A stretch of 64,000 bases of DNA from Oidiodendron maius Zn (taxonomy: Eukaryota > Ascomycota > Leotiomycetes > Myxotrichaceae), in assembly GCA_000827325.1 (NCBI GenBank), contig KN832891.1:558001-622000 (forward strand), written 5' to 3'. Shown piece after piece: positions 1-64,000 of this stretch (position 1 is its first letter; every line of letters begins with the position of its first letter). Below the pieces are notes generated by a model. It ran no database searches and had not been told where the DNA came from. It saw only the letters and a list, made by a program, of their open reading frames with translations. The position numbers and the translations under genes are program-made.

Positions 1-421
1 TTTTGCAGTACTAGACCACTTAAGAATACCTGTATATATTCTTAAATTTATCCTATCCCGAGCACATCCTAATAGCGAGGTTTTACTATAACGGGAACTA
101 GCCTTCTTCCCCACCTCATCAGCGATGGCAATTCTTAACAGTGCGGAAATAGTCCCGTCAAATGTGCGGGGTAGCAGTGGAGCTAGTAGTTAAGCTTGAA
201 CGCTATATATAATTACTGTATTGCTCTACAGAGATAATATGCCAATCATCGAGGAGGTAAGGGAGATTTAAATAGAAGATACTTACTTACTTCTCACTCG
301 TAATCCTCGATATCCCGTGGCATACTACTTCACGTACTCCTAGCAATATATGCGGTTTTATTTCTAATAAACCATAAGCTGCCTACCTGATCAAAAGAAT
401 TTGCATTTCTCATATTTCAAT
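1..421. other. upstream region of the sugar transporter, no gene seen
   Basis: No coding frame is supported here. The stretch is AT-rich. One GCGGGG hexamer at 166-171 fits the published CreA consensus SYGGRG, which would suit a carbon-repressed sugar transporter gene starting at 422. Such hexamers are common by chance, so this is only suggestive. Confidence 0.4.
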
Positions 422-2399
422 ATGGCTGAAACAAGGGAGAAGACAGAGATGGCGACTGCTGAATCGGCTACTCCGACAAACGCTACTGATGTCACCACCC
501 AGTCTAACGTTAGAGCGGTTTTCATCTGTCTCTTTGCGATGTGCGGTTCTCTTCTTTTTGGTATAGAAAACGGGTTAGCGGCCAAACACGTTTTAATGCT
601 ATGTAAAGCCAGAGCTGATTTCAGTTTGTAGAACAATAAGCGGATTCATGGCCATGAATGCGTGAGTCTTGATCCATATACTCTTGGAGGAAATTCGTCA
701 ATAATGCTACAGGGCCCGCCTAGATTTTTGAAAGACTTTGGCTTCTACCATACCGCCAGTCAAAGTTGGAATATTTCAACTAGTATCCAAAATGCCCTGA
801 CCTTGATCCTCCTTGGAGGTGCCATTTTAGGGTCTCTCCTCTCAGGACCAATTGGGACCTACCTGGGTCGTCGCTGTGGTCTGTTTACTAGTGGCATAGT
901 TTCCATCGTCGGAGTTCTTCTACAAATCACATCTGTGAATCTAGGAACGTTGCTGGGTGGGCGATTCTTGACAGGAAGTGAGTGAACCTTGTTATTTTGC
1001 GCAATTTATCATTGACGACAAATAATAGTGGGAATTGGATTCTCTTCAAATTTTGTGACTGTCTTCAATGCCGAGGTATCACCAGCAAGTCTTCGAGGCA
1101 TGATGATTGGATTATTCTACACAGGTGTCAGTATTGGAACTCTGATCGGCGCATGCGTTGATCAAGGCACTCATAACATATCAACAAGACTGGCATACCG
1201 TATTCCCCTTGCAACACAACTAATTTTCCCAACAATCATAGCTATTCTTGTTTGGTTCTTCCCAGACACGCCTAGTTTGTTGCCTTAATTCTCCTGTAAA
1301 GGATATATACTGAGATTGTCTTGCAGGATGGTACATTACACGTGGTCGTCAAGAGAAAGCAGTGCGGGCTCTTCGCCGCCTGCGTGGGAAACAGTACCCT
1401 GAAGATCAAATTGAAGCCGACATTGCGAACATTGCCTACCATGTGACACTTGAGAGGGATTCTGAAAAATCTTCATCATACCTTGATCTCTTCAGGGGAA
1501 CTAATCGTCGGCGGACACATATTGCCTGTGGTTTGGCATTTTGGCAGCAGTGGTCTGGTCTTACATTTATCTATACGTAAGTTCAGTGTGTAGTGTTGCC
1601 CTACTTCTCTACTGAACTGCTCTTGCTTGGTCAGATTTTCAACCTACTTCTTCTCTGTCGCCGGCGTCAATAACCCTTTCACAGCATACATGATCAGTAC
1701 AGGCTGTCAGCTAACAGGATGCGCTTGTATGTTCCCCTTCTCTTACTATTGGGGAGCTCGGAAGACTCTGCTCCTGGGTGGAGCACTTCAGACTGCCTCT
1801 ATGCTTGCTTTTGCTATCGCTGGAACCGTCGGCCATGGCAGTATCGTATCATCAAAACTTTTAGTTGCATTTACTTGCATTTTTGGATTCTCTCTTAACT
1901 TTGGGTGGGGCCCGATGGTATGGAGTGTGGCTACGGAAATCCCATCCTCCTCTCTTCGATCTCGCACGCAGAGCATGTCAACAATAACTAGTTGGAGCCT
2001 CAATCTCATCATCACTGCATGGCTACCGTATCTGATTAATACTAGTTCTAAGAACTATATTGGTGCAGAGGTAAGCAGCCAGTCATTTTCCTGATCAGTT
2101 TATAACTCGTATATCAATGATGATGCGTGTACGATAGGTTGGGTATATCTTCGGTGGAATGGGAATTGTCGGATGGCTGTGGACATGGTGGTTCCTCCCA
2201 AACACAAAAGGACGCAGTCTTGAGGAGTTGGATGAGCTTTTTCTCAATGTATTAAATGTAAATTTCTCTCATATAACGGCCACTATACTAACGTATGCTA
2301 CAGAATGTATCTGTCAGAGACTGGACCAACTATAAGTGTACAGGCCAAATTCAAGCTGTGCATAAGGTGTCCCAAATTACTGCATCTACTGAAGTCTAA
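422..2399 (+). CDS. MFS sugar transporter (sugar porter family)
   Basis: A predicted plasma-membrane hexose or disaccharide uptake protein with about 12 membrane helices, spliced from eight exons. The second exon joins to read FGIENGTISGFMAMNAF, the usual first-helix signature of fungal sugar porters. It is followed by a loop-2 motif (GTYLGRRCG), PDTPRWYITRGR after helix 6, and the end-of-domain motif PNTKGRSLEELDELF. Introns lie near 569-630, 662-723, 978-1028, 1276-1326, 1578-1634, 2072-2138 and 2259-2303. All the splices are in frame and the gene looks intact, at about 500 residues. An in-frame ATG at 401 would add seven residues. The first-helix motif has Glu where many homologues have Asp. 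The substrate cannot be read from sequence; relatives include lactose, cellobiose and alpha-glucoside carriers. Confidence 0.88.
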
Positions 2400-2871
2400 A
2401 AACGTCAAAGTTTGTACATGAGTTATTGGTCACAGTTGAACTACCATCTCAGTTACACTTGACAGATTGGAAGGATTCACTTAAACTATGTAATATAACT
2501 TCTGCTGCTTGCCCAATATAATTATACTTCTCTTCTTCCCTGCTTTGACTTCATGACTTTCTATTGTAACCAGGCTAATGTGGCTATTAATTACCAGTTC
2601 ATTTGCACGTTGCTTTTTGTTTGTGTCGCGAACGTATTTATCGGGGGTATACAACAGGATCGGCTTGGGCTGTCCGTTCGTTACAATCAGCCGCTTTGCT
2701 GTGCCACTCCTTTGCCTTATGCAGCCTTCTCAATACATATCTGTCTCTAGTACTGTAGCAAGTCAAAGTTGGAGGTAGAAAGGCGAAAGCTTGGCGATTC
2801 TACGTATCACACACAAAAATACAGCTCATTGTGAAAACAAGACATATAAAATGTACTAACTTACAGGCCTT
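2400..2871. other. intergenic, convergent 3' ends
   Basis: This lies between the convergent ends of the transporter and FMP52. It holds only short frames without recognisable family signatures and probably carries both 3' UTRs. Confidence 0.5.
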
Positions 2872-3617
2872 CTACTCCGTCCTACCCAGCTTCACAATAT
2901 CGCTCTGCCTAACAATCCATACTTTCTCCGCCTTTCCTTCTAACGCCTGCAGCCCACTCTTAATTGCAGCCTTTCCAATAACATCCGCATTCTGCGCCCA
3001 CGCATCCTTAAACATATTCCCTAATAACCCCACAAAGCCCGCAATCATCCTCGCCGCCGCCTCCACAGGCCTACTCTCCTCCCGAGCCCCCAGAATAAGC
3101 CCCGGTCTCAGTATAACTGTATGTTCGAACCCCAACGCCATAACACTATCCTCCAACTCGCCCTTCATCTTCGGGAGCGCCAAACTCGACATTGCAGATG
3201 CTGCTTGTGCGCTTATCAGGACGTAGACTTTCACGCCGGACTCCTTGGCGGCGCGGGCGAGCGCGAGGTTGAGATCGTAGTCGATTTTGCGCTGGTTCTC
3301 CAAACCGCCTGCTGCTGCGCGGGTGGTTCCCAGGCCGGAGAAAAATATGGAGGGGGTGGGCGTGATAGAGGAGAGTTTAGAAGGCCATTCCAAACTATCT
3401 TTGGAAATTATGACGTGTAGTTTTGCGTCGGTGACAGGAGGTTCGCGACGGGCGAAGGCGTGGACGCTGGATATGGAAGGGAGGGAGAGGAGGGTGCTGA
3501 GGATGTGCGAGCCCTGGCCGAAGTTTGTCAGTGTTGTGTCCCTTGATCTGATCTGGTCAGGAGGGAGAGAAGGCGTACCACGAGGCCGGTGCTTCCTACA
3601 ATTGCGGCGGATGTCAT
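2872..3617 (-). CDS. fmp52: FMP52-like NAD(P)-binding Rossmann protein
   Basis: Orthologue of Fmp52, a mitochondrial outer-membrane protein of the atypical short-chain dehydrogenase/NAD-epimerase fold; its reaction is unknown. There are two exons. Exon 1 (3579-3617) encodes 13 residues ending GSTGLV. A 65-base intron follows, and exon 2 continues GSHILSTLL, completing the nucleotide-binding motif GxTGxxG. Later conserved blocks are HAFARREPP, FSGLGTTRAAAGG, KIDYDLNLALARAAK, YPKMKGELE-like (here LPKMKGELE) and HTVILRPGLILG. The length, about 229 residues, is normal for the family. The ATG at 3617 was chosen because it starts the beta-1 strand MTSAAIVGSTG. It is convergent with the transporter and seems intact. 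This is probably a core housekeeping gene in an otherwise accessory region. Confidence 0.92.
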
Positions 3618-4518
3618 TTCGAAAAAGCAAGACGTGTTTATTAAATTAAACTAAACTACGAAGCACAGTTTTGGGTTGTTTCTAAAATATGTAATGTTTA
3701 CTGAAGGAGTAAGTTTCTGCCTTAGGCGTACAACATTGCCAAGCAAAGGGGGAACGAGAACCAAATTTCAGAGACTGAAGTCTGAGAACCAACCTTATTG
3801 GCTGAGGGGCGCAATATGGGAGAGACATGTAACAGAAGCATGTATCCAATAAAACAGGACAAGTTATGGTACACTAAGCGTAATAAAATCCGCGAGCAGG
3901 ATGGTTTGCTGTATGGACGGCGCAATTCAACTGGTTGTTGGCAGGGAGCTCAGGAGTAAATAAGGTTTAGCTGTACTTTGTATTCTGCATGCTCTCGTGA
4001 GCAGAGGTTAGCGTCAGGTGATCGGCTCGCACTAGCCCTGCACTAGCGGCCGATCCTCTTAGTCAGCATAATCACTCTCCCCACCTGGTGCCCGGAATCG
4101 GCTCTATCGAAAGTCGATGCAGAGACCGGCGAAATGCTGCGTCAGTTGCTGCGCTCGAATGCAATGATTTCCGGCTTGGTGAGGCAGATCGAAGACAAGA
4201 GAGCCAATCGAATAGCATTGGCTTATGATAACTATGGCGTTCATCCTTAAGTGTCTGATGATGATGCGCTCTGAGTGTGCCTGACCGCTGGAGCAATCGC
4301 TGACCCGATGCATTTCAACCTTTACTCGTTACCGCTGAGCATAAATACTCGTGCCTCCGCCCTAAGCCTACTGTTATTCCTCACTATCCCACCGTCCTCC
4401 TATCGCTTTCATCTCAAACTCAGCACAGTTTTTTCCCATTTGGCTCAACACAGATTTCCACCTACGCTTCCAAACACAATTCGCACCCCGCAGCTTCTAT
4501 CAAGGAGAATATCCTGCC
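3618..4518. other. intergenic region upstream of the SnoaL-like gene
   Basis: No convincing coding frame is present. A short inverted repeat (GATCGGC ... GCCGATC) lies near 4020-4057. From about 4320 to 4500 the + strand is pyrimidine-rich, as expected of a fungal promoter and 5' UTR ahead of the gene at 4519. Confidence 0.4.
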
Positions 4519-4917
4519 ATGACGTCTGTTGAAGAGCAACAGAACAGGGAACTCGTTCTCCGCGTATACCAAGCGTCCTTCGGCGGCGATGCAAACGCGT
4601 TTCCGGACGCTATGCACGATGATTTCGAAGAGAGCGTGCCACCGATTCTTCCTTGGGGTGGCGTGCACCGCGGTGCCACCGCGTTCATAAAGGATGTGTT
4701 GCCATTGTGGTCAGCAGCCGTCGATGTCACGAGCATTCGGTTGGTCAGCTTATCCGCGGACGGCGAGCACGTCGCAGCGCTCTTGACAGGACGATCCGTC
4801 GGCGGTGACGAGCTGTGGATCGCCGAGCACTGGACGGTGCGCGATGGCAAGCTCTGGCGCATGATGAACTTCTACCACGATACCACGCCGCTCGTGGGCG
4901 ATCGCTCGCGTCACTAG
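4519..4917 (+). CDS. SnoaL-like / NTF2-fold protein
   Basis: An intronless 132-residue protein with the cone-shaped NTF2 alpha+beta layout: helix 1 (EQQNRELVLRVYQASFGGD), an acidic segment around DAMHDDFEESVPP, then the strands WIAEHWTVRDGKLWRMMNFYHD. Members of this superfamily include polyketide cyclases, small hydrolases and many proteins of unknown role, so no reaction is assigned. The start follows a pyrimidine-rich leader and gives a normal length. The gene is clearly richer in G+C (many GCG, CGC, GAC and CTC codons) than its AT-rich neighbours and has no intron, which is compatible with bacterial origin. Family membership is fairly sure; function is not. Confidence 0.72.
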   Translation: MTSVEEQQNRELVLRVYQASFGGDANAFPDAMHDDFEESVPPILPWGGVHRGATAFIKDVLPLWSAAVDVTSIRLVSLSADGEHVAALLTGRSVGGDELWIAEHWTVRDGKLWRMMNFYHDTTPLVGDRSRH

Positions 4918-6285
4918 CCGATCTCTGATTCGATGTCGTGGCTGTCCGTCAACAGATAATTTGGAACGGAGGGCCTTGCTCGTTCGGGCATACCTACTAT
5001 CCTGTCGCGATGATATCTGGTCAGTGAAATGCAGCATAATGTTGCGAGATAGCAGTACGTGCTTTAGATCGGGCGAGTGCTGGTAGCGGCAAATCACTGG
5101 GGTTCTGCAGCGTTTTTATAGTCGAATGGTGCGGGTGTAGTCGAGTCAATTGCTAACTGACCCATGGTATTTCATTCATAAGGCAATTGGGATATTTGCT
5201 TGGAGGTTAAGTGATCTGGGGGAGAATCGCTGATAGGTGACAAAGATCGGCCTATGATCAATTCTAGTGTATAGCTATACTTTATTATAAACAATTACTT
5301 ATACTTCACTTTTAAAGATATGTTCTAGTATTATATTAAATAAAGGCTGTATAGAGTATGCTAACCCGATATTAGGGCCTCAAGTATATGGAAGACGGTA
5401 CAGTACTAATACGCGTACAAAAACGTATGCATTGAGTGCTCAGCCCTCTTGCATTAAGCTTACGTATAGAACTTAGTAGTCCTACGGACCGTATGCGTGT
5501 ATATAGGGCTTGTATTACATTCGTTGGGAGTTTTCTTAAGCTGTCTCTGCATATACTCTCAATAGTCAATATAACTGAGTTTCACCTTGGTATCCAACTA
5601 CGACCTGCTCACCTGATTAAAGTTAGCTATTCCCTAGCGATCCTCCTGAAACCATATCAAGATATGTCACACACTATTTTAGCCTCCAAATATAATAGTG
5701 AAGTAATCAATGCCTTTGGAGTCAACTACTAATACCATGATTATTAGAATAAGTCAAATTATCTAGAGAATAACTCTAGAGGAGGCGGTATACATTGTAG
5801 TTGAGATTACTAGGGGCCGATTTCGAATGATTTTAGTGTAAAATCAGACTGCGCAGCTCGTGAATATGCGCAGCTCGCTTATAAATACCTCGTAGAACTT
5901 AGCTAAGAAGTAAAGAAGAGATAGAGAAAAGAGGAGTTGCTTCATTGCAGCCAAGTGATTCAGACCTCTCGGTTGCTAATGGTCATCTGGAAAATATTCG
6001 TATAAGCATGTATAACAACAGTCAATTTTACGAAGTTTGGCAATACATATCGGACCATAATATGATGGATTGCATGCAGATGTGGATTATATGAGCAGCA
6101 TGAACTAGATACTTGGCAACCGCCAACAGCAACGCATAATTTTCAACCTCACCTATTAGGTGGGGTAGCGCTCTTCTCTTCTTAGAATTGTTTCATACGT
6201 GTACAAATACTTATATTATGGGATGTCTCTAGGATCTGAGATATTATTGGTTTCGTTTTGTTGAGAATGTAAATGGACTGCAGCA
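4918..6285. other. AT-rich intergenic region
   Basis: No gene was recognised. From about 5270 to 5760 the stretch is strongly AT-rich with only short open frames, which suggests decayed repeat DNA. A GCGCAGCTCG decamer occurs twice near 5850-5880. No element boundary could be identified. Confidence 0.35.
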
Positions 6286-7654
6286 TCACCATGGGTACAA
6301 GGATTTATCTCCTCTCATTTCATTCCACCACTGGGTTTGTGTGTAGATTTCTCCAGCCGCGCCACCGAGTAGGATCCACCACTTTTTGAGGAACCAGGGC
6401 TGGGCTTCCCAGGATCGTATATCCCACGGTGAGCCAGAGCCAGTAACACTACTCCTACCACCCAGGCTGGATCCCCAGCAAATGAGGCCGTCATTCTGAA
6501 GGTCCTTACACAATTCATGCTCATCTATCATTGGTGTTTCAGTATAGTTGAGCTTGATAATCCTTTCTCGGAAAGTTGGGAAAGGGAGAAGGTCGATATA
6601 TGGACGATGACTGTATATCATCTGGGAGGCACAGGGTTGTAAATTTGTCTTCAAATTCGAAAACTCAGTCGTGCAAGCAGCCTTGGCTGCCTCTTCAGAC
6701 ATTGATGCTTTGAAAAAGGGGGACTCGGCATTCTTTTGTGTAGTGACCTCAATATTGAGTCCAAGCGATTCAGCATTAGCTGCCAGCGCTGCGACAAACA
6801 GGAATTGTTTGATTCTGATATTATTCTTGTAAATGTCTGGAAGGTTCTCCGGTGGATGTCTGTTTCTGTTCTGTAGCAGCAGAATTTTGTCCGTACGCAG
6901 TGCTGGTTTCTCGTCATTATGCTCTACTCCAGCAAGATCTGCAATAGACCCAGCTCCATGTGAACGGTCTTCGTGTGCAAGGAGTCTCAATCCTGACCTC
7001 AAAATTTCCTGCAGCGGGATATCCTTCTCAAGAATACGATTCCTTAATGTGTCACCCAAGTTGCTCTCTTCTTGTACGAGGTGGTAAATAGTATCCCAAA
7101 TTTGAGCACTTTGAGGAGGAATATATTCCACTTCGTTTGCACCCGGCTTTGTATCGGAAAACGAATGGTCGTGGCTCCAAATCCCGCAGTTTTGGTCTCC
7201 GCCATGTTGATTTGAGGAAGCTAGAACGTGTGAACGCACAGTTGGAGGTAGTGCTCTTTGGGGAACGGATTCAAACTGCAAATCCAAATTGAGATGCTCT
7301 GTGTCTAGGAGTCCTGCGGGATTCGAAAAGCGATCGCTATTGTCAAACCTCCATGGGACAGATTGAGCAGAGAATGTTAAGGATTCCTCGGAAACAGAAG
7401 TGGAGGTACCTATTCGGGGCTCATACATTTGTTCATGGCCAACAAATGGCTCAAATGCATTTATGGAGCCAACTGTTTGTTCAAGGGTTTGCAAATGTCT
7501 TTTTTGTCGCTCCCCTGTGAAGTCAAGAGAGCTAAGCTTACAGCCCAGGTAGATGTGCCCTTTGGATTAACTTACGGTAAGTTTTCTGCGCTTGCCGATT
7601 TTGAACTAGCCTTCGTTGGGAAACCTGTTTCTTGGCTCTGTGTTCAGCAGCCAT
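6286..7654 (-). CDS. bZIP transcription factor with DUF3425-type C-terminus
   Basis: A nuclear sequence-specific regulator in two exons. Exon 1 encodes the basic region (SQRRLVQNRQAQKTYR). A 60-base intron (about 7514-7573) is removed, and exon 2 continues ERQKRHLQTLEQTV, the start of a short zipper. The C-terminal 200 residues match the fungal DUF3425 module: YIDLLPFPTFRERI, DEHELCKDLQNDGLICWG, SPWDIRSWEAQPWFLKKWW. The start chosen is the Met just before the basic region (7654). A longer in-frame start exists at 7756. The total is about 436 residues. Intact proteins of this type often regulate nearby metabolic or stress genes; its target is unknown. Confidence 0.85.
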
Positions 7655-7756
7655 GTTAACTGTGGCTGCACCGATAGAAGCATCTGGGTGTGTGGAAAGA
7701 CTGGAGTTGTTGAGATGATGGCGAAATGAAGGCAGGATGCTGACGAGAGCATGCAT

Positions 7757-7955
7757 GCATTAGCGGGAAGAGGTTCGGGACAGCGTTATATCCACACCTC
7801 ATATCAATTAGGCCCTGTAGTTTAACCGCTTCAAGGTAATCAAATGCAGCTCAGACACGGTGAACTGCGACGATGGTCAGTGAAATACTACGCTATGCCT
7901 AATTAGGCCACATCCTGAAAACCCTCCTAATCAAAATGCAAGGACAGAAGTTATT
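7757..7955. promoter_or_regulatory. upstream region of the bZIP gene
   Basis: Short intergenic stretch between the divergent bZIP gene and the transposase remnant. No specific site was recognised. Confidence 0.3.
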
Positions 7956-8441
7956 GTGCATGGCCCACTTATTCGTGTACGCGGTTTGATTCAGACAAAA
8001 TACCACACTTTTCAATACTATAGAATGACAACTCCACGCAAGCGCCTTGTTAAAAAAATCAATCCTACGCGTGGCCTAAATGGTCAGTTATCTTCTGAAG
8101 AAAGGTCTATGGTTCTACATGCTCTGTTGAGTGGGAAGCAGGTCTCGACTCTCGCGTCACGTTTCCGGGTTCATCGCAATGCGATTTGGGATACCATCAA
8201 GCGATACTATACAACGCATAGTCTTGAAGATAAGCCTCGATTGGGTGCGCGTCCTAGACTAATTATTCGAGCGCTCCGCTGGAGCTCATCTTTGAATCCA
8301 ATCCTTGATCCTTTATTATGCGATCCCCTCAGTATCCCTTACAATCAGCTAGAAGAGGTGCCACCTGAAGTTCATAAAGCTCTTGTACACAATTTTCATA
8401 AATGTAGACTATATAATATCCATAAGTTGTGGAGCTGGTAG
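7956..8441 (+). mobile_element. Tc1/mariner-type transposase remnant (N-terminal HTH)
   Basis: The frame encodes a paired-type helix-turn-helix: an LSSEERSMVLHAL helix, then LASRFRVHRNAIWDTIKRY and a basic GRPR-like linker (LGARPRLI), as in Tc1/mariner transposases. The start most like a transposase is the internal Met MTTPRKR near 8025. After the linker the frame resembles a second HTH only weakly. No DD(E/D) catalytic domain was found downstream and no terminal inverted repeats were identified, so this is a truncated, immobile fragment. Confidence 0.55.
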
Positions 8442-9113
8442 GTGCTTCATTTCGGACCAAGATCCATTAAACGATCCAATGATATTCCAAGTATCATGGC
8501 CCCGCTCTGGATATGGAGCAAATGTCGTAGTCCAAACCCTCTTTCTTCCTCATCTTAGATGCTAAAAGCTTCCTTGTTTTGATTCGCAATACGTTGGCAG
8601 CAGTGGAAGTGAAGTGCAATCGTACTTGACCGAGAAAATATAGCTCTCGACGCCTTTTGTGCGGAGTATTTTGTCTACTTATCGGACAAATCTTTGACAG
8701 TCACAGCAACAGTTAATGTGGCATTGATAGAAAATGATATGATCAGTAATATTGAGTTTACTAAATATTAGAAGAGAAATAGCTAAGCTAATGTAGGTGG
8801 ACTATTGTTTTCCTCCATGAGGGCCGTAACCATGGGACATGGATGATGAGGTATCCAACACCAGGCTGACGTCAAGCGTCTTGATACTGCCATCCTAGCG
8901 CGCTTCAGAGCAATCTTAACACAATAAATAGGGCTATTAGTATAGTAATAGAACCGCGGCAGGAGCTGTGACTCTATCGATCGTGACCCTCAGAAAGGAG
9001 AAATGACTACACAGTCGCCAGAGCAAAGGATCGACAAAAACAAGTATCTGAGTGCTGTAGCGTTTAGGGTGAGGGCACACCACCTCTTACATCTTGTGCA
9101 TGTGCAGTCGATT
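8442..9113. other. intergenic region
   Basis: No gene was recognised and no continuation of the transposase could be followed. It contains the 3' side of the receptor-like gene on the minus strand. Confidence 0.4.
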
Positions 9114-10752
9114 TTAGAACTTTGACTTGGGTATGGCGGAGGCCTGGTTTAGATTCCAGTTGCGGGCGATGGTGCTGGGGGTTTGAGGAGATATTGTGGA
9201 GTGGGAGGGAGGATTGTATCGGGCTTTGCGACCAAAGTAGTCAGGCGTGACGCGACCAGTCTTAGATGTTACCGGCGTAGGTGATGAAATCTGAGTAAAG
9301 GCGGGTTCGGGAGTCTTTGCTCCGTTGCGTACATTTGCAGGCATCTCGTAGGCACCGGGATTCTCGAAGTTGTCGGTGCCGGCGCCGTCACGAAAGACCT
9401 CGAAGCTGGCGTGCTCCCTTATTCCTTTTGCCAACTCGTACCAGCCCGTGAACATCGAGAAATGTCCAAGAAGAAGTAAGCACCAAATGCCGTTCAACTA
9501 TGTCCAGTCAGTTTGTGAGCTAAGACGGCAAGCCTCTCACGGCCTATTACCGATAATAACACAAGAACTGCCACCACAGTAGCTTCGTTGACGACAAGCT
9601 CCTGTCCAAGAGGTGTGCAAGGCTCCTTTCTCCCATACTCAATCAAGCAGATGAGCCACGCCTCTGCCTGGAGAGGGTCATGAAGAAGCCTGGTTTCAAC
9701 GTTATCCAAGAACACGAAGATAATAGAAAAGAAAACCACTTCTGCAATGATAATAAGGACAACGGTAAACCCTCGCCACTGTAGGTAGATAACTGGGCGG
9801 ATTCGACGATAGGCTTCAATAGGACTAAGTGTTCCTCTAATGCTGTTACCATATAAAGGCAGGCCTAGAACCCCCCTTGTCGTCGAGCGGGCCCCGAGGT
9901 ATAACACGTATACCTTTATACAATAGCTAATTGTTACAAACTGAACTATAAGGGTAATGCCGGCCAGTACAAGTAACGGGATCCAGAAATCTGCTAGACT
10001 GTTATTATGATTAATATGACAAGTGTCTCCAAATCGGAAGGACACTCCACTGAAGACTAGCGCGAGGGCTAGACCGCTGGCCGGTATGACCCATCCTACT
10101 ATAAGCGTTCCCCACATGAAAGAGCTACCTAAGACCACTTGCCAACATATTTGGAGATGTAGCCCAATAGATCGCAGGCATATCCATGTTACTGCACTTA
10201 AGCCTCCAAAAAGTATAAAGGTGCCAGAAACTCCGCATGTTCTACTAGAGTACATATCATTTGGAGTGATTGTATTATAACATTGGTCTGGTTTGGTAGC
10301 AAGTGGGACGAGAAATCCCAGCTTTAACTAATTAGCATGCTATATGTTTAGAGGGTCGGGTTAGGAGGCTCTGTATACCGATATCATGACGACTGAAATC
10401 ACTATACAGGTATTCATATAGTGCCGATGCGTCTTATCCACCGAGAGGAATGTATAGGAGACAAGGACAAATGCCATACATAAAATACTGGCGACATTGA
10501 TCCAGCTCGCCGACTGGGTGACAGAGCTAAAGTTATCCGGATACAGCCAGTCGGCCTGTGGGCATGGCAGACAGCAGGATGCCCCCAAGGCATCTGAACA
10601 AAACCTCCCATCAATGTCTAGAAGGGGAATAAGCGGTATTCAGCAGCAGAAGAGGTAGATTTGGACGTACAACCGCCCGTAGCCGGAAAAAGATCCTTCT
10701 GTAAAAACGGCTTGGGGCAGCTCCCCCGCCCAAAGGTATTGTTTCCGGACAT
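9114..10752 (-). CDS. seven-transmembrane receptor-like protein (fungal GPCR)
   Basis: Predicted plasma-membrane receptor in four exons. The extracellular N-terminus is Cys-rich: CPKPFLQKDLFPATGGY, then IDGRFC and SCCLPCPQADWLYPDNF, a pattern shared by a family of fungal GPCR-like proteins. Seven hydrophobic segments follow, including INVASILCMAFVLVSYTFL, an NTCIVISVVMIS segment, LGFLVPL, GTFILFGGLSAVTWICL, IPLLVLAGITLIVQFV, GFTVVLIIIAEVVFFSIIFVF and TVVAVLVLLSVIG. Between helices 3 and 4, CYNTITPNDM precedes a CGVSG loop. The cytosolic tail (about 100 residues) is Ser/Thr/Pro-rich. The first exon frame was chosen because it splices to give the unbroken Cys-rich block; an upstream start at 10821 is possible. 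The ligand and G-protein are unknown. The gene seems intact. Confidence 0.75.
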
Positions 10753-12150
10753 CGTCGCTCTCGGCACGAATCTCACAGAGGCTCTTTGCAAGGAATCGCA
10801 AATTAGTTTGTAGTGTTTCAAGAGTTTCTACACGTATCCAGGGTGACTCCTTGGCGCGATTACCACAATCGAGGGACTTTGTGTCGAACGGGGCAATCAG
10901 GTATTTTAAGGGACAATAATTCATAGAACACTGTCATAGGGGCGTAGGAGCGATTGGGCCAAGGATCTTCAAACGACAGAGCAAGAAATTTCAAAAGAGA
11001 AAATTAGTTGCTAGGAGATGGTCATAATTGCTTTATACATGGCTGGAGTGCCACCAACCTGTCCATTTTGCGCTTCTAGCCTGCGAAGGAAGCTTCAAAC
11101 CCTCAGCACAGACTGCGCCGGAGGATGTGGGGTCTGGCGGGCCTGAGTGGTCGAAGTGCAAACAAGGATCGGGATGAACGGGAGGGAGCAACAGCGAGGG
11201 TTGTCTACTTGGCATCGGGGCTTCACCATCAGATAGGAAACACAAGCCAGGCTGCAAGGGGGACTAACCAATGGGGAACTAGATCGTAAATTCGTAGAAG
11301 GCACATCAGGCTCTTCCTTACTGTACGATTTCTATCATCCGCTGGGTAGATGTCGACGAGATGTTCCGATTACGGTCGGGTGACTGGTCCGAGGAAGATG
11401 GTCAACCCGTGCGGGGTAAAGTCTTAACGTGCGGGGTGCATATGATCGGAAGGGGTTTCATACTGTAACATGTCGATCCAGCCCCTGTGTGACATCGAAC
11501 GAACTACTTGCAGAAATGATGAAACCCCTTGAGCACGGCCCCAGGCCGCACCTGCAGATGATGGCTGTGAGAATGGAAGCGCGGATAGGGCCTAAAATGT
11601 GCCTTCGCAAGCTATGATGGTTGGAAGGAACAAATGGGAGTCATTCCTCCACCCGCTTCTCGTGGTCAACTGGTCTGGATCTAATGACTTGTTACGAACA
11701 CGTGCTAAACTATGGCTTGATGCTCGACAGATCTCTACACAGATCTGGATGTCAGAGATTGCTTATATAATTGAAGCCCAATCCGGTGGATTGAAGCCCA
11801 ACCCTAGAAGCATATAAACCCCTAAGCCAGAGGGTTATATCCTTAATTGATTGAAGCACGTACACGCCCTTTACAGCTGTATTTACGTGCCCTTTACGGT
11901 TCATTGTTCTGCCTGATAATCCGTAGGGGATATTACCGATACGTTGCAGTTATAGCCGTATTGAGTTTAGCGCAGCATTGCTCGTAATCCTGACAGTGAG
12001 AAAAGCGGCGAGGGGTCACGTGCACCATCCCTTGACTAGCAGGTGTTGATGGATGCTGACTAAGGTGGCGAAGGGGTCACTGGCATCCGTGTATAGCTTA
12101 ATTTAGTGGTGATAACATGAACTCAGTCCCAGGACGCAAGGGATGAGCAT
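10753..12150. other. gene-poor region
   Basis: No gene is supported. The decamer CGTGCGGGGT occurs twice within about 35 bases near 11408-11440. The sequence drifts toward AT-rich, repeat-like DNA to the right. Confidence 0.35.
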
Positions 12151-12176
12151 TCCGATATTCGGCGCCGAATATCGGA
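12151..12176. repeat. 26-bp perfect palindrome with paired CCG-N5-CGG sites
   Basis: The half-site TCCGATATTCGGC is followed directly by its exact reverse complement, with no spacer. Each half contains CCG-N5-CGG, a spacing used by Zn2Cys6 dimers, and the centre reads CGGCGCCG. It lies more than 1.3 kb from the nearest recognised gene, so a promoter role is not established. Confidence 0.6.
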
Positions 12177-13770
12177 GGAATCACTGAATGTTCGAATATA
12201 TAAGGAGGCTATTCAGACGCTCTGTAGTTAGTGAGTAGAGTCAAAATATCAGCTGTATTCGATCCTATATGCTTAGTAATTCATTGCTTCAGCCAATCAG
12301 AAGAGAGTTCCACCAACAGCAGGTAGAACGAGGTGATGACTCTGGACAAACAACAAGTAATGTCAATGGTACAGACCTCGCATCTACTTAGTCATCGTTT
12401 CATGATCGAAGTATAGGGATTTATCAGAACACAGCTGCTAGACATAACGCCCACCCGAACCCTTGATAGTAGCTCTCAGTTCAAAATTGTAGTAATTTTA
12501 AAACGCTATTGTTGATTACCACATTGTAGTTCACCTATAAGATGTATTATTCTACGTTGTTTTCAATGTCTATTTAACTACAGCTTTGCTTCCGACTTCT
12601 TTAGTGTTAACATTCCCCTTAGTTCTCTCCGCAGCTTCTATTATATAATGCAGCAGCTTAGCCTATAAGTGTATTAATGGCTCAATATACGCACTAGTGC
12701 CTACTTCTCCTACTAACAACTAGCTATTTTCAACATATTTGTGATCGAATTTTACGGGGGGGGGAGAACATCGCAAGAACATTCGACGCTTATGACCAGG
12801 CGGACTATAGCCAGCATTCCCAGGCATTGGTCTGTCATTTAAATTTAAATGCCTTTTACCACTGCTAATAACTTGTCCAACTATCAATATAGTTTTAACT
12901 CCCAGCAACATTCAGTTTCTATTGTTAGTTGGTCATCCTAGGCATTTTGGTGTACTTATGTATATACTTAGCATGCATGCAATACATCTCCTGCGTTTAA
13001 TTCATCTGTTCAGCTTTAGAGAGTTCGTTGCTGTCATTTCCTTGAAGGTTTGGCTTCCTCTGACAGAAATGTAACCTCTTGAAGAAAGTTTAAATTATTG
13101 CACTTTGTGTTGTCTGCTTTATGTAATAGAGTTATAGCTCCCATATCTAGTTCCTGCGTTCCGAGCGTGGGAAGGAGCATACAACCTCTTGAAGTCGGGC
13201 CCAGAAGTCAGTACCTGCCTGGAAACTGTGAATATACTACAATCCCCAAGAGACGATAAGTATCTGTTCTAGGTCATTCTTAAACTTCGGCCAAATCCTC
13301 GCTCACAGAGCAGCAGTGACGAAGAACTAGGTGCCGGATGCTCTCAATTTGCACGCTGCTAGACGACGAGGTAAGTCATACTATTACAGGAGGCGGACCC
13401 TACCGAGCCAAATCTGGGCTCATTTGTTATAAGCTCTGGACGAGTGACCCGGCCATAGATGGATCTTGCTCAAGCTTACGTCTGTTACATATAGCTGACG
13501 CTTGCGGGGATACTATGACGTATTGAGCAATTTTGTATATGTCGCTTAAAGATATCACTGCGGGAGAAGAGTCTCGACAGAGTATACAAAGGGTACGGGA
13601 CATAGAAACAATTAAATAACTCTCCTACAAACTCCTAAGAAATTAGTTCTGAGTTGAATCAAACTAATCCCTAGAAACAGACGAAACTTTCAGTACAAGT
13701 ACTTCGAAATCCGAGTGTTGAACCCGGTGGAGTCATGTGTCCAGAAGATATTGTTTCTGAGCTAGACAAC
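12177..13770. other. gene-poor region, probable degraded repeats
   Basis: No intact gene is visible. Around 12470-12910 the minus strand has short frames that may be repeat-derived but match no family well enough to name. A run of nine G lies near 12757. The esterase gene ends at the right edge. Confidence 0.35.
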
Positions 13771-15572
13771 TCAAAGAGCTGTTTGCAACCAGGCGCACCG
13801 ACTGCTTGATGTTGGGTCCTGAGTCACAGCAATACTTGCCTGGTTAAATTCCAGCTCAAGTGCTCCATTACCATGTTTAGAGAAAGTTGGTCCTAACGAT
13901 GACTTGGGCGTACCAGATACCACAAAGCTTGTGATATAGTCTTGCATTCCATAAGCAACCGTCACATTTGATACGCTTGCAGATGCTCCACTGTAAAAGG
14001 TGTATGAGACATCTTGTGCATGAATACCTGGAAAGACCGCGAACTCATAGGCATAGGTATTGTTGGAGAATGCTTTGTTCACAAAATCAGTATTACAGCT
14101 GATAATTGTGTCTCCAATAATGGCAGCAGCACGGCCAATGGCGTCCACATATCCATATGATCCATCAAATGTTGCTGGATAGAGAGTATCAAGCAAGTAA
14201 GCCACATCAGATGATGTGAGTGCTGGGAAGTAATCCTCAAAAAGCGTTGGAAGATTTTGTGTGGTATTCATTGTTGGAGGAGTAAATGCAATGCCTTCAT
14301 CCGAATTATGGGCAACCATGACTTCAATGCTCTGATAGAATTCGCCATTCAAGAGAAGTTGGCTCGGTAATTCTGGCAAAAAGCTGCCGCTCGCTACTGG
14401 ACCGTAAGGGATGTTTCCCCATGGCGCCAACGCGATTTGTTGTTCGTTTGCTGCGATCAGTTGTGAACTTTCAAGATTTTGTGCCGCTGCTACGGTGGTA
14501 ACATTCAACAGCCCGAGAAAGCCCTGTAGAGATGATTGTTGCATCTCGGAGGTGATTGGATAAATGGCTGGGCTTTGTAAGATTGCTCTCTGAAATGGTG
14601 GAGGCGTATTTTTACCCCCATACGCAGTAATCTGTGTGAAGACTGATCCCCCGCCAGCAGATTCTCCCATGATAGTAACATTATTTGGATTTCCACCAAA
14701 CAGATGAATGTTTGTCTGCACCCACTCCAAAGCAAACCGCTGGTCGAGCAGCCCGACATTTTCAGTGGCGCCACTCCCCGAAAGAAACCCGAAAGCTCCA
14801 AGCTAAGGAAACAGGAAAACGGGGAGTTAGTATTTGAATTTATATTGGCCAATGTGAAAGAGGTACTGAAAGAAATATTGATCTTCTTACCCGATAATTA
14901 ATCCCTACATACACAAAGCCCTCTCCACCATCCACAATATTACGAAGGATTAAAGATGTTCCATTGTAGAAGGGCTTATCTCCTTCGGTATAGCCTCCGC
15001 CATATATCCATACGACAACCGGTGCGGATGCTGTCTCATTATTGAAGATAGATTGCGGTGTGAGGACATCTAAGAATAGGCAATCCTCAGTGATTCGGGG
15101 GTCCTGCGGCCCTGGGGTGTAGGAGCTACTTGAGACACTGGTAGGTCCAGTATATTCCTCTCCCGAAACATAGTCGACTACAAAGTTGTGTGCGAGTTCT
15201 CCCAACCACAGAGGGTCGGCCTGCGGACACATCCGACCAACAATACCCGTGTCGACTGTGCCTGAACTCACAGACGGAGAGGCTGGCGGCTGGAATCGCA
15301 GGCTTCCTGTTGGAGCAGCTGCATAGCGGATGTTGCTAAAATTGTAGACTCCGTCCTGTGTTGGGGAGGTCAGCCAGTTACTCGGTTTGTAATGCACTGT
15401 TAGCCAATATTAAGGAGAGCGAGAGCGAGTGATAAGTCCATACGATTAGTGAATATGCCTGATGGGTCTCATATGGTAAAGTAACCGTTGGGAGAGTAGC
15501 TTTTGAAACTGACGTACATCTCCCAGCGGCAATGAAGCTCAGAGCAACGATGACCCTAAAAGTAGCCATCAT
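13771..15572 (-). CDS. secreted type-B carboxylesterase/lipase
   Basis: Alpha/beta hydrolase of the fungal carboxylesterase (COesterase) family, probably secreted. The N-terminus (MMATFRVIVALSFIAAGRCTS) is a good signal peptide. Three exons are seen; introns lie near 15396-15442 and 14803-14892. Motifs in order: NIRYAAAPTGSLRF; EDCLFLDVLTP; the oxyanion-hole loop WIYGGGYTEG (YGGG in place of HGGG); FGGNPNNVTIMGESAGGGS with the nucleophile Ser; HNSDEGIAF containing the likely acidic residue; and HAQDVSYTF holding the catalytic His. The C-terminus RCAWLQTAL replaces the more common Trp-rich ending. The length, about 550 residues, is normal. Likely substrates are lipid or aromatic esters. It runs in the same direction as the transporter at 17.6-19.4 kb but 2 kb apart, so no operon-like link is claimed. 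Confidence 0.87.
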
Positions 15573-17019
15573 CTTTCTGTCCTAATGTGTGTAGAGGCTA
15601 TATATTTTAAAGGTTCGGAGTTGGAGAGTAGTCTCTTTCGCCAACAAACCGATTCTCATATTTATATACACAATCGCCGCAACCCCGACCATCTTCTCAA
15701 AACAAAGAGAGCTTCCGCACAGGCTACATGGTAATAGCCTCGACCTGGGAGCACTTACAAAGCGGAAATAATTCTTGTTCTATCATAGGGTTGCAACGCT
15801 GGTAGCTGGTGAATCAGCATCGTTCCGGTTCCACACATCCCAGGCCACTGCGCTAGAAAGTGTGATCTTCTAAAGCGAAGCCTTCATACTGACCAAAGGT
15901 AAAGTCGGGAAGTTACCTTCAATTCGCTCAAACTAGGCTTGTCCGAATCCAAATACAATTTAGGAAGATCTCCGGTAACCTTCCGTGTTCCATTCCGCTC
16001 TTCGTGCCGGCCCTGTAATTTAAATCGTGCAAAGTCTCGTTAGAGACTCTACAGCATGGTGAGAGCCTGGAGTTGAGCGACTATAGCTGCATATCCTTGA
16101 CAAAAGATGTACGCAGAGTCTCAGGAACCCTGCTCTTCATCTTCTGTCTCGTTCTTTCTGGGTAATCCCTCCGGCCAAGTGCGGAGAATGCAGGATACTT
16201 GCGGAGTCTTGGGCTGGCGGAATCCCAACCTACGCTTGACTTTCAGGCGCCGAAAACCGTACGGGACTCAGTACCTACCCTGTGCATACACTGGATTCGG
16301 GATTCTGGGGTGCATCATCAACCATGCAGCTGCTGGTGTTTAGAAATGTGCGGGGAAGTGGGTCCGTGTGACCACAACACCGCTCTCCTCCAAATAGTGT
16401 CTATCTAAATCTCAGCCAGCGTTACAATAACTCCTACAAGGAAAGACCACAAACGAGTTTCACCCCAAAGGTTACTATGTTCAGCCTTTAATTAAATACT
16501 ATTATTAAAAGAATTACAAAATCTTTCTCTACAAAAGACTGCCTAAAAGCACTTAAATAATAATATAGCCATTTTACTCTTAAGTATACCCTAGCTCCAT
16601 CTTGATCTATAAAGTTTAGTCTAAGAAACTTTTATTTTTGTCTGTTTAACTATAACCCCCTAAACCCCTTTATTTCATACAAAAACTTCAAGTTCATTAT
16701 TTATGCCCTTATAATTTTAATACATATATTAAACGTGGCTTGTTCGAGACGATTTAATGATAAATTTATATTCAGACGCCGAATCTGTTTTATAATTATG
16801 GAGAAGTGAGCAAGGTGGCTTTTGTTGTGAAACTCGTATATGGCCTCTAATTGTGATCGATTATTGCAGTTACATCTCGATCCCAGCAGATTTGGAACTT
16901 ATGGCTCGGTTCCTGCTCCTACACAAGTTCGTAGCAATTTGAACTAGCTCTACTAGAACTCTCCAGCATCAACAGTACCCCAATTACTACCTTCACAATG
17001 ACCCTTACGCCACCTCCTT
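15573..17019. other. intergenic region
   Basis: This holds the upstream region of the esterase, then gene-free DNA that becomes very AT-rich at 16480-16800, as expected of decayed repeats. No gene was recognised. Confidence 0.35.
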
Positions 17020-17300
17020 AGGCTTTTCACCCTGATCCTGATACTGCCGTTTCGGTATCAGCGATTCAACGACTTGGACAATCGGCTAGATATGCCCTAA
17101 TTAAGTATGCAAAGCAAGAAGCGGCTCAGCTTATATGCCAGTGTGACCGAGCTGGCAAATACGACTGAAGAGGCACAGACAGTAACTTCCCATGACTCCA
17201 AAAAAAGAAATAATACTGTATTAAATGGCATATACACTCCTCTAAAATGAGGCTTGGTTTCTATAACATTGGGTTTCACCTTGATAATTGACTATGACCT
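17020..17300 (+). mobile_element. possible MULE/FAR1-type transposase relic
   Basis: A short + strand frame reads RLGQSARYALIKYAKQEAAQ, then LICQCDRAGKY. This resembles the FAR1-like DNA-binding start of fungal Mutator-like transposases (ALIKRRSK ... CDRGGKY). The likeness is short and quickly lost in stops, so the call is weak. No termini were seen. Confidence 0.25.
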
Positions 17301-17632
17301 GCATACTAATCCTCCGGAGTCCTCCCAAGAGAATATATGAAAGCTATAAATAGCCCTAACTAGGCAACAAAACTATAATGAGTTAATTTTAAGATTAGTT
17401 AATTTTTATTGTCAGATAAGACCCCAAGGATCGCAGGAAGATCGTTGTTCGTAACATAATACGAGTGGGCTGAAGTAAGTGCATATAGACAAAAGAGTTT
17501 TCTGGTATACTAGGTCTTATTTAAACTCCTTGAATACACCTAATTGATTTAGCTATTCAATCTTAGAATTTAAGGTAATACAAGGCAGAGATTACCTACA
17601 TTAGTGCCTCAGACAGAAGTAGCTTTTGCGCG
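17301..17632. other. intergenic region
   Basis: AT-rich stretch before the 3' end of the minus-strand sugar transporter; nothing recognised. Confidence 0.35.
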
Positions 17633-19423
17633 TCACTGTTCGACGTTTGTACTATAAGTCTTAAACTGTGTCGCAGGAACCTTCTTTTCAAACATCTCAT
17701 CCAACTCCTCATAAGTCCTTTTCGCAGTCTCAGGCTGAAAGATGATTGCATATATCAAGCCGATGAAAGTGATCCCGCCAAAGACAAACATTGTCTTAGC
17801 TCCGAGGTTTGCCTTATCCGGGTTGAAGAGATAAGGTAAAATGATGCCAATAATGGTCTAGATTTACAAGTTAATTTGGGGGCCTGAGAGGACCTTCTAT
17901 AAGATTGAGATGTGAGACTTACCAACACAATATTAAAAACTGCTATGCCAATTGCCACTGTCGGCGCACGCAACTTGGAAGTGGGGACCTCAGCGAGGTA
18001 ACTGATCGCCGTAGCACCGATAGTAAGATTGAAGATAAATTCAAAGATTATCAAGAGAGCAATGATGCCCTTAACAAACGATAAATTTTTAGGCTGGGTG
18101 CCAAGGCCTCCGCAAACGAAATTTATTATGACGAAGGCGAGGAGACCGTAGATCGTAAGGTTTCGACGACCCACGCGGTCTATGACGAACAATGACACCA
18201 AATTGCCAACTAGGCAGATGGTCGTTCCAGCCACATTTATCCGGAAACTTACCTTTGCGGTGTAGCCTGCAAGTTGAGCATAATAGACCAAATAACCGAT
18301 GGCAAATGTAATACCAGTTGCACCCCATAAGGCAAACGGAACTGTACTGAGGATAGTACGGCGAAGATTGGATCCCCTGAAGCAGTCTAGGATTGTGCCG
18401 CCTTTCGCATCTTCATTGACTCTTGAGACAATGATTTTCATGGCTGCAATTTGCTGTTCGATGCCTATGTTTGAATGACCAAGACGACGGAGTGAATTCG
18501 CAGCTTCGTTCTCCTTGTTATTCAGGACCAACCACCAGGGAGATCTAGTAAGAGCAGACATTTAGTAATATTATTGATTTAAACAGATCACAATCTCTTA
18601 CTCTGGCATGAAAGGCAACAGGATCAGCCCGACGCCTGTGACAATGTATTGAGACACAAAGAGGCTCCGATAAGCCCAGTGATTAGGTAGGCCACCGTAA
18701 AAGTAGACAATGAGAGAGACGAGAAATGGTCCGAAAATATTCGCCCAACCATTAGCCGCGGTGAAAATTCCACGGAGTACTAGCGGTACAATCTTGCTCA
18801 TTGGTATCGCATTGGCAGCTGTTTATACAGGCTGAAAAGGAAGTATTCTTACCTCAGCTAAATATGCTAAGCCGACACTAGGAAAACCGCCGACAGAATA
18901 TCCGTTGATGAATTTCCCTGCAAAGAACATTCCATTGGTGGTCGCAGTCGTCTCCAGTGCAATTCCGACAATGAACACGAGGTATGCGACAAGAAGTGAG
19001 ATCTTTCTGCCAAATCGATCTGCAAGAAAACTAGAGGTGAAGGCTCCAATGACAGCCCTGTATGAGAAAGTAAGGTAAGTTAGAACTTTGCTAAATAACT
19101 CTCAAATGTGGAAAGGAGTCGCACATTACACAAGGGCCAGCTGAGAATGCCGACTGCCACGGAGCAGAGAGCACATAATTGCCCTCAAAGGGCCTCCCAA
19201 AATCCTTACGGAATTCTGGAATTGAAATGAATTGGCCTCCAGCTATGTTGTCATAGTTTGACAGAACCGTCATCCACATAACATAGATACACCAGAATGC
19301 CGATGCTGGGCGAGTGCGAAGAGCCTGCCAGACAGTCTCCTCAGGCTCTGCATATGTCGTCATGTCGTTAGTATCATCAATATGCTCTGCTGACGACTTC
19401 TCCTTCTCCAGTGAGGTCGGCAT
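17633..19423 (-). CDS. MFS sugar transporter (alpha-glucoside/hexose type)
   Basis: Second sugar porter, about 500 residues in several exons. The acidic cytosolic N-terminus (MPTSLEKEKSSAEHIDD) precedes helix 1 (FWCIYVMWMTVLSNYDNIAGGQF). Other marks are FRKDFG, LADRFGRKISLLVAY, PLVLRGIFTAANGWANIFG, the PESPWWLVLNNKENEA motif after helix 6, DRVGRRNLTIYG, and the end motif PETAKRTYEELDEMF. The Asn-Tyr-Asp pattern in helix 1 (SNYDN) is usual in fungal maltose/alpha-glucoside transporters. The splices read in frame and the gene looks intact; it ends KTYSTNVEQ. Neighbouring hydrolases suggest uptake of breakdown products, but that is inference. Confidence 0.87.
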
Positions 19424-20360
19424 TTTGGATGCAATGGGATAGGGAAGGAATAGTTAAATCGTGAAGGACGAAGAGTCGAACAATAAGTGGAGCGGTTAAC
19501 TAGACAAGCCTTTCAACTTTCAAGCAAATGAGTTCAGAAAATATATTAGCAAGAATAATCTGCTAACATACTGCTCATTACGGGAGTAATAAGAATATAT
19601 TTATTTCAAAACTGGAGGATGCTAATATTACTATTGATGCTAATCGCGGCTCTTCACGACGGGACGGGACTTTCATCTACCGTGCTCAAGCGCCGGATTG
19701 AACCCCGCTTTGTCCTTGGAAATCTAGGCTCCACACTCTGGGGCAAGTCTCGACCCTAGTTAGCCACATGATTTTCCATATTAGAAATAACCTTACACTG
19801 TTGCACTCAAACTTGCGGAATATAGTCCTACGAGAAGGCGGAATTGGGGAATCCTTGCCTTCCGCTACTTACCAGAGCTTTCCGGTCGGGGATCTACCCA
19901 GGGGGTCGGATCTGGAGAAGAGCTAGTTTAATTTAAATGAGTCTAAACTGTTTTCTTGTTGATCACCTTGTCCTGCAGACAAGACAGGCTTCAAGGCTCG
20001 ACAATAGACGACTCAAGGCGGTTTCATATGTAATTTGCACATCACCCACTGTCTGCCGGTAATCGAACCCCTTGTATAGTAAATTTGGAGTAGTTCTGGC
20101 TCTGCTAGCATCAGGTATCCCCGAACATGGTAGAGGCGCCGGGGAGGGGGCGGGTCAGAAATCACCACAATAACTCACTGTAGCGCCACAAGCTCATTAT
20201 TATCGTCAATGCCTCCATTTCCTTAGGATAGAGAAGCTCCTACAGCATCTCAGCTCATATAGCCAGATAATCTCTTATGTATAACTTTCGTATTTAACCA
20301 TAAAACTTGCAAGAATACCGTTACACTGCCCAAACTCTGCGATCACAAAGAATTATCGAC
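19424..20360. promoter_or_regulatory. divergent promoter region between transporter and hydrolase
   Basis: This 0.9-kb region separates a minus-strand transporter from a plus-strand hydrolase. It contains no supported gene. A purine-rich GGGGCGGGG stretch lies near 20145. Shared control of the two flanking genes is possible but not shown. Confidence 0.4.
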
Positions 20361-21453
20361 ATGCTGTACAAATCGAAAGAGGAGATCCTGAAGCTTGGAG
20401 AAATTGACCCTGAATTAGACGCTGTGAGTTACTATGAAGTTCTCTTCATTACTCCCTGATTAGCTAAACTAAATATTCCAGTTCCTGAAATCCTCTCAAC
20501 TCCCAAAACCCGAATATAGCAACCTCGCAGAATTTATTCAAATTTTCACAGCCGGGGAAACTGCAAGACTGTCAGCCCTGGGAAAACCACCCGACAGTGT
20601 TAAACAAACCGACACTACGTATATGACTAAAGATGGGACATCTCTACGGGCCCGGCTCTATCAACCCACCACTTCTCCAATAGCTGGCAGCCCATTGATT
20701 TTAATGTTCCATGGCGGCGGATTCTGTATGGGACGCCCGGAAGCCGAAGAAAGCACCTGCCGCAACCTAGTCCAGGCATTTGGCGCTGTTTGTGTTTCCG
20801 CTTCTTATCGCCTTGCCCCAAAATTTCCCTTCCCATACGCCATCAGTGATTCTTGGGATGCGTTAAAATGGGCTGCCGCAAAAGCAGAATCGTTCGGTGC
20901 GGACCCATCAGTTGGATTTATCGTGGGTGGCTCATCAGCTGGTGGCAATATTACAGCGGTTCTGGCTCATCTCGCGCGTGATGAGAAGCTTTTCCCGCCT
21001 TTGACGGGCCAGTACCTGGCCATCCCCGTAGTGTGTCCACAGGAAAAAATGCCAGAGAAGTACAAGGATCGATTCCTGTCCCACGAGCAGAACAAGAATG
21101 GCCCAGGGTTAGGAGCAGCAGCTATTAATATGTTCATGGGCGCATATAAACCTGATGTTGATGACACGGTGAATCACACAGTACTGCTTCACCCCAACGG
21201 CCATGGCGATCTACCACCTGCGTACTTTCAGGTGGCCGGGATGGATCCATTGAGAGATGAGGCTTTGATTTATGAGAGCGTGTTGCGGGAGGAGTACGGT
21301 GTTGGAACAAAGATAGATGTCTATCCTGGCATGCCGCATGGCCATTGGGAGATATTTCCTATGTTGCAGGCGAGTATCGCATTTAGAAATGACCAGGTTA
21401 ATGGCTTTGGATGGTTGCTTGGAAAGACAGCTAAATTTATTCCCCAAGGATGA
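20361..21453 (+). CDS. HSL-type alpha/beta hydrolase (esterase/deacetylase)
   Basis: Cytosolic hydrolase of the hormone-sensitive-lipase family, about 343 residues. Exon 1 (MLYKSKEEILKLGEIDPELDA) joins after an intron of about 57 bases (20424-20481) to FLKSSQLPKPEYSNLAEF. Motifs: MFHGGGFCMGRP (oxyanion loop), VGGSSAGGN (the nucleophile Ser in GSSAG), AGMDPLRDEALIY (the acidic residue Asp) and PGMPHGHW (catalytic His). The catalytic triad is complete. The family acts on short acyl esters, including acetylated natural products. Its nearest regulator is the Zn2Cys6 gene on the opposite strand, whose 3' end is about 0.5 kb away. Confidence 0.87.
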
Positions 21454-21985
21454 TCGATACGAAGGAGTGTCTTAAATTGCTATTTATATGTTTGGAATTC
21501 AAAAGAGTACCGCTGATGAATATACAATCAATTGAAAGTAGTAATTTCTTTATCACAACGCATCCTCCGACAGGTCACTATCAAATAATCAAATTGGGAC
21601 CCAGTTGCCATATGGAGCATTTTTATCTGTCCCATACTGGTAATTGCGGCCGTCAACTTGAGGCGACTCTTCTCAGAATTGACCAATCGGATGCTTTGGA
21701 TAGTGGCGGGAAGGAGCGGAGGGATGTCAGACTAAGTATAGTGCTGCCACAGAAAAATTGGCATAGAGTAATGAAGTCGAGTTCCGCGTGTAGTGTACGT
21801 AGAATAGCATTCACGTAGAGACTAAGTGGGGGGCGATGCTTCGTGGCAGTGGATAGCTGCAGAACCCCTATCCTGACGCAGTTGATAGAATTGGATGCAG
21901 TACATTACGATTAAAGATAATTTATTTCTTTAGCGCTTTGAGCATATACCAGATATCTATAGGAGTGGGGAAAAGGATTTTATGA
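21454..21985. other. convergent intergenic region
   Basis: This lies between the 3' ends of the hydrolase and the Zn2Cys6 gene. A 122-codon frame starting at 21450 has no family signature and is probably chance. Confidence 0.4.
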
Positions 21986-24543
21986 CTAAGGAAGGGAATC
22001 CCAAAAAGATACTGGACTCGTGGTAACATCCAATCCCCAAAGGTTCGCTGCTATTCCCTGCTCGAATGGCTCCTCGACAGACGGATCAAACGGGAGAACC
22101 ATCCAGCCGTCAACATCACCTATATTATCCACAATTGCAGCTGTAGACAAATTGGCCAGGCCAGGAGAAATTGGAAACGGGTTAAAGCTCATCGGAGCTC
22201 GCGAGATGTCCGACGTGGACAGGTTTGGGACGGGCACGAATCGACTTCGGAGCGATTGCATGTGATGCTCCAGAAGGGTTGCGTAGTGCGCGCTGAGATG
22301 AATGTCGTCTACAGATGAGAGGCGGAGGGCTTTTAAGCTCCGGTCTAGTAACTCAAGGCAAGAATTGAGCTCGCTAGACCGGATGCCAAAGGCTAGAGCC
22401 TGAATACATATTAGTATTATAGCCGGCTTGGGTTGGTATCGTCCTGGTCTCTCACCTTAATAAAATACATTGCAGCAGATGCAATGCGTACATTGAAGCG
22501 GTTAGGGATGTACTTCAGTCGTCCGCTATCCTGCAGACCGATCACAATATGGAAGATGGATTTACAGCTTTCGATAATTTCTCGTAGGGAGTTGCTTTCT
22601 TGAGCATTAATCTCGTATTTATATCGGTATGAAGAGTTTGTGCTTTCTGTCGTCCTCTTGGAAATTGCTTGTAGCGTGATGGAGTTGATATAAATACGAA
22701 CATAGTTGTACTCTGCCAAAAGAAGGTCTTTCTGCGACTCCAGCCCTTCGAAGAATTAGAAACGTAGAATGTTTAATTAAGAGATCGCAAGAAATATGAT
22801 TTATATACCTGTAATATCTGGTTGCTTCTCAAACCACTGTTGAAGCAGCAGCAGAAAATGATCTCGCAATTCGACGTACTGCGCATTGCGAAATCGCATA
22901 TCACCATTTTGTTTTGATGAGAATAGAATTTCAGAGGCAGATCGCAAAAGCCTTGTCAGATCGATCCAGTAGCTCATAAAATCATCCCATTCGGGTTCAG
23001 CAGACTGCGCAGGACCATGTATCGCATCGTGCATGGCCGAGTGAAATGGAATATTGGAAATTGAGCATCCGATGCGTGATGAGAGCTGGCTGATATAGAT
23101 AAATAAAAGCCTTCTAGCGCGCTGACAGCGTCTCAAGAATCTTCGAGGCTGCCGTCCTGGTGAATTTGATGGGGCGGATGTTGAATTATCTCCGTCACTG
23201 GAGATCCTGACGAGGTCTATGCTATGGGCCAGAGCGACGGCAGATCCTAGGAGCATCCTTCAAGATGTTAGATGTCATATGTAGAAACAACCAATAAAGG
23301 GGCTATGACGCACCACGACATACGATCAGCCAAACGTGCAGGTTCCACAACCCTCTCAAACCAGTCGCTTGGAACTGCTATGCTTGTCAACACAGCTTCT
23401 CGACATATTTATATTTGAACATACTAGATTTCTTAGGCGGTGGATCCTCTTCCCGCCAGCACATAGTAGAGTGTCGGGACCAGAAGCTTCCGGACAATGA
23501 CGAACGCGGGTGCCATTCGGTCAATAGAAATATACTATCTATGACACTGACCACTTGATCTGCCTCTATCATCATCGGATCCTGGCCCCAAATCGCTGTC
23601 TGCATCAGCGATTGGCAGTACTCCCACAGTCGCTCATGCAGTAGAAATCCACGAGAAAGAGACGCCACCCCGGCTAGAAAATGATATCGACTGGAAATAG
23701 CGAGTATTGTGCAGCATAGAATGGGCTCTTTCGTGATGAGCTCCTGGTGATTTTGGTGATTGGCAAAGTAATTGTCGAGGATTGTTGACATTGGTGCCAA
23801 GTGGGCAAAGAAGAGATCGACGTATGAGACAGCCTCTTGGGCGCTGAGCCATTTTCTTTTCACCAGTGGACAAGTTCGCCATGCATCAAGAACTTGCTCG
23901 GGGGGACATGAGAGCGGATTTCGCACCATGAACCACTCGCTTCCGATATTTGTTGGCGGCATGGAAGGAGGTGACGAGGTATAACTTGACTGAGGAGACA
24001 CGTGTGTATCCATGGTAACCGTATCTGTTGTTGTGGTATGCGCGGCCTTATCGTAAAGAGCGGCATCGAAGAGGAGATCAAGTGTGTCATTCTGGTTTCG
24101 CACTTCGGTATGGATCATTACATCCATGCATTCCTCAGGTGTTCTGCCACCAGTGTTTATATTCTGGCTGGTCAGTGTTCTCTCGGGGTGATTATTGGCT
24201 GAGAATGCCTCTACATGCTGTTACCAAGATATATAAGTCTCAGTCATCCTAGGGACTCACCCGTATCAGTTCCTGAATCCGTCGCTCGCGATCGTCGAAG
24301 CTTCGAGGACGCAACACTTCGTTCGGCGCTGAACACGCATTTCCGCCGCTCTCTGCGACACTTGATGCAGGACGTGGCTATAGCGCCGTCTCCGTCGTCC
24401 AATTCACATTTCGCTTTCCGCTTCCTGCATCCTTCGCATGCCTGATATGATTTTCGACGTCGGGAAGAACCAGAAAATACCATCGCAGTGCTGCCAGTGA
24501 TGGGCGACCGAGATGCAGGGCCAAGCTCACCGAGGGACGTCAT
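21986..24543 (-). CDS. Zn2Cys6 transcription factor
   Basis: Nuclear regulator of the Gal4-type zinc-cluster class, in several exons. Exon 1 (about 24260-24543) carries CEGCRKRKAKC, a loop of about 12 residues, then CIKCRRERRKC, giving all six zinc-ligand Cys. The loop between the third and fourth Cys is longer than usual. The next exon starts around 24180 and includes LSAQEAVSYVDLFFAHLAPMSTILDNYF and PILCCTILAISSRYH, the start of the fungal-specific regulatory domain. Further exons (about 22801-23270, 22400-22730 and 21986-22265) complete a protein of about 650-700 residues. Exact junctions near 23270-23390 and 22265-22400 were not all fixed. It is convergent with the hydrolase at 20.4 kb, which could be a target. 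Confidence 0.82.
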
Positions 24544-26170
24544 GCCTGGCTAGCTACGTGAGGTGTCTCGAGGCGATCTGGAGAAGTCAGCTGTCCGATC
24601 TTGGTTTGCAACAAATCACGCTACCTCACACTATCTCGAATGGATAGCATTTCAACTATCTACACTTGCTTGATTCAGTATCTCTTGCCCTGAGGGGCGT
24701 CGCACTGGGATGACCGGGGAACAGAGGGAAACTAGATGCCTGTGTACCTCCAATATTCCAATCCCCACGTTTAGATTCCGGGCAACTCTGCGGGGAAGCC
24801 GAACAGTGTTGCCGATGACGCCGCTAAGGGCCACACTAGCCAAGAGGGGCAATCCAGTGTACTACAGGCACCTGGTGTAGCTGTAACGAGAGCAACAAAC
24901 TCCAGTCTAGTCACGATTCAAGAATGCCGTCTTTTAGTCCAGCAAAGTGTAGTTCCAGGGTGACACTACTCACTCGAACCCTCTGCTACCGACCTCATCT
25001 TCAGGCTTCAGTGGCTGATTGAAGTGTACCTCGGAAAATGCCCAGAAATACAACCCTGGCACATGCGTGCAGCAGTTCCTGGCTAGGGTGCAGCTCTCTT
25101 ACGCAGCTGCACGTCATGCGAAATGAACACAGCACCATCCTCCCTATTCACAGGAGACAGGCTCTCGAGGATCCGAAATGAGCTATAGTTTTTCCATCGG
25201 TGACTTCTTCGCAGCGGGACGGCTGACATGGCAGCTGTACATAACTTGTGAGTTATCCCGCCCCAGGCAAAACCGCTGGAGGCGCGTTTGAAAAAAGTCT
25301 CACATGAGGGAGAGGCTAAATAATTCCTACTAACTGAAGGAATGTATACCTACAAACAGCAACATTATCGTGCCAAAAGAGAGATAAGTTTAGCAGTCTT
25401 TGGACCCCTGAACTTTCAGTCTCGCTTTAGACTCACCTTCTCGATATTGCGCAAACGGACAGCATCGACACCACAAGACAGAACCATGACCACAAGACAG
25501 GCCTAGAATACAGCTCGGTAGCCAGACTTTAGTACTTCAGGCGAACTTTTCACTGTATGTCCGCAATTCTCCACGAATCTTGACAACATGAGAGCCGGCA
25601 CGGCAATTCCAATTGAAGTGCCACTGTGAGACGGTGCTGAACACTGCACCTGCTAGTGCTTGTGTTGGGGGGAATATATCCGTGATAACAAGGTTTAAAT
25701 CGTAAGAATTACTGCGTAGCATGTACCAAGAAAGCAAAGTGCATTGGCCCAATCCGCAGAAAACAGCGGCTGGACGGGGAAAACCCAAGTTCTGTCTTTC
25801 CCATTGACCCAATGGGCCCTCGCTGCCTGCTAATGCTCACCGATTTTCAACTAGAATCATTCCGTACGATAAGGCCCTGGCTACCCGGGACTGACTTAGT
25901 CGGCCTGATTGTACGATCTAAAGTGGGGCTATCCCTGCTCCCTCTGCAGTATTGAGTAGCCGTAGATATCGATCCCTCTTCCACACATCGTACGGAGACT
26001 CTGCCTTCTACCCTCCTTTGGAGGTCAGTGGCGGAGCACATAGTACGGGGTCTCCTCCGGCAATGCCTAGTATAATATATACTAAATATAGATTAACTTA
26101 TACTTATTGTTAAAATTATACAAAATAGTAATATGCTTTATTAGATGTAAGAAGTTCTTTTCTAATAGAT
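24544..26170. other. intergenic region upstream of the Zn2Cys6 gene
   Basis: No gene was recognised. Short frames around 24652-24852 and 25537-25812 have no family features. The part beyond about 26050 is strongly AT-rich and is the site that received the SINE insertion. Confidence 0.4.
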
Positions 26171-26184
26171 ATAATAATTAGTTA
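26171..26184. repeat. left target-site duplication of the outer SINE
   Basis: ATAATAATTAGTTA is repeated exactly at 27484-27497, directly flanking the composite insertion 26185-27483. Confidence 0.75.
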
Positions 26185-26190
26185 TTATTA

Positions 26191-26201
26191 TTATTATTTA
26201 A
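26191..26201. repeat. left target-site duplication of the inner SINE
   Basis: TTATTATTTAA is repeated exactly at 26778-26788, on either side of the plus-strand copy and within the tail of the outer copy. Confidence 0.65.
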
Positions 26202-26777
26202 CCCAGAAGATGACTAGCTGGTTCACCTAGGACTGCTCCCCCTAGGCCTAGCTTGAACCCGGATTCTGCTCCCGGTTATCACAGCAGCGGTTTTTGCCTA
26301 ACCGAGAACCTTGGCCCCGGCTTCTGCTCCCGGATACCACAGCAGCGGTCGCCTAACCGAGAACCTGGGCAAAACCCTACCTTTCTAGAGGGGTGAGCCT
26401 CTAGAAACGACGAAGACCAAATCATTGATACGCGACCAAAGAGCTTGAGACTAGGGTGATAGGGCCCTACAACCGCGACCAATCAAGTAGCGAAGCGACC
26501 AGCCCCCAGAGGCCGTCTAGGAACAGAACTGAGTGAGAGACAGGGCTGGACACCAGAGGCAGGGACAGTGGTCTGATCCCAGGGAGAAGGAGGAAGTTTG
26601 GTTCAGAGTTGCCACTGGACGAGTTTACCTAGGCCTCCCGATTATTTGCCTGTATTACAAGGGGGTATGCATATCAGTGAGGATTCTTCCGAGAGGTTGC
26701 GTTAGCCTTTGTATATAGGATATTATTGTATAGAAGTACCGCGGCTTAGCCATTGCGGAGGATAATAATAATAATAA
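26202..26777 (+). mobile_element. inner SINE copy, 5'-truncated, opposite orientation
   Basis: This plus-strand copy starts CCCAGAAGATGACTAGC, lacks the tRNA-like head, and ends GCGGAGGATAATAATAATAA. It matches the body of the outer copy in reverse orientation closely (my hand comparison over roughly 300 bases suggests about 95% identity). The 11-bp duplication TTATTATTTAA flanks it. 5' truncation is typical of target-primed reverse transcription. Together the two copies make what looks like one long palindrome. Confidence 0.7.
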
Positions 26778-26788
26778 TTATTATTTAA
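26778..26788. repeat. right target-site duplication of the inner SINE
   Basis: Second copy of TTATTATTTAA, directly after the TAA tail of the plus-strand SINE. Confidence 0.65.
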
Positions 26789-27365
26789 ACTCCGCCTAGC
26801 CTGCAGCCGCGGTACCTCTATACAATAACATCCTATATACAAAGGCTAATGCAACCTCTCAGACAAGTCTTCACTGATATACATACCCCCTTGAAAATAC
26901 AGGCAATAATCGGGAGGGCTAGGTAAACTCGTCCAGTGGCAAACCCTGAACCAAACTTCCTTCTTCTCCCTGGGATCAGACCACTGTCCCTGCCTCTGGT
27001 TTCCAGCTCTGTCTCTCACTCAGTTCTGTTCCTAGACGGCCGTCGTGGGGCTGGTCGCTTCGCTACTTGATTGGTCGTGGTTGTAGGGCCCTATCACCCT
27101 AGTCTCAAGCTCTTTGGTCACGTATCAATGAATTGGTCTCGTCGCTCCTAGAGGCTCACCCTCTAGGAGGGTAGGGTTTTGCCCAGGTTCTCGGTTAGGT
27201 GACCGCTGCTGTGGTATCCGGGAGCAGAAGCCGGGGCCAAGGTTCTTGGTTAGGCAAAAACCGCTGCTGTGGTATCCGGGAGCAGAATCCGGGTTCAAGC
27301 TGGGCCTAGGGGGAGCAGTCCTAGGTGAACCAGCTAGTCATCTTCTGGGAGGCAACAGAAGAGGT

Positions 27366-27483
27366 GCCTAGAGCTGGATTCGAACCAACATCTTCACGTA
27401 CCACATCCTAGCAAGCGGGACGAGACTCGCTAGTCGCGACGACTTTTGGGACCCGAGGCGCACGACCACCACGCCATCCAGGC
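27366..27483 (-). ncRNA. tRNA-like head of the outer SINE (pol III A and B boxes)
   Basis: On the minus strand GCCTGGA at the 5' end can pair with TCTAGGC at the 3' end, as in a tRNA acceptor stem with one G-T pair. An A-box-like TGGCGTGGTGG lies at 27466-27476, with one mismatch to the core consensus. An exact B box GGTTCGAATCC lies at 27376-27386 within a TTCGAAT T-loop flanked by pairing GTTGG/CCAGC-type arms. The spacing between the boxes is longer than in a normal tRNA, and I could not draw a proper anticodon arm, so it is tRNA-derived rather than a working tRNA gene. Confidence 0.62.
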
Positions 27484-27497
27484 ATAATAATTAGTTA
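27484..27497. repeat. right target-site duplication of the outer SINE
   Basis: Second exact copy of ATAATAATTAGTTA, directly abutting the tRNA-like 5' end. Confidence 0.75.
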
Positions 27498-27851
27498 ATG
27501 CATGCTTATAAATAATATAAGCTAATTATCTCTCTTATAATTTAGTAGCCCTAACTTTAAGCTAGCTATATCATCTCTATGTTGACTTCTTGATTTAGTT
27601 ACCAACAGCAGCACAGCAAGCCAAATTCAGAGGTACTAGATTTACCTCTCAAGCAAGTACGATCGACCTTACATTGAAATCATCGGGGCAGAATGAAATT
27701 AGTGTCCCTGTTATGCGACTTCTATAACTTCTCGATACAATTCGCTACCAATAATGTGCTATATCGTAGTTGAACTAAATATAGCGGGCTTTCTCAGCTT
27801 CTAATACAGCCCATCGTTGCTCAGCTCGATTGTTTGCATTGATGGACGCAA
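27498..27851. other. intergenic region
   Basis: AT-rich gene-free stretch between the SINE and the esterase 3' end; nothing recognised. Confidence 0.4.
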
Positions 27852-29333
27852 TTAAACATTCTCCTGCTCACAGACACTAAGTCTGAGCAAATTGAGAAGT
27901 GATATTAAGTCCGTATTTGGGAATGGGCGAATTGTCAAGTCGTTTTCTATCCACGCAGTCAACGGCTCCGCCTCGCGATAGACAGGCCACTCATGACCAT
28001 CTAGAGACGTCGGCAAACCATTTAGTGCAAAAGATATCCAAGCGGATTGCATCAATTGCGATATTTCCTCATCAACATGGTCATGGCCTCTATCCTCCGT
28101 CAACGTGCCAAAGATATAGCGTATTTCAGATGTGTGTTTAACCAAGTCATTCGTTAGTCTCGCGCCAGGCGCGCAACGATTGAAATGAAAGTGATAAACA
28201 CTATATCCAAGAGCGGCAAACTTTCGTGCACTGTGCAGAGCAGGCTCACTGAAGATAGCGGTCGTGAAGAGCTTATCGATGCGTTCGTATAAAGTTAGGT
28301 CTAACGATTCAAGATATTCCAGAGCTCGGGAGCTCATATGCCCGTATAGGTTATGCGCCAGCTTCTCCAGAACATCATTGTTGTACGAACCGCTAGGCTT
28401 CAGAAAGTATCGCGCCTCATTTTCAACGCAGCCCATCATCACAGGCACATTAGAAGGCCACCCTGGAAATCCCTCTTGCACGATCTTACCATCCACTACG
28501 GGTCGCCAGATAAGATTTGCTGGAGTATGGATTCGACCTGGAGGAGGGGGGACTCCGCAGAGTTCGTGTGACGCATCTCTAATAACATCGGTTGGGATTG
28601 CCCGGAGCTTTGAAAGGTCGTGAGTATCTAGTCGATTGAAGAGAGTTTCCGAAGCCTGCCATGTTCGATCAAAAGACTGGGATGGAAAAATGGCGGGATC
28701 TCCAAAACCTGCGCTTTCCAAAATTACGCGATGGAACAGACCATGTGCACCAGGGCATGACATCAAGGTCCGAATAGAATGAGCGCCAGCAGATTCCCCA
28801 AAAACAGTCACTTTCCCTGGGTCACCGCCAAATGAGATGATATTCGCTTGCACCCAACGAAGGGCTGCAATTTGATCTTCAATCCCAAAATTTGCACCGA
28901 CCTCAGGATGTGCTAAAAATCCGAAGGCCCCAAGCCGATAGTTGAAGGTTACAAGTACCACATCTCGAAGCGCCAGATGCGATCCGTCATATCCATCTTC
29001 TGAACCTGCACCACCAAAAAATCCCCCGCCATGGATCCAGACCATCACAGGGCGTTTTGCCAATGCATCACACCTGCGAGTCCAAACATTGAGGTATAGG
29101 CAGTCCTCGCTTTGTGTGGGCTGGCGGACATTAAAGCACGCACCGATTGTTTGAGGACATATCGGCCCAAAGTTGGTGGCTAGTCGGACGCCACTCCATG
29201 GAGCTGCTGGGAGAGGACTACACCAGCGTCGTTCAGCAGTCGGAGGGGACGCATATGGTATACCCAAGAATTTGAGTACACCATCCTTCGACAATCCTTG
29301 GAGTAATCCTTCACTGACACTGATCCGCGACAT
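27852..29333 (-). CDS. carboxylesterase, intracellular, single exon
   Basis: Type-B carboxylesterase of 493 residues without a signal peptide or intron, so probably cytosolic. Motifs: FLGIPYASPPTAERRW; EDCLYLNVWT; MVWIHGGGFFGGAG with the HGGG oxyanion loop near residues 101-104; FGGDPGKVTVFGESAGAHS with nucleophile Ser about 181; GCVENEARYF, the likely acid region; and VKHTSEIRYIFG with the catalytic His. The set is complete and the length slightly short for the family. It is divergent from the ADP-ribosylglycohydrolase-like gene across 660 bases. With the second esterase at 37.5 kb it suggests that the local pathway handles an ester or amide substrate. Confidence 0.9.
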   Translation of the reverse strand: MSRISVSEGLLQGLSKDGVLKFLGIPYASPPTAERRWCSPLPAAPWSGVRLATNFGPICPQTIGACFNVRQPTQSEDCLYLNVWTRRCDALAKRPVMVWIHGGGFFGGAGSEDGYDGSHLALRDVVLVTFNYRLGAFGFLAHPEVGANFGIEDQIAALRWVQANIISFGGDPGKVTVFGESAGAHSIRTLMSCPGAHGLFHRVILESAGFGDPAIFPSQSFDRTWQASETLFNRLDTHDLSKLRAIPTDVIRDASHELCGVPPPPGRIHTPANLIWRPVVDGKIVQEGFPGWPSNVPVMMGCVENEARYFLKPSGSYNNDVLEKLAHNLYGHMSSRALEYLESLDLTLYERIDKLFTTAIFSEPALHSARKFAALGYSVYHFHFNRCAPGARLTNDLVKHTSEIRYIFGTLTEDRGHDHVDEEISQLMQSAWISFALNGLPTSLDGHEWPVYREAEPLTAWIENDLTIRPFPNTDLISLLNLLRLSVCEQENV

Positions 29334-29993
29334 CTATGGACGGGAGTAAAGAGCGTCGCGCAATGAATGAGGTACATAGAGTTGTTTGGACTTTTCGCAT
29401 TTACTATGGTCGTCCTCAAGGTTCAACCACACTAATTACACGTCAAGATGTCTAGATCCAGAAGACAAGAGTGTGTAGCGCGGCACTATGGTTGAGAGAT
29501 AGCGATCAGCAGATATATGTAAAGTCGTTCTTTCAGTGGATACCAAGCCCTTAACTTCTTGCGGTAGACATGTGCGGCCTGTACCCAGGAAGAGCCGACA
29601 TCTGTTGCCGCGCAACAACTGTGGAGCATGTCGCGACTCGACGTCAATGCGTGGCTAATGGACGTCAAATTATAGTCGGATTAAGAGAAAGCAAGCAAAC
29701 AGCCATTCACATACTTCGCAGTGTATGTGCGGAATGAGTGCCGTCGGTCTCACGTGGGTCCGGCCGTACCCTTCTCATCCCAGCAATTTCCGAAACAGAG
29801 GCAAACCGCACCAGGATCCCCCATCTTGGGGTGAGTTCAGCATGGAATCTTGCTGCATGGCTTTACCAAAACTGAAAAGCAGCCACTACAACAAACTGCT
29901 TATTTGAGCGGCCGTCAGACAGACTCTTCTCATGTTTCCAGAAGGCAGCCAGCGACGTCTTCTATCATTGAACCCTGATCACTCATTGCCATT
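29334..29993. promoter_or_regulatory. divergent promoter region, esterase / ADP-ribosylglycohydrolase
   Basis: A 660-base shared upstream region with no supported gene. It holds several CGG and CCG triplets (for example GGTCCGGCCG near 29758), which could serve Zn2Cys6 dimers, but no site can be called with confidence. Confidence 0.35.
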
Positions 29994-32156
29994 ATGGCCC
30001 CACCCGTCATCCCAGAAGACTATCTGGAGAAGGTATATGCTGGGGTATTAGGAAAGTTGATTGGCGTCTATGTTGGCAGGCCTTTCGAAGGATGGTCGCA
30101 CCAGCGTATTATGAAGGAATTAGGCCACATTCGGTATTACGTTCATGAACGACTCAACTCGCACCTTGTGGTTACGGATGATGATGTCGCCGGAACATTT
30201 GTCTTTATTCGTGCTTTAGAGGAACACGGGGTTACACCTAGCCTCTCCGCCGAACAGATTGGCAAAACCTGGCTCAACAACACAGTTGAGAAGAAATCTA
30301 TCTTCTGGTGGGGTGGTAGAGGGCTCTCGACAGAACATACAGCTTTCCTGAACCTAAAACACGGTATTAAAGCTCCATCGAGTGGCTCTATCCAAACCAA
30401 TGGCAAGACAATTGCTGAGCAGATTGGGGCACAGATATTCATTGATGCTTGGGCAATGGTAGCACCTGGTAACCCATCCCTAGCCGCCAAGCTTGCTGAG
30501 GCGGCTGGCTCAGTCAGTCATGATGGCGACTCCGTGAACGCCGCTAAGTTATGGGCAGCCATGGAGGCTGAAGCATTTGTGTCCAAAGATATCGACCACC
30601 TCTTGGATACCGGATTGAAATATATCCCACGAGGCTCCCTTATCGCCAAAATAATCAACGATATCCGTGGCTGGGTAAAGATTGATCAGAACTGGGAAAC
30701 AACGCGCCAACGGATCGAAGATATATATGGCTACTCCAAGTTCCCTGGAATTTGTCACGTTGCACCAAACCACGCTCTCATGATTGCTACTATTCTTTAT
30801 GCCAGCGACTTCCATGAAGCTATGCATATTATCAATACCTGTGGCTGGGACACAGATTGCAATTCAGGGAATGTGGGATGTTTGATTGCTATCATACACG
30901 GACTTTCAGCGTTCGAAGACGGACCTGATTGGCGTGGTCCACTAGCAGATCGTGCATTGATTTCGAGTGCAGATGGGGGATACTCGGTGAACAATGCCGC
31001 GAGAATTACTTATGACGTGGCCAATCTTGGCCGCAGGCTTGCTAGAGAAGCGCCTATCCCCTTGCCGAAAAAGGGGGCACAGTTTCATTTCACGCTTCCA
31101 GGAAGTGTGCAAGGCTTCATCGCAAGTCAAAATGCCCTCCTCCCTAGGCTAGTCCATGTTGAACAAGCTATCGACCGCAAAAATCGTCCCGGCCTTGCAA
31201 TTCGTCTCAGAGGCTTGACAAATGCAGTTCAGCCTGTCGAAGTGCTAACCCAAACCTTCACGCCACCAGAGATTGTAAATATGAAGATCTACGATCTTAT
31301 GGCTACTCCTCTAGTTTCCCCCGGACAGACAATACATGCTATCCTGCGCGCAGATGATTCCAATAATATACCCGTGGTAGTAATCTTGAGAATTAAGCAC
31401 TATAACGCTGCCGACACTCTCTCTTCATTGGATGGCCCTTCTATTGTTCTCTCTCCTGGCGATGACCAAACACTCACTTGGACAATACCAGACATCCTCG
31501 ACAGTCAGCCGATCCAACAGATCGGTATAGCTGTCACTTGTTCCGAAGGGCATCTAAACGGCACCGTATGGTTAGACTGCCTCTCGTACAGTGGAACACC
31601 ATGCTTAACTCTCAAACGCCCCTCCGCGGCGCAGAGTAACCCGTTCCAACCCGTCCCGGCAGGGCAACCGTGCGACTTTTGGAGGAGAGCGTGGATTGAT
31701 ACCTTGAGCACTTTCCGCACTAGGTTTCCGGGCGCGTCCTTCTTTTTGGCGCAGGATCAAGGTGAGGGTGTCCTAATTACAGGAACCAGGGAATGGATCG
31801 ACTACACGGTTTCTGTGCCGACGTTCAAGATATATCTCGGGGGTGCAGGTTTGGCCGTGAGAAACCAGGGACTGAACAGATACTATGCACTTATATTCAA
31901 ACCAGGAGGAAAGAGCGTGGCCCTTGTCAAAGCCAGGGATGAAAAGAGAACGGAACTCGCTGCTGCGATTCATGATTGGAAATTGGATGAGCCATACATG
32001 TTGACTGTGTGTGTCAGAGGCAAACAGATCACAGGATTTATTGATGATAAATTGGTAGTCGAGGCGCAGGATGACGACTATGAAAATGGTGGAATTGGTA
32101 CTGTAGTTTTGGATGGAAGTGTATCTATAGATCAGTTTGATATTGCCCCTATATAG
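29994..32156 (+). CDS. ADP-ribosylglycohydrolase-family protein with C-terminal beta-sandwich domain
   Basis: An intronless 720-residue protein. Residues about 10-340 match the ADP-ribosylglycohydrolase (DraG/ARH) fold: GVLGKLIGVYVGRPFEGW near the start, TDDD at 61-64 and GWDTDCNSGNVG near 283-294, the two acidic clusters that bind the metal pair. The C-terminal part (about 510-720) reads like a LamG/3-keto-disaccharide-hydrolase type sandwich (GTREWIDYTVSVPTFKIYLGGAGLAVR ... YYALIFKPGGK ... GFIDDKLVVEAQD). The family removes ADP-ribose or cleaves related N-glycosidic bonds. Here the fused sugar-binding-like domain and metabolic context make a small-molecule glycoside substrate as likely as a modified protein; that is inference. 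No signal peptide. Confidence 0.82.
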   Translation: MAPPVIPEDYLEKVYAGVLGKLIGVYVGRPFEGWSHQRIMKELGHIRYYVHERLNSHLVVTDDDVAGTFVFIRALEEHGVTPSLSAEQIGKTWLNNTVEKKSIFWWGGRGLSTEHTAFLNLKHGIKAPSSGSIQTNGKTIAEQIGAQIFIDAWAMVAPGNPSLAAKLAEAAGSVSHDGDSVNAAKLWAAMEAEAFVSKDIDHLLDTGLKYIPRGSLIAKIINDIRGWVKIDQNWETTRQRIEDIYGYSKFPGICHVAPNHALMIATILYASDFHEAMHIINTCGWDTDCNSGNVGCLIAIIHGLSAFEDGPDWRGPLADRALISSADGGYSVNNAARITYDVANLGRRLAREAPIPLPKKGAQFHFTLPGSVQGFIASQNALLPRLVHVEQAIDRKNRPGLAIRLRGLTNAVQPVEVLTQTFTPPEIVNMKIYDLMATPLVSPGQTIHAILRADDSNNIPVVVILRIKHYNAADTLSSLDGPSIVLSPGDDQTLTWTIPDILDSQPIQQIGIAVTCSEGHLNGTVWLDCLSYSGTPCLTLKRPSAAQSNPFQPVPAGQPCDFWRRAWIDTLSTFRTRFPGASFFLAQDQGEGVLITGTREWIDYTVSVPTFKIYLGGAGLAVRNQGLNRYYALIFKPGGKSVALVKARDEKRTELAAAIHDWKLDEPYMLTVCVRGKQITGFIDDKLVVEAQDDDYENGGIGTVVLDGSVSIDQFDIAPI

Positions 32157-32527
32157 AAACTACTGCTAGGCTCTCAGGAAGAGACACAAGCCATTGCTTC
32201 GACTCATGTAGAAATAATCTTGATATAGCAGCAACAGAGCAAATAAGCATACTCGGCTTAGAAGGACTGTTGGTCTGTTCTATTCCTCCGTTTCGTCCAA
32301 ATGTACTGCAAATATGTGGAGTAAATGGAACCATTATACCAAATATGGTGGTGAGAAGAGATGACGAGAAGAGGCCGTTGCTAGAAAGTGGAGGAACTAG
32401 TATCTGGGTAAATAGGACGGGAAAGAAGTAGCGGCGGTAGGACTAGCTTATATGTAGACAAGCAATTAGAGACTGCTAAGTTAGAAATAATATCGATTAT
32501 TCCGTGTTAGATATTCTTAATCAGAGG
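32157..32527. other. 3' flank, no gene
   Basis: AT-rich intergenic sequence between the glycohydrolase-like gene and the solo LTR; nothing recognised. Confidence 0.4.
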
Positions 32528-32757
32528 CAATATAGGTGCACAGGTTATAGTCGGATCAAGGTGAAACTCAGTTATATTGACTATTGAGTGATGCAGAGAC
32601 AACTGAGGGGATAAGACTACAGAATACAACACTTATTATATACCTGCTTGGGTGGCAATATGCGTAAGCCCTTACGACTATACAGTCGTATGCCATTGCG
32701 TATGTTGCCACTAACCCTGAGACATCGTGATGTATATGCTTGAAGCCCTGACACAGT
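32528..32757 (-). mobile_element. solo LTR of the Copia family seen at 58-63 kb
   Basis: Shared blocks with the LTRs at 58336-58625 and 63024-63313 include ATCAAGGTGAAACTCAGTTA, the run TACGACTATACAGTCGTATG, GAGACATCGTGA and GCTTGAAGCCCT, all in the same order. It is clearly diverged from the paired LTRs and shorter than them. No internal Copia sequence flanks it, so it is a lone fossil LTR, older than the element at 58-63 kb. Orientation is taken from that element. Confidence 0.78.
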
Positions 32758-32891
32758 CAACAGATATGATTGACCTTTGCACAACACAGATGTCGGACAG
32801 CTTCATAGACGTAAAGCCAAACAAGTAGCAGTGCTCCGTTGATTTGAAGAATGCCCCAATACCCGGACAGCGATTTAGGCACATTTAATGT

Positions 32892-33268
32892 CTATACAGC
32901 GAAACTTTCGAAGAACACCATCACTAGCCCTTGGTGGACTGACTTGGCAATCGCCTTCAAAGCCGCATGAGCCTGGCATTCATTATCATAATAATCCATA
33001 TCCTGCTTGGACTTAAAGACTGTTACGGCCACAACAGTAAAGCCTTGATTGCGTTGATCTTCAAAGGTGAGACCAGCAGTCACTGAAAGAATGTATGGCT
33101 TTCCATCCTATAGTTTATGAGTATTTTGAATGCCGGACGCAGTGGGGAAGATTGCACCTTCACTGCTTTGGTGGGTATCTCCTTGTACAATGCCAACAGT
33201 TTCTGCTGATCGTCGACATTTGGAATCTTGAAGAGAGTGATGCGGTTTATAGGCTTTGTAGAAGTCAT
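32892..33268 (-). CDS. stress-responsive A/B-barrel (Dabb) protein 1
   Basis: Small dimeric alpha+beta-barrel protein of about 109 residues in two exons. Exon 1 reads MTSTKPINRITLFKIPNVDD and ends ETPTK-like at IPTKAVK. An intron of about 49 bases (about 33109-33157) joins it to DGKPYILSVTAGLTFEDQRNQGFTVV, then YYDNECQAHAALKAIAK. These are the family strands RxTLFKxP and the C-terminal H-x-x-L/A helix. Dabb proteins include plant stress proteins and polyketide cyclases such as olivetolic acid cyclase, as well as many of unknown role. Its neighbour at 34.3 kb is an FAD monooxygenase and there is a second Dabb gene at 36.3 kb, which suggests work on a reactive aromatic or polyketide-like intermediate. 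Confidence 0.85.
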
Positions 33269-34317
33269 AGTGCAGAAAAATGATGAAATCCAGAGTAGTT
33301 AAGAGTAGAAAAGAAATACTTTTTATGGAATCTCTCGTCCTTACATGCTTGACTGACAACAAAGCATAGTCCTTCTACAGTTTTAATCAAAGGCGTCCTG
33401 TGACAAAACGAACTGGCTAACAAACGGCAGTGATGGTCGGCAATTACTTGATCCGCAACGGAGTATTTCCGAACTTATCTGTTGGCATTTGCGGAAGTCG
33501 GCGGGAACAGAAGATAGATGTAATCGTAGGGAGGTAACAGGCCGCCACGTTTGTCCCTCTTTCACCGCTCCGGCCTCGAATAGGGTGCTGGCACTGCACT
33601 TCGGCGTGCATAGAGCTTGAAGGTGGATTGAAGTTGATGCATCAGTGATCGATTGTAGATTTTCATTGGTCATTGGATTGGGTAGTATGATGTGTTGGAA
33701 GGCTACTAAAATAGCGAATTCCATTATCATGATGCGTCATCATATCAGTAGCTATTGACACAAATATCCGAAGTCTGTTGAGAGTATTCACTGAGGTAAT
33801 GAAAGGTTCAGAGTCTAGTACAATAAACGTGACGGTCTTCGTGCGAAACCATTCCTCTAACCCATATTACCCAAATCTTCCATATCCACTGGCTTTCATA
33901 CCTATAAATAAAAAGTTTGCTTTCTTCCACGACGACCTTTCGAATAGTTGAAGCCAATTTTACTTACCGCCATGTGGCAAATAACGCGGTGGAGATTGAG
34001 AAATCGAGCCTTAGATGTAAGAAAATGCCCAGACAAAGAAAGCAGGGATTTCATACTTTTATTTTCTTGACATATAATTGTTAAAGCAAAAACTGAGATG
34101 CCACATTGGCAAATCTGTGACGGACACAGTGATATTAATAGAGAGATATTTAACTGCAGAGTACGGAGCACCATTATGTAGTATTGTGTTTATATAGGGA
34201 CAGGACAGAATTCAATAAATTTTCGAACGAAATGATCTTTTCAAAAGAAGCTGCTGAAGCGAAAGTTTCAGAAGGAACTCCATGCTTCTATCCAAATCAA
34301 TTTCATGGCATATCAGC
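33269..34317. other. intergenic region
   Basis: Upstream region of the first Dabb gene and downstream of the monooxygenase. Short minus frames at 33383-33730 and 33902-34174 show no family features. Confidence 0.4.
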
Positions 34318-35699
34318 TTACACCACTGGCAAACCGAATCCATCTTCTACTTTGTACCCATACATCCACGCCATTCCGCCTGTGGGCCCATTCCATAATG
34401 ACTGACCCCACATGATAAGCTCTTTAGCCATCTGCTTGAAGCCATTACTCTCCGGCCTCCTCTTTCTTCCATTCTCACGTGCCGTTGTGAGAACTTTCTT
34501 TACCCTCTCCTTACGATGGGCTTCCCATATTGATAAGAGGTCTAAACCGCGAGTTTTGAAATCCTTATGCGTCATCGTATACATCAAGCTATGGGCGTCT
34601 TCAAATGCAAGCGAGGCTCCAATGCCCGCAAGAGGTGACATGGCGTGTGCAGCGTCGCCGAGGAGAATAACACGGCCCTTGGGACTATGCCAATATTCTA
34701 GTTCAGGAACCTCAAAGAATCTTCCTATAGTGGTTAGCTCTGACATCTCGTTCATCTGTGGCTACGTGGCATCTTACGGGTGACCATTAAGATTATCCTT
34801 CGCCTGCTCCCTTACGACCTTGCTAATGTGCTTAGGCCAATCGTCACCACCAAATCTCTCGACAAGCATCTTCTGTTGTTTATCCCTATGTGCCATGAAG
34901 TCATCCCAATACTCCTTGCTCTGACTAGGGAACGGGAACGTGGAGAAGAAATCGACTACCGAGCCATCATAACTGGACGGTAGCATGGCGACGAAGCCAG
35001 ACTTCCCAAAAGTAAACGCCGGAAAAGATATGTTCTTATGGCTTTCGTGCAGTTGGTTCTTGGGAACTGCGAGGCCAATGACGCCTATGGACCCGCTATA
35101 TACCAGCTCGACGTCGACGATGTAGGGGCGCACCCTGGAGTGTATGCCATCAGCTCCAATAGCGAAGTCTGCCTCTACAGTTTGCCCATTTTCAAATATA
35201 AGCTTGACCCCATTGTCTGTTTCTCCCTCAACGGTAAGGAGCTTCATATTACTGTAAATCGGGATACCCTGCTCTTTGACCTTGTCGAGCAGCCCCTGAT
35301 GCACGAGAGATCGATGGATGCGCAGCGCAGGGTAGCCATAGTACTTCCGGCTACCGTTAAAAAAGCTCCCCAAGTTTTGCCCTCGCGCATTGTATGTGGT
35401 GACAGCCTCAAAATTAAATCCTTTCGTGCGAATTTGGTCATATATACCGACATGATCGAGAACTCGAAGACCGTTTGGAGCCAGTGCAATATTAGCACCC
35501 CTGTTATCTCCTTCCTCGCGCAATTCATAAATGGAGGGAAGAATGGAGCCCTCTTTCGCCAGGGAGAGAGCCAAAGTCATTCCCTAGTAATTATTTTTGC
35601 ATTAGTTTGAATATATTATAAAGCGACCGCGTTGCGGAACGAGTAGCTTACAGCAAGACCACCGCCAATAATTGCCACTGTTTGCTGTCGTTCCGCCAT
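34318..35699 (-). CDS. FAD-dependent monooxygenase (salicylate-hydroxylase-like)
   Basis: Group A flavoprotein hydroxylase. Exon 1 (35652-35699) encodes MAERQQTVAIIGGGLA; a 67-base intron follows, and exon 2 starts GMTLALSLAKEG, together giving the GxGxxG dinucleotide motif. Later marks are IHRSLVHQGLLDKV, ADFAIGADGIHSRVRPY (the DG motif) and GRVILLGDAAHAMSPLAGIGASLAFEDA, the GD FAD-binding motif. Near 34730-34790 the frame runs NLNGHP and then meets stops before resuming at FFEVPELEYW. A short intron is expected there: a GTAAGA donor with an AAG acceptor 57 bases on restores the frame, but the acceptor is unusual. If that splice is wrong, the gene is broken. Expected chemistry is NAD(P)H-dependent hydroxylation of an aromatic ring. 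Confidence 0.82.
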
Positions 35700-36331
35700 A
35701 GAGACTTGCTATGAACAGAAAGTTAAATAATAGGCTTAGGAATAGAGAGCAAAATTGGCATTTTTTGTATCAAATGTTGTATCAGACGTAGATGGCGAAT
35801 GCTTCAACAAAGCTGGACACTAGTGCCAATTCCCGAGATTGCTGGCAGAGTGGTGGTAGCATACGAAGTATATCAAGCTATAATGGTGACAAGGATCGGC
35901 GTATCCTCCTCCGGAATCCGTCTCTAGCACCAGCCCCCACCGCGGAGGACTCATCTCGCTCTGCAACATGACACGGAAGGCGGGAGGATTGCAATACCTC
36001 CCCACTCCGGATGAGGATGTGACACCAGCAGGGGTCGCTAGGACTTGTACTCCGGTTATATCGCAAAGCTAACTTACAATTGCCACGTTAGGAGACAATT
36101 CCTGTAATATTTCCACAAGGCTTTCTTTAGGAAAGGGAGCAATACGCTTCACTGGAAAGTAATTATAAAAAATTATTAGTTACGAGCATAATTTCAGTAT
36201 ATTCCTATGTTTGTTCCAGACAGGTAATGTTTAAGAGTTAAGAAATGAACAAATCCGTATTATAAGTCAATAAATGATCGCTTTCCATTTTAGATCATAC
36301 GTCTTTCAATACATATGAATTTAAGCTCTGA
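35700..36331. other. intergenic region
   Basis: Between the monooxygenase start and the 3' end of the second Dabb gene; no gene recognised. Confidence 0.4.
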
Positions 36332-36785
36332 TTAGAATTCAATGTCATAGGCAAGACTATCCTCACAGATAGCTTCTCTCAACTCATGAAGCCTGCACAA
36401 AATTAGCTAATTGATTAACAGTTCTGCACCTGACAAAGTGGCAAACCTAATATGCTCCGGACTCTCAGCCCATGTCTTCAGATTTTCTTTAGACTCTAAG
36501 GTCAGAACCACCCCCATGCTGTATCCTTTCGCTCTAGAGTCATCAACGGGTGGACCGGCATTATTAGATATAACGCCTTTAACAAAATTGTAAGCATACT
36601 GGAGAGCATTGCAACATTAGTTACCCACCAGGAGTTTTCCCTACAACAGCACGAGAGCTAGCAATGAAATCTGCTATCTGCTCCTTTGTGGCATCCTTCT
36701 TCAGGCGGAATAATACTTTACCACCCAGTTAGTACAGAGCGTTTTAAAACAGGCTCTGACGCCTACCAATGCGATGAACAGGCAT
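36332..36785 (-). CDS. stress-responsive A/B-barrel (Dabb) protein 2
   Basis: Second Dabb protein, about 100 residues in four small exons. Exon 1 is MPVHRIG; exon 2 GKVLFRLKKDATKEQIADFI and onward to VVGKTPG; exon 3 YAYNFVKGV ... KGYSMGVVLTLESKENLKTWAESPEHI; exon 4 RLHELREAICEDSLAYDIEF. The spliced sequence matches the family pattern: the His in MPVHRI, a KxxAT-helix, and the xHxxLREA C-terminal helix. The very short first exon makes the start less certain than the rest. It is only distantly like the Dabb protein at 32.9 kb, so the pair is not a recent duplication. It is divergent from the esterase at 37.5 kb and in line with the monooxygenase. Confidence 0.8.
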
Positions 36786-37505
36786 AACGTCGGAAATACT
36801 TCGTTGCAATAGCTTCGACCGTTTCTATGTGAGTAAATGAGAATAGCAAAGGATAAATTATGATGTTCCAGGCAAGGGGGTAATTGAGGGCAGTAAATAA
36901 ATGATCAGTCCCGGAGCTGCCGTGACCCCGCATTACAGCCATAAAATCAGAGCTTTCTGACGCGATCCTGCATCTCGGCACAGTCATGCCGAGAATTCCC
37001 CCTTTGTAATGCGGAATTCCCCCGCAGGTCAGACGGTCTTCTTCGGCTCGTAGACTTTTGCAGAGATCGTATTCTTTGCTTACGTCGTTTCAAGGGCAAC
37101 GTACATGCCGACTTGTCACGGAACCCGATTTAGGCACGGCGGACCGGCAAGCTGCGAATTTAAAGTTCGCAAGGCTAACCACAAATGCCATAGGCCGTAG
37201 TATGCCAAGTATTTCCGCAATCACGCTTTTCCATGTCTGGCTTGGAGACTGAACCAGGCGGACTACTCCATAAGATCTATCTGAATTGGGCATTCCAATT
37301 CCTCGTCATCGCGGCTCGCGATGGATGTCTCATCGGCACTTGATGACTGATGCCGTCTCGAGGGCCAGAGGTCGGCGTGGAAATTCCCAGAGGCCCGACT
37401 CCTATAGCATGGCATGGCAAGCCATTAATACAGCCGTCACTTATCTGGGCCGCGTCTATAATCTCATAATTCCATAATCATCACTGTCCTTCACAGTACA
37501 TCAAC
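36786..37505. promoter_or_regulatory. divergent promoter region, Dabb 2 / esterase
   Basis: A 720-base intergenic region with no supported gene. GAATTCCCCC occurs twice within about 30 bases near 36995-37024. The second copy is preceded by GCG and followed by GC. It is a candidate regulator site only. Confidence 0.35.
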
Positions 37506-39360
37506 ATGACTACGACACTGCAACATCCTACCCTTGGTGCCATTACTGGAGTTGTCAAAGATGATATAGTTCAATACTTGGGAGTCAAATATGCTACTCT
37601 TGAAAATAGGCTGGCTGCGCCAGTTCCCCTGGTCGACAATGGCGGCCGAGGGCCGATAGATGCGACAAGATTTGGGTAAGGCAAATATACATCGTCTTTG
37701 TAGTTCTTATTCTTTTAGCCGGACATCAATAGTTTTAACGCCATGCTCCAGGCCCTCTGCTGTTCATCCAATCAAACTGCTAGATGTCGAGTTCTCTGCA
37801 ATCCAACAACATCTCCCCAAACCAGATATAACTATCTCTGACACAGAGTGTCTGAATCTGAATATAACGGTACCTCGGGGCTCATATGAAAAAGCCCTGC
37901 CGGTATTTATGTTCATCCATGGCGGAGGCTATGCAATTGGCAGCAACTCCTGGCCTCATCTAGATCAAGCGCGTATAGTGCGGTTTTCCGCGAAGAAGAA
38001 CTTACCTGTTATTGGTGTCATTATCAAGTAAGCGTTCCCCATCCCAAGATCTTCTCTTTTATGTTGCCGTAATGACATTTTAAGCTACCGACTCGGCCAT
38101 CTTGGGTTCATGACTTCAGATGAATTGCGAGCTGCGGGTTTCAAATCTAACAGAGCACTTCTTGACCAACGTGCCGCCCTGCAATGGATCCAGAAGAGCA
38201 TCGCTGGATTTGGTGGCAATCCTGACAATGTAACAATTTTTGGCGAGAGTGCAGGAGGAAGTATGTGTCCTATTTCTTGGCGATGCTCGAGGTTGACTAA
38301 CATGCCAACTATCAGTCTCGTCGATGATCCATCTCAACACATCGAAGCCCCTCTTTAGCAGAGCAATAAGCATGTCAGGCACTACACTTATGCGAAAACC
38401 CATGACCGCAAAAGAAGAAGAGAAAAGTTACAAGGGAGTCCTTGACGCCTTGGAAATAAAGGACGGGAGACCAGAGGATCGCATCAATGCCCTGATGCAA
38501 GTTCCCTTTGAAAAATTCTTAACCATTCCAAGGAGTGTTGGCTGGGCTTGGTGCGTCGATGGTGATTTTGTTGACAAAACACTCAGTCATGCTGAACTTG
38601 CTGCACTATCTGGACAAACTTCTAAAGCTATTTCGGCCATGCCAGCAGCAGCATTAGTAAAAGACTTGGTCCTTGGTGACTGTCAGCTGGATGTCAGTTT
38701 ACCAACCCTCTACATGTTTATCAAATTAATTTCGGCTAACATACTTCATAGACTTCTATGGTATCCATATTTCTTGCGCCCCGAAAGCCTGGAATTGGCA
38801 AGGAATTCTCCGACTTTATGAGACGGACTTTCAGCACAGAGCCCACAGGAGTGGAAGCCATTTTAAACGCGTATAAAATTAGCCCCACCACTGCAGACGA
38901 TGAGGCCTTTCTCCATGTCCTTCAATTCGGCACAGATATCGCGTTTCTCGCACCCGTCCACTCCTACGCTGCGGCCTGGCCGGGAAATGCCTACGTCTAC
39001 CACTTCAATCAGCCTAACCCCTGGGATGGCCCGTGGAAGGGACAAACTGGGCACGTTCTGGACGTGGCCTCCTTGTTCATGAATTTTGAGGGTGCTCTCA
39101 CGGTCGAGCAGCGTGCGGTCGGTGAAGCTTTTGCGGAGAACTTCATTAAGTTCTTCAATGGCGTTGTCCCTTGGCCTGCCTATAAGCAAGATGATCCTTC
39201 CACCCTCATTATCGGGGACAGAGATCAGTCTCGAGGGCCAGCATATGTAACCAACAGCTGCGATCCGAAAGATACCGGACGTAGGCGGGATATATATTCC
39301 TTTGCCCGAGTCGTCGGCTTGGACGCAATTATTGACGCATGGAATGAGTTTCGAGGCTAG
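37506..39360 (+). CDS. carboxylesterase, intracellular, multi-exon
   Basis: Type-B carboxylesterase of about 500 residues in five exons, without a signal peptide (MTTTLQHPTLGAITGVVKDD). Motifs: QYLGVKYATLENRL, ECLNLNITVPRG, MFIHGGGYAIGSNS with the HGGG loop, YRLGHLGFMTS, and FGGNPDNVTIFGESAGG with the nucleophile Ser, where an intron falls right after the motif. Later, GQTGHVLDVASLFMNF holds the likely catalytic His. The substitution of the usual HGxE by GHVLDV is slightly unusual. Introns lie near 37675-37749, 38030-38085, 38260-38313 and 38695-38750. It differs in structure from the single-exon esterase at 27.9 kb. The position between Dabb/monooxygenase and ThDP genes supports a role in the same pathway. 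Confidence 0.86.
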
Positions 39361-39762
39361 ATGTTCATTGAGACAAGGAGAAATTGATAATCTTCACCGT
39401 ATAAACTCATTAAGCGAGAATCAGTTCATCTTTGTGATAGTGATAGATTAGATATAGGCTTACTAACTCCCCAATCAATGCAATTTATTGATATGTATTG
39501 TGCATATAGCGGCTGTAGATCACCAGCCGCAGATTTCTATTATTATGGAGGTGATTGATGTCTGTTTTATATCCCTTAACACTTGAGGAACACATTCCGA
39601 CTAAATGAAGTGGTGGGCTCACTCTATTATTCCTCTGAGAAGGGGACATCCAGATCGACTGAGTCATCGCATTGGATCAGAAATCAGTCATTTATTCCAA
39701 CACAGTGGAATATATGTACTCTAGAAATGTTGACGGAATATCTACATTACCCACGCTGAGGA
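39361..39762. other. convergent intergenic region
   Basis: Separates the 3' ends of the esterase and the first ThDP enzyme; nothing recognised. Confidence 0.45.
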
Positions 39763-41585
39763 TCAGTATCCAACAACTATTCTAACTTCGACAACAGCAC
39801 TAATGCCGGACTCAACACTTTCTACTGCTTTCTTCATAACCTCCTCAAGCTCATCAGCTCTGTCCACTGTTGCGGTAAACAAATTCCCCCCAGCTGCGGC
39901 CTTGGCGATTCCAGCATAATCCGGCGTTGGCGCGAAGGAGATATGAAGTTCTTCGTTGGTGGCGCGAGACCCTTCGCCGTCCGGATGCACAAGGAGAAGG
40001 GACTTCCTCGGAGCATTCCAGCCATTGTTATTAAGGATGATAGTAAGGACTGGGATCTTATACCGCTGAGCAATCCAGTAGACGCTCCCAGGAACGCTAA
40101 ATAGATAACACCCATCTCCAACGATGCAGCAGACAAACTTTCCCTTCCCATTATTCTCCGCATCCGTGGCAAGCTTTATTCCCAGCATTCCACCTCCAGA
40201 CCAACCCAGTCCGCCGCCACCGCAATTAATCCAAGAGCCAGGTAAGGTAGCTTGGATCTGGTCAGCTATGAATGCGGTGTTTGTCACGGCTTCAATAGCC
40301 CATATCGTGTCTCTAGGCGCAATGCGGCGGATAGTTGCGGCAACGAAGGACGCTCCAAGGGTATTATCACTCCTTGGAGCCGCAAGACTAGAGATTTCGA
40401 TTAGACGCCCTTGGTGAGCTTCTGTCATGTCGCGCCAGCGTGATGTATATTCTCTTAGTCGACTAGAAAATTCTTTAGTTGCTTTGATGTATTTCGAGAG
40501 TTGCGTAATTGCCGTGAAGCTATCTGCCCTATAACGAGCTTCTGCAGACAAATAAAATAAAGGAAATTGTTGTTTAAGGGGATCGGCGTCAATATGGACT
40601 ACTTTTGCTTTCGCGGATGGACAACACTGCGTATTGATCCATGGCACATCACAATCCACAACTAGGATCACATCAGCAGTTCTGATACACTGATGTATCC
40701 CATAGCGAAATCCTAACCATGCTGGATGGTCTGCAGGGAAACACATATCACTCCCTGCCGTATCTAAAACCCGAATTCCTTTAACAGTATTGGCAAGTTC
40801 AACCAGCGCCGGAACGGTCTTCTTGTTTCTGCCACTATACCCAGTCACAATCAAAGGCTCTCTTGCTTCCACTATAGCCTTTGAAATCTCAGCAACTGCT
40901 TCCTCGTCAAGGGCTGACGGTGCCACTGGCTTCCAGTGAGCTTGATTCAGCTGATACGGATCTAGCTCCTCCTCCATGACTTCCCTCGCACCGCATAGGT
41001 ATACAGGTCCTTGCGGGGTGCTCAGTGCGAATTGTAGAGCGCGATTTACCATTTGTTTAATGTTTTTTCCTGTTTTGATCTCTGCCGTATAACGACAATA
41101 TTGCGCAACAATCATCCTCTGATCGTGAACGTCCTGGAGCCAGTGTATAAATTCCGTTCGAGACCCACGCAATTCCCCATCTAGAGTATAGGGCGAAAGG
41201 CCGGCAAAAATAAGAACTGGAGCTCGGCCAGCGGATGCATTATGAACAGCTTGGCCTAGAGCCTGCGTACCAACGTCGACATGGACGATAACACATTGGG
41301 GTTTGCCAGTCACCCGTGCGTACCCATCAGCCATAGATAGAGCAACCATCTGCATAAAGAACATTAGGATTAAGCCTGTACGGGATCGGATATAGAAAGC
41401 ATAACCTCATTCGGACAGGTAATGATGCGTGGAAATTGCTCCTTCTTAGTATTTAGCGCCTGAGCCATTGCCTCGAGAATACTTGGGTGATCTGAGCCGA
41501 GATTGACAAAGCAGTGCGAGACTCCGGCTTCCCAGAGTGCCTCGAGGAAGGCGAAAGATGCCGTATACCTATTCGGAGTTAACCC
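39763..41585 (-). CDS. ThDP-dependent enzyme, acetolactate-synthase-like
   Basis: Thiamine-diphosphate enzyme of the large acetolactate synthase/benzoylformate decarboxylase superfamily, about 580 residues. The exon near 41406-41585 reads YTASFAFLEALWEAGVSHCFVNLGSDHPSILEAM and ends ITCPNE, whose Glu is the ThDP-activating residue. A 56-base intron follows, then MVALSMADGYARVTGKP. The middle FAD-like domain lies about residues 200-340. The C-terminal ThDP/Mg motif is GDGCYLFSVPGSVYWI ... LNNNGW (GDG-X(n)-NN). The exact N-terminus is not settled, since no in-frame ATG splices cleanly to the first exon; one more small exon is likely. No carrier-type CoA domain is seen. The reaction is not assigned: decarboxylation, carboligation or C-C lyase activity are all possible. 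Divergent from the second ThDP gene. Confidence 0.82.
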
Positions 41586-42164
41586 ACTGCTTTAGAAACT
41601 TATCTGAACAGAAGTACATTTTATTTAACTCGGCGTGCTACCTCTTTGCCGTGATCAGGGAAATGTAACTGAGTAGATGCTTGGGAATTGCATAAAACAA
41701 GGCCTAAGAAGCAGGTGGGACGCCGCCGACAATTAAATATTATTCGGGCATATGAAGCATTCAGTGTGCCTTCTCGGGGCATATTTCTATTAATTTTGGG
41801 CATATTTACCCCACTCATCCGTAGTTGTAGGCAAGGGTAAGGATGTATGATTCCATACTTTTTGCTTCGCAAGCGCGGCTTATGCAGATGCGTCACAGGT
41901 CCAAGGCGGATAAAATTAGAGCCGGAACAATTACATCCGGTATTCCAGGAGGCTGTGAACTTCGCTGCTAGTCATGGCAGAGAAGACCGACGTAAGCCAT
42001 TCAACAGTTGTAACTTCCGGCTCAGAGGCTAGGCAACGAGCGGAATTGTCCCGCAATACGTCTTCGCCGAGCTCTCAGAGTAGCGGATGGAGACCATTTT
42101 AAAGAAAGTGGCATGTAATATATGTGTTGCTATAGAGTCTTTACAACAAGACGACAGTTTTATC
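41586..42164. promoter_or_regulatory. divergent promoter region between two ThDP enzyme genes
   Basis: The 0.6-kb stretch separates the two divergent ThDP genes and may hold the missing first exon of the left gene. No distinct regulator site was recognised. Confidence 0.4.
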
Positions 42165-44308
42165 ATGGATCGCCAAATCCCCCTCGCTCGGTATCTCTGG
42201 ACAAGGTGAGATTTCCAAAATCTACCTCTATTGGTCACTGATGAATTCATTATCAGGGTCCGTCAACAAGGCGTCAAAAGCATAATGGGAGTACCTGGGG
42301 ACATGAATCTTGAGTTGCTAGACTACATTAAATTAGTCTCTGATTTAACATGGGGTCCGAGTTCTGTTGAAATATCTCTCATACAATTCTTATTTTGACG
42401 ATATGTAACAGTGGGCAACGCAAATGAGTTAAACGCAGCTTATGCGGCGGACGGTTATGCGCGAGTCAAAAACTGTCCAGGAGTTTGTAAGTCTCCAATA
42501 GCAGCATATCCAGATACGTATCTACTTGAGTGAAACTTACTATATGTAGTGGTCACGACCATGGGCGTTGGAGAGCTAAGCGCCATAAATGGCATTGCAG
42601 GAGCGTACACAGAACAAGTTAAAGTCATACATATCGTGGGAACGACGGCAACAGATACGCAATCGCAAAGACTCATGATACATCATAATCTTGGTCCTAG
42701 ACCCGATCACAGAGTGAGCATGGAATGCAAGAAATATGAGTTGATCTGACCGGAGAGACAGGTGTTCGAAAAAATCTCATCTCATGTTAGATGCACCTAC
42801 GCCTGGCTGGATAACGCAGAGACAGCCCCTGAAGAAATAGATGTATAACAAAACCTTAAATTTCAGATGTCTTCCTGAAGGTAATAGCTAATTCTTTTGG
42901 CACAGAGAGTCATCCGCGAATGCAACGTGCAGTCGCTCCCCGTCTATATATACGTTCCCATGGACTTTGTTCACACTCCAGTATCCAGTCAACGTCTTGA
43001 GATGCCATTGGAGATATTTCCTCCTATTGATCTAGCAAACGAAGAAAGAGCTGTTAGCGCAATTCTCCATATAATCTCCGCTTCGAAGCATCCGATCGTT
43101 CTTATCGATGTGCTTACTGCACGACACAATGCGGCGGCAGATACTAGGGAGCTGGTTGACGCTCTCGATTTTCCGTTCTTTGCAACGCCAATGGGAAAAT
43201 CAATTGTGGACGAGACTCATCCTCGATTTTGCGGAATCTATAACGGGGCGATTTCGTACCCGGGGATTGCAGATGTAGTTGAGTCCAGCGACTGCGTTAT
43301 AAACATTGGTCCACTCTTGTCAGACAGTAACACAGGCGGGTTATCGAGAATGCTGTCTGCTGAACAATTAATTGTTCTTGAGTCATCGCATTGTGAGGTA
43401 TAGCATATTGCATAAATTACATTTACTGGCACTTCTAATAAACTGACGGGCTAGGTTCGAGGAGAAAGATTTGAGCAAGTCTATTTATCATCTGGTAAGT
43501 TCCCTTCTGTGATAATAGGCTATTCATCTGACGGGGCAGCGATTCGGAAAATTACCAATAGAGTTGGTCAAGTTAAAATACCTTCGAACAGCAACCCTGT
43601 TATACCTATACCGACCCTCCCAAAAGACCACGAATCAACTTCTATCGTTCAATCATGGATATGGAAACGACTTGGGCAGTTTACGCGCCCTTATGATATC
43701 GTCATTGTAGAGTCCGGAACTGCGCAGTTTGGGATCCCAGATGCTTCCTTTCCTCCAAATACCACCCTCATTAGCCAGGTTTATTATGGAAGTATTGGAT
43801 ATTCCGTTGGGTGTGCCATAGGTGCAGGCTTAGCCCAGCGAGAACTTAGTGTTGAGAATACTACTGCCGCTGGAAGGCTCCTCCTGGTAGTTGGGGATGG
43901 CAGTCTCCAGTTAACTGTCCAGGAGATTGGTACCGCCATCAAAGCTAACCTGTCTCCAATTATGTAAGTTTCCCGCCATTTAATTGATTTTAGCCTAGCT
44001 GATGATTTAGAATTGTTATAAACAATAATGGTTACACGATTGAGCGGGCGATCCACGGTCCAACTGAGTCGTATAATGATATAACGCCCTGGCGGCACCA
44101 GTTTCTCTTGGAATTTTTAGGCGCTAAGAATGCAAATCAGTGCAGCCGAGAAGTCAGGACGAAGGTAGAGATGGAGCGCGTACTTCAACTATTAGACTAT
44201 ATTTCGCCCAGTTCCATCCAGCTCCTCGAGGTGTATATGGCACAGATGGATATACCATGGAGATTGAGGGACCAAATTTCTTTAGTTCAAAGGAGGAATA
44301 ACAAATAA
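42165..44308 (+). CDS. pyruvate/indolepyruvate decarboxylase-like ThDP enzyme
   Basis: A 2-oxo-acid decarboxylase of the PDC/IPDC family, about 560 residues in seven exons. The N-terminus [14 protein letters not shown] joins to [24 protein letters not shown]. Then come [19 protein letters not shown] with the activating Glu; [12 protein letters not shown] with the His-His pair that marks PDC and IPDC; a middle domain from [17 protein letters not shown]; and [16 protein letters not shown] ... [14 protein letters not shown] (GDG-NN). Introns fall near 42206-42257, 42364-42412, 42487-42550, 42713-42770, 42850-42902, 43397-43455, 43495-43520 and 43964-44010. The family makes an aldehyde plus CO2 from a 2-oxo acid, in the cytosol. 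The catalytic residues I can see are present. Its setting suggests a specialised aromatic or branched substrate rather than bulk fermentation; that is inference. Confidence 0.86.
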
Positions 44309-45224
44309 TATTATTGAGTAACAGAATTACTATAGTCTGATAGCCTTGTTTATAAGTTCAAAATCATAGGGCATTCGTTACTCATAGAACATGCAATTCA
44401 ATGCTACGAAGTGGCAATATTCCTTTGTGAATGTATTTCGCAGTGTTTTGGTGTCTATTTACATAAAATTCATGGAGATTAGGAGCTCTACGCTCTTGAT
44501 AATTTTAATAGAATTGTTTCCTAGTGAGCATCTGCCACCATATACCATAGTAAGACACGAACTAATTGGCTGCTGCTGCTCTTGTTATCAAAGATTTATT
44601 CAATTCATAGAGATGACCTTGGGGAGGTCTGGTGCTGCCGCTCTCTGGTTTGATCGAGTCGTAGTCTATACTAATATCAAACATTTGATGAACTTGAATG
44701 CGTGCCATAATTCATTTCTGCTCCCCTTGATGCCGCTCCCAGTGGGATAGATTGCCCTGTCACTTCAAATTACCTATTTGGCTGGTTACATTTGCACTCA
44801 TCCGGCTAGATACTAGGCTAGTTACGCGACTGGACGATTGTACGCACAGCTCCAAACTCGTGCTATCAGTCCAATGCCCGTCATAGCAGTCTGGTCCTGA
44901 GGCCTCAGCGCCATGTTCTCCTATGTTTGCAGGTTCAGGTGGTGGTAAATCGCTGTGGAGTTTGCCCACAATTCAAGCCGAGTATAGTTAGTTGGTTTCG
45001 GCCTTTGCATTTGACAACTTTTCCAGTCTGTCTCTCGCTATCACCCTCCTTTTTTCCCCCGTTTTCTCCCTTCTCGGTCCTAATTTTACCTCTTTCCCAT
45101 TACCGCTAACCCCTTACCCGTTACGCCACTATTGCCAATTATGGAGACGCTCATTCCGCGTCTCGTAAGGACTACGGGGCCGTGTTAGCATCTGTGACAT
45201 TCCGTGAACAACTACTCGTATCTG
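44309..45224. other. intergenic region
   Basis: No gene was recognised between the PDC-like gene and the hairpin element. A pyrimidine-rich tract lies at 45015-45115. Confidence 0.45.
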
Positions 45225-45327
45225 GGATAAATAAATGCACACCATGTTCCTCGCTTCCCAGGTAACTATTATATGTTATTGGTCAAAATCCCCTGAAGCG
45301 AGGAACAGGGTGTGCGTTTATTTATCC
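45225..45327. repeat. 103-bp hairpin element with 33-bp terminal inverted repeats
   Basis: The left arm 45225-45257 begins GGATAAATAAATGCACACC and the right arm 45295-45327 is its reverse complement with two mismatches over 33 positions. The loop is 37 bases. This may be a very small MITE or a transcribed hairpin. No target-site duplication was clear, so the nature is open. It lies about 600 bases upstream of the Zn2Cys6 gene. Confidence 0.6.
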
Positions 45328-45928
45328 TACTGTACTGTAGATATGAGCAAACATCCCGTTCCAGGAGCATGGTTACCCCAGTCCTGTTCGCACGGCTAGA
45401 TAAATTGAGCGGCATGTCTAATATAATACTTCATACAGTACATAGCAAAATAAAAGGGGGCGAATCAACATATAGAAAGCAGGGGGCATCCTTAGCGCTG
45501 TGGCATGCGACGACGGAGCAGGGGATAGGAGCTTTACTTTGCCATAATGGGAATAGGGCTTCCGTATGATGTTGCCAGGTCTATCGTAAGCACAGTTCCG
45601 ACCTCACGCCAAGACCGGGCAGCAACGGATTCTCCAGGAAGCGGGTTTGAGATAACGGCAGTGGCTTTCCCCAAGGTTACATAATACTGCACATTCGTAA
45701 CACCGGGTTTCGATAGGGAGGCACCTGACTTACGTAGACCAGAGAGAGCTGTGGGCTTTATGGTTGCTCCCTTATCTTCTCGGTTGAACTGAACGCCCAG
45801 TTCGTTCCGACGCTGGTACCAGGTCGCCGTTACCGTTCTCGACACGGCTTCCCAGCTCGCAGCTTACCATTGCTCTGCAACCTCTGTGGAACATTGCAGG
45901 CGGGGAAAGAACCTATGCCTATCCGAGG
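45328..45928. promoter_or_regulatory. upstream region of the Zn2Cys6 gene
   Basis: No supported gene. Frames here on either strand show no family features. Confidence 0.4.
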
Positions 45929-47666
45929 ATGGTTGGCATCCCAGGTCGAAGTAGAGGTTGTCTGGCCTGCCGACAGCGCAAGATCAAGGTGCGCCTCATC
46001 ATGCCACCCTGTCGTTTTCATACTCTCTCGCGCCTTCTGAGGAAGAAGAGCTGGGTCTGACTGTCCCTAGTGTGATCAAGCCCTTCCGGCATGTTCGCAG
46101 TGCCGTCGCTCACGACGACGCTACAGATGCACTGGCTCCATAACTGGAGTTTTCATTTCGACCATGACATCAGAGAGCGTAAACCAACCTACAAGTGCAA
46201 AGGAGCTATCGCGAGACTCCCCTTCTCCATCACCTCTTATAAACGCCCAGTTCGAAGCCCAGAGCACCCTTGCCAGGCCAAATGATGCAGGTGGACTCGA
46301 CCGCGAACAAGACATTCTCTCGAACTCTCAGCTACAGACTCTTCAACTTCCGCGCGCCAAAGCCTTTGAGCAGTTATTCATCTCCCATTTTGTTGAGTCT
46401 TTTGGTAATACTCGCGATACCCCGCCTTTCTGGCTAGATAAGCTCCCGGAATTCTTCTTCTCCTCTGCATCAGGACCAGCCCGGGAATCAATCCGTGCAG
46501 CTACAATGTTGTTCTATGGCATCTTGACGTGTAATATTCCTATACAAACAGAGGCGAATCGATTTTACGCCAGAGCCTTGCGCAGTCTGCGTGCCTGGCT
46601 ACAGAATGGGAATGGGACCCCTTCTAACAGTGGCTATAGCACTAACCTCAGCGCCGCCCCGATATCTGATAGTATAATCGTCTGTGCTCCAGTTATGATG
46701 TGTCACTTTGAAATGATGGCTAGCTCTTCTCCAGATGGCTGGATGAACCATATTGAGGCCGCAGCCGGCATGCTAGAGAGACTTGGCCCTGAGAACTGCC
46801 GTCTTGGATTGGAGCATGAGATGTTTCTCACCGTGAGACTCTTTATGGTAAGGCTCTTTTCCGTTCTGCTTTACCCGTATTGCCTATTGGATAAACTACG
46901 CAGATCTCTAACTATTATTCGACAATAGGTGTTCGTATGCATGACGAGAAATAAGGCACATTTGTTTATGTCGGAGCCTTGGATGACGGTTCCTTTCGAG
47001 AAAAGTTCGAAAAATCTACGGGACGAGCTCGTTGACGTTCTCCTTTTACTACCAGGATGCCTGACAGTGAGCGAAGAGTTCTTAAATATAAGAAGGCTGG
47101 GATCAACGATGGTAGAGATAGAGGCCAAATTGCGTGACTCTGTCCTGTCTCTAGTGTTTGCACTTCATCAGTGGTGTCTCAAATACTGTTATACCGAAGA
47201 TGGCTTTGGACGGCTTTACCTTGACGCTGATGTTTGTACAGGGGTGCCTTCTCAGGACCGTACTACTTTGGTTGCTGTATTCGACGCTGCAAATGTAATT
47301 GCCTTCTCACTTTTGCTTCTTGTAACACCAGCAACATATCACCCCAATCACAGTTATCAAGCTCGGCTTCATGCTCAGTCAGCTCTATCCGCAGATGCGT
47401 ATATTGACTCGAACTATATCACTGCGCCTGGTGGTGGATCTTTGTTGATGGCGTTCGCATTGAAGATCGTTAGCGTTTGGGCTCCACTGCAAGAGCAGAG
47501 GGACTATGCCATTAGAAAACTCCAAAATTGGGATCTGAGCAAATCTTCCCATGAGAGCCGTGGGTTCGCGGCGCCAGTCTTCCGAGACGAAGTATGCAAC
47601 GTTTATTATGTTAATGTGGCTAAAGAAATATCACACCGACTAGACGATCCAATTCTCCTGGAATAA
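45929..47666 (+). CDS. Zn2Cys6 transcription factor, candidate cluster regulator
   Basis: Nuclear zinc-cluster regulator in three exons, about 540 residues. Exon 1 reads MVGIPGRSRGCLACRQRKIK. A GTGCGC-started intron of about 83 bases ends at 46069, and exon 2 continues CDQALPACSQCRRSRRRYRC, completing six Cys. The last Cys spacing is two residues longer than usual. The rest is the fungal-specific regulatory region (DUF3468-like): AFEQLFISHFVESFGNTRDTPPFWLDKLPEFF, an internal intron at about 46849-46928, and the C-terminus ending HRLDDPILLE. The position between the ThDP genes and the SDR/methyltransferase makes it the most likely local regulator, but no target site was matched. Confidence 0.84.
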
Positions 47667-47909
47667 TGGGCCTGCGGACGGTTTGTGGTAGGCAAGGATG
47701 GCTGCTGCTGTGATTTAGCTGCGGTTGAGCTTGAATATGAGCCAGATTAATACAATTGGTGGCGTAAGAGAACAGCTTCATGCACTAGATACAGGAATTA
47801 TATCATAGCCCTAATTTCCTTGGCAGTGTAGATATTGCAATCTGAGTGAATAGGCATCTGCTTCGAATTTGTTTATTCATGACCGAAATATTCTATGCTA
47901 ATGAACTAG

Positions 47910-48950
47910 TCAAACAACCATCCTCATTTTAAGTTTGTCCCCCTTGACAATCTCCTCTTGCCTTGCTTCTAACTCATCAACGTCCCAAGTAGCACTCAGA
48001 TATCTGCCACTTAGCCATGACCTCTGGCCTTTAGTAATCCACACAAGAAAACAACCACAGAGCTCTGGAGTATCGATAAGCACTTTCGTTGTCAGTAATA
48101 ATTTAGAACCAGAAAGGTAGTACCCACATGGCCGGAGTGCCTTGCTTCTCTTCGTCATCTCAGTTAGCACGCAGCCGGGGTGTACCGCAATGCAATTCAC
48201 ACCATGCTCTCCATACTCAGCATTCACAAACTCTGTAAATCGGAGGAGAGCAAATTTGGATGTCTGATAAGCGGAGACACTAGCATGAGTCTTATGTGCC
48301 CCGTCCGAGCTCATATTGATAAGGTCAACCTGTTTTTTCTGATTCTTGGCCGTTGCAACAAGCAATGGAAGAAATGCTCGGGTCACCATGTAGGTTCATT
48401 TCATATGTACTGTCCATATTTTCCAATAACGATCCACATCGCTCTCCGCGATAAGAGCAGGTTGAGCACCCACACCTGCGTTGTTGATTAAAACATCGAG
48501 TCTTCCCTCCTCCTCCTTCACCAGATCCGCTGCCAACATAACCTGTGTATCATCGGTGATATCCAGTGTTAGTTTACGGATTTTAACATTTATATTCCTC
48601 GCCTTGACGGCCTCTTCGACTTCATCCAATTCCGAAGTTGTCTTAGAGCAAAGGATAATGCATCCTACCCCACTGTCGGCATAACGTAGAGCAATGGAAC
48701 GACCAATCCCCCGCCCGGAGCCGGTGATCAAAACCACCTTAAAAGGCTGCGATAGATTAGACTTTGTGGGATCTATAGAAGAATAGATGTCGTGACGAAG
48801 AATAGCAGTAAAGTTGTGTCCGATATTCTCCACAAAATCAGCATTCTCAAGAGTGGCTATCTCCTTAGTCTCAGTCATAATAAAGTATAAGGTAGTGAAA
48901 TATGGGTGTGCTGGCAGCTTGGGCTTCAAGGTACTTTGGATGGGAATCAT
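47910..48950 (-). pseudogene. short-chain dehydrogenase/reductase with an in-frame stop
   Basis: NAD(P)-dependent SDR. The cofactor motif is LITGSGRGIGRSIALRYA, followed by DITDD and LINNAGVGAQPALI, then the catalytic SAYQTSKFALLRFTEF (YxxxK) with the Ser in NMSSDGAHK, and the C-terminal half VHPGCVLTEM. All catalytic parts are present. Near 48393, however, the frame reads VHMK-stop-TYMVTRAFLPLL, where a TGA sits in the same frame with no GT-AG intron to remove it. A Gly codon (GGA) is usual at this place in relatives. Either the gene is recently dead, the base is an error, or it is read through. The 5' end at MTETKEIATL (48878) is a better start than 48950. Confidence 0.75.
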
Positions 48951-50007
48951 CTACTCTTTAACTACACTATAACTGGGAAATTTAAACGTTGTGTTCTGTA
49001 ATCATTACCTAGAGATCCACCATTACCTTATGGCCATCCTTGGCCTAGCATTTATTCCCATTAGTCTCATATAGCGGAGTGGCTCCGGTTACTCCAGTAA
49101 GTTGTAAGCAGCCCATTTCTATGTGGTCATATTTTACCGTGTTCTCTTGCCGAGAGCGGGATCAAAACGGGTAAATAATCAAGCCCCGAAAGGCTTCGCT
49201 TTGTTAGCTCTTTGTATTGCTTGTCAACAGCTAATTTCTGGTCTCTTTCCCAGCACTTGGTCGGCTCGCATTCGCTCCCTAGTTGGTAGAAGTAAAATTG
49301 TCGGGCAAGAAATCGTCTAGACAAAATTTGTTAGCAATTCACATACAAACTCCATTAGAGGGCCGGCCTGAAGATATGATGTAACAATGATATATTAGCA
49401 AAAATCAAAAGGATAATTGGATCAGAAGGATGCAAGCATGATGAGGTGATGGAGAAACCCCCAAATCGCAGCTGTGCCATTTCCCATTAGAGACCACCAC
49501 GACACATCTATAACTGAAGAAATATCCCTACATTAAAGAGGTTAATTTCAGCTCCATCACTACTCTATTTATTTCTATACTTTGAAACGAAGCGATAGGG
49601 ACAACTACCAGGCCGGCGAGAGCAGGGGGGGAAGAGCACCAAGAAGCCGGCACAGAAGACTACTGCAGCGACTATACTCAATACGGGGTTCGCCAGGTTG
49701 TTTAAAAATATTGATATCTCTGCAGATACCGCGCAATAAGTTGTGGCGCAAAAGTTCATGCAATTCAGCTGGACAAATGCTTCATTAATTGAAGGATATG
49801 GCCTCTAATCTAGGGGTTATATATACAAGAGATCAGGCTTCAATGCTTAACTTATTCTTCGGCACCGATGACATAAGCAAAGCCTTGACAAAGTTTGTTG
49901 TCTCCTCGCGTCTCTTCGCGGCGCGTTGTTGACTTGTTTATAAAAGGCAATTCGAAGTCTCATATTAACCACATGTCTTTGCCAATTATCCAACATCAGC
50001 ACGCGAC
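48951..50007. other. intergenic region
   Basis: Divergent interval between the SDR and the methyltransferase. No gene was recognised. Frames of about 65 codons here have no family marks. Confidence 0.4.
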
Positions 50008-51028
50008 ATGGATGAGGAAGTCGGGCCAATATCAGGAGTGTCACGTCCAGAATGGACTTCTGAAGACCAGTTCTACATTTCAGACAAGGCTAAAGACCTC
50101 CTTGTAAACTACAGTGGTATTCTTGACACTAATATCCGCAGCTACTCCGTTGCCGTTGTACGTCTCCCAGTCACCGACCTATCATAATCCAACAACTTGT
50201 TCTATATACTGATTGGCAGATTAGAGAGACAAGGCTTGGAAAATATTTCCATGTACGCCAACTCTAGTTAGGATACAGAGAGAGAAAGATACACTAACAT
50301 ATTGCGGCTTAGATCGATGCATAGGAACATTCCGATTCCTAGACTTCTCCTTGATAAGGAACCCGGCGTATGGCGAAATTCTCACTCGCATCAAACGGGG
50401 CCAGAAGTTCCTCGACATCGGTTGCTGCCTTGGCTCGGACATACGTGCTCTCCTCTATGACGGAGCTCCGGCATGCAACGTCTTCGGCCTCGATATCGAA
50501 GCCGAATTCATCAATCTTGGCTACGACCTTTTCGTCGACGAGGAAAAACTGGCGCGGCATCATTTCCGAATCACAAGTATATTTGACCAAACTATTACCT
50601 GTCCCGATGGTACATTAGGCGATTTGGCCGGCAACATCGACATTGCACATTGCGGAGCTTTCCTTCATCTATTTGAGTGGGACGGCCAGGTCCGTGCAAT
50701 CGAGAAGATCATTTCAGAAATTCTAGTCCAAAATCCTGGGTGCCTTCTTCTGGGACGTCAGAAAGGCTGTAAAGTCCCAGGCACATATAATCATTCATTC
50801 CGTGAACAGAAGAGCTACGGACACAATGAGACCTCATTTAAAGCGATGTGGAAGGAAATTGGAGACCGCACGGGAACGGATTGGAAGGTAGATTTCACAT
50901 TCGAAGGAGACCTGATCGATGGAAGCGGAGAATCGAGTAGGTTGGTCATCTTGAAAAGTGGAAGTAACACAGAGGGGGATCGCCAGGTGGTGCAGAATTT
51001 TAGTTTCAAAGCCGAGAGGGTCAAATGA
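50008..51028 (+). CDS. SAM-dependent methyltransferase (UMTA/AusD-like)
   Basis: Class I methyltransferase of the fungal family that includes meroterpenoid enzymes such as AusD and Trt5; about 290 residues in three exons. Exon 1: MDEEVGPISGVSRPEWTSED and on to KAKDLLVNYSGI, the family start. The second exon splices as VRDKAWKIFPY, and the third as RCIGTFRFLDFSLIRNPAY, which fits the family block better than any other phase. SAM binding: GQKFLDIGCCLGSDIRAL and VFGLDIEAEFINLGYDLF. Later IDIAHCGAFLHLFEWDGQV and NPGCLLLGRQKG are conserved. The family methylates hydroxyl or carboxyl groups of natural products. This is the clearest specialised-metabolism gene here, yet no core synthase lies in the window. 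Confidence 0.85.
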
Positions 51029-51826
51029 TTTTCTACAGTCAAGAAAGACATTCGCCCTATCTCATTCAGATCATCTAGCATGGCCTGAATCTAACCCAAT
51101 AGCCTGAATCTACACTAAGAATATACTAAGAATGAAGTCCTTGTCTAGTGTAAACGCAAAGACCCACCGACACAGCGCCAGTTCCTAGCTACATTCGCTG
51201 AGCTGTATACCCGGCATGTATTCTGTACATCAGCAGCATCTATATATCCCACGAAAAAGCAATGCCGTGCCTTACTGTATACAATTGACCCACCAACTAA
51301 GTTTTTCCGGATCTCCATCGTGACCAATGCTATGCTATAGACGGCTGTCGGCCGATACTTGCTCGAATCCAATGGGAGCGATGTGCGGCGGTTCGCTGCG
51401 CCCCGTTGCTTTCCGCATCTTTCCTTCGGAATCCGGGGATGAGCAGGATCTTGGTTGGCTGTCGGCCAATCATTTCATTCCCTTGGCGGCAACCGAGGGT
51501 TAGTGAAAATTTATTGCAGTAGAGAAATTGGGGGGGATTGATACTAAAAATACTACTACATATAGTGCGGCGGAAATAACCTAGAGCGCTCTGGCCCCTT
51601 TACGTGTAGAATATAAGTGGATGCGGAGTCCCGGCTTGTGAAATCGGCTGTTTGTCGCTGACACCAACGAGTAAACTGCCCCGAAGACAAGCATGGAAAC
51701 CCCATCTTCTGTGATCCTTACTGCTGAAGAGCGACGTCGGCAGGCTCTCACGGGACATGTGTAAAGTAAAATCCTATGATTAAATAAACCTATACAATTA
51801 ATATAGCACTAAGCATGCTTCAAGGT
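51029..51826. other. convergent intergenic region
   Basis: Between the methyltransferase and the SAT4-like gene. No gene was recognised. A short + strand ATG frame near 51693 (METPSSVILTAEERRRQALTGH) is followed at once by a stop and is not supported. Confidence 0.4.
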
Positions 51827-53270
51827 TCAGGCGTTTTCCCATCTTCTGTCGTCCATGCACAAACTGTTATCTGACGTTCCGTAATTATGCATTCTTATTA
51901 TCTCCAACACCTGTGACTCCTGACTGCCTCTTATATTGGAATGAATTTCATCGGTGTTCGAATTTTGCATCGAGCTTGCATTATTCGAGCTCGAATCCGT
52001 CCGATTTAAATGACTTCGACTCACGAAAGCTAGCCCAGAAGCTTCGGAGGATACATCTTGCGAGTTAGCATTATTTTGTACGTACGTGGCTCGACTTCTG
52101 CCGCTCCTACTTAATGGATAACTTGCGGTCCAAGCGGGAGAATTAGAAACGATAGAGCGATATAGTGGACGCAGCATGCTTGCTGAAGCTGCAAATATAC
52201 CAAGGCCCGTTTCTACAGTGCTCCAGATATGGATATCCCTACCAAATCTGTTAGAAAGAAAGTCGGTCTGATAATGTTGAATCTGGCCTTGCTTACACTG
52301 CCTCGTACATTGCATCTTCTTGTAGCAACACCAAATATGGGATGCGCAGCAGAGTGGCTACTCCAGCGCTGTGTCAAGTTAGTAAACGGGGGCGACGATA
52401 AGGCATTATGACTACCAACAGTAGACCCAAAGCGAGAAGAGCTGCTAGAGACACCTTTGTGCGGCGACCCATTTGGAGATTCCAGAACATGACAATAGGC
52501 ACCAATCCAAGAACACAATCTATAATAAAGGAGACAACAGATTGGGCGATCGTTACATCCCGTACAGGATAGACTATGCAACTGCCATGGCCCCCAGCAA
52601 AACCTAGATTAATAGACAAGTTAGCCATTCACTAAGCATACCTTGAAAGAAAGGAGGGTAAATATTCCGAGCTGGGAAATAATATCATGGAAACTCTGAG
52701 AAGGACATACGACTCCAGAAAAAGTCGACAGGAGAGCATTCAAACAATATAAAGAAGAAATAGAAGATGGAGTAGGTGACGGTTATAGTCATCGACGTAT
52801 AGATGATAGTATCGTAAACTCGTTGAACAGACACCCTGGTTAGAAATATCGCCACTGCAAGACGGACGAAGGTAGCTGAAAGTACATATAACAGTCTAAA
52901 TTAGCACAAGTCAGCGATAGAATCAGGTTGGTGAAGCGACGCTCTAAAGATGCTCACTCGGACAAAAATGCAAGATAAGCTATTTTGGGTCGATTAGCCG
53001 GTAGAATATTGTTGACATATTTCCCCATCCCGTAACTTATCGCCAGTGCGCCACAGATACAATTGCTCGTAAAGAATACCTGCCTCCACTAAGGTTAGCA
53101 AGAAAAGGACGGGCTGTAGTATAACGCACAATAGAAATCGCCACTAGTACATCATCCCATCCGAACGACTTGGTAATACACCTTCTGACATAGATACGAA
53201 GAGGAAAGAACACCCATGAAATTCCGAGCATGATCCCGATCACGACAGCTGGAATGGTGAGAATTGACAC
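51827..53270 (-). CDS. SAT4/PTH11-like integral membrane protein (rhodopsin-like domain)
   Basis: Seven-helix membrane protein of the fungal SAT4 (rhodopsin_fungal) family. Exon 1: MSILTIPAVVIGIMLGISWV, then LRIYVRRCITKSFGWDDVLVAISI, the diagnostic RxYVR...GWDD. The following exons splice to VFFTSNCICGALAISYGMGKYV and NNILPANRPKIAYLAF, then LLYVLSATFVRLAVAIFLTRV, the CIVYPVRDVTIAQSVVSFIIDCVLGLVPIVM block, LLALGLLAGVATLLRIPYLVLL, TDFLSNRFGRDIHIWSTVETG, and a long polar C-terminal tail. Introns are short and every splice restores the frame. One is near 53110-53130, others at 52890-52960, 52570-52650, 52380-52425 and 52270-52300. The role is unknown; relatives are often cluster-linked. Confidence 0.78.
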
Positions 53271-54761
53271 CGTGATACACCGACTCTCCGAGATAGCTCA
53301 CCATATTCAGTGCGCCTGTCGTCCGACGCCATCTTATGCCGAAGCAGCGGGGCTCTATATTGTTGTTACAAGAGAAGTGACATTTCACGGTATGTAGGGC
53401 TTCATATGCATGGCTGAGGAATGAGTTTGCCCGATATTTGTACCTCCTCCTGCGGGAACGAGCGGAAGGGGAACCTCAGCACCGGATTTGGTCCTGGGAG
53501 CCGAGCCGACAACCTGAAATGGAGAAACACTGGGATGGTGTCCTAGGCACTGTGCAAGTCTGGCCGATGTGACCGCCCGGCCGCCCCCTAGGCCTCGCAA
53601 GGGTGGGGCTCCATGCCTATATGAGGTAGTAGCTGCGTGCTCCTTTTCCCCATACTCAAATTGCTCTTAATGATGATGATCAAGGATGATTGAAAGGCAC
53701 CAAGAGCCGCCCCTGCGTGCCGTCCGTTATGCGCTGCCGCGTTGTGATTGGTGGCGGGCGCGGCTTGTGGGAATTGTTTCGTAAAGGCACCAAGATCTCG
53801 ATTTCGAGACTTTGAAGGGAAGATGACAGCAATCAGCCACGAGTTCTCATAAGCATCACAACACTCGGTCCCCTCGTCTAGGCACCCAGCCGTGGAACGG
53901 GACATCGGTAAGTGGACTCGGCAGTCCGTAGGCCAGATTTGTCTAGAGAGCAGGTACGAATATCTTGGAGGCACTCCCACAGCAAAGATCGTGCCGCAAT
54001 CCAGCTGGCTTGCAATTCCGCGGTGTAAACCTATATAGGTAATTTATGAAGAAAGAACAGACATTTAGAGTCAGGCCATAACTCGTCAGTGACCCTAACT
54101 CGCACAATCATAAATCCAGAATTGGGGTGTCGTTGATGTACTCCCCTCTAAAGAATGATCATCACTTCTAAATCGTGCCGCAAGCTGGTCCAATGGAAAA
54201 GTTAAATCTATTGCCAGGTGCTTTGCTGGGACCAACACTTACATTCGGTGCAGCAAATACTGTAATTTATACATCTAGCTTAGTTAGCTATTTCCGCAGC
54301 ACATCAGAGAAGCTTATTTGTTGATGGTACGTACCAAATCAATACTGAAATGGCTAGAGAACTGGGAAAAGGAGAGTTGGAAAAATGAAGAACTATTTCT
54401 GAATTGGTATCACCATTGCACCTGCCTCTAACCATTGCACATATGGGAAGAAGGGACTGCCGAAGGCTCTACTTTCCCACCTACAAGAAAGAGGCAGGTG
54501 CCTTGGGCCTTCTCACAACGCCGAATTGCAGCACAAGACGCTCACTAACATATATTGTCCATAGTATTAAGTCACCTCCAACTATCGAGCTTCTTGAATC
54601 ATGGAGAGTCAATATTCAAATAGTGCATCATCACGAGCCTACCTAACAGCTCTCGGTAGTTCGATATCAACTAGCCATGGGCTTTGTGTTAGAAGCCCCC
54701 AACTGCCTTCGATTGAGGCATTGACGAACAGGGTCTGCTCGTTGTTGATAGGATACTCGTT
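53271..54761. other. intergenic region
   Basis: A 1.5-kb stretch without a recognised gene. The longest frame, 130 codons on the minus strand at 53588-53980, lacks family features. Confidence 0.4.
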
Positions 54762-55614
54762 TCATGTGCAGTGGCTAGTCTGGCAGCATCTGGCCAACTT
54801 ATAATGTTCCAACCTTTTCAATTTCTGTGCTGCTGCTTCTTCTGTGTCGTATTTCGATGGCTCGAGGCTTGCGAGTGTTTCTATTACATGTGAATTGTTG
54901 TTATCGATAGCGGTGAAATGTGTAGGTCGTTCACCATATGTATCTTGCCAGGTCACTAACTTGACCCCCCACCCTTCGTGGATGTGCCCGAAGCAGTGTA
55001 GTTGTGGCCTGGCATGTGCAACAGCTGCGAATAAATGTGCGCACCCGGCTCTTTCTCGACCGTAAGTATAATCCGGAATGCCCTTTGGTGGCCCATTAGT
55101 CATAACGATGTCGGCCCCTTTCTCAATAGAGAAGTTATGGACTCGCTCAGAGGGGTATTGAAACCCCCAAGCTCCTAACGCCGGGGTGTAGGGACTTGCA
55201 TAAACGGTCAGCCGCGCCCCATTTTGAAGGGTGAAGTGGTGAGTGCCTTCGTCCAGCAATATGATACCTACCTCCTTGGCGTCTTCGAATATCTTCTTTG
55301 CCTCTCCTATCGTGCCATACTCCTTCGCAACAAGCTCGAGATCAGGAGGCGGCACTGCTTCCACGACTTTCTTCTCGAATGCAACATCGTCTAGTGTGAA
55401 ATCGTGGTTCCTGCGATGGCAAGCTTTAATGGGGCGTCAATGTCTTTGAGGACCTTGATTGTGTTCGGAACTCATTCAACTTGGAGCCGTCAGTGAGATC
55501 GCCACAATGGATGGTGACATCGGTAGGTTGAAACGGTATATTTGCAAGGTTGAGGTCCATGCCATGTGTGTCTAAGATGATGAGGAGACGGGTTTTGACA
55601 GTAGCCTTATCCAT
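54762..55614 (-). pseudogene. metallophosphoesterase (calcineurin-like) with two one-base losses
   Basis: Calcineurin-like phosphoesterase. Motifs in order: LIILDTHGMDL (Asp-x-His), VTIHCGDLTDGS (GD), AGNHD-like block, TNGPPKGIPDY (usually THGPPKG) and CFGHIHEGWG (GHxH). The reading frame changes twice in a short stretch: at EFRNTIKVLKDI near 55468 and at AGNHDF near 55416, one A is missing each time from what would be an AAA run. Both losses fall in conserved blocks, with the protein sequence continuing cleanly after them. This is either a recently dead gene or a homopolymer sequencing error. The His-to-Asn change in THGPPKG argues slightly for decay. Confidence 0.78.
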
Positions 55615-55948
55615 ATTGAATGGTGTGTTGTCGATCCTTCAGATATCCTATGTTGTTTTAAGGACGGCGAAGTGTTGTGCTAAGGATGAAGAAGATGACA
55701 GTCGTGACGTGCTGGGAGCAAAATATTATATGCGAGCATGAACGCCCGAGACGAGACTAACCCGACCTGAACCGACCCGTCATCGATTGAATCATCGACT
55801 CGTTTAAGGTTCCGATATGTACGGTAGACTTGAGGTTTATTAAGAGTACATTTTTATTTATTTGGTTAGTGTAGCATTAGCTAGTACTTAACTTTCTCGT
55901 CATTGTAGTGGAAGTTTACTATTAACTCACGGTGAAGATAAATATGAC
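55615..55948. other. intergenic region
   Basis: Upstream of the metallophosphoesterase and up to the Fot1-type element; nothing recognised. Confidence 0.4.
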
Positions 55949-55950
55949 TA

Positions 55951-57811
55951 ACGTGTATATATAGTAAGCGATCCAGATAAGTTAGCGATCCACTTTCTAG
56001 AACACCCTTTATAAAATTAATTATTACTTAACTATAATACTATATAATTAAATATATTAATATAAATTGTCTTCTTTAGAGGTCTCTAATACCCTTTTAT
56101 AAGTGCAAGTATTATATCTAGTCTTGCTGCAATTACTATAGTGCTGAGTATATAGTTAAGTACTATCCCTACTACCACTACTACTGCCTATTTCCTTATT
56201 TCCCTGGCTACCCCCTTCCTCTAGAGCTATTAAGGCCTTAGCGTCTTTAACTGATAGTAACCCTCCTTTCTGTAGCCTAGTCTTTTTAGTCTTATAGTGC
56301 TTGCTTAGTCGGTCATTTGTCTCTTTAAGCTTATAGATATACGACTGTAATAAGGCTACCTTATATATAATTGCTACTGATCCCTTTATAAACTGGTTGA
56401 TAGTATTAATTATATATAATAAAGAGCTGCCTTAGTAGCTACTAATGCGATTTTTAATAAATATTGATTACTAGAAGGCTTAGGTTGTATTTCTGGGGGT
56501 TTGAGGGTACCAGGTATAGGCTATATTTGGACAAGAATTAGATAGACTAGGCATTGCAGTACAGGGAGGCAGGGCCTCTAGGACTCGCTAAGGGTTAAAT
56601 AGGCTAAGTCTAGCCCCTTTAAAACCCCTTTAGATATTAGAAGCAGTTATTGAGTCCTTAAAAGCTATCTAGAAAGCAAGGAAGAAATCCTCCTTTATAA
56701 TATAGGTCTGGCTGCTATATATATAACCCTTAATCTGCTTGCTATAAGCCTTTTTTAATAGGCTAAAACACCCTATATCTAATAGCTAGAGTATATAGGA
56801 AGAGTATATAGGTATATAGAGGGTAATAATATTATAGTCCTTATAGTAGAGCTTAAATTCAGCTAAATAGTAGGATTTATAGCCATTAAGGATTAAAAGT
56901 TGATATCTATCTATTTTTCAACCCTCTATATAGGTATTAAAGTACTTAATCTAATCTAGACTATTCTTATTTATAGTCTAGCTATTATTGTTTACTACAA
57001 TCCTCTAACCCTTTAATAGTTTAAATTCCTGATACTAGAAATCAAGGATATAAGCACCCTTTATAATTGTAAATAGAGGTATTAACCAGCTATCTATATA
57101 GACAGCCTGTATTACTATAATCTATTCACGATTGCTAGGCTGCTTTGCCTTTACCCTACTAGCCCTATCTAAACTTGTAACGACTATTACAGTAGAGATA
57201 ACGCTTATTATAAACCTAGTCTTATTAAAGTTATAAATATCCAAGGCTCTAATCCTATACTTTATAATTATATTCTCTATAAGCTTAAACCAAGCTCTAA
57301 TTATAGTCGAATCTTTATATTTAGCTCTTTAATAATTATACTTTTAATTAAAATGTATAGTAAGTTATAGTTGTTATTTTATAAAGTTTGAAGTCTAGTA
57401 TAATCTGATATATCCTATATTTCGCTTAGTAAGGAGAAGATTAGCTATATCTTCTATACTATAAAGCCTAGGAGGAAACCCTTTAGAATTAAGGTTAAGA
57501 ATATATTGAACAATTACTTCCTCCTTAGAATTAGTCAATTTTCGAGTAGGGGGCTGCCAATCGTGTTTAGACTGCTGACTAGTATATCGCTTGCCAAGGG
57601 TTATATATAAGATATTATATAGTTTGGCTATACTTTAGAGGATAAGATTAGGGTTATTTTGGAGAGCTTGAAGGGTAAGGATAATTTTGCTTTTATTAGA
57701 ATATAAATCCATGTTATAATGTGGTCAATATATGGTATTGAATGTAAAGGAGGGTAAAAATCCAGAAAGTGGATCGCTAACTTGTCTGGATCGCTTACTA
57801 TACATACACGT
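55951..57811 (-). mobile_element. Fot1/pogo-type DNA transposon, complete ends, dead transposase
   Basis: A 1,861-bp element with terminal inverted repeats of about 52 bp. The left end begins ACGTGTATATATAGTAAGCG and the right end is its reverse complement with about three mismatches. A TA dinucleotide flanks each end (55949-55950 and 57812-57813), the pogo-family target duplication. Each end contains AGCGATCC twice. The minus strand starts a transposase at 57712 (MDLYSNKSKIILTLQALQNN) and shows the CENP-B-like block KLTNSKEEVIVQYILNLNSKGFPPRL. Many TAA/TAG stops interrupt the frame, most at codons that C-to-T or G-to-A change would explain, and the inside is strongly AT-rich, as after repeat-induced point mutation. 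Confidence 0.8.
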
Positions 57812-58335
57812 TAACACAACAAAAAGAGAACTTGCTAAATTGCCCAGAAAGCGACCGCCCAATGGATCAGTATCTTCCGCCATGACAACTGCCAGCTGTT
57901 AGAGAGACTCCGTTAGAAGGAAAAGGCTATAAGAGAGTAGTATAAATATGTATTGTTGCTACATAAGTCGTAAATGCAAGTAGAAAGGGGATTTCCGTAC
58001 TCATCACATGGTAGCGATTCAGGTCAACCTCGGGCGAAATTATAGTAAAGAGACTAAGTTAGGTATAACATAGGTGCATAGCGAACCGGCCAACATAGCG
58101 AACCGGCCACTTTTCGCGAAATTACTCCCTTCCTTTTATAAAAATCTTTTTTAAATCAACTACAACATGTCTCAAAAAATCAATGAAGCTCAATTAAACC
58201 TTGCTATTTAAGCTTATAAAAAACACCCAAATCAATCAGTTCGTGTATTAGCTAAGATCTACTAAGTAGATTATTACAGACTAGGCAAGAGACTATATAG
58301 TGTACTCCCTAGACATGATATCTTATTGATCAGGT

Positions 58336-58625
58336 ATAAAGGGTCAATATAGGAAGGTGTTGCACAGGTCGTAATCGTGAATCAAGGTGAAACTCAGTTA
58401 TATTGACTATAGGCTTTCGGCATAACAGATATACAGAAAGCAGTAGATAACTTAAGTGATACAGAAACAACTAAGGGGTTTAGACTACAGAGCGCAACGC
58501 TTATTATAAGCCTGCTTATGTAGCAACATACATAAGCCATTACGACTATACAGTCGTATACTATTGCATATATTGCCACTGCTTCTGAGACATCGTGACA
58601 TATGTGCTTGAAGCCCTAGTCAATA
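58336..58625 (-). repeat. Copia 3' LTR (left copy)
   Basis: A 290-bp repeat matching 63024-63313 with seven differences, all transitions. It lies at the downstream end of the minus-strand element, next to a purine-rich tract on the minus strand (CTAGGGGAG) that fits a polypurine tract. Confidence 0.82.
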
Positions 58626-61600
58626 CTCCCCTAGCTGAATACATATGTTTGAGTAAAAACACCTCGAATACCCTCCTTATTTGACCTCCTTTACCAGCAT
58701 CAGGAGTCTTATAAACCTTGCATATGCTAGTGATTTCAGGACCTTAGTTAGGCCATCAGCTGGTATACAGTCTGTAGGTATATAGGCTAGTTATAGCCTA
58801 CCCTCTTTGACTTTCTGGTGTATTAGGTGGTATCGGACAGCTATATGCTTGCTTCTGCGATAAAAGGTAGGGTTCTCAGCCAATGAGAGTGCACCTTGGT
58901 TATCCCTATATAGGGTAATAGGGTCTAAGTCCTAACCCTTATATTCTAATCCCTCTAGAAGGTATCGAATCCAGGCTCCCTCCTTAGCTGATTCTGATAT
59001 AGCTATATACTCAGCCTCTATACTAGACTAAGCAACTACCAACTATCGCTTTAATTGCCATGATACTAGCCCTCCTGCCACAAAGGTCACATATCCACTA
59101 GTCAACCTGTATGTATCACGGTCCCCAGTGTAGTCTGAGTCCATATACAGTCAAATATCCAGGTTGTATAGGCTATATTTCAGCCCTCCAAGGATAATCC
59201 CATACATCATAGTCCCCTTAAGGTATTATAGGGCCCTCTTGGCTGACTTAATATAAGCTAGTACTAGATTAACCAGGAATCGTAATAATATAGAGGCTAT
59301 AAATACAATATCACACCTCGTTTAAGTGGCTAGGTAGTTAATTCGCCCGATCAGAGACTAATAGAGCTTAATTTGATCCTCGGAGGCTGTTCCCTAGTAG
59401 GGGACTAGCAATTCACTAGCTCCTGGATCAAGGGGTATTAATACAGCCCTACATTCTAGCATACTATACTGATCTAGGGTCTTACACACATATACATCCT
59501 GACAGAGGGTAACCTGGTGCCTCTGTCTATCCCATATAATCCTGACCCCTAAGAAGTATTGGCACTTGCCTAGGTCCTTCATATCAAAGGCCTCTAATAG
59601 CTGCTACTTCAGCTTCTTAAGCTCCTCCCCTTACAGTCCGATTAGCAGGAAATCGTCTACATATATAACGATTATTAAGCCTGTATCAGCACATCAATAT
59701 ACACATTGATCCACAACTAAGGGCAGGTATCCTAGCCTTTTAAGTGCTGCTTTCAGGGTAAGTTACCAGAGCCGAGGTGACTATTTCAGGCCATATAGAG
59801 CCTTTTAGAGTAATAGGGCTGTCTCCCCTAGTTCGAATATATCAGGGAACAGCTCCCAGCCATCAGGCAGATCAACATAAACCTCTTCATCAATATCGCC
59901 ATATAGGAAGGCTAATTTAACATCCATCTGATCGACTACCCAGTTGTTTACTGCTGCTAGCCCTAGGACAATCCTCCAGGTAGTTGTATATACAACACCA
60001 GCAAAGGTTTAATCATAATCTAGGCCGTATCGTTATTCATATCCTTTGACTACCTAGCGTGCCTTATACTAGATAATCTAGTTATCGGCACCACGCTTGA
60101 TCTTGAATACCCACTTAACACCTAGAGGCTTCTTGCCCTAGGCTTTAAGGCGGCCGTTACTGACTGATATAGCTCTCCAGGTATTATTTTTAATTAAGGA
60201 CCTTAGCTCTGTATATATAGCTTCCAGCCACTCTAGCCAGTTAGGTGAGTTCTTAGCCTCCTGGAGTGTTTTCAGTTCCTCACAGTCCGTAACAGCTACT
60301 ATATATCCACTAACCTGTGTAGCTAGTAAGGCAGTTGCAAATAGGGTTGGATTACCCTAGGTATATAATCGAGTAATCCGTCAGTTTAAGAGATCTAGAG
60401 GAGGATAGTCCTAGCTACCCTGAGATACCTCCTCACTCCCCTGACTAGGCTCCTCTTGATCGATTTGATCAGGTAGTCCTATCCGACTAGGTGTCTCTAA
60501 ACCTAGTTGAATAGTTAATAGTACTAAAGCTCTTGGCTTATTCTTTGATCCTTTTGGTTGACCTCTCCCTCTAGGTACAGGCACTAGATTAGTATCAGGG
60601 TCACTATCACTATCCTCCTAATCTACCTCTATATCGACTACTATAGTCAAGAGGGGGTCGTATTCCTAATCAAGGCCACCATCTTCCCCTTGACTAGTAG
60701 CTTTAGGGATATATCTGATTTCCCCTAGCAGCCAGGTTAAATCATCCGTGTTTTCAGGGGTTTCTAGGTCTTCTAGAGGCTCTGACTTATCAAATATACA
60801 GTATAATAATCGTACAATCTTTTGAGCCCTGCCTAGGAGATAGACACAGTATATCTTACTCCCCTCAAACCCTACTAGGTAGCCTTCCTCTACATAAAGG
60901 GCTAGCTTTACGCTCTTGACCCGTCTTTCCTTAGGGATATTCACATACACCTTACAGCCTAGGACATATAGGTGGCTGATATCCAGCAAATAGTTAGCGT
61001 CTTATAGTCCTAGTTCAACCTGGCATTTAAATACTTCTACTAGAGTCATCTTATCAAGTGATAAGATAGCTATACAATTCGTAACATATACTACTCCCAG
61101 CAGTATTTCAGGCCACAATTCTGGTAGCAGGTCAGAGTCCTCAATAGCACTCCTTACCTTACTGAATATCGTATGGTTTATACACTCTATAATACCATTC
61201 TGTTCTAGTATATAGGGAGTAGTAATCTCAGACAGCATACCATGCTTCTTTAGGTACTAGACTAGCTTATATCCACCATACTCCTTGCCCCTATCAATCC
61301 AATACGCCTTTACAGTAGCATTCCACTACATCTTAACCAGTTGGTTAAAATACACAATTGAATAATATACATCACCCTTATTCTTATAGGACCAGGCCCA
61401 TCTAGCACATATTGCATCATCTATAAATAGGCTGGCCTATGTATAGCTATTGAAGCCAACTAGTAATATTTTTTCAATATCAACATACACTAACTCAAAT
61501 ACATTCCATCACCTTAGTTAAGGCATACATAATACATTCCGAATCAAATTAGCCACCTAGCATATACAGCACAGGCCTGGCTCTAGCTCTAGCTCTGATT

Positions 61601-63023
61601 GGCTAGCTTTAATCGATATTCCCTTTATTATCTATACTATCTCTTTTACCCTATCAATTAAGGTATATAGTAGATATCTATACTACAGGTCTAAGGGCTT
61701 CAGCTTTGAGCTCACTGAGCTTAATAATACATGTGTAAACATAGGCTCCTTCACTACCTTTAGGAAGTACCCTAACTTAGTAGTCTTAATCAGAGCTACT
61801 AGTTCATCGCTACCAGTATAGAGGACTCCCTTCTTAAGGTAGCCTCCCCTAGTGCTTTTTTCAAACAGCTGTCCAGAGAAGAGGTTAATTAGTATAGAGG
61901 GTAAATACAATACATCCTTTAGCTCTAGCTTCAGAGGCTTGCTATCAACACCCTCAATCTCCATTCTGACTATACCACTACCTAGTAGCTTAGCAGGTCC
62001 ATTGGCCGTTAATACAGTCAGTAAAGACCCATCGTTTAAAGCATACAACTTAAAGTTAGTATATATATATATAATATACAATACTACACCATTATCGAAA
62101 CACCAGGAGTATCAGTCTAGCCCTAACTTAGTCAAAAGGGCCATTACTAAGAGTACTGGAGTATCGTCTTCATCATCATCCTTCTTCTTCTAGTTCTTGC
62201 CTCTAGAGGGTCTTAGTTTAGGGTACTTTACCCAGCAGCTGTTGTCATTATAGCCATCCTTTTTACAGTAGCCATACTTGACTGTATCACCCTTATTCTT
62301 ATCACTCTTATGACCCTTACATCCCTTCTTTACATCCGGCTTCCCACTATATAGTACAGTCATCGCTTTTTCAGCTTTCTGAGACTCATCCAGGATATCA
62401 GCTATAAGGTCTAGCAGGGTTAGTGATATTTTATATACATTAGACCTTTACCAGTCTACCTATACAGGGTACTGCACGTCTAGGAGAGCGATAAAGTTGA
62501 TTATATAAACCTCCTCTAGTAGGGGTAGTCCAATCGTATCAAGCTTTGACTTAAGAGCCTTATATTAGTTGATAAATACACCAATCAAGTCGTAGTGTTC
62601 AACTCTTAGGGTATTATATTTAGTCAAATACTTGTGCTTAAGGTTCCACCCAGTTGAGGTATACCTCTAGTCGAGTAGGTGTATCATTTCAGCTGGATCT
62701 ATAACCCCCTTTAGCCCTACAGCTAGTTCAGGGTAAACTGACCCTTTAATTGATATTGTGTATATCATCTTCTAGTAGTCAACTTCATCTGATTCAGGTA
62801 TAATCAACCCCTTTATAATGAACTTAGCTAGTCCTTTCAAGCCTAGGAACAGGGTTATATTGTCCTTCCAGTCTTTATAGTTATCCTCTCCCTCTAGCCA
62901 CATAGGCTTAAGGAGGAACATCAAGCTAGAGCCTTGATTGGCCATAATCAAGTGACTTAAGTTAAAACTAGGTAATTCCGACTTCTCCTAATACAACCGG
63001 TGCTCATAACCTATTAACCAGAA

Positions 63024-63313
63024 ATAAAGGGTCAATATAGGAAGGTGTTGCACAGGTCGTAATCATGAATCAAGGTGAAACTCAGTTATATTGACTATAG
63101 GCTTTCGGCATAACAGATATACAGAAAGCAGTAGATAACTTAAGTGATGCAGAAACAACTAAGGGGTTTAGACTACAGAGCGCAACGCTTATTATAAGCC
63201 TGCTTATGTAGCAACATACGTAAGCCATTACGACTATACAGTCGTATGCTATTACGTATATTGCCACTGCTTCTGAGACATCGTGACATATATGCTTGAA
63301 GCCCTAGTCAATA
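63024..63313 (-). repeat. Copia 5' LTR (right copy)
   Basis: Second 290-bp LTR, upstream in the sense of the minus-strand element. Just inside it on the minus strand lies GGTTAATAGGTTATGAGC, where a primer-binding site is expected. Confidence 0.82.
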
Positions 63314-64000
63314 TATCTTAGCTAACTCTCAGAAATTAAAAAATCTAGAAGAGGATATACTTATAGAATATATTCTCAATCTAGATTCTAAAGGATTTCT
63401 TCCCTAGCTTTATATTATTAAAGATATAGCAAATCAAATTATTACAATATATCAGGGTGAATATATTGGATTATAATAGGCTGTAAATTTCGTATAATGA
63501 CGACTAGAGCTTCAGATACGTTTTTAATACAAATACAACTATTAAAGAGCCAAATATAAAGATCCAGAGATAATTCAGGGTTAGTTTAAGCTTATATAGA
63601 ATACAATCACTAAATATACAATTATAGATACAGATATCTATAATTTTAATAAGACTAGGTTTATAATAGGTTAGATCTTGATAGGAATAGTTATAATAAG
63701 CTCTAACGGCCAGGTAAGAGTAAAGAGGATCTAGCCTAGTAATAGGGAATAGGTTATAGTTATCAGGCTATTAATTCAACTGGTTATATAGTCCTACTAT
63801 ACTTGATTATTATAGGGAAAACTTATCTTGATTTATAGTATAATAAAATAGAATTCCTACTATAATAGTGTATTGGTATCTCTTAAAATAGCTGGATAAT
63901 GAATGAATTAGCTATAGATTAGATCTATCACTTTAAGGAGTTTACTGCTTCCTGAAAATTAGGTGTTTACTGCCTCTTAGTCCTTAATAGATATAAAAGT

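Follow-up and report, generated by a model that had tools for sequence, protein, structure and literature searches.

Two opposite SINE copies at the palindrome

The window, the whole stretch of DNA that we analyzed, covers 64,000 nucleotides of contig KN832891.1 of Oidiodendron maius Zn, and positions are counted from its first letter. It contains a carboxylesterase ORF (27852-29333, minus strand), a 533-aa ORF (39763-41364, minus strand) related to benzoylformate decarboxylase-type enzymes by PDB search (the same search with another window ORF gave no hit), and coding sequence for a fungal transcription-factor domain. The carboxylesterase ORF points towards a 1.3-kb palindrome at 26171-27497. 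An inverted-repeat scan of the window found palindrome arms of about 570 bp that nearly abut, as four arm pairs: 26202-26392/27159-27349, 26414-26506/27047-27139, 26511-26610/26942-27041 and 26609-26746/26805-26942, all far beyond chance.

Sequence comparison resolved the palindrome into two opposite copies of one SINE, in keeping with the initial annotation, which had proposed two nested SINEs. The outer copy (26777-27483, minus strand) is full length, judged by the many other genomic copies that match it end to end (query 1-706). The inner copy (26202-26776, plus strand) is 5'-truncated at family position 135, that is, it begins after the tRNA-like head and so lacks it, and it has a (TAA)n tail of its own. 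Its alignment to the outer copy runs to 575 columns, covers family positions 135-706 and shows a 92.3% match. Both copies hold an internal tandem duplication with 40-bp matching cores at 58-bp spacing (26252-26349, plus strand, family D3, in the inner copy; 27202-27299, minus strand, family D2, in the outer), as had been noticed earlier. A bulged hairpin lies at the 3' terminus of the inner copy (CCGCGGCTTAGCCATTGCGG, 26739-26758, plus strand), taken from folds of the identical young-subfamily sequence described below; the corresponding stretch of the outer copy (26792-26812, minus strand) has different letters and is still foldable.

Each copy has its own target-site duplication. The outer one (ATAATAATTAGTTA, 14 bp, exact) lies at 26171-26184 and 27484-27497, as first reported. 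Next to its first copy is the rest of the outer (TAA)n tail (26185-26201, minus strand), split off by the inner insertion. The inner duplication (ATTATTATTTAA) lies inside this remainder at 26190-26201 and recurs at 26777-26788, where it also forms the start of the outer tail; it is exact as described initially, at a length of 12 bp rather than 11, one base being ambiguous with the (TAA)n tail. When the inner element and one copy of ATTATTATTTAA were excised in silico, the minus strand of the reconstructed empty site read GCGGAGTTTAAATAATAATAATAATAACTAATTATTAT, an ordinary SINE tail and then the outer duplication; this supports nested insertion, the inner copy sitting in the tail of the outer one. 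Nesting alone fixes the order of events: the inner insertion came second.

Copies elsewhere in the genome

With the 706-bp unit as query, a search of the genome (58 contigs, 45.9 Mb in all) gave 44 matching rows, with 40 of 49 candidates scored. Three row pairs proved to be pieces of one copy, leaving 41 copies including both from the window, and a further search added two partial copies for a total of about 43. The 39 loci besides the window (L009-L047) were fetched with flanks of 300-500 bp. Full copies start with GCC[T/C]GGATGGCGCAGTGG (beginning at GCC[T/C]GGATGG), mutated in some, and end in GCGGAG plus (TAA)n, much as the initial annotation had predicted of copies at other loci, and copy-specific duplications, also predicted, are present. 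The SINE is non-coding, the longest stop-free stretch in any of the six frames of L014 being 67 codons. Its length of about 0.7 kb, which had been thought unusual for a SINE, is not so for a fungal one: SINEs in general measure 100-600 bp, and fungal ones are listed at 472, 500, 700, 800 and 900 bp in the excerpted text of PMC5063351.

An exact, copy-specific flanking duplication of 11-15 bp was found for 26 of the 30 copies tested; in the control, where the 5' flank of one copy was compared with the 3' flank of another, matches of at least 11 bp arose in 4 of 870 pairings. An exact duplication of at least 11 bp was absent from the other four copies, with L035 scored as a miss even though its flanks match by eye with one mismatch. 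The 30 were drawn from 41 aligned copies by leaving out the two window copies, four chimeras with a module termed R (below), and L026, L041, L042, L045 and L047, which had a broken 3' end, N gaps or rearrangement. Among the fetched loci, L034 too is truncated at its 5' end and has a 15-bp duplication to itself. The landing of a headless copy in an older one is an ordinary event in this family, which probably borrows the copying apparatus of a larger element.

These single copies bear on whether the palindrome might instead be a foldback (inverted-repeat) DNA transposon, whose two arms would travel together as a single unit. Nearly abutting arms of about 570 bp, inside one 14-bp duplication that brackets the whole, are what such an element would present. 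However, single copies with their own duplications occur at dozens of places, and each window arm has its own (TAA)n tail while one arm only has a head. The initial annotation had reasoned that in a true foldback element both arms would always be found together with one shared duplication; a minus-strand search of the 39 other loci with their 300-500-bp flanks (L041, L042 and L045 being interrupted by N) found no opposite second copy, and among the loci searched the opposite pair occurs only in the window. The nearest other opposite pair in the genome match list is 22 kb apart, on contig C26. We therefore reject the foldback transposon, on the ground of single copies each with its own duplication, as highly improbable, and the two nested SINEs of the initial annotation are upheld against it.

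Subfamilies and the order of insertion

Twelve copies (L014-L025) form a young subfamily, in which five are identical over 707 positions and each of the other seven departs from the majority at one or two. The inner copy agrees with the young-subfamily majority at all 570 of 570 positions, and the outer copy differs from that majority at 71 of 701. Against the majority of copies with the type-A head (one of two head versions, below) the outer copy differs at 48 of 703 positions, and the two window arms differ from each other at 39 of 567. Only 18 differences are private to the outer copy, so that part of its divergence reflects lineage.

A single insertion folded back on itself, by twin priming or by a template switch to the same RNA, could also place two opposite arms side by side. 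In favour of this proposal, LINE machinery is known to make 5'-inverted copies, and fused copies resembling template switches exist in this genome. Against it, the arms differ as just described, with identity to the young subfamily confined to the inner one; moreover, a complete 3' end and tail are present on both arms and the inner arm has a separate duplication. With two tails, two duplications and differing arms, we reject this explanation too as having hardly any chance of being correct.

Two successive, nested insertions of one tRNA-headed SINE family are almost certainly what the comparisons record. As a first step, a full-length copy with a type-A head would have entered ATAATAATTAGTTA on the minus strand. 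Later the A+T-rich (TAA)n tail of this outer copy would have been nicked, and a young-subfamily RNA copied there in the opposite direction. Reverse transcription would have ended early, some 570 bases in from the 3' end, and the resulting copy would be headless, with a 12-bp duplication of its own. An apparent foldback element thus becomes an ordered pair of retrotransposition events. A nested pair of SINEs is of a known kind, as are all its parts, and our literature search, which covered open-licence papers only, turned up no title or abstract dealing with this element or with a comparable nested pair of SINEs.

Several copies bear the marks of RIP-type mutation. In L046 there are 110 C-to-T or G-to-A changes over 701 positions and no changes of any other kind, and in L036, L037, L038 and L039 such changes make up 52 of 53, 57 of 59, 62 of 64 and 62 of 63, respectively. 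CpA and CpG sites account for most of these changes in the five copies, whereas there are sibling copies identical to one another. The outer copy is free of this bias, with 21 of its 71 changes being of RIP type.

The two head versions, A and B, differ at 29 aligned sites (alignment columns 5 to 90) in the stretch between the D and T arms, and the 35 aligned copies with a head comprise 12 A-like and 23 B-like. The outer copy has an A head, yet 15 of its 30 comparable body differences recur in L026, a copy with a B head; for the other copies displayed, 0 to 7 of 36 to 39 body differences were common to them and the outer copy. This apparent mixing in the outer copy and L026 hints at an exchange between head and body.

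The head and its promoter signals

The tRNA-like head of the outer copy (27363-27483, minus strand) has a long insert between its D and T arms. A plain tRNA scan of the window found no tRNA, and ARAGORN without introns called none of 14 heads; with introns allowed it called 12 of the 14, the outer copy among them. No isotype is assigned to the head, because those given by ARAGORN (Glu, Ala, Lys) differ between copies. Two sibling copies were scanned with the Rfam tRNA model RF00005 and both exceeded its gathering score of 29 (L009 with 34.9 bits, L014 with 30.7), their matched heads showing acceptor, D and T arms together with the long insert. The B box, GGTTCGAATCC, is exact in the outer copy (27376-27386, minus strand, read from 27386 to 27376) and in the young subfamily. 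A tRNA-like head with an exact B box, as the initial annotation had it, is borne out.

The A-box region of the outer copy (27466-27476, minus strand) reads TGGCGTGGTGG, changed from the TGGCGCAGTGG of other heads. The strict A-box pattern, TRGYNNARNNGG, has no match in the young subfamily; by eye, the family is one base off and the outer copy two. The SINE may be transcribed by RNA polymerase III. A run of five T in the sense strand (27256-27260, minus strand, equivalent to position 227 in the young subfamily) might act as an early polymerase III stop.

tRNA genes were considered as a source of the head through seven GGCCGGATGGCGCAGTGG sites resembling its first 27 bases, and no parental tRNA gene was found among them. 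Five of these, fetched in full (L133-L137), proved to be a second SINE family, which we describe below; the other two are known from 176-base stretches, one of them mostly N.

The pair as a putative hairpin locus

Transcription through the pair on the minus strand would yield a long hairpin, predicted to fold at -1147 kcal/mol, and read-through from the carboxylesterase ORF would read the outer copy in sense. The pair could accordingly be imagined as a working silencing locus, whose minus-strand hairpin would be diced into small RNAs matching the young subfamily. The orientation of the carboxylesterase ORF towards the pair fits this proposal, as does the identity of the inner arm to the young subfamily. 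Two loci in the genome match the Piwi domain and two encode Dicer dimerisation domains, and some A. fumigatus SINEs are reported as RNA-silencing targets in the excerpted text of PMC5063351. However, low folding energy is expected of any inverted repeat, one of the Piwi loci (on C7) is interrupted by stops in the frames examined, which may reflect introns, and the outer copy has a changed A-box region and its T5 run early on. Moreover, five identical and seven near-identical young copies point to recent spread. We regard a working silencing locus as unlikely.

The more particular proposal, that the nested pair is a natural hairpin locus supplying small RNAs directed at the youngest SINE subfamily, which has spread recently, we hold to be a long shot. 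The inner arm would there provide the young-subfamily sequence and the outer arm the complementary strand, with gene read-through transcribing both. If this were true, a silencing trigger would have been born from a single SINE insertion. Natural long-hairpin silencing is said to need further exploration (PMC9757828, in excerpt), and the pair offers a natural test of silencing by inverted SINEs where Dicer and Argonaute domains exist.

A candidate partner LINE

The second SINE family is about 560 bp long plus a tail, and its five full copies end in AGCGGAGTATAAA followed by TAA-type repeats, with flanking repeats of 13-16 bp in all five (counted with no shuffled control). It is likewise tRNA-headed, with a head core that differs from that of the first family. 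Comparison of the two families gave a score of 91 for the head (best of 300 shuffles, 38) and 105 for the body (best of 300, 64). At the 3' end the score was 43, against a best of 39 in 1000 shuffles.

The 3' end of an abundant, (TAA)n-tailed LINE (copy L068) scored 45 against the second SINE family (best of 1000 shuffles, 38), and five other copies of the LINE scored 34 to 46 (no shuffles), L088 reaching only 34. The second family may thus link the first SINE to the LINE, the best of 1000 shuffles being exceeded at both 3'-end steps. Compared directly, the LINE and first-SINE 3' ends were weakly similar, their score being reached in 48 of 1000 shuffles by two-letter blocks. With single-letter shuffles of 15 pairings (three LINE ends with five SINE ends), the young SINE score was reached in 86, 246 and 520 of 1000, that of the outer copy rarely (4, 12 and 17) and those of the remaining nine pairings in 191 to 838; neither kind of shuffle fully keeps dinucleotide content.

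In folds, the LINE (L068), the second SINE, the young SINE and the outer copy all end in a two-step 3' hairpin with a bulge of 2-3 bases on its 3' side; an exception is the old SINE copy L047, whose fold lacks the bulged form. Compared by eye, the lower stem reads CTGT/ACAG in the LINE as against CCGC/GCGG in the SINEs, such that two pairs differ on both sides. Stringent-type LINE/SINE pairs have a 3' stem-loop followed by a short repeat, and the I element ends in TAA repeats (excerpted text of PMC3747384). The LINE and SINEs described here likewise have a 3' stem-loop and short repeat, although, unlike those pairs, the LINE and the first SINE agree mostly in hairpin plan and not in sequence.

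The abundance of the LINE is seen in its 3'-end pattern, present at 83 places within three mismatches (reversed control, 0). Its reverse-transcriptase match contains stops in all eight fetched copies, and no intact helper was seen among these eight (30 of 104 matches were fetched overall). Two LINEs with long open frames, L069 and L072, were set aside as helpers, having no trinucleotide run of at least four units in the 2.2 kb downstream. Three more reverse-transcriptase matches are without stops (C4:1601921, C14:822098 and C40:73619).

Many 3' ends of the LINE lie within a few hundred bases of contig ends. A telomere-directed LINE was considered and rejected, at least two TTAGGG/CCCTAA units being found at none of the four contig ends read (C2, C5, C6 and C11; L138-L141). 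Three of these end inside near-identical LINE copies; in L139 the LINE gives way to other sequence, which continues to the contig end. We read the LINE-bearing contig ends as assembly breaks in near-identical repeats. With LINE sequence at three of the four ends and telomere repeats at none, young LINE copies may have been lost to such breaks.

The abundant (TAA)n-tailed LINE is the likely helper of the SINE. Both window copies would then probably have been made in trans by its proteins, which would recognise the bulged 3' hairpin.

Chimeras and a possible rearrangement

Further support for a common enzyme comes from R, a non-coding module of about 1.19 kb that forms a 5' extension of four SINE copies: L029 (C12, about 970 kb), L037 (C11, about 1547 kb), L038 (C11, about 1485 kb) and L044 (C11, about 17 kb). 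The start of R varies by no more than a few bases among the four; these chimeras carry a nearly complete SINE, and two of the four have their own 12- or 13-bp duplication round the whole R-SINE unit. R has 18 matches in the genome, 14 of which were fetched (four weaker ones were left out). Ten of the fetched copies are without the SINE, and five of these (L105, L106, L108, L109 and L110) are fused directly to the LINE; L104 reaches the LINE after an N gap, and L103 is fused to another LINE. L107 had no match to any of the nine sequences compared, and there is no direct fusion in L111 or L112, where the only relevant pieces are of the LINE 289 bases downstream and of the SINE 200 bases downstream, respectively. 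That R is joined to both SINE and LINE supports the view that one enzyme may copy both.

Fungal counterparts are found in the excerpted texts of three papers. Mg-SINE (Magnaporthe), SINE2-1_BG (Blumeria) and AfuSINE2 (Aspergillus fumigatus) are likewise called tRNA-derived there, and we liken the present family to them by description. AfuSINE2 has polymerase III promoter features and 4-14-bp duplications, and one A. fumigatus element has a trinucleotide repeat at its 3' end (PMC5063351). The 3' end of Mg-SINE is similar to that of the LINE MGL (PMC2104539), and a table in PMC3747384 gives partner LINEs for Mg-SINE and SINE2-1_BG. By those descriptions, the (TAA)n end, the length of about 0.7 kb and the two head versions set the present family apart from all three.

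The R chimeras resemble, in architecture, the MINE and WEIRD-MgSINE chimeras, in having a fixed non-coding 5' module on a SINE or LINE. WEIRD, a non-coding 5' module of 1.1 kb whose ends are fixed, is joined to truncated LINE copies or to a SINE, the whole being flanked by duplications, and two chimeras with a truncated Mg-SINE, one bipartite and the other tripartite, are given for Magnaporthe (PMC2104539, in excerpt). Unlike those, the four chimeras found here carry a nearly complete SINE.

The pair itself is modest; the surrounding family makes a good system for LINE-SINE dependence. The genome offers material for studying how fungal SINEs depend on LINE machinery: two related SINE families, a LINE with a similar bulged 3' hairpin, the R chimeras, unmutated copies beside RIP-type ones, and a possible inversion. 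The last concerns the other two R-SINE copies, S037 (plus strand) and S038 (minus strand), about 60 kb apart on C11. Their duplications have been exchanged, the 3' flank of each holding bases from the 5' flank of its partner, 14 bp in one direction and 15 bp in the other. This suggests either an inversion of about 60 kb (C11, about 1.486-1.546 Mb) by recombination between the opposite copies, or a misassembly.
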